A stretch of 42,332 nucleotides of DNA. Origin: Bacillota bacterium (lineage in GTDB: Bacteria; Bacillota; Limnochordia; Darwinibacteriales; Darwinibacteriaceae). The stretch lies in contig DURQ01000057.1 in assembly GCA_012840725.1 (NCBI GenBank), forward strand, positions 1-42,332, in the 5' to 3' direction. The translations under genes and the position numbers were made by a program. This document shows, one piece after another, positions 1 to 42,332 of the stretch; the first letter of the stretch is position 1, and each line of letters begins with the position of its first letter. Below the pieces are notes generated by a model. The model saw nothing but the letters and a program-made list of their open reading frames with translations, did no database searches and had not been told where the DNA came from.

Positions 1-720
1 CAGATACCCCGTCTGGACCATCAAAACGTTGCTGACGCTGTGCATGATCATGGGATACACAACGCTGCCGGTATCTTCGTATACTTTTCCTGCGATGAGC
101 CCTTGGCCAAAGGCATAGAGGAGCTGGAAAGGATCCGCCTCAAAAGAAAGTGGGAAAAGGGAGAAATCGGCGTGGGCCAAAGCGAACAGGAAGGCAGCTA
201 TGATCGTTTCAACGCCGATACCCAACCGGATATTGACCCTTCTCCCAAGCTCAGCCACGAGGATCGTGATGGGCAGCGCCCTGAAAAGAAGCTCTTCGGC
301 TGGTCCAGTGAAAAAGAACTGGAACAGCAGCGTCCCGATGATGTTCCTCCGGTTCAGCGGGTAAGGGTAGGACGGAAGTGAGTTGGTCATCAGCATAAAC
401 ACATGGACAACGAGGGTTATGCCGATCAAAACGGCGGTGTACAGAGCAACGTACCTGACCCCCGCTTTTCTGTCGCCAAGGCCGAGGCCGAACTCCAGCA
501 CGTCCACCTTGTTCAGGAACAGGATTACTGCAAGGGTCAAGAGCATCATGGCCGTATGGTGAACGACGTTCCCCAGATAGGCGTTATCCGGATCAAACCG
601 TTCATACGAACCCAGTTTGGCGAGTCCATTTGCTGCCCCGCAAATTGCCCTCTGGATCCAAAACAGCAGGTGCATCAAGGCCGCATAGGACACTATCGTG
701 TCAAATCGCTTCATCTTCAT
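1..720 (-). CDS. CPBP family intramembrane protease-like protein (C-terminus cut by window edge)
   Basis: The reverse strand reads open for 240 codons from ATG at 720 to the window edge, so the C-terminus is missing. It is hydrophobic with several membrane segments and carries the CPBP (CAAX protease / bacteriocin-processing, Abi) signatures: an EELLFR motif, an FALAHADF motif and an MIMHSVSN motif, which supply the Glu, His and Asn/His residues of this intramembrane metalloprotease-like family. The Shine-Dalgarno sequence is GGAAGGAGAGG about 11 nt upstream. It is a paralogue of the CPBP gene at 25155-25877, sharing motif order and much of the C-terminal half. It lies downstream of a TetR gene and has a copy of the TetR operator in its leader, so control by that regulator is likely. 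Substrate unknown. Confidence 0.88.
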   Translation of the reverse strand, partial: MKMKRFDTIVSYAALMHLLFWIQRAICGAANGLAKLGSYERFDPDNAYLGNVVHHTAMMLLTLAVILFLNKVDVLEFGLGLGDRKAGVRYVALYTAVLIGITLVVHVFMLMTNSLPSYPYPLNRRNIIGTLLFQFFFTGPAEELLFRALPITILVAELGRRVNIRLGIGVETIIAAFLFALAHADFSLFPLSFEADPFQLLYAFGQGLIAGKVYEDTGSVVYPMIMHSVSNVLMVQTGYL

Positions 721-761
721 TTTCTTTGAGACCTCTCCTTCCGGAACCCAGTCTTTTAACT

Positions 762-773
762 TAACGTTCGTTA
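762..773. promoter_or_regulatory. TetR operator in the CPBP leader
   Basis: TAACGTTCGTTA is an inverted repeat (TAACG / CGTTA arms around TT) between the TetR stop and the CPBP start. The same 12-mer lies in the TetR promoter at 1414-1425. Two copies flanking a TetR gene strongly suggest the operator of that regulator. Confidence 0.7.
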
Positions 774-803
774 GACTCCGGGCATAAGAATCCAATCTCC
801 GAA

Positions 804-819
804 GAAGTCCGAAGACTTC
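804..819 (-). terminator. UUCG-capped hairpin at the TetR gene end
   Basis: On the minus strand GAAGTC and GACTTC flank a TTCG loop, giving a C(UUCG)G tetraloop hairpin overlapping the TetR stop codon. No T-tract follows, so it may stabilise or process the transcript, or attenuate read-through into the CPBP gene, rather than terminate fully. Confidence 0.4.
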
Positions 820-1393
820 AACTGAAACGATCCCGCTCAATTCCCTGGAGAACAATGGCAATCTCCTCTCTTATTTCCTCTTCTGGAAGATAGCGGTTCT
901 TCACCACAATATTCTCGATCATCGTCTCCAACAGGTGCACCAGCGTCCTGACCACTGCTTCTTCGTTGGGCGTGTTCTGGATGTATGGCTTGAGGATTTC
1001 TCTGTGCCTGGGCATTATGCCTTTCTCCCACTCATCCATCAGGCCCATCAGTTCTTCATCGCCATCGAAGGTCAGGTACACCTTGATGCCGAGCCGGTAG
1101 ACCTGCCGATCGTAGTCGCTGAGATGATTCAACCCATAGATGAACTTCGTGTAGAAGTCAACGACACTGCCGCTCTTCACGTGCGATGCCTGCCTTTTCA
1201 CTAGGTCAAAAAACTCCTTTTTGATGATCTCATCAAAGAGTTCTTTCTTGCTGCTGTAGTAGTAATAGATCATGGGCAGTGAGCAGCCCACATCCCTGGC
1301 GATGCTGCGTATTGTGGTCCCGTGGTACCCGTTTCTGTTGAAGTGTTCCACAGCCACCTCTTTGATCCTGATGCGCAGGTCCTTCTCTTCCAT
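818..1393 (-). CDS. TetR/AcrR family transcriptional regulator
   Basis: A protein of about 191 aa with the typical TetR N-terminal DNA-binding domain: a helix around FNRNGYHGTTIRSIARDVG and a recognition helix ending in the MIYYYYSSKKELFDEII segment, roughly residues 5-55. The rest is a ligand-binding helical domain with no recognisable specificity. I chose ATG 1393 because AGAAGG sits 8 nt upstream; GTG 1402 is an in-frame alternative. The promoter contains the palindrome CTAACGTTCGTTAG, repeated in the leader of the downstream CPBP gene, so the protein probably represses itself and the CPBP gene. The inducer is unknown. Confidence 0.9.
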   Translation of the reverse strand: MEEKDLRIRIKEVAVEHFNRNGYHGTTIRSIARDVGCSLPMIYYYYSSKKELFDEIIKKEFFDLVKRQASHVKSGSVVDFYTKFIYGLNHLSDYDRQVYRLGIKVYLTFDGDEELMGLMDEWEKGIMPRHREILKPYIQNTPNEEAVVRTLVHLLETMIENIVVKNRYLPEEEIREEIAIVLQGIERDRFS

Positions 1394-1412
1394 AGGCCAC
1401 ACCTTCTTTTAC

Positions 1413-1457
1413 CTAACGTTCGTTAGTATACTAACACGAGATGACTTCCTGTGTCAA
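1413..1457 (-). promoter_or_regulatory. TetR promoter with overlapping operators
   Basis: On the minus strand, TTGACA (1452-1457) and TAGTAT (1428-1433) are separated by 18 nt. A perfect 14-bp palindrome GTTAGTATACTAAC (1422-1435) covers the -10 box and overlaps the second palindrome CTAACGTTCGTTAG (1413-1426). This layout fits autorepression by promoter occlusion. Confidence 0.7.
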
Positions 1458-1615
1458 CAGCCCGCAGGAACTTTTTTTGATTTTTCGGTGACGACCCTCG
1501 TTGCGGATTTCGCCAATTTGACCGTGTGGCTGCCTAAGGTTGTTGGTCCATGGGAGATTACCGTTGAGCTTGGCGGCTCCAAGCGCGCTTAGTTCACTCA
1601 AACACCATATTCCTG

Positions 1616-1643
1616 TTGACGGAAGCAGTAGGTATGGTATCCT
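1616..1643 (+). promoter_or_regulatory. Promoter of the FMN-binding protein gene
   Basis: TTGACG (1616-1621), a 16-nt spacer and TATCCT (1638-1643) lie about 107 nt before the chosen start codon. The stretch between this promoter and the TetR promoter (about 1458-1615) holds only a 34-codon open frame without a Shine-Dalgarno sequence. Confidence 0.5.
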
Positions 1644-1749
1644 ATAAACCGGAAACGTGAATAGGTTCACGATCACAAACGGCTCGAGCGGGACCTCGCG
1701 GAATCCAATCCAAATCCGAAGCAAGGGAAGAAGGAGTGCTGCAGAAAAG

Positions 1750-3435
1750 ATGAGGAAGACATTGTTGTTTGCTTGCAGTATGTTGCTCATTGCTGCGCTG
1801 GCATTCTCAGCTGGCGCCGCAGAAGTTGAGACACTGGTTGGTAAAGGCCAAGGGTTCGGTGGAGAGATCACCGTTACCGTCACAAGGCAAGACGGCAAGA
1901 TCCTTTCCGTTGAAGCCGTCGGGGAATCCGAGACAAAGGGCATCGGCACACCTGCGCTGGAGAACATTCCTCAAGCCATCGCTGCCGCGAACTCTCCTGA
2001 TGTGGACGTAGTATCCGGTGCCACTGTAACCAGTAAGGGTATCATCTATGCTGTTAAGAATGCTCTGGATCCCGTGAGCTACCCGTGGCCGCTGGAGCAA
2101 GCAGCAAAGACGGTTGAGCCCGTGGCTGTGACTGCGGCTAAGGTTTACCAGGGCTTTGGCCTTTCGAATATGCATCGTATCGGCCCAGGTTCGGACGATA
2201 CAGGCACGCAGGTTTACAGCTGGAACCAAGTGATGGCCCATGCCCTGTTTGATGAAGATGGCAGGATTGTCGCTCTGTACGTGGACCAGCTCGAAGTTGC
2301 GACCCCGAACTACGACGGCGAGGGTATGCCGCACTTCAGCGGCTTCCCCGGCCAAGGCGGTTACAACTTGGACAGCGACCACGACGCGAAGGTAGATGGA
2401 AAGACCGAAGATACTCTCGAGAACTTTGCTGCTGAGATCGCAAGCTGGCAGACCAAGAGGGAGCGCGGCGACAGCTACCGCATGGGTACTGGTACTTGGA
2501 GCAACCAGATGGACGCCTTCCAGAACCTCTTCATCGGCATGACCGTTGACGAGATCGAAGCATGGTTTGCCAAGTACTGCTCAGACCGGAATGGCCGGCC
2601 GCTGAATCCCGCCACCACTAACGAGCAAGATCTGGCCAAGCTGGCAGCTCTGACCGATGCAGAAAAGGCCATGCTGGCTGACGTGGTGACAGGTGCTACC
2701 ATGAGCCTGAACGACTCCCATGGCAACATCATCGAAGCTATCCGCAAGGCATATGAGAACCGCCGCCCGCTCGACATTACAGGTGCTGCTTACATGGGCC
2801 TCAGCCTGTACAGCACGCACCGCAACGGCCCGGGATCTGACGACACCGGAACACCCGTGTACAGCTTCAACCAGGTGTTTGCAAATACTCTGTTTGACGA
2901 GAACGGCCGCATCGTAGCGATCTTTGTTGACCAGCTGGAAGTGGCTACTCCGAACTATGATGGCGACGGCATGCCGCACTTCAGCGGCTTTCCCGGCCAA
3001 GGCGGTTACAACTGGGACATCGACCATGACGCCAAGGTTGACGGGAAGACTGAGGACACCGTTGAGAACTTCGCCGCTGAGATCGCAAGCTGGCGGACCA
3101 AGAGGGAGCGCGGCGACAGCTACCGCATGGGTACGGGTACTTGGAGCAACCAGATGGATACCTTCCAGAAGCTCTTCACCGGCATGACCGTTGACGAGGT
3201 GGAAGAGTGGTTCAAGAAGTACTGTTCTGATCGGAACGGCCGTCCGCTGAATCCCGCTACCACCAACGAGCAGGACCTGGCCAAGCTGGCAGCTCTGACT
3301 GCTGGAGAAAAGGCTATGCTGGCTGACGTGGTAACAGGTGCTACCATGAGCTTGAACGACTCCCATGGCGACATCATCAGCGCCATCCGGAAGTCTTTTG
3401 AGAACCGGGTAAGCATAGACCTCACGGTGGAATAA
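1750..3435 (+). CDS. Secreted multi-FMN-binding protein (one FMN-binding domain plus two tandem repeats)
   Basis: A 561-aa exported protein. Residues 1-23 form a Sec signal peptide (MRKTLLFACSMLLIAALAFS, then AGAA) with no lipobox Cys. Residues about 24-117 form an FMN-binding domain ending in DVVSGATVTS (S89-T94), the motif to which ApbE-type flavin transferases attach FMN in NqrC/RnfG-like proteins. Two 215-residue repeats follow, each with a LFD.GRIVA strand and ending in DVVTGATMS (D311-S319 and D526-S534), which resemble further attachment motifs. In both repeats the last motif residue is Ser where the first domain has Thr. The start is ATG 1750, which begins the signal peptide; AAGGAG lies 13 nt upstream, a slightly long spacing. 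A role in extracytoplasmic electron transfer is inferred. No ApbE or redox partner is encoded here. Confidence 0.85.
   Translation: MRKTLLFACSMLLIAALAFSAGAAEVETLVGKGQGFGGEITVTVTRQDGKILSVEAVGESETKGIGTPALENIPQAIAAANSPDVDVVSGATVTSKGIIYAVKNALDPVSYPWPLEQAAKTVEPVAVTAAKVYQGFGLSNMHRIGPGSDDTGTQVYSWNQVMAHALFDEDGRIVALYVDQLEVATPNYDGEGMPHFSGFPGQGGYNLDSDHDAKVDGKTEDTLENFAAEIASWQTKRERGDSYRMGTGTWSNQMDAFQNLFIGMTVDEIEAWFAKYCSDRNGRPLNPATTNEQDLAKLAALTDAEKAMLADVVTGATMSLNDSHGNIIEAIRKAYENRRPLDITGAAYMGLSLYSTHRNGPGSDDTGTPVYSFNQVFANTLFDENGRIVAIFVDQLEVATPNYDGDGMPHFSGFPGQGGYNWDIDHDAKVDGKTEDTVENFAAEIASWRTKRERGDSYRMGTGTWSNQMDTFQKLFTGMTVDEVEEWFKKYCSDRNGRPLNPATTNEQDLAKLAALTAGEKAMLADVVTGATMSLNDSHGDIISAIRKSFENRVSIDLTVE
2143..3432 (+). 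repeat. Two tandem 645-bp coding repeats inside the FMN-binding protein
   Basis: The second unit (2788-3432) repeats the first (2143-2787) with a period of exactly 645 bp: for example the His codon 2173 matches 2818, and the Asp codon 2680 matches 3325. Protein identity is very high, including GYN, RERGDSYRMGTGTWSNQMD and NGRPLNPATTNEQDLAKLAA segments, so the duplication is recent or kept homogeneous. Confidence 0.93.
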
Positions 3436-3448
3436 TCCAGAACTCCCA

Positions 3449-3512
3449 GCGCCAAGACCTAGAGCAACGAGACGACCGACGGCAACCGCTGTCGGTCGTT
3501 TGGTCTCGGCGC
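3449..3512 (+). other. Structured RNA element in the 3' UTR of the FMN-binding gene
   Basis: GCGCCAAGACC (3449-3459) pairs with GGTCTCGGCGC (3502-3512) with one mismatch. Inside this stem, ACGACCGAC (3472-3480) pairs perfectly with GTCGGTCGT (3491-3499). The element starts 13 nt after the stop codon and stands just before an intrinsic terminator. It may stabilise the mRNA or be a small 3'-derived RNA; no known class is recognised. Confidence 0.5.
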
Positions 3513-3527
3513 AGGTTCGAACCCTTC

Positions 3528-3557
3528 GGACTGCAGCGATGGCTGCGGTCCTTTTTT
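3528..3557 (+). terminator. Intrinsic terminator of the FMN-binding gene
   Basis: GGACTGCAGC and GCTGCGGTCC form a 10-bp stem (one G-T pair) around GATG, followed by six T residues. The next 238 bp to 3795 hold no gene I can support. Confidence 0.85.
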
Positions 3558-3795
3558 CTGCCCTTTTTGGAACGTGTAGGACATAAGGACCGCGGAGTTG
3601 TCCTTCGGGGCAAATTTTGGATCAGTTCCCTCAAACCAGGTGAGCAGATCGACTTCTACTTCCACGCCAAGGCGATTCCTGATCGTTTTACCGTGTAAAC
3701 CCTTACCCGTTTTGGGTCGGGCATGTCCGCAGATGGCGGGGATAACCATCTGGAAAAACGGGGATGATTTAGAAAAAAGTGGAGGAGGAAACGTT

Positions 3796-4023
3796 GTGAA
3801 ACTGGTTTCGTTGCGCTGTACGGTTTTGGGGCTGGTGATGGCGGCCACTGCCTTGGCTTCGGGGAATTCGATGGCTGATCAGTTCCCGCAATGCGGGGCG
3901 CGTGCCTCAAAACTGCTGAATACAGGGGTTGTTGACGTTGGCCCAAGCATAGTTGGGGTCGATGACCCTGGCCATCCTATACGCAAGGGGCCTGAATCCA
4001 CATTTGGGCCAAAATGTGGATGA
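3796..4023 (+). pseudogene. Orphan signal-peptide start of a secreted protein, probably a 5' remnant
   Basis: GTG 3796 follows an ideal Shine-Dalgarno sequence (GGAGGAGG, 7 nt away) and opens a 75-codon frame. Its first residues are a convincing Sec signal peptide: a KLVSLR start, a TVLGLVMAATALA core and a possible ASG or SMA cleavage site. After about 35 codons the frame runs into the antisense of the GNAT gene end (stop at 3907) and loses protein-like character. It most likely is the 5' end of a secreted-protein gene whose remainder was lost by a rearrangement joining it to the GNAT gene. A real 75-aa exported peptide overlapping the GNAT tail is the alternative. Confidence 0.45.
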
Positions 4024-4914
4024 CGCCAGGTTCGTGATCCTCCAATCCGTAGTCATGTACCGATATCCTTTTTCTCGCATCATACGGCAGCCCGCGTTCA
4101 TAAGGCTCTGGCCAACGCCGCACCGTCTGTAGCCTTCCAGGGTGCCTGCCACAACCAACTCCACGCAGTGATCCGGTACCATCACACCTGGGGAAGCTGT
4201 GTCATACATGTGGAATCCCACGGCCTGTCCGTCCTTTTCGGCGAGGAGCACCACGGTATCCGGGTCTTCTAGAGAACGCCTAAACCCTTCCCGAATATCT
4301 GCCAACACCTCTGGGAAGACTGGCATGAAGGCCGGCGCAGTGTTCTGGTATTTGGAGATGATACTGGACATGCGGGCCATCACATCGCCGTCCTCCTTGG
4401 TCGCCAGCCTGATCTCTACGTTAGCATTTCTGAACGGCCTGTACTCTTCCAGATCCAATACGGCATAGACTTGCTCGATGCCGAAGCTCAATCTAGAAAA
4501 TGCGTCCAGGTATGAGGAATCTGCAAGAGGTACATAGGCAGAGTGGGTAAAGCAGCCGCGTTCCAGCCACAGAACCGACGCCTCAGCATATAAATGCCGT
4601 ATCAGCTCTGCTGGTTGGCCCGCTGAGATGGCCGCACCCTCATAGGGGATTGCGACGCACCTTCCGCTTCTGGTGTCGATCCGGATCATCCCAACAAGAT
4701 AGCCAACGAGCTGGCCATTTTGGATGGCTCCAACCCCCAGAGCACTGCCGCTTGCGAGCATCTCCCGCAGTCGTCCACTGATCCGCTCCATCTGCAGGAA
4801 GCTGTTCTTAAGGAATGGGAACAGTTGAGACTCATGTTCCTGCCGTCGCATGAGGAGATCAACCATGCTCGATATGTCTTGGTCAGTTATTGTTCTGAAC
4901 AGATAGTCTTCCAA
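3907..4914 (-). CDS. GNAT family N-acetyltransferase with two GNAT domains
   Basis: A 335-aa protein with two acetyltransferase folds. The N-terminal half (about 5-150) is degenerate. The C-terminal half (about 165-320) has the acetyl-CoA loop motif GYRRCGVGQSLM (R-x-x-G-x-G) followed by a TTDWRITNLASSTFW.KCGF segment typical of the final GNAT strands. The start is TTG 4914, preceded by AAGGAGGG at 6 nt, which is much better than any later ATG. Acceptor unknown. Its 3' end abuts an unrelated signal-peptide remnant on the opposite strand, marking a probable junction. It is monocistronic. Confidence 0.88.
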   Translation of the reverse strand: MEDYLFRTITDQDISSMVDLLMRRQEHESQLFPFLKNSFLQMERISGRLREMLASGSALGVGAIQNGQLVGYLVGMIRIDTRSGRCVAIPYEGAAISAGQPAELIRHLYAEASVLWLERGCFTHSAYVPLADSSYLDAFSRLSFGIEQVYAVLDLEEYRPFRNANVEIRLATKEDGDVMARMSSIISKYQNTAPAFMPVFPEVLADIREGFRRSLEDPDTVVLLAEKDGQAVGFHMYDTASPGVMVPDHCVELVVAGTLEGYRRCGVGQSLMNAGCRMMREKGYRYMTTDWRITNLASSTFWPKCGFRPLAYRMARVIDPNYAWANVNNPCIQQF

Positions 4915-5025
4915 ACCTGACCCTCCTTACCTAGCCAACGATCCTGGCCGGCCTTAAGTAACCAAAGTGACGTGGACGGCAGACGTGCGATGGGTATCCC
5001 CAAAGCAACATTTCACCTGCAGTTG

Positions 5026-5493
5026 TTATGGCAAGTATTCCTGCTTGACTCGAGTCGCTTTCTTGTTATCCACGTCTAGATAGTCAATATAGGGCACTGA
5101 ATCGATGTACTTCCACATAGTGATGAGCTCTGCTGCTACCGCGATAACTACCTCACCAGGGAGCTTCGTGTATCTGTCAAAAGAATCCCCATGGGACTCC
5201 TTGTACAATCGGATGAACTCTTCGTTTCCTGGTGCGAAGGGGTTTCCCGCAATAGTGGCGATCCCCTCAACCTGCACGTTGTTCCAGCACAGAGCCACCC
5301 TGTTGTTTTCCCGTATCTGCTTGTACTTCAGGTAATCTTCATGGGTCTGGAAGTAGATCTTGAGTCCGCTGTTCACGATGCTTACTGATCTAGCAGTGAC
5401 TCTATCGTGGGAGGAGGTGGCCAGGACCCAAATCTTGTTGCTGCTCAGATACCCCACGATGTCCCCCAATAGCAGATCGTAGTCAAGTTCCAC
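5026..5493 (-). CDS. Pyridoxamine 5'-phosphate oxidase-fold flavoprotein
   Basis: About 155 aa with the split-barrel PPOX fold: an ILLGDIVGYL-type first helix, a strand KIWVLATSSHDRVTARSV that usually contacts FMN phosphate, then IYFQTHEDYLKYKQIRENNRVALC typical of the general-stress/PPOX family. The frame is open further upstream to 5574, but those residues look non-coding. GTG 5493 with AAGGGA about 10 nt upstream is my preferred start, with some uncertainty. It resembles PPOX proteins that bind FMN or F420 or act as detoxifying reductases; the substrate cannot be read from the sequence. It stands alone between a GNAT gene and a divergent plus-strand pair. Confidence 0.8.
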   Translation of the reverse strand: MELDYDLLLGDIVGYLSSNKIWVLATSSHDRVTARSVSIVNSGLKIYFQTHEDYLKYKQIRENNRVALCWNNVQVEGIATIAGNPFAPGNEEFIRLYKESHGDSFDRYTKLPGEVVIAVAAELITMWKYIDSVPYIDYLDVDNKKATRVKQEYLP

Positions 5494-5823
5494 ACAATGG
5501 ACTTCCCTTGCTTCCACAGCAGCCTTCCCTCCCTGACATTGGCCGCTGCGGTGGATTCTCCGAGATGACTCCAAGGTACCTTTATGCCGCGCTTCACCCT
5601 ACTTCGCTTGCCCAAGGATATTCCCTGCCTTCCGTGGAGGCCAAAGGCAGTCTGTGAGCTGAGTTTGTTACATAGAGGAACAAGTCACGGGCGCGGCGCA
5701 AAAAGCCTCTGCTGGCAGGAGCACTCTGCGCGCTTCCCAAAAGTACAAGGGAACTTGCCGCAGAACTTGTGATCATAGTCCTGCGGGACAGTGCGGTCCC
5801 GTATCGAAGGCGAGGTCGAATCG
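5494..5823. other. Intergenic region without a recognisable gene
   Basis: This is the divergent interval between the PPOX gene and the pRiA4b-like gene. Short open frames on both strands lack ribosome sites and protein-like composition. I see no clear promoter or repeat. Confidence 0.5.
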
Positions 5824-6702
5824 ATGGAAGGTTACCAGCTGAGGATTGCCCTGAAGGAAATACCAGCTGTTTGGAGGAGGGTTCGAGTTCCAGCGGGGAT
5901 CACGTTTCGCACTCTGCACCGGGTTATACAGTTCGCCATGGGGTGGCAGGACTGCCATCTCCATGATTTTTCCAGTGACGATGATCCCACTGTCTACACC
6001 GACAACTCGGAGGCAATTGAGGAATACGAGTACTACCTGAAAAACCCGGAAGAACTAGCACGAGTTCATGAGGTCTATCCTCGAGACGCCGATGAAATCG
6101 AGCGGCAGCGTGAAGATCGACAGCATCCTCCAGCGGTCCGGCAGGCTAAAGTATGTGTATGACCTGGGGGATGAGTGGGAACATGAAGTGGTCCTGGAGG
6201 ATGTGGTCGATCTTGCGAACGCTTTCCCCGTATGCATAGGAGCCGGTGAAGCATGCCCGCCGGAAGATGTTGGTGGACCGTCCGGATACATGGACTTTTT
6301 GGAGGCATGGCATGATCCTCGGCATGAAGACCACAAGAACTCTGTCATGTGGGCCACTTCGTACTGTACACTGAAGGCTATGAGCCAATCGACCCGTTCC
6401 ACTTGGGGTATCTTCTGTCATTCATCCAGCGCTACGGAGGAAGGGAACGGGAGGTCTCGTTCTTCAGTGACCGTTTACTGGAACTCTTCCCCGACTTTTT
6501 GGATCGTTACTCGGAGCGCTATCGATCGGAAGAAGTCGCCAAACAGGCATTCAGCGGGTACCTTTACAACAGGATCTTCAGCCGCTTGCTGGCTGAACTC
6601 GGACTCGTAGAGACAAGAGAGGTCAAGGGAAGCACCTACTCGGACAACAAATACTTGATCCGCAGGACAGAGTTGTTTGATCAAGTGTTCGCGGTTTGGT
6701 AG
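5824..6702 (+). pseudogene. Plasmid pRiA4b ORF-3-like protein gene, interrupted by two frameshifts
   Basis: Three consecutive frames together give one pRiA4b ORF-3 family protein. Frame one (from ATG 5824, SD GAGG at 8 nt) encodes the N-terminal domain YQLRIALKEIPAVWRRV to HDFSSDD. The second frame carries VKIDSILQRSG and YVYDLGDEWEHEVVLEDV through GGPSGYMDFLEAW. A return to the first frame gives YEPIDPFHLGYLL and a C-terminal helical region to the stop at 6702. The shifts lie near 6090-6115 (+1) and 6345-6365 (-1). The reading frame is restored and the C-terminus looks intact, so the gene is either recently broken or affected by sequence errors. The family's function is unknown; members often travel with mobile elements. 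Confidence 0.8.
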
Positions 6703-6746
6703 GGGTCTGAGCACTGTTACCATTACGAATCTGCCCGTCATGCGGG

Positions 6747-7121
6747 ATGGTTCAGCCGCTTCCGGGTCCTTTTAGCCAGGTAGAACGGTTCCTTGACGAC
6801 CTGATGCGCGCCATGGCCCAGGGACAGTATTGGGTTGTAACCAACCGTCTGCACCCCGAGACCGTTGAGGAACATGTAAGGAGAGGATATGATTTCAGAA
6901 CCTCCGTAAGCGAAGAAATCCGCCCGCTTTCAGAGTATGCAGATCTTGTGTGGGAGATAGATTCCATAGAGTTCAACGATCTGAAGACTGAAGCGGTAGG
7001 GGTTGCGGCCTTTAGCCGCGAGGGCCACCTCAAAGGAGAAGTTTCTATTGCGCTCGAGGAATACCTCGACTACTGGTTTATAACCGAGATCGACGTGATC
7101 CCAGGTGGCTCATCCAAGTGA
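6747..7121 (+). CDS. Hypothetical protein
   Basis: A 124-aa soluble, acidic protein, 44 nt after the pRiA4b-like gene and probably co-transcribed with it. I recognise no domain. It starts with an amphipathic helical region (VERFLDDLMRAMAQGQYWVV), and the C-terminal half alternates short strands (IDSIEFNDLKTEAVGVAAF, EYLDYWFITEIDVI), which suggests a small alpha/beta or cystatin-like fold. The start is uncertain because no strong Shine-Dalgarno sequence precedes ATG 6747. ATG 6803 is possible but would remove the first helix. Confidence 0.6.
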   Translation: MVQPLPGPFSQVERFLDDLMRAMAQGQYWVVTNRLHPETVEEHVRRGYDFRTSVSEEIRPLSEYADLVWEIDSIEFNDLKTEAVGVAAFSREGHLKGEVSIALEEYLDYWFITEIDVIPGGSSK

Positions 7122-7131
7122 TGCTTGAGGA

Positions 7132-7173
7132 GGTGTAGCCTCCGATGAGTGATCACACATCTCTGGCTACACC
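7132..7173. terminator. Bidirectional terminator-like inverted repeat between convergent genes
   Basis: GGTGTAGCC (7132-7140) and GGCTACACC (7165-7173) are perfect 9-bp arms overlapping the end of the kinase gene, with additional GATG/CATC pairing in the loop. It lies between convergent transcripts. There is no T-tract on either side. Confidence 0.45.
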
Positions 7174-8142
7174 ATGGCTGGAGCTTTCCCTCAATCCCTC
7201 AGCCACTGGCGAGAGCTCCAGGCAGAGGTGCCTAGCGGCCAAGAATACCGCTCCTGCGGCAGCGTTGAAATCGGGCAGAGTGAGTCTCTGCCTGGGCGCG
7301 GCCAACCTGATCTCTTCTTCCATGGGAACAAGCACCCATCTTCCTGCGGAGAACACCCCTCCGCATGCTGCGACCCGCCCTTCGGTCTTGGTCAAACCGA
7401 GTTCAGCCAAGGCAGATACGGCTAAGCGGCCGAGCTGGCGGCCGGCATCGGCCAGGATCTCCTGTGAGGCCCCATGGCCTTGGTCAGCCAGCGTCCCGAT
7501 CGTTTTGCTGAATCCACCGATATAGCCGCGATCCAGCGGTGTCTTGTAGATCAGTGGGATAAGCTCACTTGGGTCAACAACGTTGAAATAGGACTTGACT
7601 GCCTCCAGGAGCACCTGATCTTCGGGGAGGCGGCGGTCATAGGCCCGCATAACGCGGCGCAGAGCTTGCAGAGCGATCCAAAAAGCGCCACCTTCATCGC
7701 CCAGCAGATAGCCCCAGCCGCCAACGCGATGGCTGCGTTCACCGTGGATGCCGTAGGCGATGGAACCGGTGCCTGCGATCACCGCCACGCCATCGGTTCC
7801 GCTCAAGGCGCCCAGTAAGGCTATGTGCGCGTCGTGGGCCACCACTACCCTGGTAAAGCCTTCAGGATGGAAGGCTTCTGTTAGCTCAGCCTGTTCCGAG
7901 GGGCGCCCAGCCCCGGAAACACCAATGGCCAGCGTGATTTGAGGCACTGCTTCCGCTTCTTCCAATCCACTCTGGGCCCAGCATCCCCGCATCGCCTCAC
8001 GGACAGACCGCAATACTCCACTAACGCCGTTCACGGTGTAGTTGGCGGGCCCTCCATGGCCGCGACCGAGCACCCGGCCTTCCAGGGTCGTCAGCAGAGC
8101 CTCCGTTGATGTTCCGCCGCAGTCTATCCCCAAGAGGTACAT
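7153..8142 (-). CDS. murK: BadF/BadG-type amino-sugar kinase (MurNAc/GlcNAc kinase)
   Basis: A 329-aa ASKHA-fold kinase. The N-terminal phosphate-1 motif reads GIDCGGTSTEALL, followed by VVAHDAHIALLGAL and the GVAVIAGTGSIAYG phosphate-2 region, then GGWGYLLGDEGGAFW and a late AACGGVFSAG adenosine region. BadF/BadG-type kinases include human NAGK and Clostridium MurK, which phosphorylates both MurNAc and GlcNAc in the cytosol. Here it is the last gene of the murQ-namZ-rpiR operon, 3 nt after the regulator, so phosphorylating MurNAc to MurNAc-6-P (the MurQ substrate) and GlcNAc released by NagZ is the natural role. The symbol rests on context; a GlcNAc-only kinase is possible. Confidence 0.85.
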   Translation of the reverse strand: MYLLGIDCGGTSTEALLTTLEGRVLGRGHGGPANYTVNGVSGVLRSVREAMRGCWAQSGLEEAEAVPQITLAIGVSGAGRPSEQAELTEAFHPEGFTRVVVAHDAHIALLGALSGTDGVAVIAGTGSIAYGIHGERSHRVGGWGYLLGDEGGAFWIALQALRRVMRAYDRRLPEDQVLLEAVKSYFNVVDPSELIPLIYKTPLDRGYIGGFSKTIGTLADQGHGASQEILADAGRQLGRLAVSALAELGLTKTEGRVAACGGVFSAGRWVLVPMEEEIRLAAPRQRLTLPDFNAAAGAVFLAARHLCLELSPVAEGLRESSSHGVARDV

Positions 8143-8145
8143 TGC

Positions 8146-9012
8146 CTATCCCCTCGCATTGGCTGACCTGCGCTGGGCGAGCGCTTGTTTCGTTCGCTCA
8201 ACGGCCTGCATCGATCGCCCGTAATCAACTAGGGCAACGGCGATAAACAGCGTATCGATCACACTCAGCTGAGCTATGCGTGACGAGATGGCGCCGCCCC
8301 GCAGGATGCTCTCCTGCGAAGAGATGAGAAGGACGTGATCGGCCGCACCGGCGACAGGGGAAGATGGATAGTTGGTTATGGCAATCGTGGCGGCACCGGC
8401 CGAGCGAGCCGTCTGCAGCGCATCCACAATTTCCCACGTCTCACCAGAGTAGGAGATACCCACAGCCACATCGCCGGGTTTGAGCAGGGACGCCCGGGTG
8501 ATCTGGGCATGGTAATCAACAAAAGCATTGGCTCTTAGGCCGATGCGCGAAAACTTCTGGGCCGCATCTACAGCCACATTCCCGGAAGCCCAGATGCCGT
8601 AAAAATGGATCTCGCCAGCGCTGCTCAAGATCTGAACAGCGGTTTGGAGTGTCTTTGGATCTAGAACCCGCCAGGTGTCCTGCAGGGCAGTGATGCTGGC
8701 CTGGAAGATCTTGTCCCGGATGGTTTCCACGTCATCGTCCAGCTCTATTGCGCCATAGATGGGTTGGGTCTTCACGGCCACGTCTTGGGCCAGCAGGATC
8801 TTAAACTCCTGAAATCCTCTGCACCCCAAACGCTTGCAGAACTTGACAACCGTGGCATCGCTCACCCCCGCTTCCAAGGCCAGTTCCGTGATGGTGAGGT
8901 GGACCGCCCGTGAAGGGTTACTTAATACCGCATCGACCACCTTCCGCTCTGCCGGTCGAAAATCTGAGTAGGCATTCCGCAGTTGAGCGATGATATTCGC
9001 AACCTGGCTCAT
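8146..9012 (-). CDS. murR: RpiR/MurR family transcriptional regulator (HTH plus SIS domain)
   Basis: About 288 aa. Residues 1-80 form an RpiR helix-turn-helix, with FRPAERKVVDAVL and LALEAGVSDATVVKFCKRLGCRGFQEFK as the recognition region. Residues about 110-260 form a SIS sugar-phosphate-binding domain, with IHFYGIWASGNVAVDAAQKF and VAVGISYSGETWEIVDAL. ATG 9012 has AGGGGTG 5 nt upstream; the TTG just before it is less likely. MurR proteins sense MurNAc-6-P and control MurNAc catabolism, and the gene lies between namZ and the kinase, so it most likely controls both divergent operons from the 12818-13078 region. The symbol is assigned by context. Confidence 0.87.
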   Translation of the reverse strand: MSQVANIIAQLRNAYSDFRPAERKVVDAVLSNPSRAVHLTITELALEAGVSDATVVKFCKRLGCRGFQEFKILLAQDVAVKTQPIYGAIELDDDVETIRDKIFQASITALQDTWRVLDPKTLQTAVQILSSAGEIHFYGIWASGNVAVDAAQKFSRIGLRANAFVDYHAQITRASLLKPGDVAVGISYSGETWEIVDALQTARSAGAATIAITNYPSSPVAGAADHVLLISSQESILRGGAISSRIAQLSVIDTLFIAVALVDYGRSMQAVERTKQALAQRRSANARG

Positions 9013-9033
9013 CAAAACACCCCTGTCTTTGGC

Positions 9034-10179
9034 TCAATAAAGGAAGTACTCTCTTCTCATCGCGGCGAAGTCCTGGGCCTGCTGTTCCCATTCCTCCAGA
9101 AGCCGAGCTACCCCCTGTTGATCCCGTTTTTGGATCAACTCCCGCAGGGCCGTAGTCCCCGCCAAAAGGTCAAAGAAGTACCTTCCCTTTGAGGGGCCAA
9201 GGAACTCGAACTCATCGTACATACTGCCCGTTACACTGAGCAGGTGAACAGCGGTAGAGATGGGCGAAAACTGCTCTCCGTCCAGAACATGGAGCTGGAC
9301 CCCTCCACAAACCTTGTCCTTATGTTTGCTGAACATGGGAGTGAAGTAGGTGGGACGAAAGGCTGCGCCGGGCAGACCCAAGTTGTTGAGTTCCTCTGCC
9401 CAAGCGTAGGGGTCAACCCAGGGTGCACCGATCAGTTCGAAGGGGCGGCACGTGCCCCGGCCCTCGGAGAGATTGGTGCCTTCCACCAGGCAGGTTCCCG
9501 GATAGACCAGCACCGTATCGGTCGTGGGCATGTTTGGAGAGGGCGGAACCCAGGGGAGGCCCGTGTCCTTCCAGGTGAATTCCCTCTGCCAGCCTTCCAT
9601 CTTCACCACCGTGAGATCTGCCCCGATCCTCCGTGTTTCGTTGAAAAACAGGGCCATTTCGCCGATGGTCAGCCCGTACCGGATGGGAATCGGGTAACCA
9701 ACAAAAGACTGGAGGCTTTCTTCCAGGATCCCTCCGCTCACAACCTCTCCCCCTAAGGGGTTAGGCCGATCGAGGACGAAAATCCGGAGGTTGGCTTCAG
9801 CCGCCGCCTCCAGCAGGTAGAGCAGGGAGTAGAGGTAGGTATAGAACCGGACGCCCACATCCTGGACATCGAAAACCAAGCAGTCTACCTGTTCGAGCAT
9901 CTCCTTGGTCGGCTTGAGGTTGGCTCCGTAGAGGCTGTAAACAGGCAGCCCTGTGCGGGGATCGACACCTGTCTCAACCTTTTCGCCTGCTTGAGCATTG
10001 CCCCGCAGGCCGTGTTCCAGGCCGAAGAGGGCGCTGACCCCGCCCGCTGCGGTCAGAAGATCCAGGGTGGATCTCAGCTGGCCATCCACGGCACTGGGGC
10101 TTGTGACGAGTCCGATCCGCATCTTCCCAACGTACCCATCCAACTTGGCCATAAAGCCGGCAATTCCCTGCTTAACCAC
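9034..10179 (-). CDS. namZ: DUF1343 exo-beta-N-acetylmuramidase (NamZ), cytoplasmic form
   Basis: About 381 aa covering the full DUF1343/NamZ family. Conserved stretches are an IGLVTSPSAVDGQLRSTLDLL start region, FGLEHGLRG, CLVFDVQDVGVRFYTYLYSL and FVLDRPNPLGGE. NamZ of Bacillus subtilis and Tannerella removes MurNAc from the non-reducing end of peptidoglycan fragments. Unlike the secreted B. subtilis enzyme, this one has no signal peptide, so it should act on imported fragments. I chose GTG 10179, with GGAAGGGG 8 nt upstream and just after the murQ stop; ATG 10200 would overlap murQ by 17 nt. Its operon neighbours murQ and murR support the assignment. Confidence 0.88.
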   Translation of the reverse strand: MVKQGIAGFMAKLDGYVGKMRIGLVTSPSAVDGQLRSTLDLLTAAGGVSALFGLEHGLRGNAQAGEKVETGVDPRTGLPVYSLYGANLKPTKEMLEQVDCLVFDVQDVGVRFYTYLYSLLYLLEAAAEANLRIFVLDRPNPLGGEVVSGGILEESLQSFVGYPIPIRYGLTIGEMALFFNETRRIGADLTVVKMEGWQREFTWKDTGLPWVPPSPNMPTTDTVLVYPGTCLVEGTNLSEGRGTCRPFELIGAPWVDPYAWAEELNNLGLPGAAFRPTYFTPMFSKHKDKVCGGVQLHVLDGEQFSPISTAVHLLSVTGSMYDEFEFLGPSKGRYFFDLLAGTTALRELIQKRDQQGVARLLEEWEQQAQDFAAMRREYFLY

Positions 10180-10183
10180 GGCC

Positions 10184-11110
10184 CTAGCCCCTTCCTCCAT
10201 CAGAAACCAGCTGCAGCGCCCTGCCCACTACGCCTTCTGCCTGGGCAAGGAGATCCTGCGCCGACTGCAGATCGCAGCCGGCCTTGAGCATGACGATGGC
10301 TGCCTTTATGTTGAACCCCGCCTTTTCCAGCACCTCGCACACCAGCTCTGCGGGTGCACCTGTCACTTCCTGAACGATCCGTTCGGCGCGCTGCACCAGC
10401 TTGGCGTTGGTGGGGATCATATCAACCATCAGATTCTGGTAGACCTTGCCCAGCTTGATCATGAGGGTGGTGCTCAAGGTGTTGAGCACGATCTTCTGCG
10501 CCGTTCCGGCCTTCATGCGCGTCGAGCCCGCCACCACTTCGGGGCCCACTACGGGCGCGATGGTGACATCGGCAATCTTGGCGATCTCTGAGTCGCCGTT
10601 GCAGGTTATGCCGATGGTGGCCAGCCCCATTTCTTTAGCCCTCTGCATGGGAGCCAGCACATAGGGGGTCCTCCCGCTGGCCGTGATCCCCACAAGGGCA
10701 TCGGCTGCCGTGGGGTTTTGGGCTAAAAAGTCCGTTAGGCCGGCCCTGCTGTCATCTTCCGCCTTTTCTACGGGGACAAACATGGCGCGCTGCCCGCCGG
10801 CGATGAGAGCCTTAACGCGGTCTTCTCCCACTCCGAAGGTGGGGAGAAGCTCCGCCGCGTCAAGCACACCGAGCCGCCCGCTGGTGCCAGCGCCCATGTA
10901 GAAGATTTTCCCCCCCTTTTTGAACACGGCCACCAGCAGATCTGCCGCCGCGGCGATGCGGGGGACTTCCCGCTGGACCGCGTCGATCACCTGCTGGTCT
11001 TCTCGAGTGATCAAAGCTACTATCTCAGTCGTGGAGAGCGTGTCAATGTTGAGGCTGGCTTCGTTGCGCTCTTCCGTGGTCAAGTTGTTCAGTTTAGGTA
11101 TGGACTCCAT
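10184..11110 (-). CDS. murQ: N-acetylmuramic acid 6-phosphate etherase
   Basis: About 308 aa with the SIS-fold MurQ signatures: YMGAGTSGRLGVLDAAE (including the catalytic-region Glu), FGVGEDRVKALIAGG, VGITASGRTPYV, and VGPEVVAGSTRMKAGTAQK followed by a C-terminal UBA-like helical tail. MurQ cleaves the D-lactyl ether of MurNAc-6-P to give GlcNAc-6-P and D-lactate in the cytosol. The start is ATG 11110, with GAAGGCGG 7 nt upstream; the longer frame to 11167 overlaps the upstream gene and lacks family similarity. It lies between the PIG-L gene and namZ. This is the most secure functional call of the locus. Confidence 0.96.
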   Translation of the reverse strand: MESIPKLNNLTTEERNEASLNIDTLSTTEIVALITREDQQVIDAVQREVPRIAAAADLLVAVFKKGGKIFYMGAGTSGRLGVLDAAELLPTFGVGEDRVKALIAGGQRAMFVPVEKAEDDSRAGLTDFLAQNPTAADALVGITASGRTPYVLAPMQRAKEMGLATIGITCNGDSEIAKIADVTIAPVVGPEVVAGSTRMKAGTAQKIVLNTLSTTLMIKLGKVYQNLMVDMIPTNAKLVQRAERIVQEVTGAPAELVCEVLEKAGFNIKAAIVMLKAGCDLQSAQDLLAQAEGVVGRALQLVSDGGRG

Positions 11111-11141
11111 CACACAACCGCCTTCACAGATAGTAACTCCC

Positions 11142-11855
11142 TTAGAGAGGCTTGCCCGGAAGGGCATCTCCCTTGTGAACCTTGGCGCCTTTGGGACGCA
11201 TCAGCCCCACGGCGTACTTCTTCCTTGCGAGGCACCCGCGCATGACCGCCAGGGCCTTGTAGTAATCGAGGTAGCGGAAGTCGGAGATGGACCCGCTGAA
11301 CAGTTCATACTCGGAAACGGCCCTAAGCCACTGATCAAAGCTGTCTGTGATGTCCACGTAGGTGTCCACCTCAAAGCCATAGGGGTCTTCCCAGTTTTCG
11401 GCGAAGAACTGGGTGTAGCACCCGTGAGCCGGCAGTTCTCGTTTGATGGCGGGCAGAGCCGCGTAAAAGATGGCGTCTTGAACGATGTAGTACGTGGCCT
11501 CGTGGTCTTTGTGCATACTGCCCTTCCAGTGGGTGATCATGATATCCGGTTTTTCTGCCCGGATAATATCCGCTAAAGCATATTTGACTTCATCGTTAAC
11601 CGGCAGCTCCGCATCTTTGTAGGGCAGGAAGATGGCCTTAGCTCCCAGGGCAGCCGCGGCCCGGTGCCCCTCCTCGATTTTCTGCTTGGCATAGTCCTCT
11701 GGGGATAGGGTTTTGTGCCCCTTTTCGCCCGGCGTTAGGTGGACCAGCACCGCCTCATGGCCGCTGCTTGTGTATTTGGCAACGACGGCCCCGGCCATGA
11801 TCTCCGCATCAGCGGCGTGGGCCCCGACAACCATTATCTTGTGTTTCCCTTCCAT
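11142..11855 (-). CDS. PIG-L (LmbE) family deacetylase-like protein with altered active-site motif
   Basis: A 237-aa member of the PIG-L/LmbE zinc N-deacetylase family. The usual AHPDDE motif reads AHAADAE: His13 and Asp16, the zinc ligands by MshB numbering, are present, but the general-base Asp15 is Ala and Glu17 is Ala. The downstream THWKGSMHKDHEAT segment supplies the further His residues of the family. ATG 11855 has AGGAGGG at 6 nt. It lies 11 nt after the GNAT stop and 31 nt before murQ, firmly in the operon. By context it may act on GlcNAc, MurNAc or their phosphates, and the adjacent GNAT could re-acetylate. The missing base suggests a changed mechanism or a non-catalytic role. Confidence 0.85.
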   Translation of the reverse strand: MEGKHKIMVVGAHAADAEIMAGAVVAKYTSSGHEAVLVHLTPGEKGHKTLSPEDYAKQKIEEGHRAAAALGAKAIFLPYKDAELPVNDEVKYALADIIRAEKPDIMITHWKGSMHKDHEATYYIVQDAIFYAALPAIKRELPAHGCYTQFFAENWEDPYGFEVDTYVDITDSFDQWLRAVSEYELFSGSISDFRYLDYYKALAVMRGCLARKKYAVGLMRPKGAKVHKGDALPGKPL

Positions 11856-11866
11856 TGATTGCCCTC

Positions 11867-12817
11867 CTAAGCAAGCTCCTTTTTGCATACGTAGAACCGG
11901 CGGCTGACCGTGAACCCAACGCTTTGGTAAAGGCGGCCAGCGGCGCTCGTTTCACTGGTCCACAGGAACCATGCCCCGTGCATCCCCTGGGCCCGCATGG
12001 AGCTCAGACAGAGATGGAGCAGGATCTTGCCCAATCCTTTGCCCCGCTCTTCCTCGGCAACGCCAAAGGGGCCGAAGCGTTCGGGTATCCCTTCATAACC
12101 TCCGTGGAGGCAGAAACCAACCAGGTTGGAGCCATGGCGGGCTACAAAAATCCTGGACAAAGGAAGCCCCTGCAGGATCCCTTCGCGGATGGCCCGGCCC
12201 CAATCGGGGTTGAACCTCTCGTTGGCAAAGGCGATCAGCTCAACCAAGTCAGAACTGCCTGCAGTCCTGAAAGAGTACCCTTCGGCCTCCCGCACTTTGA
12301 TCAGCTCGCGCACTTCCGAAGGCATGCCGTAGCCAACCAGGTTCAGATCCATGGCAGCGGCAGTGTACAACCTAGCAAACCCCAGCTTCTGCAGGAATTC
12401 CCACCCTTCCGGGTAGGTCTGTGCGTCTAGGCCGGGCAGAACGTAGTTGGGTGCGTAAGAGGCGAAGAACACGTTTCTGCGGCCCTGCCTTCGGAGAAAG
12501 TCAAAGGCCTGTTCGAACAGGGCACGCCCGATCCCCTGCCTGCGGTGCTCTGGATGGACAAAGAAGAACGGAATCCAGCCGTTCTCCGGTTCCAAATCGC
12601 TTCCAGCCATGGGCATCAGGCGCCGCACCGCATAACAGCAGCCCACGAGCTCGCCTTGGGAAAAGGCCAGGCGAAGGCCCTCTGGGTCGAAGTTACCGTC
12701 CAACAGGACCAGGCGCACGAATCTGTCCAAGGTGATGGGATCCTGGGGCAGGGCCTCATTCCACAGCTCCACAATCGCCCTTTCATCTCCCGGCAGATAG
12801 CCGCGATACTTAATCAT
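11867..12817 (-). CDS. GNAT family acetyltransferase, two-domain
   Basis: A 316-aa protein with two GNAT domains. The N-terminal domain (about 1-150) has FFFVHPEHRRQGIGRALFEQA, a full R-x-x-G-x-G acetyl-CoA loop. The C-terminal domain (about 160-310) has GPFGVAEEERGKGLGKILLH and ends with LYQSVGFTVSRRFYVC, so both acetyl-CoA sites look intact. It is the first gene of the minus-strand murQ operon, with an AGGGGG ribosome site. An acceptor is not evident. An amino sugar or a muropeptide amine is suggested only by the neighbourhood, in particular the PIG-L deacetylase directly downstream. Confidence 0.88.
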   Translation of the reverse strand: MIKYRGYLPGDERAIVELWNEALPQDPITLDRFVRLVLLDGNFDPEGLRLAFSQGELVGCCYAVRRLMPMAGSDLEPENGWIPFFFVHPEHRRQGIGRALFEQAFDFLRRQGRRNVFFASYAPNYVLPGLDAQTYPEGWEFLQKLGFARLYTAAAMDLNLVGYGMPSEVRELIKVREAEGYSFRTAGSSDLVELIAFANERFNPDWGRAIREGILQGLPLSRIFVARHGSNLVGFCLHGGYEGIPERFGPFGVAEEERGKGLGKILLHLCLSSMRAQGMHGAWFLWTSETSAAGRLYQSVGFTVSRRFYVCKKELA

Positions 12818-13078
12818 GGTCGGTTCCCCCTGTTCCTTCCAAAAATGGCCTCATCAGGTCTAACGTATCGGTGCTGATGGGTGAGCAAAAATATTTACTC
12901 GTTTTGCTCCGGAAATCAGCCTCATCAGTAAGGTGATTTCTTCACCATTTGGGAGGAATTCACCTTCCAACGAAGAAAAATATCGTCAAAGAAGGGGGGA
13001 TCGGCGTTAAGAACTGCTTTGCGTGTGGTTAAGGTGAGCTTTTGGCATCTAAGGCTTTCATTCGAGGAGGTAAAAGAC
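12818..13078. promoter_or_regulatory. Divergent control region of the two MurNAc-salvage operons
   Basis: The region separates the minus (GNAT-pigL-murQ-namZ-murR-murK) and plus (importer-nagZ-anmK) operons. It holds a perfect inverted repeat GAGCAAAA (12883-12890) / TTTTGCTC (12902-12909), the identical 10-mer GCCTCATCAG at 12848-12857 and 12919-12928, and a GGTGA-N5-TCACC repeat near 12931-12945. These are candidates for MurR and other operator sites. No consensus -35/-10 pair stands out, so the promoters may be weak or activator-dependent. Confidence 0.5.
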
Positions 13079-14371
13079 GTGCCTAAGAGAATGTGCGTTT
13101 TAACGGCTCTGCTCTTGGTCCTGGCAGTCAGCGCTTCCGCCTTTGCCAACTGGACCGGGACGATTACCATCTGGGACTGCCCAAGATGGGGTAACGAAGA
13201 AGATGACAAGTTCCACTGGATCAAGGGTAAAATCGCCGAGTTTGAGGCCAGCCACCCGGGTGTGAAGATCGAGCTGGTCGAAACACCCTGGGCCGAACTG
13301 GGCGAGAAACTCAGCGTGGCCATTGCCGGCAGAGCATGGCCGGATATTGTCCCTGTGGATATCAGCGGCGCCATTAACCGCAACCATCTGGAACAGGGAG
13401 TTGTGGAAGCCCTCGACGATTATATGACCCCTGAGGAACTGGAGGACTTCTTCCCAGGCGCCCTCGAGGCCTACACCTACAAAGGCAAGCTGTACGGCAT
13501 CCCCATGTCCATGAGCGTCCACGTTATGCTGCTCAACCTGGACCATTTTGCCGAGGCTGGCGTGGAACCGCCTGAAAACGGCCGCTGGACTTGGGATGAG
13601 TTCGTGGAAAAAGCAAAAGCCCTCACCTTTGACAGTGACGGCGACGGCGTGATCGACAAGTACGGGTTCTCCACCTACATCCTCCCAGGCTACTATGAGG
13701 CTTGGCCCTTCTTCTACATGGATGGAGCTCAGCCCATCGTGAACGACGAGTTTGGCTTCAACACCCCCGAAGCCATCAGCGCCATCCAGAAGCTTGTTGA
13801 TCTGAAGTTCGTACACGGCGCTGCACCAGTTGAGATGGGCAGCTCTGATGTGGGCGGAACCTTCAGGGCTCTTGCTCGTGAAGGAGAACGCTTCGTGGCC
13901 ATCCAGCCCTGGAACTCCTGGGCCATCGCTACTGTGACAGGCGAAGGCGTCAACCACATGCCCAATGTGATGGTGGCAGAGTATCCCATCGGCGAATCCG
14001 GCCGGCCGATCACAATTGGCGGTGCCGGCGGCTGGGTAGTCATGTACCAGAAAGACCGCAGCAAGCTGGATGTGGTTGTGGAGTTCGCCAAGTTCCTCTC
14101 CACTACCGAGGAGCAGTACACCTTTGCTCTCAACTACGGCACGTTCCCGTCTAGGAAGTCTACCGAGGCCATGGATCCCTTTGCGGATCAGCCCCTGATG
14201 GCCCGGGCGGCGGAGATGTTGGAGTATGCCGTCACCGTTCCAGAGCATCCCAACTGGGCGCAGATCGATGCCCGCATCCAGGCCGAGCTCCAGCTGATCT
14301 TCGCCGGGGAGAAGAGTGTGGAGCAGGGCATGAACGACGCCGCAGCGCAGGTTCAGCGCCTGCTGCGGTAG
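13079..14371 (+). CDS. ABC transporter sugar-binding protein (family 1), muropeptide/amino-sugar importer
   Basis: A 430-aa extracytoplasmic solute-binding protein. GTG 13079 has GAGGAGG 8 nt upstream. Residues 1-22 form a Sec signal peptide with cleavage likely after AFA and no lipobox Cys. The mature part has family-1 features: EFEASHPGVKIELVETPW, PDIVPVDISGAI, GKLYGIPMSMSVHVMLLNLDHFAEAGVEPP and a late GGAGGWVVMYQKDRSKLDVVVEF. Genes for two matching permeases follow, and NagZ and AnmK are downstream, so the ligand is probably a peptidoglycan-derived saccharide such as a GlcNAc-MurNAc fragment. The ligand cannot be read from sequence alone. Confidence 0.9.
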   Translation: MPKRMCVLTALLLVLAVSASAFANWTGTITIWDCPRWGNEEDDKFHWIKGKIAEFEASHPGVKIELVETPWAELGEKLSVAIAGRAWPDIVPVDISGAINRNHLEQGVVEALDDYMTPEELEDFFPGALEAYTYKGKLYGIPMSMSVHVMLLNLDHFAEAGVEPPENGRWTWDEFVEKAKALTFDSDGDGVIDKYGFSTYILPGYYEAWPFFYMDGAQPIVNDEFGFNTPEAISAIQKLVDLKFVHGAAPVEMGSSDVGGTFRALAREGERFVAIQPWNSWAIATVTGEGVNHMPNVMVAEYPIGESGRPITIGGAGGWVVMYQKDRSKLDVVVEFAKFLSTTEEQYTFALNYGTFPSRKSTEAMDPFADQPLMARAAEMLEYAVTVPEHPNWAQIDARIQAELQLIFAGEKSVEQGMNDAAAQVQRLLR

Positions 14372-14399
14372 TAAAGCAGAAGACAGCAATCAAGACTTG

Positions 14400-14425
14400 G
14401 GGGGCGCCAAAACGCCCCCTCTTTT
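14400..14425 (+). terminator. Leaky terminator between binding-protein and permease genes
   Basis: GGGGGCG and CGCCCCC form a 7-bp GC stem around CCAAAA, followed by TCTTTT. It lies 28 nt after the binding-protein stop. Such attenuators let binding protein exceed permease levels. Confidence 0.7.
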
Positions 14426-14444
14426 GACAGTCAGGAGGTTGCCC

Positions 14445-15323
14445 ATGCTCAAGCGTATCTGGAAAGCCCGTTCCGGCTACCTGTTCATCCTCCCCAAGTT
14501 CGTTTTCTTCACCGTCTTTGTCCTGGTGCCGATCATCTGGTCCTTCTTCGTCTCTTTCCAGGAGTACCGCATTTTCGGAACCGAATGGGTGGGCCTGCGC
14601 AACTTCAGAGATGCCCTCCAGGATGACCTGTTCTGGATGGCCGTTTCCAATACCCTGCGCTATGCAGTGGTAGTCACACCCTGTTCGGTCGCCATCGCCC
14701 TGATCTTGGCTTCTTTAATCCATCCCCTGAGGCCGGGCGCCCAGACCTTTTTCCGCGCCGCCTTTTACCTGCCCACCGTGGCCTCCAGTGTCGTTATCTC
14801 CATGGTCTGGCGCTGGATCTTCCAGACCCGCTACGGTTTGGCCAACTACTTCCTCAGCCTAGTGGGCATCGAGCCCATCAACTGGCTGCACAGTTCGGCC
14901 TGGGCCTTAAGATCGGTGATCATCATGGCGGTTCTGACGCCGCCGGGAGTTGGGGTCATCCTCTATCTTGCGGCCATGGGCTCCATTCCTGAAAGTCTCT
15001 ATGAAGCGGCCCGCATCGACGGAGCGAACCGCCTCATGCAGTGGTGGAAGATCACCGTGCCGCTGGTCAAACCCACTACCCTGTATCTTCTCATCGTGTC
15101 CACCATCGGCTCTTTCCAGGTGTTCGACCAGGTTATGATGATGACTCAGGGCGGGCCCGGCTACGCTACAACAACCATCGTGCACCGCATCTACAACGTG
15201 GCGTTCCGCGACTTCGAGTTCGGCTATGCTGGAGCAATGTCCATGCTGCTGTTTGCCGCGGTGATTGTCCTTGCGCTGATCCAATCGAAGCTGGTCTCCA
15301 GTGATGCTGAGTACAAAGGGTAG
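14445..15323 (+). CDS. ABC sugar transporter permease, MalF/UgpA type
   Basis: A 292-aa inner-membrane permease with six predicted membrane segments. The EAA loop that docks the ATPase reads EAARIDGANRLMQWWKITVPL and lies in the last third as expected. ATG 14445 follows AGGAGG at about 7 nt. It is followed by the second permease after a 9-nt gap. It forms the heterodimeric channel of the muropeptide importer. No ATPase gene is in the operon, so a shared MsmX-type ATPase encoded elsewhere is inferred. Confidence 0.93.
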   Translation: MLKRIWKARSGYLFILPKFVFFTVFVLVPIIWSFFVSFQEYRIFGTEWVGLRNFRDALQDDLFWMAVSNTLRYAVVVTPCSVAIALILASLIHPLRPGAQTFFRAAFYLPTVASSVVISMVWRWIFQTRYGLANYFLSLVGIEPINWLHSSAWALRSVIIMAVLTPPGVGVILYLAAMGSIPESLYEAARIDGANRLMQWWKITVPLVKPTTLYLLIVSTIGSFQVFDQVMMMTQGGPGYATTTIVHRIYNVAFRDFEFGYAGAMSMLLFAAVIVLALIQSKLVSSDAEYKG

Positions 15324-15332
15324 GTGGAGACG

Positions 15333-16229
15333 ATGAAAACACGCCGAGTATCCAAAATCGGGATGGCCGTCATCTATGCGGTCCTGATCGCTTGGGCCGT
15401 CATCTCTTTGATTCCCCTTTATTGGGTGTTCACAACATCCCTCCAGCAGCCTGGCGAAGTGGACGTGATGCCGCCGAAGCTGATTCCCACTGTGATCAGC
15501 CGCTACCTGCCCCTGCGCCTATCGGGTGAAGCAGAAGAGGCAGCAGCCTTAGTGGACGGTGCTTTGGAGAGTTATCGGCTGCTGTTTCGGAAGACCAATA
15601 TGGGCCGCTGGTTCCTGAACAGCCTCATGATTTCCCTCTGCGCTACCACCGGCATTTTGCTCTTGGATTCCATGGCCGCCTTCAGCTTCGCCAAAAAGGA
15701 GTTCCCCGGGCGGAATTTCCTCTTCTGGCTCATGGTGGGAACCATGACCATCCCCGGACAGGTGCTCCTGGTACCCATGTTCATGGTGGTCAGGGAGCTC
15801 AACCTGGTCAACACCCCCTGGGCGGTTCTCCTTCCCCAGCTGTCCATGGTTTTTGGGGTCTTTATGCTGAGGCAGTTTATGCTTACCATCCCCAGTGAAC
15901 TCATGGAAGCGGCCCGCATTGACGGCGCATCCGAGTTCGGAATCTACTGGCGGATCATGCTGCCTCTCGCCAAGCCGGGGCTGGCAACCTTGGCGATTCT
16001 GACCTTCACCTCGAGCTGGAACTCTTTCCTGTGGCCGCTCATCGCGATCCAGAAATCCGAATGGTTTACGCTCCCCGTGGGCTTGAAGACGCTGCAGGAC
16101 CAAAACCTGGTGAACTACAGCCTCCTCATGAGCGGGGCAGCGGTCGCCGCTGTGCCCATGATCATCGTCTTCCTTTCCTTCCAGAAATACTTCGTGAAGG
16201 GGCTTACCCTCGGAGGAGTTAAGGGATAG
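15333..16229 (+). CDS. ABC sugar transporter permease, MalG/UgpE type
   Basis: A 298-aa permease, partner of the preceding gene. It has six membrane segments and an EAA motif EAARIDGASEFGIYWRIMLPLAKP, and ends with the FQKYFVKGLTLGGVKG tail common to MalG/UgpE proteins. An insertion of roughly 40 residues after the first membrane segment (RLSGEAEEAAALVDGALESY region) forms an extracytoplasmic loop. I prefer ATG 15333 with AGGTGG close upstream over GTG 15324. It is 29 nt from nagZ. Confidence 0.92.
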   Translation: MKTRRVSKIGMAVIYAVLIAWAVISLIPLYWVFTTSLQQPGEVDVMPPKLIPTVISRYLPLRLSGEAEEAAALVDGALESYRLLFRKTNMGRWFLNSLMISLCATTGILLLDSMAAFSFAKKEFPGRNFLFWLMVGTMTIPGQVLLVPMFMVVRELNLVNTPWAVLLPQLSMVFGVFMLRQFMLTIPSELMEAARIDGASEFGIYWRIMLPLAKPGLATLAILTFTSSWNSFLWPLIAIQKSEWFTLPVGLKTLQDQNLVNYSLLMSGAAVAAVPMIIVFLSFQKYFVKGLTLGGVKG

Positions 16230-16258
16230 GCCCATCTTCTACAGAAAAGGTGAAGCAG

Positions 16259-17836
16259 ATGCAGAAACTGACTGTTGAGGCCAAGGCCGCTCAGCTGCTC
16301 ATGTTCGGGTTCCCAGGAACCGAAGTATCCCCCTTCCTCAAAGACTTCATATTGCAAAACGGCCTGGGCGGCGTCATCCATTTCGCCCGAAACGTCAAGA
16401 ACCCTTCGCAGTTAGCTGCGCTCAACCATGAACTGCAGAGTATAGCCCGGGAGTCGCCAAATGGGATCGGCCTGCTCATCGCCGCGGACCAAGAGGGCGG
16501 CACCGTCGTCCGCTTAACGGAGGGAGTGGCAGTTCCGCCGAGCGCCATGGCCCTAGGGGCAGCAGGCAGCAAGAGCATCACCGAGCGCATCTGCTCCTTA
16601 TCCGGCTTTGAACTTGCTGCCACAGGGATCAACATGGTCTTTGCCCCCGTCTTGGATGTGAACAGCAACCCACTCAACCCAGTGATCGGAGTGCGTTCCT
16701 TTGGGGAGAATCCGGCCAGAGTAGCCGAACATGGCTCAGCGGCCATTCGGGGCTTTCAGAGGTATGTCGCGGCGGTGGCCAAGCATTTCCCCGGGCATGG
16801 GGATACTGAGCTCGATTCCCACCTGGCCCTTCCTGCGGTACAACACGGGCGGCAGCGGTTGGCGGAAGTGGAACTTCTGCCCTTTAGGAAAGCCATTGCC
16901 AAAAACGTGTCGGGGATCATGACCGCCCATGTGGTGTTCCCGGCTATCGAACCCACGCCTGGGCTGCCTGCAACCCTTTCTTACCGTGTGCTGACGGGAC
17001 TCCTCCGGGACGAGCTGGGGTATGAAGGGCTGATCCTAACCGACTGCATGGAGATGGCCGCGATCTCCGAGACCTTCGGGACGGTCGAAGCAGCCGTGAT
17101 GGCTGTGGAAGCCGGAGCCGATCTGATCCTGATCAGCCAAACCGAAGCGCGGCAGCGGGGAGCCTTTGAGGCCATCGTGGCAGCGGTGAAATCGGGGAGG
17201 ATTCCTGAAGAGCGCTTGGATCAATCCCTGGAAAGGATCCTGAAGGTCAAACACATGCTCTTGAGCAGGGCCCAGCCTCCGCTTGATCTGGTTGGATCCC
17301 GCGAGCACATAGAGATCGTGCGGAAAGCGATCAACCGGAGCATTACGGTGGTGCAGGATCAAGGCAGCCTCCCTATCCGGGAAGGCACCAGGATTTTGGT
17401 GGTAGAACCCATCAAAACAGCTGCCAACATCGCCGAAGACAGGCTCGTAAACGTAGGAACCTTAGCAGCTGCGCTGCTTGGACAGGGCCTCACCAACCTT
17501 GAGCAGATGACGGTTACTGCCCAAGTCTCGCCTGAAGAGCACAGGGCTGTGCTTGCCAAAGCCCAAGGCTTCGACATGGTCGTGGTGGTTACTTCTGATG
17601 CCCACCGCCAAAAAGGGCAGGCCGGGCTGGTTCGCGCCCTTATTGACGCAGGACGAAGGGTCATCGCAGTTGGTGCCCGCACCCCCTATGAGCTGGCCGC
17701 ATTCCCTGATGTGCCCACCTATGTGGCGGCTTACGGAAGCAGGCCCATGGTCTGGGACGAGACGGCCAAGGTCCTGGTCGGAAAGAGCAGGGCGGCAGGA
17801 CGGCTGCCTGTTACCATACCCACAGCGCTGAAATAA
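16259..17836 (+). CDS. nagZ: Glycoside hydrolase family 3 beta-N-acetylglucosaminidase
   Basis: A 525-aa GH3 enzyme. The family motifs appear in order: AADQEGGTVVRL, FAPVLDVNSNPLNPVIGVRSFG, VAKHFPGHGDTELDSH with the Asp-Ser-His element that provides the acid/base dyad in Gram-positive NagZ, and LTDCMEMAAI with the nucleophile Asp. A second C-terminal domain (about 370-525) resembles the extra domain of B. subtilis NagZ. It has no signal peptide, so it acts in the cytoplasm, releasing non-reducing GlcNAc from imported muropeptides. ATG 16259 has AAGGTGA 5 nt upstream. It sits between importer permeases and the AnmK fusion gene. Confidence 0.94.
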   Translation: MQKLTVEAKAAQLLMFGFPGTEVSPFLKDFILQNGLGGVIHFARNVKNPSQLAALNHELQSIARESPNGIGLLIAADQEGGTVVRLTEGVAVPPSAMALGAAGSKSITERICSLSGFELAATGINMVFAPVLDVNSNPLNPVIGVRSFGENPARVAEHGSAAIRGFQRYVAAVAKHFPGHGDTELDSHLALPAVQHGRQRLAEVELLPFRKAIAKNVSGIMTAHVVFPAIEPTPGLPATLSYRVLTGLLRDELGYEGLILTDCMEMAAISETFGTVEAAVMAVEAGADLILISQTEARQRGAFEAIVAAVKSGRIPEERLDQSLERILKVKHMLLSRAQPPLDLVGSREHIEIVRKAINRSITVVQDQGSLPIREGTRILVVEPIKTAANIAEDRLVNVGTLAAALLGQGLTNLEQMTVTAQVSPEEHRAVLAKAQGFDMVVVVTSDAHRQKGQAGLVRALIDAGRRVIAVGARTPYELAAFPDVPTYVAAYGSRPMVWDETAKVLVGKSRAAGRLPVTIPTALK

Positions 17837-17864
17837 GCTGATCGAAATGGAAAGGATGCCGGCA

Positions 17865-20081
17865 ATGGGTCGTTATGCGGTTGGGTTAATGTCGGGTACA
17901 TCGCTTGATGGAATTGATGCCGCCTTGGTGCACGTGGGAGAGCGCCCAGGCGACATCTCTTTAGTGCACTTTCTCACTCTTCCTTACACCCCCGAACAGA
18001 GAACGGCCCTCCTGCGCCTCTGCCAGCCTGGAGAGTCATCGGTGGCCGAGATCTGCGCCATGAACTTCGAGCTTGGCGAATTGTTCGCAGCGGCGGTCAA
18101 GCAGCTCTTGGCCGAAGCGGGCTTCGGGCCGGAACAGATCGCCGTGATCGGCTCCCACGGGCAGACCATTTACCACATTCCAGGCCGTTCCACCCTGCAG
18201 ATCGGTGAACCGGCAGTGATTGCAAACCGGACGGGGATCACCACGGTGGCCGACTTCCGCCCTGCAGATATTGCCGCAGGGGGCCAGGGGGCGCCGCTCA
18301 TCCCTTACTTCGATCAGATCATGTTTGGCAGTTCCGATGGCCTGACTGCGGTGCAGAACATCGGCGGGATCGGGAATGTCACCCTTGTTGGCCGCCAGGC
18401 AGACCAGCTGCCCTGCATCGCCTTTGACACCGGCCCTGGGAACATGGTGATCGACGCCATCGTTCGGCTGATGACAGACGGCGCCTTAAGCTTCGACGAG
18501 GGTGGAAGACTCGCTGCCCAGGGCCGGGTAAACCACGAGCTTCTAGCGCGGCTTATGAGCCATCCCTACTTCAGCGAGCTTCCTCCTAAGACTACGGGGC
18601 GTGAAGTGTTTGGCTCGGCGTTCAGCACAGAGCTCTGGCACAAGAGCGGCCTTTCGTCCTGGGACCTGCTGGCCACCGTCACCGCCTTCACAGCAGAAAG
18701 CATAACTGACCAGTACCGCCGCTTTGTGGCCCCATACGGAGAAATTGAGCGGGTGATTGTCGGCGGTGGAGGGAGCCACAATGACACTCTCCTCAGTATG
18801 CTGCGGGAGCGGCTGAACTGCCCCGTCTATGTCCACGAAGACTTCGGGATATCCAGTGATGCGAAAGAGGCCATGGCCTTTGCCCTCATGGCCCTGGCCA
18901 CCCTGGACGGGAAGAGCAGCAATGTCCCCCGGGCGACGGGCGCACGGATGCCCGCTGTTTTGGGAAAAACCGTGCTGCCCGAAAGGCAGAAATCCCTGGG
19001 GAGAGTGGGAAGTGAGAAGGAGGCCTTGAGCCTGCAGTCGTTTAGGCTCGTGGAGGAATTTGTGCAGAAGCGCAATGCCTCGGGCGCCGTGGCCATGGTG
19101 AGCTATCGCGGAGTAGAGTATGGGCCCGCGGCCTTCGGCCATGTGGGCTTTTTCCCCGGGGCTGAGCCGGTCACACCAGAGAGCATCTTTGACCTCGCCT
19201 CCCTTACCAAGGTTGTGGGCACCACCACAGTAGTCCTGCAGCTCCTCGAGGAAGGCGTGCTGGACCTCCAGGCAGAGGTGGGAGAACTCCTAAGCCATGT
19301 TCCGGCAGACAAGGCCAGAATCACGCTTGAGCGGCTGCTCAGCCACACTTCGGGGCTTCCTGCCTGGGCGCCCCTCTACCAGCTGGCCGCAACGCCTCAA
19401 GAGGTCGTGCCGGAACTTCTGAAGCTGCCGATGGAGTATGAGCCGGGCACGCAGGTGGTTTACTCCTGCATGGGTTACATCCTCTTGGGCCACATTCTGG
19501 AGACGGTAACCGGCACTCCCCTCAAGGAACTGATCCAGCAGAGGGTGATAGAGCCTCTGGATCTCAAGGACACCTGTTACAACCCTCCCGAGGCTGTACT
19601 GCCCCGGGTGGTATATACCGAATGGTGTGTCCGCAGGAAAGAGTTTCTGCGGGGGACAGTACATGATGAAAATGCGCAGGCTTTGGGCGGAGTCAGCGCC
19701 AACGCGGGGCTCTTTTCCACAGCCCGTGATCTGGCCAAGTTCGCCCAGATGATCCTGAACAGGGGAGAGATCAATGGGAAGAGGCTGCTGAACGACAGCA
19801 CTTTCGAATTGCTCAGCAAGTGTTTCACTGAGGGGCTGAATGAGCGCCGGACCTTGGGCTGGCTGCTGCACCAGAAACAAGGATCCTCGGGGGGCGGGCT
19901 CCTTTCTCCCTCAGCCATCGGCCATACCGGGTTTACCGGAACATCGCTCTGGATCGACAGAGAGCAGGAACTTTTTGTGATCCTCTTGACCAACAGGGTT
20001 CATCCGGTGCGGACCAATGACGCGATTATCCGTTTCAGGCCAGCTTTCCACGATGCGGTTGTCAGGGAATTGACACAGTAG
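17865..20081 (+). CDS. Fusion of anhydro-MurNAc kinase (AnmK) with an AmiE-like serine hydrolase
   Basis: A 738-aa two-domain protein in one uninterrupted frame. Residues 1-about 370 are a complete AnmK kinase: YAVGLMSGTSLDGIDAAL, IGSHGQTIYH, VADFRPADIAAGGQGAPL, NIGGIGNVT, FDTGPGNM and VGGGGSHN. Residues about 385-738 are a penicillin-binding/beta-lactamase-fold hydrolase: nucleophile motif SLTK (S446-K449), second motif YSC at 533-535 in place of Tyr-x-Asn, and HTG at 687-689. B. subtilis AmiE (MurNAc-L-Ala amidase) belongs to this fold and sits in the same mur/nag cluster, so the half may remove peptide from MurNAc. No signal peptide is present. ATG 17865 has GGAAAGGA 8 nt upstream. Other esterase activities remain possible. 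Confidence 0.9.
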   Translation: MGRYAVGLMSGTSLDGIDAALVHVGERPGDISLVHFLTLPYTPEQRTALLRLCQPGESSVAEICAMNFELGELFAAAVKQLLAEAGFGPEQIAVIGSHGQTIYHIPGRSTLQIGEPAVIANRTGITTVADFRPADIAAGGQGAPLIPYFDQIMFGSSDGLTAVQNIGGIGNVTLVGRQADQLPCIAFDTGPGNMVIDAIVRLMTDGALSFDEGGRLAAQGRVNHELLARLMSHPYFSELPPKTTGREVFGSAFSTELWHKSGLSSWDLLATVTAFTAESITDQYRRFVAPYGEIERVIVGGGGSHNDTLLSMLRERLNCPVYVHEDFGISSDAKEAMAFALMALATLDGKSSNVPRATGARMPAVLGKTVLPERQKSLGRVGSEKEALSLQSFRLVEEFVQKRNASGAVAMVSYRGVEYGPAAFGHVGFFPGAEPVTPESIFDLASLTKVVGTTTVVLQLLEEGVLDLQAEVGELLSHVPADKARITLERLLSHTSGLPAWAPLYQLAATPQEVVPELLKLPMEYEPGTQVVYSCMGYILLGHILETVTGTPLKELIQQRVIEPLDLKDTCYNPPEAVLPRVVYTEWCVRRKEFLRGTVHDENAQALGGVSANAGLFSTARDLAKFAQMILNRGEINGKRLLNDSTFELLSKCFTEGLNERRTLGWLLHQKQGSSGGGLLSPSAIGHTGFTGTSLWIDREQELFVILLTNRVHPVRTNDAIIRFRPAFHDAVVRELTQ

Positions 20082-20166
20082 GGAGAGCCCGGGGATGGCA
20101 GGAGAATTCACCCAACCGGTGGAACTGCTTCAGCAATCTGCCGCGTGCTAACGCTCTGGAGGGACT

Positions 20167-20664
20167 ATGAAAATGACCAGGTTTGAAGAAGGGCTGCAGC
20201 TGATCGAAGAAAGATGCGGAAATGGGAAAGACAATGTCATATCCCTTGCGACCATCGCCTTGGAACCAAATGCAGAAGGCAGCCCCCGGCCCTATGTCCG
20301 AGAAGTGGATGCGTTTTATGAAGATGGTGTGTTTTACATCACCACTTGGGCCCAATCCACAAAAATGCAGCAGATAGCCCGCAACCCAGAAGTTGCCTTC
20401 GCGGTCAGCGGGCAGTGGTTTTCGGGCAACGGGATAGGGGAGAACCTCGGCTGGGTGCTGGATCCGAAGAATGCCTCCCTGAGGGCAAAACTCAGGGAAG
20501 CCTTTGCTCCGTGGTACGATTTTGCCAACAACGAGAGTGACGAGAACTGCGTCATCCTGGCGATCCGCATCACCAGAGCGACAGTGATCAAGGATCACCA
20601 CGCGGTGGTTTACCACATGGACTTCTTGAACAAGGTGGAGACGGAGGAAGGAAGGATTAAGTAA
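20167..20664 (+). CDS. Pyridoxamine 5'-phosphate oxidase family protein
   Basis: A 165-aa PPOX split-barrel protein: ISLATIALEPNAEGSPRPYVREVDAFYEDGVFYITTWAQSTKMQQIARNPEVAF is the usual strand-strand-helix with the FMN-binding region, followed by WVLDPKNASLRAKLREAF. ATG 20167 follows GGAGGG. It lies 85 nt after the AnmK fusion and could be a read-through member of that operon, though I see no functional link. It is not closely similar to the PPOX gene at 5026-5493. Cofactor and substrate are unknown. Confidence 0.85.
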   Translation: MKMTRFEEGLQLIEERCGNGKDNVISLATIALEPNAEGSPRPYVREVDAFYEDGVFYITTWAQSTKMQQIARNPEVAFAVSGQWFSGNGIGENLGWVLDPKNASLRAKLREAFAPWYDFANNESDENCVILAIRITRATVIKDHHAVVYHMDFLNKVETEEGRIK

Positions 20665-20706
20665 GAAAACGATCGGCAGGATCAACATATGTAAGGGGTT
20701 GACCTG

Positions 20707-21711
20707 GTGGAGCGAGAAGTAGAACTGCAGTTTTCCGATGGAGTACTATCTGACGCAGCCCGGCGCTTTGGTGTGGCCGCTGATTCTTTGAGGCGTTTAG
20801 GTGACTTTGAGAACTATGTGTACGAGGGCACGGTTGACGGCGTCAGCCGCATCCTCAGGCTGACCCACAGCTCACATCGAAGTACCGACATGGTCCTGGG
20901 AGAGCTGGAGTGGATCAATTGTCTTGCGGAAAATGGAGTCAGTGTGGCCAAAGCCTTTCGTTCAACTGCCGGGAACTTGGCGGAGGAGATCCGTGTAGGT
21001 GAAGACTACTTCGTCGCCAGCCTGTTTCAAAAGGCCAAGGGCAGATTGCTGGACCGCACGAATCCCGCAGAGCCAACCCGAGAAATGATCATCGAGTGGG
21101 GAAGAACGATCGGGAAGATGCACAGGGCGACGAAACTTTTCGAGCCATCTGAAGAAAGGTTCAGGAGGCCCCATTGGTTTGAGGACGATTTGATGTGCTG
21201 GGAAAAGTACCTCCCAAAGGAGGATGGGCACATTGTTGACATCGGTTATGCACTGCTGGACCATGCGAAGAGTCTGCCGAAATCAAAGGACAGCTACGGT
21301 CTGATCCACACCGATGTCCATCCAGGCAACTTCTTCGTCGATGGCAGCAGGATAACGGTCTTTGATTTCGATGACTGTTCTTACCAGTGGTTTGCGAGTG
21401 ATATAGCCATAGCCGTGTATTACACGATCTGGCTGCTGCGCGGCAGTTATCAGCAGGAGGAAAAAGACGCCTACGCCAAGTGGTTCCTGGAAAACTTCAT
21501 GGCTGGCTACAACGAGGAGAACACGCTCGACGGCTTCTGGCTGAACGAGATTCCTTTTTTCCTGAAGCTGAGAGACATCACCTTGTACACCGTTTTCCAC
21601 AAGAAGTTCGATCAGGACGGCCTGCAGAAATTCGCCAAGCTGCTTGAGGGACTCAGAACACGGATTGAGCGGGAAGTCCCTATCGTGGTTCTTGGCTCCT
21701 ATAGGGGTTGA
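20707..21711 (+). CDS. Aminoglycoside phosphotransferase (APH)-fold kinase
   Basis: A 334-aa protein kinase-like phosphotransferase. The catalytic loop reads LIHTDVHPGNFFVD (H-x-D-x-x-x-x-N, the Asp being the catalytic base), followed by the metal-binding VFDFDDCSYQWFASDIA. The N-terminal lobe has LGDFENYVYEG as glycine-poor loop and ILRLTHSSHRS with a strand where the ATP-binding Lys is usually found. GTG 20707 is preceded by AAGGGG. Such proteins phosphorylate aminoglycosides, macrolides, homoserine or choline-like substrates, and the sequence does not decide which. The neighbouring erm gene makes an antibiotic substrate possible but unproven. A strong terminator follows. Confidence 0.85.
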   Translation: MEREVELQFSDGVLSDAARRFGVAADSLRRLGDFENYVYEGTVDGVSRILRLTHSSHRSTDMVLGELEWINCLAENGVSVAKAFRSTAGNLAEEIRVGEDYFVASLFQKAKGRLLDRTNPAEPTREMIIEWGRTIGKMHRATKLFEPSEERFRRPHWFEDDLMCWEKYLPKEDGHIVDIGYALLDHAKSLPKSKDSYGLIHTDVHPGNFFVDGSRITVFDFDDCSYQWFASDIAIAVYYTIWLLRGSYQQEEKDAYAKWFLENFMAGYNEENTLDGFWLNEIPFFLKLRDITLYTVFHKKFDQDGLQKFAKLLEGLRTRIEREVPIVVLGSYRG

Positions 21712-21723
21712 GAAGAAAATAAA

Positions 21724-21758
21724 CCTCGCGTTCCATGTTCTGGATCGCGAGGGTTTTT
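21724..21758 (+). terminator. Intrinsic terminator after the APH-fold gene
   Basis: CCTCGCG (21724-21730) pairs with CGCGAGG (21746-21752), followed by GTTTTT. It ends the plus transcript before the convergent erm gene. Confidence 0.88.
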
Positions 21759-21811
21759 CGATCAATCGATCATCTGCCGTTAGCCATGTGTTGTCCAAAA
21801 GCGGCTCTGGT

Positions 21812-22627
21812 TCAGCAGGCGTTTGACTTTCCCGACACGGTGTACGGGTTCTTTCCCAGCACATGGTGCCAATAGCATCGAAACAGGCAGAGCCACTGCA
21901 CGAAACAGATACTTGCCAAAGGAGTATCATGATGCAGACCAATGTCATGGCATACCTTCAGCAGCTGCGTTTTCGTGAAAAGGGAGGGCAACCCGGACTT
22001 CATGGCTCTGGTGACGAAGTGTGAATAGGCACGCCACTGGTTTCGCTGAACATCAGGCTCGCGCTTGCGCCTGAATTGCAGCAGCACGACATCGACTCCC
22101 GGCATGGGATGGAAGTCGTCCCTCCTGAAGTAGTAGACGATGCCCATGTCGAAGCGAGGCTTGATGAGAAGTGACTGCAGGGATTCGGAAGGCCTTCCCA
22201 AGAAACGTTTTGCCGCCCCCTTTTCCATGGTCAGCCACATCTCAACAGGAGGGTTCTCTGCTTCTGTAAGCTTTCGGACTATGTCCGTAGTAAAGCAGAA
22301 GGGGATACTCGAGAAAACCTTGTAAGCTCCATCCTTGGGCAGACGCCAGGTTAGGAAATCTTGATGGTACAACCGCACGTTCTCGGAATCTTGGAACCTT
22401 GTGGTCAAGGTGTTGTAGAGCCTGTTGTCGATCTCAACAGCGGAGACCAGTCCACAGGTAACCAGCAGACGCTTGGTGATATGACCTTTTCCAGGTCCGA
22501 TTTCGATCACGTGATCGTCTCTGTCCAAGCTTGTCAGGCGAATGACTCTATCTATCGTCTGGGAACTCGTAAGGAAATTTTGCGTTGCCCAAATTGGGCG
22601 ACATTTCTGCCGTTTGTTTTTGGACAC
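21812..22627 (-). CDS. erm: Erm family 23S rRNA adenine-N6 methyltransferase
   Basis: About 271 aa, of the KsgA/Erm family. SAM motifs: ATQNFLTSSQTIDRVIRLT, VIEIGPGKGHITKRLL (motif I), AVEIDNRL (motif II), LYHQDFLTW (motif III). Motif IV reads SSIPFCFTTDIV with Ser where many Erm proteins have Asn. EKGAAKRFLG and FHPMPGVDVVLLQF complete the family pattern. Erm dimethylates A2058 of 23S rRNA and gives MLS resistance. I chose GTG 22627 because AAGAGGTG sits 7 nt upstream; ATG 22657 has no ribosome site and overlaps the end of the attenuator. Transcription starts from its own promoter with a leader peptide and terminator, so it is probably drug-inducible. Confidence 0.9.
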   Translation of the reverse strand: MSKNKRQKCRPIWATQNFLTSSQTIDRVIRLTSLDRDDHVIEIGPGKGHITKRLLVTCGLVSAVEIDNRLYNTLTTRFQDSENVRLYHQDFLTWRLPKDGAYKVFSSIPFCFTTDIVRKLTEAENPPVEMWLTMEKGAAKRFLGRPSESLQSLLIKPRFDMGIVYYFRRDDFHPMPGVDVVLLQFRRKREPDVQRNQWRAYSHFVTRAMKSGLPSLFTKTQLLKVCHDIGLHHDTPLASICFVQWLCLFRCYWHHVLGKNPYTVSGKSNAC

Positions 22628-22659
22628 AAAAATACACCTCTTTCGGAATTTTCGCATCG

Positions 22660-22713
22660 AAAAAGGTGCCTCAAAGAAAACGCTGTTACGAGCGCTTCTT
22701 CTCAGGCACCTTT
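22660..22713 (-). terminator. Terminator-attenuator in the erm leader
   Basis: On the minus strand AAAGGTGCCT (22713-22704) pairs perfectly with AGGCACCTTT (22671-22662). Extra pairing inside includes GCGCT/AGCG, and the right arm ends in a run of five T. The left arm overlaps the stop codon of the leader ORF, so a ribosome stalled on the leader would block the terminator and allow erm transcription. Confidence 0.78.
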
Positions 22714-22741
22714 ATCTGCGAGTGCGAAAAATACCGAACAT
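22712..22741 (-). CDS. erm leader peptide MFGIFRTRR
   Basis: A nine-codon ORF starts at 22741 and its stop overlaps the left arm of the attenuator. The peptide contains Arg-Thr-Arg, an example of the Arg/Lys-x-Arg/Lys pattern at which macrolide-bound ribosomes stall. The ribosome site is weak (CAGAG 8 nt upstream). A second candidate in another frame runs from ATG 22761 to the stop at 22702 and encodes a 19-residue peptide containing CSVFFALADKGA. Its stop codon also lies in the attenuator. The sequence does not decide which is translated. Confidence 0.5.
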   Translation of the reverse strand: MFGIFRTRR

Positions 22742-22778
22742 AGGTGTAACTCTGCCCCCATGAGTGTCTTTGCCTCAT

Positions 22779-22807
22779 AGGATACCACAGTCTTCATCGG
22801 AGATCAA
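22779..22807 (-). promoter_or_regulatory. erm promoter
   Basis: On the minus strand TTGATC (22807-22802), a 17-nt spacer and TATCCT (22784-22779) predict a start near 22772, which would leave a leader of about 145 nt before the Erm GTG. Each box matches consensus at four of six positions. Confidence 0.5.
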
Positions 22808-22849
22808 CGGCCACAGCCAGTGTGGATGGCGTTCTTCTTGTTGTTCCCG

Positions 22850-23668
22850 TTACCGCTCTTGGCAGACCGGGCAGATATACGATGCCGTGCTGCCGGTTTT
22901 GATGGAGACTATGGCTTCTCCGCAGACCGGGCAGGGCTTGCCTTCCTTGTACCCAACCAAAAAGTCATCGGTCGTAAAGCCGCCTGATTGCCCGAAGAAG
23001 TCCTTTTCGTAAGCAAAGGTTCCCTTATCCCGTGAGTGGTTGAGTACCTCCCCCATGCTGTCATAGAGCCGCTTGATATCCCCATCATCCAGCTCCGATA
23101 CCTTCCTCTGCGGATGCAGGCGTGCTTTGAAAAGGATGTCGTGCATGTACATGTTGCCGATGCCGCTCACGTTCTTCTGATCCATCAAGAAGGCCTTGAC
23201 CTGCGTCTTCTTGCCTTTGACGAGCGCCAAAAAACGTTCAAACGTAAACCTTTCGTCAAACGGGTCCATGGCTATGCCCTTTGTGTTTGGCTCAGAGGCC
23301 AGTTCGTCGCCCTTTACAAGAAGAAGCTTGCCGAACCACCAAAAGCGGATCGTGTATCCGCAGCCATCTTCAAACACGACCTTGACTTGGTACTTTTCCG
23401 GTGTGTCCTTCTCGTCTTCGAAGAACAGCACATCGGCGCCCATCCCCAGGGAGAGGAGGATGTTCTCGTCGTTACTGAGCTCTGTGACTATCCACTTCCC
23501 TTTGTTCCAGACATCAGTGATCTCTGCACCGCTGACCCGCTGCGCGAATTCAACGGGCTGAACATTGGTGCATTTCTCCTGCAGAAGCTCGACAGAACTG
23601 ATGGTTCTCCCACATAGGGTTTCTCTCATCTGCCTCGACAGCCTATGGATCTCGGGCAATTCGGCCAT
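22850..23668 (-). CDS. Fpg/Nei family DNA glycosylase-like protein lacking the catalytic proline
   Basis: A 272-aa Fpg-fold protein. The N-terminus reads M-A-E-L-P-E-I: the Glu (E3 of the mature scheme) is kept, but the residue after Met is Ala instead of the Pro that forms the Schiff base in Fpg and Nei. The helix-two-turn-helix region (FLMDQKNVSGIGNMYMHDILFKARLHP) and the C-terminal zinc finger (CPVCGEAI ... YICPVCQ) are intact. ATG 23668 has AAAGGAG 8 nt upstream; earlier in-frame starts lie outside the family match. It is likely a lesion-binding protein or monofunctional variant. It is divergent from a small zinc-finger gene and lies upstream of erm. Confidence 0.87.
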   Translation of the reverse strand: MAELPEIHRLSRQMRETLCGRTISSVELLQEKCTNVQPVEFAQRVSGAEITDVWNKGKWIVTELSNDENILLSLGMGADVLFFEDEKDTPEKYQVKVVFEDGCGYTIRFWWFGKLLLVKGDELASEPNTKGIAMDPFDERFTFERFLALVKGKKTQVKAFLMDQKNVSGIGNMYMHDILFKARLHPQRKVSELDDGDIKRLYDSMGEVLNHSRDKGTFAYEKDFFGQSGGFTTDDFLVGYKEGKPCPVCGEAIVSIKTGSTASYICPVCQER

Positions 23669-23866
23669 GCTCTGCGCTCCTTTCCGGCTCATATTGCTGA
23701 GGACAGGTATCTTAACGCCATCGTCAGTGGCCACTTGAGAACCCTGAACAGAACATTTTCAACGTTCCGGCCCATCCGGCAGGGATCTTCCATTTTCTGC
23801 CGAAATGCGCGGTCAAAGTACACGCTGTTCTGCGCAACGAGACTCCTTGGGAGGGAGGAAGGAAAC

Positions 23867-24070
23867 GTGAAGGGCAAGCCGGCTGAACGCCAAAAGCAGG
23901 GGCCCAAAGAGCCCCAAGATAAGGCTCGGGGCGACAAGGTCAAAGACGGAAACCTTGATTATGTGACCGGCGGCACACTCGTGGCCGACTGGACATGTCG
24001 AAAATGCGGCTACCGCAATGTGAACGGCACATACTGCGATGGCTGCGGTGCCCACTGGTCCGAAAAGTGA
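23867..24070 (+). CDS. Small zinc-finger protein, RanBP2-like
   Basis: A 67-aa protein. The first 40 residues are highly charged (KGKPAERQKQGPKEPQDKAR) and likely disordered. The C-terminal 25 hold DWTCRKCGYRNVNGTYCDGCGAHW, that is W-x-C-x2-C-x3-N-x5-C-x2-C, close to the RanBP2-type zinc finger that binds single-stranded RNA or protein partners. GTG 23867 has GGAGG with short spacing. It is transcribed divergently from the Fpg-like gene across about 200 nt. Its role is unknown; RNA binding is inferred from the finger type only. Confidence 0.75.
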   Translation: MKGKPAERQKQGPKEPQDKARGDKVKDGNLDYVTGGTLVADWTCRKCGYRNVNGTYCDGCGAHWSEK

Positions 24071-24114
24071 TCTCCCGGCGCTTTGTCTGCGCTTGATCTT
24101 GCTTACAGGACTCT

Positions 24115-24154
24115 GCGATGTGCGAGCCTCTGCCACGGGTAGAGGCTCCATCGC
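24115..24154. terminator. Long hairpin between convergent zinc-finger and GNAT genes
   Basis: GCGATG then GAGCCTCT (24115-24131, 3-nt bulge) pairs with AGAGGCTC then CATCGC (24141-24154). There is no T-tract on either strand. Its position between converging genes suggests a bidirectional transcript end. Confidence 0.5.
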
Positions 24155-24175
24155 GATGCGCACAAAACGTCCCCC

Positions 24176-24649
24176 TCAGCAGCTGCAACTATCTTTCCAG
24201 ATGTACCTGGGACCTTCAGAACCGAAGAACCCTTTTGGTACAAATCCCGCTTTTTCAAGGACTCTCTGAGAGGCGATGTTATCCGGAGCGGTCTCCGCTT
24301 CTATCGACCGAACTTCTGGCTGCCGGGATGCCCAGCGAACCACCGCCGATACCGCTTCGGTCATCAGTCCCTTTCCCTCATTCCCTGGGTTCATCCCGTA
24401 CCCGATTTCCACCATCCCGCTGCCATCAATTCCCTTAAAGGCCAGACTGCCGACTATCTTCCCGCTGTCATTCAGTGCCAATACCCATATGGCGTGCCAG
24501 ATGCGGTGTTCCGGATCGCTTCTGCAGCCTGCAAGCATCTCTGAAAAGGCCTGTCTCAGCATTGCGTTCGGTTCTTCTTGGATCATGGCTTCCATTTCTT
24601 CATCAGATAGTGGATAGATGGTCAGCCTCTCGGTTCTGATCGTTACCAT
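24176..24649 (-). CDS. GNAT family acetyltransferase (RimJ/RimL-like)
   Basis: A 157-aa single-domain acetyltransferase of the RimJ/RimL type. It opens with IRTERLTIYPLSDEEMEAM, and has IVGSLAFKGIDGSGMVEIGYGMNP, then GNEGKGLMTEAV as the acetyl-CoA loop, and ends with AETAPDNIASQRVLEKAGFVPKG, the typical last segments. ATG 24649 has AAAGGAG 8 nt upstream. It is the last gene of the minus-strand run rhomboid, GNAT, CPBP, DUF1801, GNAT. Substrate not predictable. Confidence 0.9.
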   Translation of the reverse strand: MVTIRTERLTIYPLSDEEMEAMIQEEPNAMLRQAFSEMLAGCRSDPEHRIWHAIWVLALNDSGKIVGSLAFKGIDGSGMVEIGYGMNPGNEGKGLMTEAVSAVVRWASRQPEVRSIEAETAPDNIASQRVLEKAGFVPKGFFGSEGPRYIWKDSCSC

Positions 24650-24734
24650 TTCTGCTTCTCCTTTGACGCAGATTCAGAGGCAAAGCTTGTCACTCAAGGG
24701 CTTTGCTCCGAAGCAGGTTCGCAGCGTGATGCTT

Positions 24735-25145
24735 CTAAGGACGATGCCCGGTGTCGTAACACCATTTCGCGATTTCCGCGATCAGCTCCAGGGGCAGAGG
24801 CCTATCGTAGGGGAATTGAACAGCTCCCTTACTTGTCTTGTACCCTGCCAGCTTCTCTTTGAAGTGCTCGATGGCTTTGTCGCCTGGGTACAGCCCGATA
24901 TGCCTTTTTGCAGCCGCAAAGTGGATGATGTTGGTTTTTTTCCAAAAGGTCGGCATGCGCCAGGAAATGCGTTCTTCCGCCCCTGGTAGGGCCTCCCGGA
25001 TCGCACTGCGCACCTGTTCCAAAAGGGGCTGAATTTCCTCTGGTTGGGCTGCAATATACTCATCAACCGTGCTCAGCACTTCGCCGCAAGCGTGACCCTG
25101 ATTTGTCTTTGGAAAACTCCGTCCACATTTTGGACATCTCCACAT
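24735..25145 (-). CDS. DUF1801 (YdhG-like) protein with N-terminal zinc ribbon
   Basis: A 136-aa protein. Residues 1-21 have WRCPKCGRSFPKTNQGHACG, a possible short metal-binding ribbon. Residues about 25-130 form the DUF1801 alpha/beta fold, with VDEYIAAQPEEIQPLLEQVRSAI, EERISWRMPTFWKK, HIGLYPG and AVQFPYDRPLPLELI. B. subtilis YdhG of this fold (frataxin-like Fra) donates iron for Fe-S assembly, but many relatives have no known role, so I leave the function open. The start codon lies 9 nt after the CPBP stop with AGGA near it. A second DUF1801 gene begins at 42141. Confidence 0.83.
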   Translation of the reverse strand: MWRCPKCGRSFPKTNQGHACGEVLSTVDEYIAAQPEEIQPLLEQVRSAIREALPGAEERISWRMPTFWKKTNIIHFAAAKRHIGLYPGDKAIEHFKEKLAGYKTSKGAVQFPYDRPLPLELIAEIAKWCYDTGHRP

Positions 25146-25154
25146 AGCTGAGTC

Positions 25155-25877
25155 CTACCTCCCCAGAATCGTGATGATGATCGCGGAACCCACTGAAAGG
25201 ACATTACCGATGCTGTGCATCATCATGGGGTAGAAAACGCTTCCGCTCTTCTCAAGACAGTCACCGTAGAAGAGCCCCAGCGCAACGCACAATACCACCT
25301 GCATGGGTGAGTATGAGACCCGGAAGGGAGCCAAGGAAAAATCGACATGGGCCAGTCCAAAGATCACCGCTGCAGCGATGTTGGCCAGGCTCGCCCTGCC
25401 TGAGAAGACCCTGTCCTTCAGTACCAGTCCCAGCATGGTAATGGCAAAAGCTCTGAAAATGAGTTCTTCTGACGGACCGCTGAGAAAGAGCTGAAACCCC
25501 AGGTAACCCAAGGCATTCCTCGCGGTCAGAGGCAGGGACAGCGGCTGAAAGGACTTCGTCAAAAGCATGACAGCATAGGAGCCGATCATACACACGCTGT
25601 AAACCAAGGTAAAGCGCAGGACATACTGCCTGCCAACCTTTTTGTCTCCCCAGCTCAACCCGAAATCCAGCGGAACGGTCCGCCTTGTTATGGCGATGAT
25701 GGCCAAAAACAGGGCGGTTTGAGCAAGGTGATGGACAGTTAACCAAGCGAAAGCCCCATCTGGGTCAACTGCTCGGTAGTCAAAGAGGTTTGCGATCGCA
25801 CCCGCGACCTTGGGAATCCCCAACAAGAGAACGGTGAGGAAAAGCGTCCAGCAAAGGGATTTTAGCACTTTAGCCAT
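25155..25877 (-). CDS. CPBP family intramembrane metalloprotease-like protein
   Basis: A 240-aa membrane protein with about six to seven hydrophobic segments. Motifs are SEELIFRAF (Glu-Glu and Arg), FGLAHVDFSLAPF (His) and YPMMMHSIGNVL (His/Asn), the three conserved blocks of the CPBP/Abi family that are thought to build a membrane zinc or glutamyl active site. It is a paralogue of the partial gene at 1-720. It lies in the operon between a GNAT gene (13-nt gap) and the DUF1801 gene. Family members process prenylated or bacteriocin-like peptides, or give immunity; the role here is unknown. Confidence 0.9.
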   Translation of the reverse strand: MAKVLKSLCWTLFLTVLLLGIPKVAGAIANLFDYRAVDPDGAFAWLTVHHLAQTALFLAIIAITRRTVPLDFGLSWGDKKVGRQYVLRFTLVYSVCMIGSYAVMLLTKSFQPLSLPLTARNALGYLGFQLFLSGPSEELIFRAFAITMLGLVLKDRVFSGRASLANIAAAVIFGLAHVDFSLAPFRVSYSPMQVVLCVALGLFYGDCLEKSGSVFYPMMMHSIGNVLSVGSAIIITILGR

Positions 25878-25890
25878 GTCGTGTACTCAC

Positions 25891-26421
25891 CTACCCTTTG
25901 GTCTGCGGCGCTTTGCTTGGCGATTCGAAGATGAAAACATCGCCTAGGGTGCCGTCATCATATTGGGCTTGGGGATGGCTCGGCATATAGATGAAGTCTC
26001 CTCCGGTGTACTCGGAGACGATCTTGTTCCAAAAGTGCACAGAGCCAAGATTCTTAGGATGCCTCTTGAGCTGCCACTTCCCGGGGAACATGTCAAATAC
26101 CCGAAACGCGGCATATCTTCCAACGCCGCGGCCGCGGTACTTGTGCATCACGAAAAACTCAGCCACCGTATGATCGGTCGCTGCCTCAACTTCGAAGTAA
26201 GTGTTGATCATCACAAATCCAGCCAGTTTCCCATCGACCTTGATGAAAAAGGCATGGCGCCCTTCCTCTGTCCAGTAATAATCCAGGTAGTCATAGCCGT
26301 ACAGGCCCAGGTTGTTGACATCCCTCTGGTCGTATTGGGAAAACTCATAGTCGTACTTCTCCAGCAGGTTGCGGAGGATCTCTTTTTCGCTCACATCAAC
26401 GGGAACTAGTTCAATATTCAA
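25891..26421 (-). CDS. GNAT family acetyltransferase
   Basis: A 176-aa acetyltransferase with KYDYEFSQYDQRDVN near the start, a GKLAGFVMINTY strand, and AEFFVMHKYRGRGVGRYAAFRVF as the acetyl-CoA loop (R-G-x-G-x-G-R). It ends with HFWNKIVSEYTGGDFIYM. The start is TTG 26421, with GGGAGG 9 nt upstream. It is the second gene of the rhomboid-led minus operon. It resembles predicted acetyltransferases of the YncA-like or aminoglycoside-acetylating type, but the acceptor is unknown. Confidence 0.88.
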   Translation of the reverse strand: MNIELVPVDVSEKEILRNLLEKYDYEFSQYDQRDVNNLGLYGYDYLDYYWTEEGRHAFFIKVDGKLAGFVMINTYFEVEAATDHTVAEFFVMHKYRGRGVGRYAAFRVFDMFPGKWQLKRHPKNLGSVHFWNKIVSEYTGGDFIYMPSHPQAQYDDGTLGDVFIFESPSKAPQTKG

Positions 26422-26451
26422 GCGCTGCCGCCTCCCTTTCTCTCGGCATAG

Positions 26452-27048
26452 TCAGGATCTCTGGCCTTTGGGCCCCATCGTTCCTTGTCTTCTCCGAAGT
26501 GCATATCCGAAGGCCAGGCCCAACACGATGCCGGCTGCATGGGCAGGCCCTCCCACTGAAACCTGGGGGTTCTGAACGGTCAGCAGTGCGTTCACTACGA
26601 AGAGTGCGGCGACCCAATGTACCGCCTTGGATTTCAGGATAACTGTATCAGGCTTGAGTGCCGCGAAGGCTGCCGCGACTCCGAAAGCCGAGGCTGATGC
26701 ACCAGCGATGGGCCCTCCCTGGAAGCCGATAACCGCGGCATACGCAACTGAGCTCAGGCTTCCAACGAGCCCGCAGAGAACATAGACGCCCAGCAGCAAC
26801 CCTTCGTTTGCCTCGTTTTCCAGGCGCGTGCCGAAGATAAAGAGGAGGAGCATGTTCAGGAGGATGTGGATGAACAGCTCATGGGAAAAAAAGGCTGTAA
26901 GCAGAGACCACGGTCTCTCCGCGATCAGGTCTGGGTTAAGCAGGAAGATATCGGCTAGATCTGGTGAAGCGTTCAAAGCAGCGAAGATAACGATGTTTGC
27001 AAGTATGAGGATGGCTGTTGCTTTGCTGTTCCAGAGGTTTGACTTCAT
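26452..27048 (-). CDS. Rhomboid family intramembrane serine protease
   Basis: A 198-aa polytopic membrane protein with six hydrophobic segments. It carries FFSHELFIHILLNMLLL (the His-x3-His-x3-Asn oxyanion helix), GASASAFG with the nucleophile Ser in a G-x-S loop (Ala follows the Ser where Gly is usual), and GGPAHAAGIVLGLAFGY with the catalytic His and the GxxxG dimer motif. The Ser-His dyad is thus complete. ATG 27048 has AAAGGA 6 nt upstream. It heads the five-gene minus operon. No substrate is suggested by the neighbours. Confidence 0.92.
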   Translation of the reverse strand: MKSNLWNSKATAILILANIVIFAALNASPDLADIFLLNPDLIAERPWSLLTAFFSHELFIHILLNMLLLFIFGTRLENEANEGLLLGVYVLCGLVGSLSSVAYAAVIGFQGGPIAGASASAFGVAAAFAALKPDTVILKSKAVHWVAALFVVNALLTVQNPQVSVGGPAHAAGIVLGLAFGYALRRRQGTMGPKGQRS

Positions 27049-27440
27049 CTCAAGTCCTTTCCCCGCGCATACCCGCCCGGGACGCGATAGTAGTAGATGG
27101 TGCTCCTTCTCTCTTTTCCATGGCCCTTAGCGGAGCCAGTTCGGTTAATTGTTACAAGTTGGCTGGCACCGCTGATGCGAAGATCGATACCTCCCCCCGT
27201 TTTCTCCATTTAACTTCAGCGCTTTTTTGCGATCCCCTTTTCGGTGGATGCCGTAAGGAAAAAAAGGGGTGACTTTCCAAGAACGGCACTTGTGGCGAGG
27301 TGCCGGCGGGAGTCGAGACCCGATTGCCGCCGTCTGGACCGCAAGTCCATCATCTCTTTCAAGAAGCTTCAGGCCAGGGGTGCGTGTGAAGCATACGCCT
27401 GGATCATGCCGGCAAGACTAGCGCAATGGGAGGCATGAAC
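27049..27440. other. 392-bp divergent intergenic region with a structured segment
   Basis: No protein gene is supported; a 64-codon open frame lacks a ribosome site. Four hairpins are packed in 27284-27402: CGGCAC/GTGCCG (27284-27305), CGGG/CCCG (27307-27322), TGGAC-CGCAA-GTCCA (27335-27349) and CCAGG/CCTGG (27374-27402). CCCCTTTT/AAAAGGGG pairs across about 27234-27270. It could be a structured leader of the gene at 27441; no known riboswitch class is recognised. Confidence 0.4.
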
Positions 27441-27797
27441 GTGAAGCAATCACCTGAGAAGATCCGCAGTTGGTTTGACAGGCATCGGCAGAAGGAACTT
27501 CGCATCCGGAAAGACGAGGACGGAGATCTGGACGTGTCCAGAATTCGCTTGGAGGACGTGGAGTTTATCCAGTACCACGGCACCGATGACTACCTTTCGC
27601 CGCAGGCCATTTTACTAAAGGGTGAGGGAACTGTCGCAGTGGTCGATGGTGAAGAGCCGATCCCGGGTGGGACCTATGAGATCTCCCTCGACGATCCATG
27701 GTTCAGTGCCGCCGACGACAGCAGCCTGCATCTCAGCACAGACCGCGCCAGTTACCTGATCGAAGTCATGGACAGTGCTGAGCCGGACGGCCGGTGA
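27441..27797 (+). CDS. Hypothetical acidic protein
   Basis: A 118-aa soluble protein rich in Asp and Glu. It has a basic amphipathic start (SPEKIRSWFDRHRQKELRIRK), then mixed strands, including VEFIQYHGTDDYLSPQAILL and GGTYEISLDDPWFSAADDSS. I recognise no family. GTG 27441 is preferred because GGGAGG lies 7 nt upstream; ATG 27426 and 27435 are in frame but would overlap that ribosome site. It has a strong terminator downstream and a structured leader upstream, so it appears to be a single-gene unit. Confidence 0.65.
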   Translation: MKQSPEKIRSWFDRHRQKELRIRKDEDGDLDVSRIRLEDVEFIQYHGTDDYLSPQAILLKGEGTVAVVDGEEPIPGGTYEISLDDPWFSAADDSSLHLSTDRASYLIEVMDSAEPDGR

Positions 27798-27869
27798 AGT
27801 CCGAACCGCAGGATCTGGCGGACTGATCGGAAACCGAGATTTGGCCCTTCCCTAGATACACGCAAAAGA

Positions 27870-27912
27870 GCAGCCTCGAACTCCCGCCAAACAGGGGTTT
27901 TGGGCTGCTTTT
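27870..27912 (+). terminator. Intrinsic terminator after the acidic hypothetical gene
   Basis: GCAGCC (27870-27875) and GGCTGC (27903-27908) form the base of a stem, preceded by AAAAG and followed by TTTT. The inner CCC/GGG adds pairing. Confidence 0.75.
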
Positions 27913-27949
27913 CCTTTTCCCATCTCAAAAACCCCAGTGAACATGGCCG

Positions 27950-27985
27950 TTGGGCTGGCGCCCAATGGGGGTAACCAAAGGTTAC
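27950..27985 (+). other. Two adjacent perfect short hairpins upstream of a secreted-protein gene
   Basis: TTGGGC-TGGC-GCCCAA (27950-27965) and GTAACC-AAA-GGTTAC (27971-27985) stand side by side. They lie 117 nt before the secreted-protein gene at 28102 and after the preceding terminator. They may belong to its leader or be a protein-binding site. Confidence 0.4.
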
Positions 27986-28101
27986 ATCTTTTAGAATCTG
28001 AGGCGGCTAGGAAGGAATATTCAAAATACAGCAGAAATCGGTTGCTGAAACAAGTTCGGAGGCTGTTGCTCAACTAACAACGCATTGGGGAGGTACAACC
28101 G

Positions 28102-28757
28102 ATGTTCAGGAAAACAGTCGTGGGTGCGTTCTTACTTTGACAGTGATCATGGCGAACGCGCTGGGATCCGGCGGGCTTTACAGTATCCATGCCCAAGAAT
28201 GCACAGCGCTGTCACTCAAGCCTGTCGACGAGGTTCGCAATGCCTTCTTCCACTTTGCTGATGAGTACGGATGGGACCAGTTGATCTCCGAAGCGATGGG
28301 GGAAGTCATTGCGGAAGTGATTTCTAACGGGCCTTTCATGACGGCTATGAGTACTCTCCTAACGCCGAGATATTTGTGGGTGGAGAGCATGTTCTTTGCA
28401 GCTCAAGACTCTCAAGACCTTGAGGAGGCGGAACGGGAATTCTACGAAGTCGAGTACGTTGATCCCTCGGAGGCGGTACATATCTTGGTCGCAATAGCGG
28501 ATCGCGATCGGGAGAAGCTGGAGGAGAACGGCTTGCAGTTCGTCGTTAGGGACTCGGCGGGAAAGGTCTACCAGGATAGCGACATAACGGTTCTCTTGGT
28601 TTATCAAGATGAAGGCAGCGTGATGGGGTTACCGTACTACGATGTGACCTATCAGTTGGTTGTGGCCGGTGACTTCCGGGAAACTGACCACATCGAACTC
28701 TTCGTGTCTGCCAAGGGACACGAAGAGTGCGCAGAACATTGTTGGGAGCTCGAGTGA
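28102..28757 (+). pseudogene. Secreted hypothetical protein gene with one frameshift in the signal peptide
   Basis: ATG 28102 with GGGGAGG 8 nt upstream begins MFRKTVVGAFLL, then a stop appears after TTACTT. One added T in the TTT run at 28136-28138 would continue it as LTVIMANALGSGGLYSIHAQE, a complete signal peptide, into the 200-codon frame ending at 28757. The mature part (about 190 aa) is acidic, with EVEYVDPSEAVHILVAIADRDREKLEENG and DITVLLVYQDEGSV strands, and I recognise no domain. A homopolymer indel points to a sequencing error or a very recent mutation. The gene for another exported protein follows 102 nt later. Confidence 0.72.
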
Positions 28758-28859
28758 TGGAAAGCTGAGGGATCTGAAGAGGAATCCTGCAGCATTTGGC
28801 AGAAATTACAAAAAGGCGCCTTCTGCACAGTCCACCTATGCGAGGAGAGGAAGGTCATC

Positions 28860-29369
28860 GTGAAATCGTCTGTTACGGTTGTATTGGCAGTGGTGTTGGT
28901 AATCTTGGCTGGAGTAACTGCTGCAGGTCCATATCTTACGATGAGGCAGATCGAAAAGGCGATCAATGAGAGGGATGCGGTCAGACTTGAGAATTACGTG
29001 GATTTTCCAGCTCTGCGGACTAGCTTAAAAGAACAGCTCCGGGCCTCAATGGTGAAAGAACTTGCCGCAGAAGATGATCCTTTTGCCATGTTCGGCATGG
29101 CACTCGCCAGCGCATTAATTGACGGCATGGCCGATGCGGTCCTTACTCCAAATGGCTTGATGGCCTTGATCTCCGGCGTTGAGCTCGAAGAGGTCGAAAT
29201 GACTGATGTCTCCAGCCGAAAAGTCGATCTTCTCAGGAATTCGCGATGGACTGTGGACAGTCTCAGCAGTGTGTCGCTGTGGGTTAAGGCGGATTCAGAT
29301 GAATCTAGATTTGTCCTGCAGCGGTACGGACTGAAGTGGAAGTTGAAGAACATCATTTTCCCAATGTGA
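28860..29369 (+). CDS. DUF2939 domain-containing membrane-anchored protein
   Basis: A 169-aa protein. GTG 28860 has AGGAAGG 5 nt upstream. Residues 1-24 are a single membrane anchor or signal peptide. The following GPYLTMRQIEKAINERDAVRLENYVDFPALRTSLKEQL is the DUF2939 hallmark, ending in a small strand-rich domain with RYGLKWKLKNIIFP. The function of the family is unknown; members are lipid- or periplasm-associated small proteins in diverse bacteria. Probably co-expressed with the preceding secreted protein. Confidence 0.82.
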   Translation: MKSSVTVVLAVVLVILAGVTAAGPYLTMRQIEKAINERDAVRLENYVDFPALRTSLKEQLRASMVKELAAEDDPFAMFGMALASALIDGMADAVLTPNGLMALISGVELEEVEMTDVSSRKVDLLRNSRWTVDSLSSVSLWVKADSDESRFVLQRYGLKWKLKNIIFPM

Positions 29370-29468
29370 CCAGCTGCGCCGCGGAAGGCAGACAGGTTTT
29401 AAACCATGGCCATCGAGAAGATATAGAAGCAACGAAACACTAGCTGCACTTAGGAAAGCCGTGATGAT

Positions 29469-30206
29469 GTGAAACTCCAACAGGTGCTGAACCGGGTCTG
29501 CAAAGCGGTTGAGGAGTATAGGATGATCGAGGAAGGGGACAGGATTGCCGTCGGTGTCTCTGGGGGCAAGGACAGCCTTACCCTGCTCTATGCTTTGGCC
29601 CACATGCGGCGCTTTTTCCACAAAAAGTTCGAGCTCGAGGCCGTCACGGTAGACCTGGGTTTCCCGGGCATGGACTTCTCTCCGGTTGCCCAGCTCTGCG
29701 GGGAGCTTGGTGTCAACTACACGGTGGTGGAGACCCGTATCGCTGACATCGTTCTCAACGGCAAAAAAGAGGACAACCCCTGTTCTCTCTGCGCCAAACT
29801 TCGGAGGGGTTCGTTCAACGAAAAAGCGAAGGAACTTGGCTGTAACAAGACTGCTTACGCCCATAACTTCGACGATGTCATCGAAACGATGCTCCTGTGT
29901 CTGTTCTACGAAGGCAGGTTCTCCTGCTTTCTACCGGTGACTCGGCTGGACAAGACGGGACTGGTGCTGATCAGGCCGCTGATTTACGTGCGCGAAGCAG
30001 ATATCAAGGGCTTTCGGAACAGATACCACTTACCTGTAGTTGAAAGCAAGTGCCCCGTTGCAGGCCGGACAAAACGTCAATATGTCAAGGATTTGGTCAG
30101 AACCCTCCAGGCCGACATCCCCGACCTGAAGAAGAATTTGTTCCACGCTGTCAAGACAAGCAGCATACCGGGCTGGGTGCCCGAGGAGCGGGCAGAACAG
30201 CGATAA
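29469..30206 (+). CDS. TtcA/TilS-like PP-loop ATPase (tRNA 2-thiolation family)
   Basis: A 245-aa N-type ATP pyrophosphatase. The PP-loop reads IAVGVSGGKDSLTLLYAL. NPCSLCAKLRRG gives a CxxC that in TtcA coordinates the 4Fe-4S cluster, with a third conserved Cys in ESKCPVAGRTKRQYVKDL. These features put it in the TtcA group, which adds sulfur to C32 of tRNA, rather than TilS, which lacks the CxxC. The start is GTG 29469 with AGGAAAG about 10 nt upstream. It is close to tRNA-Val but on the opposite strand. Whether it modifies tRNA or another substrate is not settled for the Firmicute branch. Confidence 0.85.
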   Translation: MKLQQVLNRVCKAVEEYRMIEEGDRIAVGVSGGKDSLTLLYALAHMRRFFHKKFELEAVTVDLGFPGMDFSPVAQLCGELGVNYTVVETRIADIVLNGKKEDNPCSLCAKLRRGSFNEKAKELGCNKTAYAHNFDDVIETMLLCLFYEGRFSCFLPVTRLDKTGLVLIRPLIYVREADIKGFRNRYHLPVVESKCPVAGRTKRQYVKDLVRTLQADIPDLKKNLFHAVKTSSIPGWVPEERAEQR

Positions 30207-30207
30207 C

Positions 30208-30247
30208 AAAAAAGCCAGCCGTGACATCACACGACAGGCTGTTTGGC
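30208..30247 (-). terminator. Terminator of tRNA-Val
   Basis: On the minus strand GCCAAACAGCC (30247-30237) pairs with GGCTGGC (30220-30214), with unpaired AAA, and TTTTTT follows. It also lies right after the TtcA-like gene and may act in both directions. Confidence 0.7.
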
Positions 30248-30254
30248 TGTTATA

Positions 30255-30331
30255 TGGTGGGCAGAGAGGGACTCGAACCCCCGACCTCTACGATGTGAGC
30301 GTAGCGCTCTAACCTGCTGAGCTATCTGCCC
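30255..30331 (-). tRNA. tRNA-Val (anticodon CAC)
   Basis: A 77-nt cloverleaf on the minus strand: acceptor GGGCAGA/TCTGCCC, D-arm AGCTCAGCAGGTTAGAGC, anticodon arm CTACG-CTCACAT-CGTAG with anticodon CAC reading GUG, T-arm GGGGGTTCGAGTCCCTC and an encoded CCA end. U33 and the T-loop are canonical. Confidence 0.97.
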
Positions 30332-30346
30332 GTTGCTGCACCATTA

Positions 30347-30375
30347 ATTCTACCGCTGCGGAGTAACTCTGTCAA
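30347..30375 (-). promoter_or_regulatory. Promoter of tRNA-Val
   Basis: On the minus strand TTGACA (30375-30370) and TAGAAT (30352-30347) are 17 nt apart, 15 nt before the tRNA 5' end. Near-consensus. Confidence 0.9.
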
Positions 30376-30394
30376 CCCTTCAGCTTCATTCCGT

Positions 30395-30429
30395 ACGGGG
30401 CTGCGCCTGCGTTACAGGTACAGCCCCGT
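30395..30429 (-). terminator. Stem-loop downstream of the AraC gene
   Basis: ACGGGGCTG (30395-30403) and CAGCCCCGT (30421-30429) form a perfect 9-bp GC-rich stem with inner CCTG/CAGG. It lies 55 nt past the AraC-type gene stop; no T-tract follows. Confidence 0.55.
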
Positions 30430-30483
30430 GTGTCAATCCGTGACGGACACAATCGCTTCATCGGGTCAGCGGCCGCCCCAGCC

Positions 30484-31458
30484 TCACACTCTCTTTACCG
30501 GCAGCACGTACTTGAAGTACTGCGCTGGATCGAAGTAGAAGTATGCAATTCGTCCTGGCGTGGTGTCTAAGGCGTAACCGGTGCCGGTGAAGTCAAACTC
30601 TGCCATCGCCTTTGCTACGCTTTCGCCCACGCTGGGGGTCTCCTGTTCGTAGTCGAAAGGCCCGTGTTCAAAGACAACATACTCCGCTTCAGGGACATCC
30701 ATCAGGAGCATCTGTGGGGGTACCTCGCCAGAGTAATCGACGGGAAGCCGCACGCCGTAGCATTCTGCATGGGGGAAGCCCCAGTCGCCTACCGTACCTT
30801 TCGGATCGACGATGTAGCCCATGATCTGCCCGCTTCCGCTGTCAAGCTCGCCTCTACCGCGGTCATCCAGCTTGCCGGGGATGCTGTCCAACAGGCCGCA
30901 GATGGTCGCGCAGTCCTGCCCGGGTATCCGGCTCTGCTTTTCCCAGAAGTCCCAGTAGCCGTTGCTTTCGTAGTTCTTGATGTGCAGGAACTTGTGCGCC
31001 GGCATGTTGACAAAGTAGACCTTGACATCCTTTTCCGACTTCATCATGCCGATATCCTCCAATCCAAGAAAGTAGCGGTCGAACGGGTTGATTTTGGTGC
31101 GCAGCACAACAGGCTTGGGGTTTCTACGGTACTCACTCGGAGTTACTCCGTACAGTGCCCTGAATGCCCTTGTGAAGCCCTCATGGGACGAAAAACCGTA
31201 GTCCAAAGCGATATCCAGTATCTTTTTGTCGCTGTCCCGCACTTCTATTAGTGCGAAGGCCAGTTTCCTCCGCCGCAGGTAGTCCCGCAGCGCCATACCG
31301 GATATCTCCTTGAACTTCCTCGTGGTGTGGAACTCCGAGTATCCTAACCTTCTGGCAAGTACGCGCAGGGTCAAGGCTTCATCGTTGTGATCCTTGATAC
31401 AGCGATCGATTTCATCAACGATTTCCTGAACCTGCCTGTGCCACTCGTACACTCTCAT
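30484..31458 (-). CDS. AraC family regulator with GyrI-like effector-binding domain
   Basis: A 324-aa protein. Residues about 8-110 form the two HTHs of AraC/XylS: TLRVLARRLGYSEFHTTRKFKEI and ILDIALDYGFSSHEGFTRAFRALYGVTPSEYRR. Residues about 145-324 form a GyrI/SbmC-like small-molecule-binding domain, with KVYFVNMPAHKFLHIKNYES and the late EYVVFEHGPFDYEQETPSVGES region. This architecture is found in Rob- and SoxS-like multidrug regulators. ATG 31458 begins the family match and has GGGGTG directly upstream; the frame is open to 31683, but those residues look non-coding. A target gene is not evident; divergent transcription faces the serine hydrolase gene 560 bp away. Confidence 0.88.
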   Translation of the reverse strand: MRVYEWHRQVQEIVDEIDRCIKDHNDEALTLRVLARRLGYSEFHTTRKFKEISGMALRDYLRRRKLAFALIEVRDSDKKILDIALDYGFSSHEGFTRAFRALYGVTPSEYRRNPKPVVLRTKINPFDRYFLGLEDIGMMKSEKDVKVYFVNMPAHKFLHIKNYESNGYWDFWEKQSRIPGQDCATICGLLDSIPGKLDDRGRGELDSGSGQIMGYIVDPKGTVGDWGFPHAECYGVRLPVDYSGEVPPQMLLMDVPEAEYVVFEHGPFDYEQETPSVGESVAKAMAEFDFTGTGYALDTTPGRIAYFYFDPAQYFKYVLPVKRV

Positions 31459-32016
31459 CTCACCCCGTTTCAACCACCCTAACCTGATCCTAGGAAAACA
31501 GAAGGGATGCGGCTTGATTTTACTTGCTATCTCGCGGCAAGCCGGTCCCGAAGGTGCCGGCTCCTCCCATCGGCAACTGCGCACTTCGAGCCAGTGCGGA
31601 TCACCTGGATGTTCAGGTTGACCGAAAACCACGCGTGTATTCTCCTTTTCAACAACCAAACCCTTTGTCCCATTTGGACCCACACACGCCCAAATCCGGA
31701 CTCTGATCGAGGTCGATGTTAGGGCGATTACACGACCTGAAGTAAGCAGGATGTTCAGTTCCTTTAGACCCGGAGGAAGCAGCTGCCCGATGAGGACGGG
31801 GTCGTGGAAGAATACCTGGATGAGCTGCTCGAGGAATCAGTCACTATGCACAAGCGTTGGCAAGAAATCGGTGGTAGCCACAACGGATCGACAACAACGA
31901 TTCAGCGGCCGCGTAGAAAGCCGCTCAGCCAATACAGTTTTCACCCAAATACTGCAGGACTCATTTGGCGTTTGGGGAAAGGTTCTTCAGCAATAACTCC
32001 AGGGAGGCGGCGTATC
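31459..32016. other. Intergenic region between AraC-type and serine hydrolase genes
   Basis: About 560 bp. A plus-strand frame from 31768 reads into the serine hydrolase with a charged, Leu-rich stretch (LPDEDGVVEEYLDELLEESV) that looks protein-like. It lacks a ribosome site and the part just before 32017 is not protein-like. It may be a short relic or an N-terminal extension of the hydrolase. No promoter is clear. Confidence 0.35.
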
Positions 32017-33216
32017 TTGCGGCGCAGAATACTCGTTGTACTGCTGTTGGTCCTCTTGGCTTCGGTCGCGGCATACAAACCAGTTATGAAGATGTACCAC
32101 GGCCTCACGTTGTTCAGTCCAGACAAGCTGACCGTCAATTTCCGCAGCCTAGACAGGTGGTTCGCCGTCCGGTCTGTTGCCGCAGGCCCCGAAAAGGCGG
32201 ATTTCAACTACGACCTGCAGGACCTGCCTCAAACGTACGTCTACGCAGGCCAGACCAAGAGCACTGCTCAATTTATGGAAGACACTCAAACCACGGGCCT
32301 CATCGTAACCAGGGGAGGCACCGTGGTGTATGAGGAGTACTTCCTGGGAAACAGCGCTTCATCTCGCTGCATCCTGTGGTCAGTGTCCAAGTCGATCGTG
32401 TCCGCACTGGTAGGCATAGCCGTGGAAGAGGGTTTGATCCGTGACTTAAGCGATCCAGTCACCGCCTATGTGCCCAGCCTTGCTGGCAGCGGGTACGATG
32501 GCGTCAGCATCAAAGATGCCCTTCAGATGTCTTCAGGGATCCGGTTTATAGAGGACTACGCTGACCCCAAGTCTGACGTGAACCGGATGGGGAGCATATC
32601 CGTTGGGGTGGGCGGGACGCTGGAAAGCTTCCTGGGTAAGCTGGAAAACGAACGGGAGCCGGGAAGCAGCTGGAAGTACGCCAGCAGCGATACGCAGGTA
32701 CTCGGCATGGTGCTTAGGGTGGCCACCGGAAGGGACCTGGCCAGCTACGCCCAGGAAAAACTCTGGCAGCCCGCTGGCATGGAGGCAGATGCCCATTGGC
32801 TCGTGGACAAGGCTGGGGTGGAAGCTGCGTTCGGGGGCCTCAATGTGGTTCTGCGTGACATGGCACGCTTCGGCAATATCTACCTCAATAACGGTTTCTG
32901 GAACGGAAGGCAGATCATCAGCCCGGAATGGATCAGGGCCTCGATCACCCCGGATGCGCCCCGCCTTCGCTTGGTGGAAAGCGATGGTTCAGGCGTGAAC
33001 ATGGGGTATGGCTACCAGTGGTGGGTGCCTGACGGAGAAGAAGGGGATTTCCTGGCCATGGGCATCTACGGGCAGGCCGTGTACGTCAACCCGCGGCGTG
33101 GGGTGGTAGTCGCAAAGACCTCAGCTTACCGGGATTACCTTAAGGACGGCAAGGCCATGGAACTGGAGAGTGTGGAGTTCTTCCGGGCTATCGCACGGGC
33201 CTTTGGGACGCTGTAG
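32017..33216 (+). CDS. Membrane-anchored beta-lactamase-fold serine hydrolase (EstB/NylB-like)
   Basis: About 399 aa. TTG 32017 starts RRRILVVLLLVLLASVAAY, an N-terminal anchor, and has GGGAGG 9 nt upstream, which decides the start over GTG 31804. The catalytic motifs are SVSK (nucleophile Ser and Lys in LWSVSKSIVSALVG), YAS in SWKYASSDTQVLGMVL, and a third strand MGIYGQAVYV in place of KTG/HTG, as in 6-aminohexanoate-dimer hydrolase-like enzymes. The active site would face outside the cytoplasmic membrane. A carboxylesterase or D-amino-acid peptidase role is inferred. It lies upstream of a putative lipoprotein gene. Confidence 0.83.
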   Translation: MRRRILVVLLLVLLASVAAYKPVMKMYHGLTLFSPDKLTVNFRSLDRWFAVRSVAAGPEKADFNYDLQDLPQTYVYAGQTKSTAQFMEDTQTTGLIVTRGGTVVYEEYFLGNSASSRCILWSVSKSIVSALVGIAVEEGLIRDLSDPVTAYVPSLAGSGYDGVSIKDALQMSSGIRFIEDYADPKSDVNRMGSISVGVGGTLESFLGKLENEREPGSSWKYASSDTQVLGMVLRVATGRDLASYAQEKLWQPAGMEADAHWLVDKAGVEAAFGGLNVVLRDMARFGNIYLNNGFWNGRQIISPEWIRASITPDAPRLRLVESDGSGVNMGYGYQWWVPDGEEGDFLAMGIYGQAVYVNPRRGVVVAKTSAYRDYLKDGKAMELESVEFFRAIARAFGTL

Positions 33217-33234
33217 TTATCACTGCTGGGTTGA

Positions 33235-33265
33235 AGCCGGCATCCCGTAGAATCAAGTGCCGGCT
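33235..33265 (+). terminator. Stem-loop between serine hydrolase and lipoprotein genes
   Basis: AGCCGGCA (33235-33242) and TGCCGGCT (33258-33265) are perfect 8-bp arms. No T-tract follows, so it may be an mRNA 3' stabiliser or partial terminator. Confidence 0.5.
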
Positions 33266-33320
33266 GGCAGAACTTGTCTGCTGTGGCGGCTTGGCGTTCT
33301 GTCCAAAGGGGGGGAAAGAT

Positions 33321-34517
33321 TTGTCCCGGTTAACGACTTGTCTTCTTGCAACCATGCTTGTCTTGGCTGTGCTCGGCGCACCAGGCTGCGGCTCAGCCCA
33401 GGGGGGCGGCAGCACCTTGGGAGAGCTGCAGGCCTTTTTCGCGCGCAACTTCGGTGATAGCGATATCCTGTACTTGGACAGCATATGGAACATTTTGATA
33501 TGCAAGCATCCTGAACTTGAGAACGTGCCAGGTGATGAGCCGACCAGAATCTACGTCGACAATGATCACCTGGCATCTTCTTACACAGAAGATTATTCCC
33601 TCGAGTTCACTGTTCTGCCGCTATCTGAATCGGAGACCCATCTTTTCGTCCGCTTCTATGGTTGGGGCGAACTGTTCTGGGATCTGGAGTTCGAGGACAG
33701 GACAGCCGAACTGTTCCTTCGCTGGAATGCTGGTGACCGCTTCTTTGAGGCCATAGACATAGACGATCAGTGCGAGATTTTTCTCAACGACCGTATCGCC
33801 GCCGGGGTGCTGCAGCTGGACAGTGAGGATGCAGCCGTGTATTTGTGGGGAAGTTCGGGTGCCGCTGGCTGGTTTGGGGACTTTGCAGTCTACCGCTTCG
33901 CCGAAGAAACTGGTTATGAATGTGTGTTGCACACAGGCAGTCCGCATGTGGTGATCTCGGAGTCACCAGCTCCGGCGCAGGTGACAGTGACCATGTTTGG
34001 CTCGTGGGATGGCTTTCCCGTGAGTGACTTGGGCTTCCTGCCCACGGGGATGCTCTTTGACCTGGCGAGGCGCTGGGAAGTGGTCTTCACTTGGGACAGG
34101 AGCGTTGGTTCCTTTATTGAGACAAGCAGTCGGGAAGTGATGCACGGGCTGGCCGTGGTCAACCATTTCCTGCAGGCGCTCAAGGAAGGCCAGTTTGCGA
34201 AGGCGGCGCAGTTCGTCGGAGAAGGCTTTGACATGGAGATGGAGGCATTGGCGGATGATGCCACGCGGCTGCTGACTTACCACCTGATCCCATCGTATAA
34301 CCTCTCCGTTTCCTGGAAAGATCTCATCCGTTATGAACCGAGGGTGTCAGAAAACATGCTTGCGGTGTTGGTGATCAAGACTCCCGATGTCACAAGCTGG
34401 CCGGTGAGGGAAGACCTGGTTGAGGCAATTGCGGTGTTCGAACTGACAAGTGAGGAACCCCTGCGAATTCTGTATGTCCACTTCTATGGCCTGAACGATG
34501 AAAGACCCAGTCCATGA
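33321..34517 (+). CDS. Putative lipoprotein of unknown function
   Basis: About 398 aa. TTG 33321 follows GGGGGGAAAG and begins a signal peptide, MSRLTTCLLATMLVLAVLGAPGC, whose APGC could act as a lipobox although Pro before the Gly is unusual. The mature region is acidic and strand-rich. The C-terminal third (VVNHFLQALKEGQFAKAAQFVGEGF and later strands) resembles the NTF2-like or DUF4829-type domains of other Firmicute lipoproteins, but I do not recognise the family with confidence. The frame is open to 33231. It lies 104 nt after the serine hydrolase and 18 nt before a small broken gene, probably in one transcript. Confidence 0.68.
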   Translation: MSRLTTCLLATMLVLAVLGAPGCGSAQGGGSTLGELQAFFARNFGDSDILYLDSIWNILICKHPELENVPGDEPTRIYVDNDHLASSYTEDYSLEFTVLPLSESETHLFVRFYGWGELFWDLEFEDRTAELFLRWNAGDRFFEAIDIDDQCEIFLNDRIAAGVLQLDSEDAAVYLWGSSGAAGWFGDFAVYRFAEETGYECVLHTGSPHVVISESPAPAQVTVTMFGSWDGFPVSDLGFLPTGMLFDLARRWEVVFTWDRSVGSFIETSSREVMHGLAVVNHFLQALKEGQFAKAAQFVGEGFDMEMEALADDATRLLTYHLIPSYNLSVSWKDLIRYEPRVSENMLAVLVIKTPDVTSWPVREDLVEAIAVFELTSEEPLRILYVHFYGLNDERPSP

Positions 34518-34535
34518 CGGAAAGGAGCTGCCTCC

Positions 34536-34826
34536 ATGGGCACAAAAGGTAACAAGGGAAGTCTGCCCAAGAAAGATGATCTGCTGGAAGAAACTCAGGC
34601 GCTGACTGAGGAAGACATCGCAGAGCTACTGATCTCCCTTGACCTCAGCGCGGTCAGAGAGACTATGCGCAAGTCCATGCTCCTGGACATCCTAAGTGTC
34701 TTGTGTGTTATCAGTTAACGTTACAAGGAAGCGGAAATCGAAAAGTACATCACAAATGCACTGGCCAGGGGAGTGCTGGATCCCAAGGCAAAGAAGCAGA
34801 TAGAGAACCTCATAAAGGGGATTTAG
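34536..34826 (+). pseudogene. Small hypothetical protein gene with an in-frame TAA
   Basis: ATG 34536 with AAAGGAG 8 nt upstream opens MGTKGNKGSLPKKDD and runs 60 codons to TAA 34716-34718. The same frame then continues RYKEAEIEKYITNALARGVLDP to KGI and TAG 34826, clearly protein-like and rich in Lys and Glu helices. A CAA to TAA change would give a nonsense mutation of one 96-aa helical protein. Translation re-start is less likely because no ATG/GTG with a ribosome site follows the stop. The function is unknown. Confidence 0.6.
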
Positions 34827-34868
34827 GGCGCCCGAATATATGCTCCGCTTCCTGATTCTGCCCTTTTT

Positions 34869-34900
34869 GCCAGTTTCGTAAGGGAAACTGGCTTTGTTTT
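34869..34900 (+). terminator. Intrinsic terminator before the opp operon
   Basis: GCCAGTTTC (34869-34877) and GAAACTGGC (34884-34892) form a perfect 9-bp stem with a 6-nt loop, followed by TTTGTTTT. Confidence 0.88.
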
Positions 34901-34954
34901 GCTGTTACCTGGCTGTAAACCCGGTTCCGTTTTCCGAAAATCGCAAACGCCATA

Positions 34955-34983
34955 TTGACAAGGTGCATTTCGAGGAGTATGAT
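34955..34983 (+). promoter_or_regulatory. Promoter of the opp operon
   Basis: TTGACA (34955-34960), 17-nt spacer, TATGAT (34978-34983). Near-consensus, start near 34990, about 54 nt before the first start codon. Confidence 0.88.
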
Positions 34984-35043
34984 CAACAAAAAACTGTTTG
35001 GTTTCTAACCATTCATGATGTCGTAGTATTGGAGGTCCTAATA

Positions 35044-36120
35044 ATGAGCAGATCCACACTCGCTGGCGCAAAGGTCAGTGCCCTTGATCCAGGTTCAGAG
35101 GTGTTGGGTCGAGATGTCCTTTTAGGCGTAAGGGACTTGCACACTTACTTCTCCACCGATGAAGGTCTAGTCAAGGCCGTCAACGGTGTTTCTTTTGACA
35201 TAAAGAAAGAATCCGTTTTCGGTGTCGTTGGCGAAAGCGGCTGCGGAAAGAGCATCACCGCTATGTCCGTCATGCAGCTGCTGCCAAAGCCTCACGGGAA
35301 GATTCACTCGGGGCGCCTTTTTTTTCGCCAGAGCGACGGAAGTATAGTAGATCTCGCCCAGCAAGATCCGACTGGCCCCGTGATGCGGCGCATTCGCGGC
35401 AATGAGATTGCCATGATCTTTCAAGAACCGATGACGTCGCTCAACCCGGTGTATACTGTGGGCCAGCAGATCGTCGAGGCCATCACGCTCCATCAGAAAG
35501 TCACGGTCAAGCAGGCGTGGAAGATGGCTGAAGACATGCTTGCCAAAGTCGGTATTCCCATCCCCGCCCAGCGTGTGCGGGAGTATCCATATCAGATGAG
35601 CGGCGGCATGCGCCAGAGGGTGATGATCGCCATGGCGCTGTCCTGCAACCCAACGCTCCTTATTGCCGATGAACCGACCACGGCCCTGGATGTAACGATC
35701 CAGGCCCAGATCCTTGAGTTGATGATGCGGCTGCAAGAGGAGTACAAGATGTCTATCATGATGATCACCCACAATCTCGGAGTAGTGAGCCGGATGTGTG
35801 ATGAAGTGGTCGTCATGTACCTGGGGAAAATCGTTGAGCAAGCTCCGGTTCGTACTCTGTTCCACGAACCTGCCCACCCCTACACCGTGGGACTGCTCAA
35901 CTCCATCCCCAAACTCGGTGGGCGGAAGAGAAGGCTCGTGCCAATCAAAGGGGTTGTGCCCGATCCCCGGGATATTCCCGCAGGCTGCAGCTTCAGGGAA
36001 CGCTGCCCCGTGGCCATGGATATATGCACTCAAGATCCACCGCTGGTGAACCTTGACGACAAACACGCTGTCCGCTGCTGGCGTTTTGCCTCAGAAGGCG
36101 TGACGGAAAGGGATGCTTAG
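35044..36120 (+). CDS. oppD: Oligopeptide/dipeptide ABC transporter ATPase, OppD type
   Basis: A 358-aa ATPase. Walker A GESGCGKS, Q-loop region IFQEPMTSLNPV, signature MSGGMRQR, Walker B LLIADEPTTALDVT and a switch His in MMITHNLGVV are all present. The C-terminal oligopeptide-ATPase extension has GCSFRERCPVAMDICTQDPP with the conserved Cys residues. ATG 35044 has GGAGG 8 nt upstream; the longer frame into the promoter is excluded. It is first in the D-F-A-B-C operon and energises the OppB/OppC channel with OppF. Whether the ligand is an oligopeptide, a dipeptide or nickel is not determined. Confidence 0.95.
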   Translation: MSRSTLAGAKVSALDPGSEVLGRDVLLGVRDLHTYFSTDEGLVKAVNGVSFDIKKESVFGVVGESGCGKSITAMSVMQLLPKPHGKIHSGRLFFRQSDGSIVDLAQQDPTGPVMRRIRGNEIAMIFQEPMTSLNPVYTVGQQIVEAITLHQKVTVKQAWKMAEDMLAKVGIPIPAQRVREYPYQMSGGMRQRVMIAMALSCNPTLLIADEPTTALDVTIQAQILELMMRLQEEYKMSIMMITHNLGVVSRMCDEVVVMYLGKIVEQAPVRTLFHEPAHPYTVGLLNSIPKLGGRKRRLVPIKGVVPDPRDIPAGCSFRERCPVAMDICTQDPPLVNLDDKHAVRCWRFASEGVTERDA

Positions 36121-36122
36121 TG

Positions 36123-37151
36123 ATGACGACTCCACACACAGGAGAAATCTTGTTAGATGTTAAGGACCTGCGGAAGTATTTCCCCATCACCAAGGGCCTG
36201 TTCCGTCGCACCGTGGGCTATGTGAAGGCTGTCGAGAGGGTTAGTTTCCAGGTCCGCAAGGGAGAAACCTTGGGAGTTGTTGGTGAAAGCGGCTGCGGAA
36301 AGACGACCATGGGCCTCTCCATCATGCACCTCATACAACCGACCGAGGGCAGCATCCGCCTCAATGTGGATGGGAATTGGCAGGATGTCAACACGCAGAC
36401 CATTCGCCGGCTGCGTGACAAGATGCAGATCGTTTTCCAGGACCCCTACTCTTCGCTGGATCCGCGCATGCGCATCCGTGATATCGTGGCTGAACCTCTT
36501 CAGGCACACGGGATGAAGAACCGCCGTGAGCGCTATGAAAGGGTAGAAGCCCTGCTAGAGGCGGTGGGTCTGGGAGCTCACCACATGAACCGTTTCCCCC
36601 ATGAGTTCAGCGGTGGTCAGAGGCAGAGGATCGGCATCGCCCGGGCATTAGCCTTGAACCCTTCGCTCGTTGTCTGCGATGAGCCCGTATCGGCGCTGGA
36701 CGTTTCTGTTCAGGCGCAGGTCCTGAACCTCCTCGATGACCTGCAGGAGCAGTTTGGGCTGACGTATTTGTTCATCGCCCACGACCTCTCGGTTGTTCAG
36801 CATATCAGTGACCGCGTGGCTGTGATGTACTTGGGACGGATCGTGGAGATGGGGGATGTGGACAGCCTGTTCGTTACGCCGAAACATCCGTACACCGAAG
36901 CGCTGCTTTCAGCGATCCCCGATCCCGATCCGGATATTGTTCGTGAGAAGATCGTTCTGCAGGGAGATGTCCCCAACCCGGCGAACCCGCCGGCCGGCTG
37001 CCATTTCCATCCGCGCTGCCGCTACGCCCAGGAGCGCTGCCGGACGGAGATTCCAGACCTGAAGGACATAAACGGCCAGGGACATCTGGTGGCGTGCCAC
37101 TACGCCAAGGAATTGGATTTGACCGGAATTTCCAGAGCCGAAACTGCCTAG
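36123..37151 (+). CDS. oppF: Oligopeptide/dipeptide ABC transporter ATPase, OppF type
   Basis: A 342-aa ATPase. Walker A GESGCGKTTM, Q-loop VFQDPYSSLDPR, signature FSGGQRQR, Walker B LVVCDEPVSALDVS, His switch FIAHDLSVV, and the C-terminal Cys block GCHFHPRCRYAQERC. ATG 36123 follows AAAGGGA; a GTG at 36120 overlaps the oppD stop and is less likely. It is translationally close to oppD (2-nt gap), as expected for the heterodimeric ATPase. Confidence 0.95.
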   Translation: MTTPHTGEILLDVKDLRKYFPITKGLFRRTVGYVKAVERVSFQVRKGETLGVVGESGCGKTTMGLSIMHLIQPTEGSIRLNVDGNWQDVNTQTIRRLRDKMQIVFQDPYSSLDPRMRIRDIVAEPLQAHGMKNRRERYERVEALLEAVGLGAHHMNRFPHEFSGGQRQRIGIARALALNPSLVVCDEPVSALDVSVQAQVLNLLDDLQEQFGLTYLFIAHDLSVVQHISDRVAVMYLGRIVEMGDVDSLFVTPKHPYTEALLSAIPDPDPDIVREKIVLQGDVPNPANPPAGCHFHPRCRYAQERCRTEIPDLKDINGQGHLVACHYAKELDLTGISRAETA

Positions 37152-37220
37152 GCCCAAAAGTCCGGTTGAAGTAAGCCATAGCTGCCAGGCATGGCGAGAA
37201 AGAAGAAAAGGAGGAAAAGA

Positions 37221-39050
37221 ATGAAAGCGAAGGTCTGTAGTCTGATCTTGTTGTTGACGCTTTGTTTGTCGGTCTCTGCTTTCGCGGCTCCGTTTGACCC
37301 CGAGACGTTTATCTACGTCAGTGGGGCTGGCAGCCCGCAAACCCTCGATCCGGCGGCGGCGTATGACACGGCAAGCGGTGAGATCATCCACTACATCTAC
37401 GACAACCTGTTCACCTACGTTGGCGGCGACCTCGACAACATCGGCCCCATGCTGGCCACCGAGGTTCCGACCGTAGCTAACGGTCTCATGTCGGAAGATG
37501 GACGTACGATCCGGGTGCCCATCCGCCAAGGTGTCAAGTTCCACGATGGTTCTGTGCTGACCCCTGAGGACGTGAAGTACACCTTTGTACGGGCTATGCT
37601 GGCGGATCCTGCTGGCGGACCCATCTGGATGTTCTTCGAGCCCCTGCTTGGTGTGCAGACCATGCGTGACGTCATCGCGATGGTTGGCGGCCCTGAGGAC
37701 TTTGCTGACATTTCGGAAGTCGATCCCGCCATTCTGCGCAAAGCCTATGATGTCGTTGATGCCACCATCGAAGTCGACGGGAATGACGTAATCTTCCACC
37801 TGGTCGATCCCTATCCGCCATTCATCAACATCCTAACTAAGGGTGGCTCCTGGGCATCTATCGTATCCAAGCAGTGGATGATCGCCAACGGCGCTTGGGA
37901 TGGCAATCCTGACACCTGGGCCAAGTGGTATGATCAAGCCATTGAAGAGATGACCCTTTATGAAAAGGGTATGGGTACCGGCCCGTTCAAGCTGGAGACC
38001 TGGGACAAGAGCGGTGACCAGATTCTGCTCAGCCGCTTTGACGACTACTGGCAGGGTCCCGCATCTCTGAAGAACGTTGTGATCAAGAACATTCCTGAGT
38101 TTGCAACCCGCCTGCTCATGCTGCGTGCTGGCGATGCTGACGCCATCTACGTTGCTCAGCAGGATCTGCCGCAGGTACGCGACATTCCTGGTGTGACCGT
38201 CGTTGATGGCCTGCCTCAGATCAACAACACGGTGCTCTTCTTCAGCTTCACCATCCCGATCCAGGGTAACGAAGACCTGGTTGGCAGCGGCAAACTCGAC
38301 GGAAACGGTATCCCCAGCGACTTCTTCGCCGATGTCAACGTGCGCAAAGCTTTCTGCTATGCCTTCGACTATGAGGCTTACAGGGAAGAGGTTGCTCTCG
38401 GCGCCGGCGAGATTCCTAAGGGTCCATTCCCGCAGAGCCTGCCGTATGTGAACACCGAGCAAGAGTACTACTACCATGACCTGAGCAAGGCCGCTGAGTA
38501 CTTCAAGAAGGCTTTCGACGGGGAACTCTGGGAGAAAGGGTTCAAAGTCGGTATCGTTTACAACACTGGTAACACCGCTCGCAAGACCGCTCTGGAGATT
38601 CTCGAGTACAACATCGAGAGCATCAACCCGAAGTTCCAGGTTGAGGTTATCGGTCTTGAGTGGGCCACCGTGCTGGATAAGCTCCGCTCGGCTTCGCTGC
38701 CTGTGTTCATAATGGGCTGGCTCATGGACTTCCCGGATACCCACAACTTCGCCGTTCCGTTCATGCACTCTGCTGGAACCTTTGCTGGCTACTGCGGCCA
38801 AGGCCTGATTGACCTGGCTAAGGAACAGTTCGATGAACTGATCGCAGCTGGTATCAAGGCCACCGATCCGGCGGAACGCGAGAAGATCTACTTCGAACTG
38901 CAGAGACTCTATGTTGAGCAGGCCATCGCCATGCCGTACATCGAGCCGACGACCCACAGAGTAATGCGCGACTGGGTACAGGGCTTCGAGTACTGCTCGG
39001 CCTTCAGCGCCAACTTCGATCTCTACAACATCAGCAAAGTTCAGAAGTAG
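37221..39050 (+). CDS. oppA: Peptide ABC transporter substrate-binding protein, family 5 (OppA/DppA)
   Basis: A 609-aa extracytoplasmic family-5 binding protein. ATG 37221 has AAAGGAGG 6 nt upstream. Residues 1-22 form a signal peptide ending AFA with no lipobox Cys. The family-5 hallmark near the start is SPQTLDPAAAYDTASGEIIHYIYDNL, followed by VPIRQGVKFHDGSVLTPEDVKYTF. The length is large for the family because of loops around 140-190. It lies between oppF and oppB. It should deliver peptide ligand to OppBC. No Cys anchor, as for the other binding protein in this window. Confidence 0.93.
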   Translation: MKAKVCSLILLLTLCLSVSAFAAPFDPETFIYVSGAGSPQTLDPAAAYDTASGEIIHYIYDNLFTYVGGDLDNIGPMLATEVPTVANGLMSEDGRTIRVPIRQGVKFHDGSVLTPEDVKYTFVRAMLADPAGGPIWMFFEPLLGVQTMRDVIAMVGGPEDFADISEVDPAILRKAYDVVDATIEVDGNDVIFHLVDPYPPFINILTKGGSWASIVSKQWMIANGAWDGNPDTWAKWYDQAIEEMTLYEKGMGTGPFKLETWDKSGDQILLSRFDDYWQGPASLKNVVIKNIPEFATRLLMLRAGDADAIYVAQQDLPQVRDIPGVTVVDGLPQINNTVLFFSFTIPIQGNEDLVGSGKLDGNGIPSDFFADVNVRKAFCYAFDYEAYREEVALGAGEIPKGPFPQSLPYVNTEQEYYYHDLSKAAEYFKKAFDGELWEKGFKVGIVYNTGNTARKTALEILEYNIESINPKFQVEVIGLEWATVLDKLRSASLPVFIMGWLMDFPDTHNFAVPFMHSAGTFAGYCGQGLIDLAKEQFDELIAAGIKATDPAEREKIYFELQRLYVEQAIAMPYIEPTTHRVMRDWVQGFEYCSAFSANFDLYNISKVQK

Positions 39051-39073
39051 TAACGACTGCGTGCTCACAAGAT

Positions 39074-39105
39074 GGAGTAGGATTGCCTCCGGGCGATCCT
39101 ACTCC
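39074..39105 (+). terminator. Hairpin between oppA and oppB
   Basis: GGAGTAGGAT (39074-39083) and ATCCTACTCC (39096-39105) are a perfect 10-bp stem without T-tract. It probably protects the oppA mRNA 3' end or lowers permease expression. Confidence 0.7.
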
Positions 39106-39135
39106 CATCACTTCTGCTAGGTAAGGGGTAAGCAT

Positions 39136-40167
39136 ATGTTAACCTTCATCGCAAGGCGGCTCCTCTTTCTTCCGGTCGTGTTGATCGGGGTCACGCTTTT
39201 GATATTCGTGGCCATGTCTTTTTTGTCGCCTTACCAATTGGTCAGTACCTACATCAAGAGTCCGGAAGAGCTGAAGAACCAGAGCCTTGACGATCTGGTT
39301 CGCAAGTATGGCTTGGACCAACCGGTTCATATCCGTTATATGAACTGGATGAAAAACCTGCTCAAAGGCGATCTGGGATATTCAGTGTCAGCGAACATGC
39401 CGGTGACTGAAGCGATCGCTAAGCGTTTCCCGGCAACGCTGGAACTGGCCCTCTTCGCGACGATCCCCGTGGTCATGGGGGGCATCTGGCTCGGCACCAT
39501 TTCCGCAAAGCATTACAACAAGCCGCTTGATCATTTCAGCCGGGTCTTTGCCATCGTGGGCTGGTCTTTACCAGACTTTGTCTTTGGACTCATACTGCTC
39601 ATGCTTTTCTACGGCGTTCTCGGTTGGTTCCCACCGGGCCGGCTTTCGATGTGGGCTGATTCCATCGTCTTGACGGGGGACTTTGTCCGCTACACCGGGC
39701 TGAACACAATTGACGCCCTGCTCAACAAGAGACTGGACATCTTCTGGGATGCGGTTCGCCACCTGATCGCTCCCGTTATTACCCTTGCGTATCTCTGGTG
39801 GGCCTATCTCCTGCGCATCACCAGGTCGAGCATGCTTGAAGTGATGAACAAGGATTATGTGCGTACGGCCAGAGCCAAAGGCTTGACTGAAAGGGTAGTC
39901 ATGAACAGGCACGTTCGCCGCAATGCCCTCATTCCCGTTGCCACCGTTTCGGGTTCCATGGTTTTAGGCCTTTTGGGTGGTGTTGTTATCGTCGAAACTG
40001 TCTTCGACTATAAGGGAATCGGTCTTCTGACTGCAACAGGGGCTCAGCAGCTTGACTATACACTGGTCCTGGGGACAACACTGTTTTATGGACTGCTTCT
40101 GGTCCTGATCAACTTAGTGGTGGACGTTCTGTACGCCATCATCGACCCCAGGGTGAGATTGGAGTGA
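39136..40167 (+). CDS. oppB: Peptide ABC transporter permease, OppB/DppB type
   Basis: A 343-aa permease with six membrane segments. It opens FIARRLLFLPVVLIGVTLLIF. The EAA-like loop reads VRTARAKGLTERVVMNRHVRRNALIPV, and the C-terminus ends VDVLYAIIDPRVRLE, all typical of OppB/DppB. ATG 39136 has AAGGGG 7 nt upstream. Its insertion around 170-210 (GRLSMWADSIVLTGDFVRYTG) is a known variable extracytoplasmic loop. Confidence 0.95.
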   Translation: MLTFIARRLLFLPVVLIGVTLLIFVAMSFLSPYQLVSTYIKSPEELKNQSLDDLVRKYGLDQPVHIRYMNWMKNLLKGDLGYSVSANMPVTEAIAKRFPATLELALFATIPVVMGGIWLGTISAKHYNKPLDHFSRVFAIVGWSLPDFVFGLILLMLFYGVLGWFPPGRLSMWADSIVLTGDFVRYTGLNTIDALLNKRLDIFWDAVRHLIAPVITLAYLWWAYLLRITRSSMLEVMNKDYVRTARAKGLTERVVMNRHVRRNALIPVATVSGSMVLGLLGGVVIVETVFDYKGIGLLTATGAQQLDYTLVLGTTLFYGLLLVLINLVVDVLYAIIDPRVRLE

Positions 40168-40174
40168 TCGCACT

Positions 40175-41047
40175 ATGGTGATGAAGAAGTTACTGCGCAA
40201 TCCGCTTTCCATGGCAGGAATGCTCATCTTGCTTGTCTTTATCCTTGTGGCAGTCTTCGCACCATGGATTGCTCCAACGCCAGCTAATTATGCCAATGAT
40301 CCCTATCGTGTGCCCCGCTATGGCTGGGGAAGCAATCCTTCGCCGCCGACCAAGGAGCATCCCATGGGCCTAACCCAGGGTAAGTACGATATCTTCTACG
40401 GGATCGTTTGGGGAACCAGAACGGCGTTTCAGGTTGGACTCATCGTCACCGGGTTTTCCTGCTGCATCGGTATCATCATCGGTTCGATCAGCGCCTACAT
40501 CGGCGGGAAATTCGATGAGGTGGTCATGCGCTTTGTCGATGTGTTCATGAGCTTCCCATTCCTGATCGCCGCGATCGTGATCACGACGGTCTTGGGAAGG
40601 GGCCTGGACAAGGTCATACTTGCTCTCATCATGTTCCGCTGGACTGCCTATGCCCGCCTGATTCGCGGTAATGTTCTCCAAGTAAAGCAGGAGGAGTACA
40701 TCATGGCCGCCAGGGCCGGCGGGGTAACCCATGCGAAGATCCTGCTTCGGCATATCCTGCCCAACACCATCTTCCCAGTCCTGATCCAAGCGTCGATGAA
40801 CATGGGCTCCATCGTGGTTACCGCATCTACCTTGAGCTTCCTGGGACTGGGGGCCCCTGAGGGGTATGCCGACTGGGGGCAGATGATCAGCTTTGCCCGG
40901 AACTGGATCTTGGGTACTCCAACCAACCCGCTGGCCTACTGGTACACGGTAGTCTGGCCGGGCCTGGCTATCGTCCTCTTTGTGCTTTCCTGGAACCTGA
41001 TTGGTGACGCTTTCCGCGACATCATGGATCCTAGAATTCAGGGGTGA
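40175..41047 (+). CDS. oppC: Peptide ABC transporter permease, OppC/DppC type
   Basis: A 290-aa permease with an N-terminal segment LSMAGMLILLVFILVAVFAPWIAPTP, the HPMGLTQGKYDIF segment, an EAA loop EYIMAARAGGVTHAKILLRHILPN and the C-terminal SWNLIGDAFRDIMDPRIQG, the OppC end. It has a 7-nt gap to oppB. It completes the heterodimeric channel. A strong terminator follows. Confidence 0.95.
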   Translation: MVMKKLLRNPLSMAGMLILLVFILVAVFAPWIAPTPANYANDPYRVPRYGWGSNPSPPTKEHPMGLTQGKYDIFYGIVWGTRTAFQVGLIVTGFSCCIGIIIGSISAYIGGKFDEVVMRFVDVFMSFPFLIAAIVITTVLGRGLDKVILALIMFRWTAYARLIRGNVLQVKQEEYIMAARAGGVTHAKILLRHILPNTIFPVLIQASMNMGSIVVTASTLSFLGLGAPEGYADWGQMISFARNWILGTPTNPLAYWYTVVWPGLAIVLFVLSWNLIGDAFRDIMDPRIQG

Positions 41048-41094
41048 GGATCCCCAAAATTTACCGCCTAGAGACAAGCTCATAATGCAAAAAA

Positions 41095-41124
41095 AGGACG
41101 CTTTCGCTGAAGAGCGTCCTTTTT
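41095..41124 (+). terminator. Intrinsic terminator of the opp operon
   Basis: AGGACGCT (41095-41102) pairs with AGCGTCCT (41113-41120), preceded by seven A and followed by TTTTT; it can work in both directions. Confidence 0.92.
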
Positions 41125-41225
41125 GTGTTAATTGGGCCAGATCAGCCCGCCGCAGATGAGCGGCAGGTGTGAGAGCAGCGAAACGGAATACTAAAAGTGT
41201 ACTCCAGAGAAGGCGGGCGAGAGCA

Positions 41226-42032
41226 GTGAACAAGGTGGAGCAGAACAAAAAGGCCTGGAATCTGTTGGCTGAGGGGCATTTCAACCACTACAAAACCCAG
41301 TTCGTCGAGGACAGATACCAGTTCAACCCCATTGTCCTGAGGGAACTGGGGGACATTTCGGGCAAGACCCTTCTCCATCTGCAGTGCAACACAGGGGCGG
41401 ACTCCATCGTTCTCGCTCGCATGGGCGCAACCGTTACGGGAGTCGATTTCGCCCCGGATAACATCCACTACGCCAGAAAGCTGGCGGAGGATCTGGGAGT
41501 GGAAAATGTGAGGTTCCTGACGGGCGACGTCATGGAGCTGATGGAGATCCACGCGGGGAAGTACGATATCGTCTTCACATCCGATGGCGCGATCGGCTGG
41601 CTGCCGGATCTCAACCGTTGGGCCAAGACCATCAGGCACTTTTTGAAGGATGATGGGTTCTTCTACGCCCACGATGCCCACCCGTTTTTCTTGGCTTTCG
41701 ATGAAGAAAAGCTTAACCAGGGGATCACTGAAATCAAGTATCCCTACTTCAGCAAAGAACCGGATGAAGACGAGCAGATCGGTGGCTACGCTTCAGAAGC
41801 GAAAGAAGCTAAGTGCTATTTCTGGATGTACACCATGGGTGGGCTTGTCAATGCCCTGAGCAGAGCGGGGCTTTTCATCGAGTTCCTGAATGAACATGAT
41901 CGCTGCGCTCCAGGGATGGGCGGCTCAGCAACGGACGAATCAGGTTTGTCGTACTATCCCTCTTTAGAGGGGGCCCTGCCCCTGACTTTCAGCTTGAAAG
42001 CCCGCCCGGTCCGCAGAACCACCGGCAGATGA
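41226..42032 (+). CDS. Class I SAM-dependent methyltransferase
   Basis: About 268 aa. Motif I is LLHLQCNTGADSIVLARMG (G-x-G in the form CNTGADS), motif II is VTGVDFAPDNIHYARKLA with the acidic residue for SAM ribose, and the post-motif sequence YDIVFTSDGAIGWLPDLNRWAKTI is the Asp-containing strand. The C-terminal half has CYFWMYTMGGLVNALSRAGLFIEFLNEHD, typical of a small-molecule methyltransferase subfamily. GTG 41226 is preferred, though the ribosome site (GAGAAGG, 12 nt) is distant. The substrate is unknown. A DUF1801 gene follows 108 nt later. Confidence 0.86.
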   Translation: MNKVEQNKKAWNLLAEGHFNHYKTQFVEDRYQFNPIVLRELGDISGKTLLHLQCNTGADSIVLARMGATVTGVDFAPDNIHYARKLAEDLGVENVRFLTGDVMELMEIHAGKYDIVFTSDGAIGWLPDLNRWAKTIRHFLKDDGFFYAHDAHPFFLAFDEEKLNQGITEIKYPYFSKEPDEDEQIGGYASEAKEAKCYFWMYTMGGLVNALSRAGLFIEFLNEHDRCAPGMGGSATDESGLSYYPSLEGALPLTFSLKARPVRRTTGR

Positions 42033-42140
42033 AAGGGCAGGAGGAAGAAGAGGGGATTGGGCAGTGTTGGAGAAAAGTGGAAGAGTATACCCTGCCGTGG
42101 TGGACTGTGTCCCGCCGGCAGAAGGAAAGGGGATGATGCG

Positions 42141-42332
42141 ATGAACATGCCTGTTCTGAACCCCGAAGTGACAACTTTCCTTGATACCATGAATCACCCC
42201 CTCAGGGATCTCATCGAGTATCTGCGGGGCGTAACCTTGAGTGCAGGCCCGGATCTTGTGGAGGGCATCAAGTGGAATGGACCCAACTACAGCCTTTTCG
42301 GCGAAGACCGCATCACCATGAGGATCAACCCG
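42141..42332 (+). CDS. DUF1801 domain-containing protein (3' end cut by window edge)
   Basis: 64 codons from ATG 42141 (AAGGGGA 7 nt upstream) to the window edge. It resembles the DUF1801 fold, with FLDTMNHPLRDLIEYLRGVTL and GIKWNGPNYSLFGEDRITMRI, the region that in relatives contains the KWGxPxYxxxGxxR motif. A second member of the family lies at 24735-25145. Function unknown. Confidence 0.8.
   Translation, partial: MNMPVLNPEVTTFLDTMNHPLRDLIEYLRGVTLSAGPDLVEGIKWNGPNYSLFGEDRITMRINP

Follow-up and report, generated by a model that had tools for sequence, protein, structure and literature searches.

Cleavage of the MurNAc-L-Ala amide is the job of AmpD in Gram-negative bacteria and of the secreted enzyme AmiE in Bacillus subtilis. 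In B. subtilis, this MurNAc-L-Ala amidase is encoded in the murQRP-amiE-nagZ-ybbC(namZ) cluster, AmiE and NagZ are extracellular, and the PTS MurP imports MurNAc (PMC5061867). A NagZ joined to a beta-lactamase domain is also already known, namely RmNag3 of Rhodothermus marinus (PMC6987092). No fusion of AnmK to AmiE or a serine hydrolase, and none to MurQ, was found in the open papers that we searched, which is weak evidence of novelty. Here we describe a gene in a 42,332-nucleotide stretch of DNA from the Bacillota (the window) that joins an anhydro-MurNAc kinase to an AmiE-like hydrolase. The chemistry is known and the domain combination, which is real, is new.

The fused gene is a single open frame on the forward strand that runs from an ATG at 17865 to a stop at 20079-20081 and encodes 738 amino acids without an internal stop; an alternative in-frame ATG upstream, at 17847, has a poor ribosome site. 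Residues 4-368 form a complete AnmK domain (PF03702, E 3e-103, profile positions 2-363 of 367) and residues 394-717 a complete hydrolase domain of the beta-lactamase fold (PF00144, E 4e-67, profile positions 3-316 of 329). A sequence-only reading of this DNA had described such an uninterrupted frame with SLTK, Tyr and HTG motifs. Its coordinates are right, both profiles are covered to near full length, and the motifs are present as S446-L-T-K449, Y533-S-C and H687-T-G. The AnmK-hydrolase fusion is thereby confirmed, and chance is excluded as the cause of the domain matches. An AlphaFold2 model of the fusion (mean pLDDT 93.8) shows two folded domains joined by a nine-residue disordered linker (378-386), with a pTM of 0.61 that leaves the domain interface and relative orientation undefined. 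Compared with the nearest relative, both halves are under purifying constraint (pN 0.19 and 0.23; pS 0.80, which is saturated).

Table 1. Features of the fused gene and of the surrounding salvage locus in the window.
Feature	Coordinates	Strand	Evidence
AnmK half (anhydro-MurNAc kinase), complete; catalytic Asp188 (FDTGPG) at 18426-18428	17865..18986	+	PF03702, NF007148, 3qbx structure match
CAG (Gln375), position of the anmK-ending TAG in the nearest relative L033/L004	18987..18989	+	Alignment
Linker or former intergenic stretch; residues 378-386 with pLDDT <50	18990..19040	+	Alignment, model
Shine-Dalgarno AAGGAGG, perfect, in frame; relic or live internal hydrolase start	19017..19023	+	Chance expectation 0.0016 in 30 nt
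AmiE/YfeW-like serine hydrolase half; Ser446 19200, Lys449 19209, Tyr533 19461, His687 19923; stop 20079-20081	19041..20081	+	PF00144, 32% YfeW identity, alignment
ABC sugar importer: binding protein 13019-14371, permeases 14397-15323 and 15324-16229	13019..16229	+	Profile matches; order shared with L165
NagZ-type GH3 beta-N-acetylglucosaminidase, directly upstream of the fusion, without signal peptide (by inspection)	16250..17836	+	PF00933 E 4e-88
MurQ, MurNAc-6-phosphate etherase, divergent operon	10184..11167	-	TIGR00274 342 bits, cut-off 302
NamZ exo-N-acetylmuramidase, without signal peptide (by inspection)	9034..10200	-	PF07075/PF20732
MurR/RpiR-type regulator	8146..9015	-	Profile matches
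BadF/BadG-type sugar kinase, candidate GlcNAc/MurNAc kinase	7153..8142	-	PF01869 E 7e-38; NagK model E 1e-35, below cut-off

The kinase half scores 474 bits against the AnmK equivalog model NF007148 (cut-off 387) and carries the FDxGPGN motif, in which D188, which we take to be the catalytic residue, corresponds in alignment to the Asp of FDTGPG in levoglucosan kinase and AnmK. Levoglucosan kinase is the top PDB match by sequence, but it is very improbable that this half is a levoglucosan-type kinase: its model superposes on anhMurNAc-bound AnmK (3qbx) with a TM score of 0.94, against 0.80-0.81 for the levoglucosan type, and the locus is one of MurNAc salvage. On structure, NF007148 and locus together, we put the levoglucosan kinase identity aside in favour of AnmK. 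As AnmK acts on the anhydro sugar, it is unlikely that this half uses reducing-end MurNAc, which the sequence-only reading had offered as an option.

The fused gene is the last of an ABC–ABC–NagZ–AnmK operon that diverges from MurQ–NamZ–MurR (Table 1), and the operon order is the same in a related locus (L165). Signal peptides were assessed by eye from the N-termini. A PIG-L-type deacetylase (BshB1-like, below cut-off; 11142-11888) separates MurQ from a double GNAT in the window, and a deacetylase of this type also adjoins MurQ in L165. Elsewhere, the genome encodes a lytic transglycosylase, a source of the anhydro sugar, and the one Amidase_2 (AmpD-type) protein found in it has a lipoprotein-type N-terminus. 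No cytosolic AmpD was found in the genome, an absence that is no proof in a draft of 103 contigs and 84% completeness.

The hydrolase half is 32% identical to Escherichia coli YfeW, and the nearest NCBIfam model is that of PBP4B/YfeW, although the score lies under that family's cut-off. Across 38 aligned relatives, the motif residues Ser, Lys, Tyr and His never vary, and conservation extends to a VHDENA..GG.S..AGLFS stretch; the invariant columns (S62, K65, Y149, D217, A230, G231, H303 and G305) give the half the signature of an AmiE/YfeW-like family, whose Brevibacillus and Ammoniphilus members align with it at 36-38%. Following Tyr-Ser, the clade of the window protein has Cys, most other members including E. 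coli YfeW have Asp, and a haloarchaeal member has Gly. Thus, the earlier remark that Cys replaces the usual Asn of the second motif is true relative to class C beta-lactamases, whereas within its own clade Cys is normal. The half is not a class C beta-lactamase, as it has YSC and HTG instead of YxN and KTG and scores 41.5 bits with bla_class_C (cut-off 415), and its PF00144 fold is distinct from the Zn-dependent Amidase_2 fold of AmpD. Nor does it share the secretion of B. subtilis AmiE: it is C-terminal to a cytosolic kinase, and those of its relatives that are separate genes begin directly with the folded domain and have no signal peptide. A second PF00144 serine hydrolase in the window (31804-33216, 470 amino acids) is distant kin of the fused one. 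The haloarchaeal member, on a plasmid of Haladaptatus pallidirubidus (L184:7830-9071), is 41% identical, has Gly in motif 2 and sits away from recognisable MurNAc genes.

Because the hydrolase and NagZ are without signal peptides and the one AmpD-type amidase found is a lipoprotein, the best reading from sequence is that the hydrolase half is AmiE/YfeW-like and probably acts as a cytosolic muropeptide amidase. It is rather unlikely that it is instead a D-Ala carboxypeptidase or an esterase of the PBP4B or family VIII type. PBP4B is the best curated match and has been reported to have DD-carboxypeptidase activity (Vega and Ayala 2006, as cited in PMC5061867), and family VIII esterases and EstG are the closest solved folds of the modelled half. 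However, these solved enzymes are just ~22% identical to it, HTG stands in place of the KTG of PBPs, and yfeW itself sits in the murQP operon. The family moreover adjoins or is fused to NagZ, NamZ, MurQ and AnmK, all of them sugar-side enzymes, which argues for a muropeptide amidase.

Genes for this hydrolase adjoin AnmK, NagZ, NamZ or MurQ in Bacillota, Vulcanimicrobiota (Eremiobacterota), Poribacteria and Thermomicrobium roseum. AnmK and the hydrolase do not strictly depend on each other, as in some relatives the hydrolase adjoins NagZ and AnmK is missing, or AnmK has no hydrolase close by. In one genome (G013; L168:4692-6530 and G013:C94:28269-28959), several stops interrupt the AnmK gene that precedes NagZ, and an intact hydrolase lies elsewhere, adjoining a sugar ABC transporter. 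Fusions with other partners recur, independently for MurQ, NagZ and NamZ: NagZ-hydrolase in Acidobacteriota and Bacteroidota, NamZ-hydrolase in Burkholderia savannae and in G051, and NagZ-hydrolase-NamZ triple fusions in Acidobacteriota (L192:553-4722 and L195:1141-5994, open frames of 1390 and 1618 amino acids). MurR and hydrolase share one frame in G450 (L198:2053-4464) and lie in different frames in its near-identical sister G040 (L208), so the join may be a fusion of very recent origin or may reflect a frame error. MurQ-hydrolase fusions are found in Bacillota beside AnmK, NagZ and a BadF-type kinase (L201:4347-6497, L202:4296-6500, L204:4313-6379). They occur in 12 of the 14 genomes of one family (that of G435), in one of which the match extends no further than residue 610, with MurQ and hydrolase in separate frames in one further genome, and form one supported clade in a tree of 71 hydrolases. 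As MurQ and AnmK work on cytosolic intermediates, their fusions support a cytosolic role of the hydrolase.

Searches of 37 genomes of the order, 73 of the class and a 399-genome sample of the phylum returned the AnmK-hydrolase join itself from the window genome only. It was absent from 80 loci of other genomes and from the matches listed for 347 Acidobacteriota, a sample in which few candidates per genome were scored. Several candidates were rejected as the same fusion: in G051 (L028) and L037, adjacent genes share a frame with a stop in between; in Eremiobacterota-type loci, the hydrolase precedes AnmK in a separate, overlapping frame; and the long-frame AnmK candidates in Acidobacteriota have no hydrolase in the same frame. 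The database check that the sequence-only reading had proposed thus returned the two-domain architecture from the window genome and from none of the relatives examined. That reading would have taken such an absence as a sign of an assembly artefact. The architecture is indeed unshared, but a recent loss of a stop explains this better.

The nearest relative (L033, from the same record as G020/L004; 67% identity) shares the gene order NagZ-AnmK-hydrolase, with AnmK and hydrolase in one frame and a single TAG between them. This TAG aligns under the window CAG at 18987-18989. In G022, the same operon has the anmK and hydrolase genes in different frames. In the tree, the window hydrolase falls into a supported set of five (100/97), the other four of which are separate genes. 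As these four are separate and the nearest relative is split by the TAG, the fusion is a recent change on the window branch, and it looks to have arisen through a TAG -> CAG change that removed the stop between an anmK and an amiE-like gene lying next to each other in one frame. A one-base consensus or assembly error, such that anmK and hydrolase are really two genes parted by TAG, would fit a fusion confined to one draft genome, a difference of exactly one base between CAG and TAG, and a Shine-Dalgarno sequence that is still there. We nevertheless regard such an error as improbable. Apart from the stop, the junction departs from that of the nearest relative in several ways: the start ATG of the L033 hydrolase is TTG in the window, the window junction has 12 additional in-frame bases, and the Shine-Dalgarno lies 2 nt from the TTG. 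In addition, the linker, albeit short, has a third-position G+C (0.79) that fits that of the coding sequence (0.71). Read from sequence, these several differences lower the probability that one base was miscalled, and stop loss is preferred over artefact.

The Shine-Dalgarno AAGGAGG at the junction is the only one in the frame, has an anti-SD pairing energy of -11.7 kcal/mol, and is followed after 2 nt by TTG 19026 and after 8 nt by CTG 19032. Its retention suggests that the fusion is recent, and production of a separate hydrolase may continue. Production of a stand-alone hydrolase from TTG 19026 or CTG 19032 alongside the fusion, which is compatible with stop loss, would account for a perfect motif with strong pairing just where relatives begin the hydrolase. 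We consider it doubtful, as the TTG spacing is just 2 nt and CTG, although 8 nt away, seldom serves as a start, whereas hydrolases of relatives start with ATG or GTG at a spacing of 6-8 nt where measured.

Overall, these data suggest that the window protein is probably a two-domain enzyme of cytosolic MurNAc salvage that was fused recently by TAG -> CAG stop loss. In the pathway that we propose, the ABC importer would take up (anhydro)muropeptides or their sugars and cytosolic NagZ would take off GlcNAc. The C-terminal serine hydrolase would then cut the MurNAc-L-Ala amide, at the lactyl group of anhydroMurNAc or MurNAc, the N-terminal AnmK would open and phosphorylate the anhydro sugar to MurNAc-6-P, and MurQ would turn MurNAc-6-P into GlcNAc-6-P. 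The BadF-type kinase near NamZ would serve reducing or free MurNAc or GlcNAc, presumably like the clostridial MurNAc/GlcNAc kinase. The fusion would link two consecutive steps at fixed stoichiometry, with channelling of the intermediate or stoichiometry alone as the possible effect. Of the sequence-only reading, the join of AnmK to an AmiE/YfeW-like hydrolase in a MurNAc-salvage locus holds and a cytosolic location is most likely, albeit in an architecture that the relatives examined lack. Synteny in several phyla and the fusions to MurQ, NagZ and NamZ link the hydrolase to this pathway; we infer the coupled amidase-kinase activity, and likewise the amidase specificity, the cytosolic location and any kinetic benefit. 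More tentatively, in lineages without a cytosolic AmpD, the AmiE-like hydrolase may be the cytosolic muropeptide amidase, repeatedly fused (to NagZ, NamZ, AnmK, MurQ and once MurR), and the window protein may be a working bifunctional amidase-kinase that passes anhydroMurNAc between its sites. The fusion is a concrete candidate for the cytosolic amidase of MurNAc-salvaging bacteria that lack AmpD, and it illustrates cleanly how stop-codon loss can join neighbouring genes of an operon. The Rosetta-stone set of fusions places in peptidoglycan recycling a large, poorly assigned serine-hydrolase family, labelled in annotations as penicillin-binding protein 4B or as serine hydrolase.

Among known systems, the B. 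subtilis cluster has the same functions, whereas the window has an ABC importer, AnmK, and a NagZ and hydrolase without signal peptides. The E. coli murQ-murP-yfeW (PBP4B) genes include a hydrolase of the same family (32% identity) next to murQ, but yfeW is a separate gene with an N-terminal leader in its translation, and no AnmK is present in the stretch viewed. On a plasmid of Thermomicrobium roseum (TRD_RS12360-12420), an ABC importer, the hydrolase followed directly by anmK, NagZ, a BadF kinase and murQ lie together; unlike in the window, the genes are separate and the hydrolase precedes anmK. RmNag3 likewise has a hydrolase, a C-terminal beta-lactamase domain, fused to a peptidoglycan-salvage enzyme, but its partner is NagZ, a signal peptide is present, and R. 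marinus AnmK is separate and intracellular (PMC6987092). The MurQ-hydrolase fusions (L201, L202 and L204) carry the same hydrolase on a cytosolic MurNAc-salvage enzyme, as in the window, with MurQ as the partner and a family-wide distribution.

Follow-up and report, generated by a model that had tools for sequence, protein, structure and literature searches.

The window, which is the whole stretch of 42,332 nucleotides that was analysed, lies on a contig of a Bacillota draft genome (2.06 Mb, 84% complete). It carries an erm gene on the minus strand, with a leader region upstream. The erm product reads 271 amino acids from GTG 22627, begins MSKNKRQKC and stands behind AGAGGTG. ATG 22657 was rejected as the start, since it sits between the terminator and the Shine-Dalgarno sequence and the starts of the relatives align with GTG 22627. 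The product scored 223.4 bits against the broad NCBIfam Erm model NF000499 (cut-off 212; the score was computed on P0001, a longer reading of erm) and fell far under the cut-off of every named NCBIfam Erm exception model. It was 30-35% identical to ErmA, ErmB and ErmC, and 26-31% identical to class II Erms. The protein tree, whose KsgA row is a fragment, placed it among the ErmA/B/C-like rows at a position that is not fixed (3 of 14 inner branches were well supported). Judged from its sequence, the gene is an intact, divergent erm.

All 1746 plasmid records showed less than 60% identity to this Erm, and the best one listed was ErmC with 35%. Phage-borne relatives reached up to 31% among the best 20 of 27 records, and one pattern-based scan of viral contigs confirmed no Erm relative. 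Carriage of close relatives by phages or plasmids was therefore rejected for the collections searched (plasmid, phage and viral contigs). At the gathering score, Rfam gave within the window a tRNA only and no family match for the leader, and an Rfam family was set aside as its identity. An APH-family phosphotransferase gene (20707-21711, plus strand) adjoins erm and is convergent with it. A single ORF at 17847-20081 on the plus strand fuses anhydro-N-acetylmuramic acid kinase and beta-lactamase-family domains, near NamZ, SIS-domain and family 3 glycosidase genes.

The features of the leader region and erm are given below.

22802-22807, minus strand: -35 hexamer TTGATC, from the sequence; its position fits the strong promoters of four relatives
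22779-22784, minus strand: -10 hexamer TATCCT, 17-nt spacer, from the sequence
22755-22759, minus strand: leader Shine-Dalgarno-like GGGGG, 13 nt before the leader ATG
22742-22748, minus strand: anti-Shine-Dalgarno TACACCT, from the folds; pairs with AGGTGTA of erm (stem P1)
22712-22741, minus strand: leader ORF MFGIFRTRR, nine codons from ATG 22741 plus stop TAA; conserved in relatives
22719-22738, minus strand: middle stem P2, 5' arm (leader codons), from the fold and the arm-swap test
22718-22726, minus strand: Arg-Thr-Arg, predicted stall motif; predicted P-site codon Thr7 at 22723-22721
22704-22713, minus strand: terminator stem P3, left arm, overlapping the leader stop, from the sequence, the fold and the arm-swap test
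22677-22698, minus strand: apical hairpin within the terminator, candidate pause hairpin, from the fold
22673-22678, minus strand: TTCTTT, which fits the NusG pause motif TTNTTT (motif match)
22662-22671, minus strand: terminator stem P3, right arm, from the sequence, the fold and the arm-swap test
22660-22664, minus strand: T5 tract of the terminator, from the sequence; the first three T can also pair
22641-22659, minus strand: middle stem P2, 3' arm, from the fold and the arm-swap test
22635-22641, minus strand: erm Shine-Dalgarno AGAGGTG, paired in the rod, from the fold
21812-22627, minus strand: erm ORF, GTG start, 271 aa plus stop (NCBIfam NF000499); start fixed from relatives

The preliminary description of this region had named a promoter, a nine-residue leader with Arg-Thr-Arg and a perfect 10-bp stem overlapping the leader stop, and each of them was recovered here. 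The promoter matches 8 of 12 consensus bases, and in the same scan 234 of 2000 random window positions scored at least as well. It stands 37 nt before the leader start, and the strong promoters of L033 (10/12) and of L034, L058 and L066 (12/12 each) stand at 35-37 nt; L067 has a 12/12 promoter at 52 nt, and those of the other relatives score 7-9. The leader Shine-Dalgarno sequence is GGAGG in the other six elements of alignment A1 and GGGGG in the window. The arms of P3, AAAGGTGCCT (22713-22704) and AGGCACCTTT (22671-22662), form ten perfect pairs, and two bases of the leader stop codon lie inside the left arm. A stock terminator scan, which covers loops of 3-8 only, did not list this predicted terminator. 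An [RK]x[RK] upstream ORF with a terminator-like arm at its stop (pattern: 6-12 codons, a G+C-rich 7-bp arm at the stop and a T-rich tail) was found at a single place when both strands of the window were scanned, 22741, and none of 20 mononucleotide-shuffled windows had one. The 19-codon ORF in another frame, earlier put forward as an alternative leader, does exist at 22761-22702 but is not conserved; it was dropped, as among six relatives only L033 has a comparable frame, with a TTG start. An amino-acid starvation attenuator was also dropped, given the three Arg codons and the drug-resistance gene downstream.

To place the leader among its relatives, Erm homologues were picked by a protein search of named genome contigs, without regard to leaders, which gave 31 loci. 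Seven of them fell in the same Erm clade as the window; identity over the length was 48-62% for six, and the Erm of L058, truncated where its contig ends, showed 60% identity across 54 matched residues. The leader stood at the same place in six of the seven, with the peptides MCGIFRIRK, MCSIFRIRK, MSIIRIRNSK, MCASIRMRK (GTG start), MGAIRLRK (GTG start) and xAAIRLRK (GCG as first codon); the leader of L036 is without a usual start codon. Upstream of L038, whose Erm is 48% identical, neither such a leader nor a match to R1, a covariance model of seven class I erm leaders, was found. R1 also gave no match for the broken or partial clade Erms of G038 (in pieces in different frames) and G003 (an Erm tail only), nor for the distant Erm of G048 (L004). 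In a further clade member, L073 (G201, about 1501-1631, minus strand), the 5' half of the leader is missing, and what is left of it, the 3' half, is found downstream of a transposase-like ORF with rve and HTH_21 domains.

Erm copies found later carry the leaders MFGIWFIRIR, MYASMRLRK, MGICFIRMR, MGIRFIRIR and MCASIRIRK. Including four leaders before rlmA genes, described below, 15 leaders with 14 different peptides were compared, and R-x-R was present in 15 of 15, which is partly a selection effect for the four rlmA leaders because they were found by models or by an R-x-R scan. The tables of 15 leave out L065 (element and erm identical to L033), the duplicates L069 and L070 (G405 and G431), L073 and L111-L115, which were the last to be found. 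The first Arg codon was CGC, CGT or CGG, and the second CGC, CGT, CGG or AGA. By this comparison, the Arg residues are kept while their codons drift synonymously.

The RNA 22780-22600 folds at -75.1 kcal/mol (z = -7.4), and 0 of 200 shuffles were as low. The elements fold into a single rod with P1 at the downstream Shine-Dalgarno sequence, P2 between the leader codons and the segment before that sequence, and P3 as the terminator. A hairpin with a T-tract (T5, T6 or TTTCTTT) follows right after the leader stop in all 15 elements, the ends being set by the analyst. AGAGGTG is invariant across the first seven elements, and the window fold pairs five of the six GAGGTG bases. Each of the 15 minimum-energy folds pairs at least four of the six core Shine-Dalgarno bases with the leader region, and 11 of the folds pair five or six. 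The pairing falls into two registers. In nine class I erm elements including the window, the Shine-Dalgarno sequence pairs with bases 1-7 nt ahead of the leader start; in two class II erm and four rlmA elements, the partner is inside the leader, at bases +5 to +10 counted from zero. According to the folds, the Shine-Dalgarno lock of the window's class is thus in a different register from that of the tlrB-type leaders.

The stems were compared by an alignment-free arm-swap duplex test, in which each 5' arm was set against its own and all other 3' arms with 20000 permutations. For ten erm elements, the P2 arms gave -14.5 with their own and -9.2 with foreign partners, and the P3 arms -15.3 and -9.2; in both cases 0 of 20000 permutations were as low. 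P1 is statistically the weakest stem (-9.0 own, -8.0 foreign, 105 of 20000). Without L037, the counts were 3 for P2, 0 for P3 and 550 for P1. With 15 elements, and also with the nine class I elements alone, P2 and P3 each stayed at 0 of 20000, while the six class II erm and rlmA elements alone gave 82 for P2 and 3297, which is not significant, for P3. The window's own arms ranked first of ten in all three stems. This bears on the idea that the copy in this genome has decayed and that its switch no longer works, as the 8/12 promoter, GGGGG and the erm remnants in G003 and G004 of the same genus might lead one to think. With that ranking, and with the leader ORF, R-x-R and the erm ORF all intact, we regard decay as very improbable.

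Covariation was also scored in alignment A6 of 13 elements, which was fitted to the structure, so that the test leans towards the structure, and whose related sequences are not independent. In A6, 81% of the cells were paired (0 of 500 shuffles), and the covariation score was 0.405 compared with 0.220 when shuffled (0 of 500). Both sides had changed in 19 of 35 pairs, against 13.2 expected (1 of 500 shuffles), and paired cells fell to 41-54% when the partners were slid by 1-3 columns. RNAalifold on the MAFFT alignment A1 gave a covariation term of 0.06 and no middle stem, probably because MAFFT misaligns this stem.

The closest known parallel is the tlrB (yxjB) leader of Bacillus subtilis, for which the main text of PMC6851288 describes a leader peptide of nine residues with RYR at its end, a terminator that NusA assists and a Shine-Dalgarno-sequestering hairpin around the terminator. 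Tylosin-dependent stalling there places Tyr in the P site, and NusG pausing was reported as well; the terminator, the sequestering hairpin, the drug-dependent toeprint and the pausing are all experimental (PMC6851288). The window leader resembles it in several respects. Both leaders are short, of nine residues, with R-x-R at or next to the C terminus. In both, the base of the terminator overlaps the end of the leader and is nested in a Shine-Dalgarno-sequestering hairpin, which for the window is read from sequence and fold. No overlapping antiterminator was identified in either, and a pause hairpin stands at the apex, a candidate one in the window, where this role is proposed only by analogy with tlrB. 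The differences are that tlrB controls an RlmA(II) G748 methyltransferase, of a family unlike Erm, while the window element precedes erm; that tlrB has tandem stops, while one residue follows R-x-R in MFGIFRTRR; and that the window's Shine-Dalgarno sequence pairs before the leader start, while the four folded rlmA leaders pair inside the leader.

With these parallels, we consider it likely that the element is a tlrB-like dual attenuator of transcription and translation before a divergent erm. Since the parts and their order agree between the window and tlrB, and the same toeprint rule is applied, we infer a double lock, transcription first and translation second, that one stalled ribosome would open. 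Without drug, the nine-codon leader would be translated and the ribosome released; the stem starting at the leader stop would then form and transcription would end at T5. Any read-through RNA would fold on into the rod, with the leader codons paired to the segment before erm and TACACCT to AGGTGTA, and the ribosome-binding site of erm would be hidden. With a macrolide or ketolide bound, the ribosome would stall with Thr7 in the P site and Arg8 awaited, a position predicted from the parallels with ErmDL and TlrB. The 15-16 nt toeprint rule would put the front edge of this ribosome at 22708-22707, so that it would cover the base of the left terminator arm, and with it six or seven of the ten P3 pairs. 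As the body of the ribosome would hold the leader codons, neither terminator nor rod could form, and erm would be transcribed and translated. For the window leader itself, we infer stalling, termination, read-through, the inducing drug and pausing in this way. Counting against the dual attenuator is the weakness of two signals in the window, the 8/12 promoter and the leader Shine-Dalgarno GGGGG rather than GGAGG.

The preliminary description had favoured transcription attenuation, in which drug-dependent stalling prevents termination. The stalling part is backed by conservation (the leader in 6 of 7 relatives, R-x-R in 15 of 15), and the terminator stems with T-rich tails and co-varying arms agree with a transcriptional step; taken alone this account is incomplete, because the Shine-Dalgarno pairing in 15 of 15 folds suggests that translation attenuation is built in too. 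Attenuation of transcription only, of the ErmK/ErmD type and with the longer rod as incidental, would explain the hairpin and T-tract directly past the leader stop in every element and has precedents in erm(K), erm(D), erm(J) and mef(E)/mel, as stated in the article text of PMC4335068. However, covariation extends to the P2 arms beyond the terminator (0 of 20000), which a terminator alone would not need, and the Shine-Dalgarno pairing is kept with two-sided change, an A-U pair of P1 being G-C on both sides in two of seven sequences. We therefore hold this account to be unlikely.

The opposite simplification, attenuation of translation only as in ErmC, would have the rod hide the ribosome-binding site, with no termination, or pausing at most, at the inner stem and T-run. 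It draws on the main-text description of tlrB, where Term-seq ends in the leader are pause sites, not terminators, and basal termination without NusA is low (PMC6851288). Against it, all 15 elements have their T-tract and stem base positioned behind the leader stop, and the equivalent tlrB stem does terminate, four-fold better with NusA (PMC6851288). This account seems to us quite improbable.

Pausing may contribute to the dual attenuator. TTNTTT occurred in 8 of 15 elements including the window, compared with 1.9 expected by shuffling (the sequences are related and not independent); its place is the terminator's 3' half, where 4 of 4 rlmA, 3 of 9 class I and 1 of 2 class II elements have it, and it is missing in 7 of 15. 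The excess is only suggestive of NusG-type pausing, and the published account of the motif states that it is insufficient by itself for such pausing (PMC12288461). As to the inducer, ketolides stall mainly at R/K-x-R/K and macrolides more broadly, according to PMC8298421. On ErmDL, the R-x-R motif made a difference with telithromycin and none with erythromycin (PMC8298421). The inducer is not readable from the window peptide, because erythromycin caused no ribosome stalling on the TlrB leader (main text of PMC6851288).

Drug-stalled ribosomes free the hidden erm Shine-Dalgarno sequence in ermC and ermB, but these translational attenuators are not known to have a terminator at the leader stop, and their leader peptides are different. 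The erm(K), erm(D) and erm(J) genes of Bacillus share with the window an R-x-R leader (MTHSMRLRFPTLNQ for ErmK) and transcription attenuation of an erm, as given in the text of PMC4335068. These leaders are longer and run past R-x-R, whereas in the window one residue follows and the N terminus is unlike theirs. The mef(E)/mel (msrD) system combines the leader MTASMRLR with a terminator, and ASMRLR is common to it and to the leader MYASMRLRK of L067. It differs in its 327-nt 5' region, four inverted-repeat pairs and anti-attenuator and in its efflux/ABC-F operon (all from the text of PMC4335068). In vmlR, pausing, transcription attenuation and translation attenuation act together and a TTNTTT motif is present, but stalling occurs at initiation on the upstream ORF, there are separate hairpins with an antiterminator, and the gene is of the ABC-F type (article text of PMC9226507).

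To see which genes carry the leader, two more covariance models were used besides R1: R2, from ten erm leaders including class II, and R3, from 11 erm leaders, again with class II, and two rlmA leaders. Searches of more than 40 genomes used strict filters and scored a part of the candidates per genome, so that their counts are lower bounds. At E <= 0.001 in the sampled genomes, the models from erm leaders matched before erm and rlmA/tlrB-type genes only. R1 at this threshold matched the window only in 72 genomes of the window's class (a lower bound); in a phylum sample it matched at least 5 of 398 genomes, in each case before erm. R2 matched at least 2 of 82 and 2 of 15 genomes of two other classes, each before erm, and at least 8 of 398 genomes of an overlapping phylum sample, six before erm and two before rlmA-type genes. 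Four of these six erm matches are training sequences or identical to one, and another is L073. The two rlmA-type matches are L072, with an open frame of 140 codons only, and L074; both contain PF21302. L074 scored 157 bits against the RlmA model NF008300 (cut-off 303), so that its assignment to G748 (RlmA(II)/TlrB) is based on the parallel with TlrB.

In a family search, at least 44 of the 398 genomes contained PF21302, and 30 of the 46 listed matches were examined. Over these 30 loci plus L072 and L074, R2 gave E-values of 1.7e-6 for L072, 1.5e-5 for L074, 0.012 for L093 and 0.046 for L104, with one extra chance match inside L072 (E 6.8). A separate R-x-R scan of upstream ORFs, which could not place the gene in six rlmA loci, returned the same four loci and L078 and L079, whose ORFs have GTG or TTG starts and no model match. 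The leader of L093 is MIIQFIRYR, identical to the published TlrB peptide, and that of L104 is MGIRFIRIR, the same peptide as in the erm leader of L071. R3 found both of these held-out loci (L104, 9.1e-7; L093, 2.1e-5) and had no match at E < 0.7 in the other rlmA loci examined. In one more class, R3 matched at least 6 of 113 genomes, namely before erm (L111, L112), before rlmA (L074, which was in training, L114 and L115) and before an rlmA remnant (L113). In this remnant (G538), rlmA loses its frame after the zinc ribbon, and the leader MIAHIRLR still has a model match. Within the genus g145, the copies of one species stand before erm and those of three other species before rlmA. PF21302 had no match in the window's own genome (84% complete), and the gene under the leader there is erm, not rlmA(II).

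As controls, five plasmid erm loci (ErmA, B, C, D and F) gave no match with R2 and two chance-level matches with R1 (E 0.63 and 2.6), neither at a leader; such classical controls are few, and several of the stretches are without an evident leader of their own. In L108, the only ErmD locus examined, R2 had no match and the R1 match was at chance level and inside the gene. No R-x-R upstream ORF was found in a 320-nt scan of L108, which makes it a weak control.

The question of descent was approached by pairwise alignment. The class II erm leaders L068 and L071 share 101 of 122 and 97 of 121 aligned bases with rlmA L104, in alignments that run from the leader AUG to just past the Shine-Dalgarno sequence and stop inside the included flanks. 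Their local scores were 102 and 86, and the shuffle maxima 25 and 28. On this sequence evidence, the class II erm and rlmA leaders are of common descent. Class I L066 and class II L068 are identical at 109 of 144 bases (score 52, shuffle maximum 28), and the window matches rlmA L072 at 27 of 30 bases over the Shine-Dalgarno sequence and start (score 40, shuffle maximum 25). The best R1 match lay at the leader in all four rlmA loci (L074, 8.9e-4; L072, 0.0092; L104, 0.076; L093, 0.15), and chance matches of R1 begin at E 0.55 and 0.63. L066 against L104 was no better than shuffles (score 22, shuffle maximum 31). The kinship of the window's class I with the rlmA leaders thus appears weaker but present, and membership of the tlrB attenuators by descent is likely for the element, though with less certainty for the window's class.

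We lean, with some reserve, towards the view that the leader is a portable cassette swapped across Bacillota by two kinds of 23S rRNA methyltransferase gene that are not homologous, erm (A2058) and rlmA/tlrB (G748). Such a cassette would hold the leader ORF, the nested terminator and rod, the Shine-Dalgarno sequence and possibly also the opening codons (MSKN). Between class II erm and rlmA, the exchange is nearly demonstrated. To extend it to class I, where the window belongs, is bolder, because the Shine-Dalgarno lock of that class sits in the other register. Erm (MSKNK or MSKNR in five genes) and RlmA (MSKNK or MSKNN in L072, L074 and L113-L115) often start alike, as if the start region were part of the cassette.

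The attenuation mechanism itself is ordinary for the field, and its parts are of known kinds. R-x-R transcription attenuation of erm is already known from the erm(D) class, as the text of PMC4335068 describes, and a combined lock on transcription and translation from tlrB and vmlR (main text of PMC6851288; article text of PMC9226507). As far as our searches show, what is new is the proposed dual attenuator on an erm and its sharing by two non-homologous 23S rRNA methyltransferase genes. The searches of open-licence PMC listings and main-text passages showed no report of a leader common to erm and tlrB. The main text of PMC6851288 makes no mention of ermB, ermC, ermD or ermK, and a survey of the regions upstream of erm genes has a single mention of tlrB in its text, as a further gene under stalling control (PMC11264731). 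This survey describes the upstream ORFs and palindromes of erm as diverse and independently evolved (PMC11264731); in contrast, the related attenuators found here span two Erm lineages (26-31% identical) and the unrelated rlmA, with what would be a tlrB-type double lock. If this is true, two resistance systems are linked by descent, a covariance model becomes available for finding inducible resistance in uncultured Bacillota, and natural leader variants can be used to ask which residues set drug specificity. If the exchange of cassettes is also true, a single kind of drug sensor serves two distinct chemistries of resistance.

The surroundings of erm were compared with genomes of the same genus. 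Contig C33 of G002 (4244-5982) matches 20149-21711 and 23558-23637 of the window; the APH-like gene that adjoins erm in the window is followed there by 95 bases and then by a stretch similar to the beginning of fpg in the window, and no match to erm or to the remainder of fpg was reported at this locus. Three other genomes, G003 (L119), G004 (L120) and G001 (L121), have a match of 48-59 bases to the 3' end of erm (window 21852-21910). G003 keeps an Erm tail of about 70 residues and G004 about 20 codons. These remnants suggest an earlier gain and loss of erm in the genus. The remnant loci of G004 and G001 have one neighbouring ORF in common, which we take to be sugar-phosphomutase-like.
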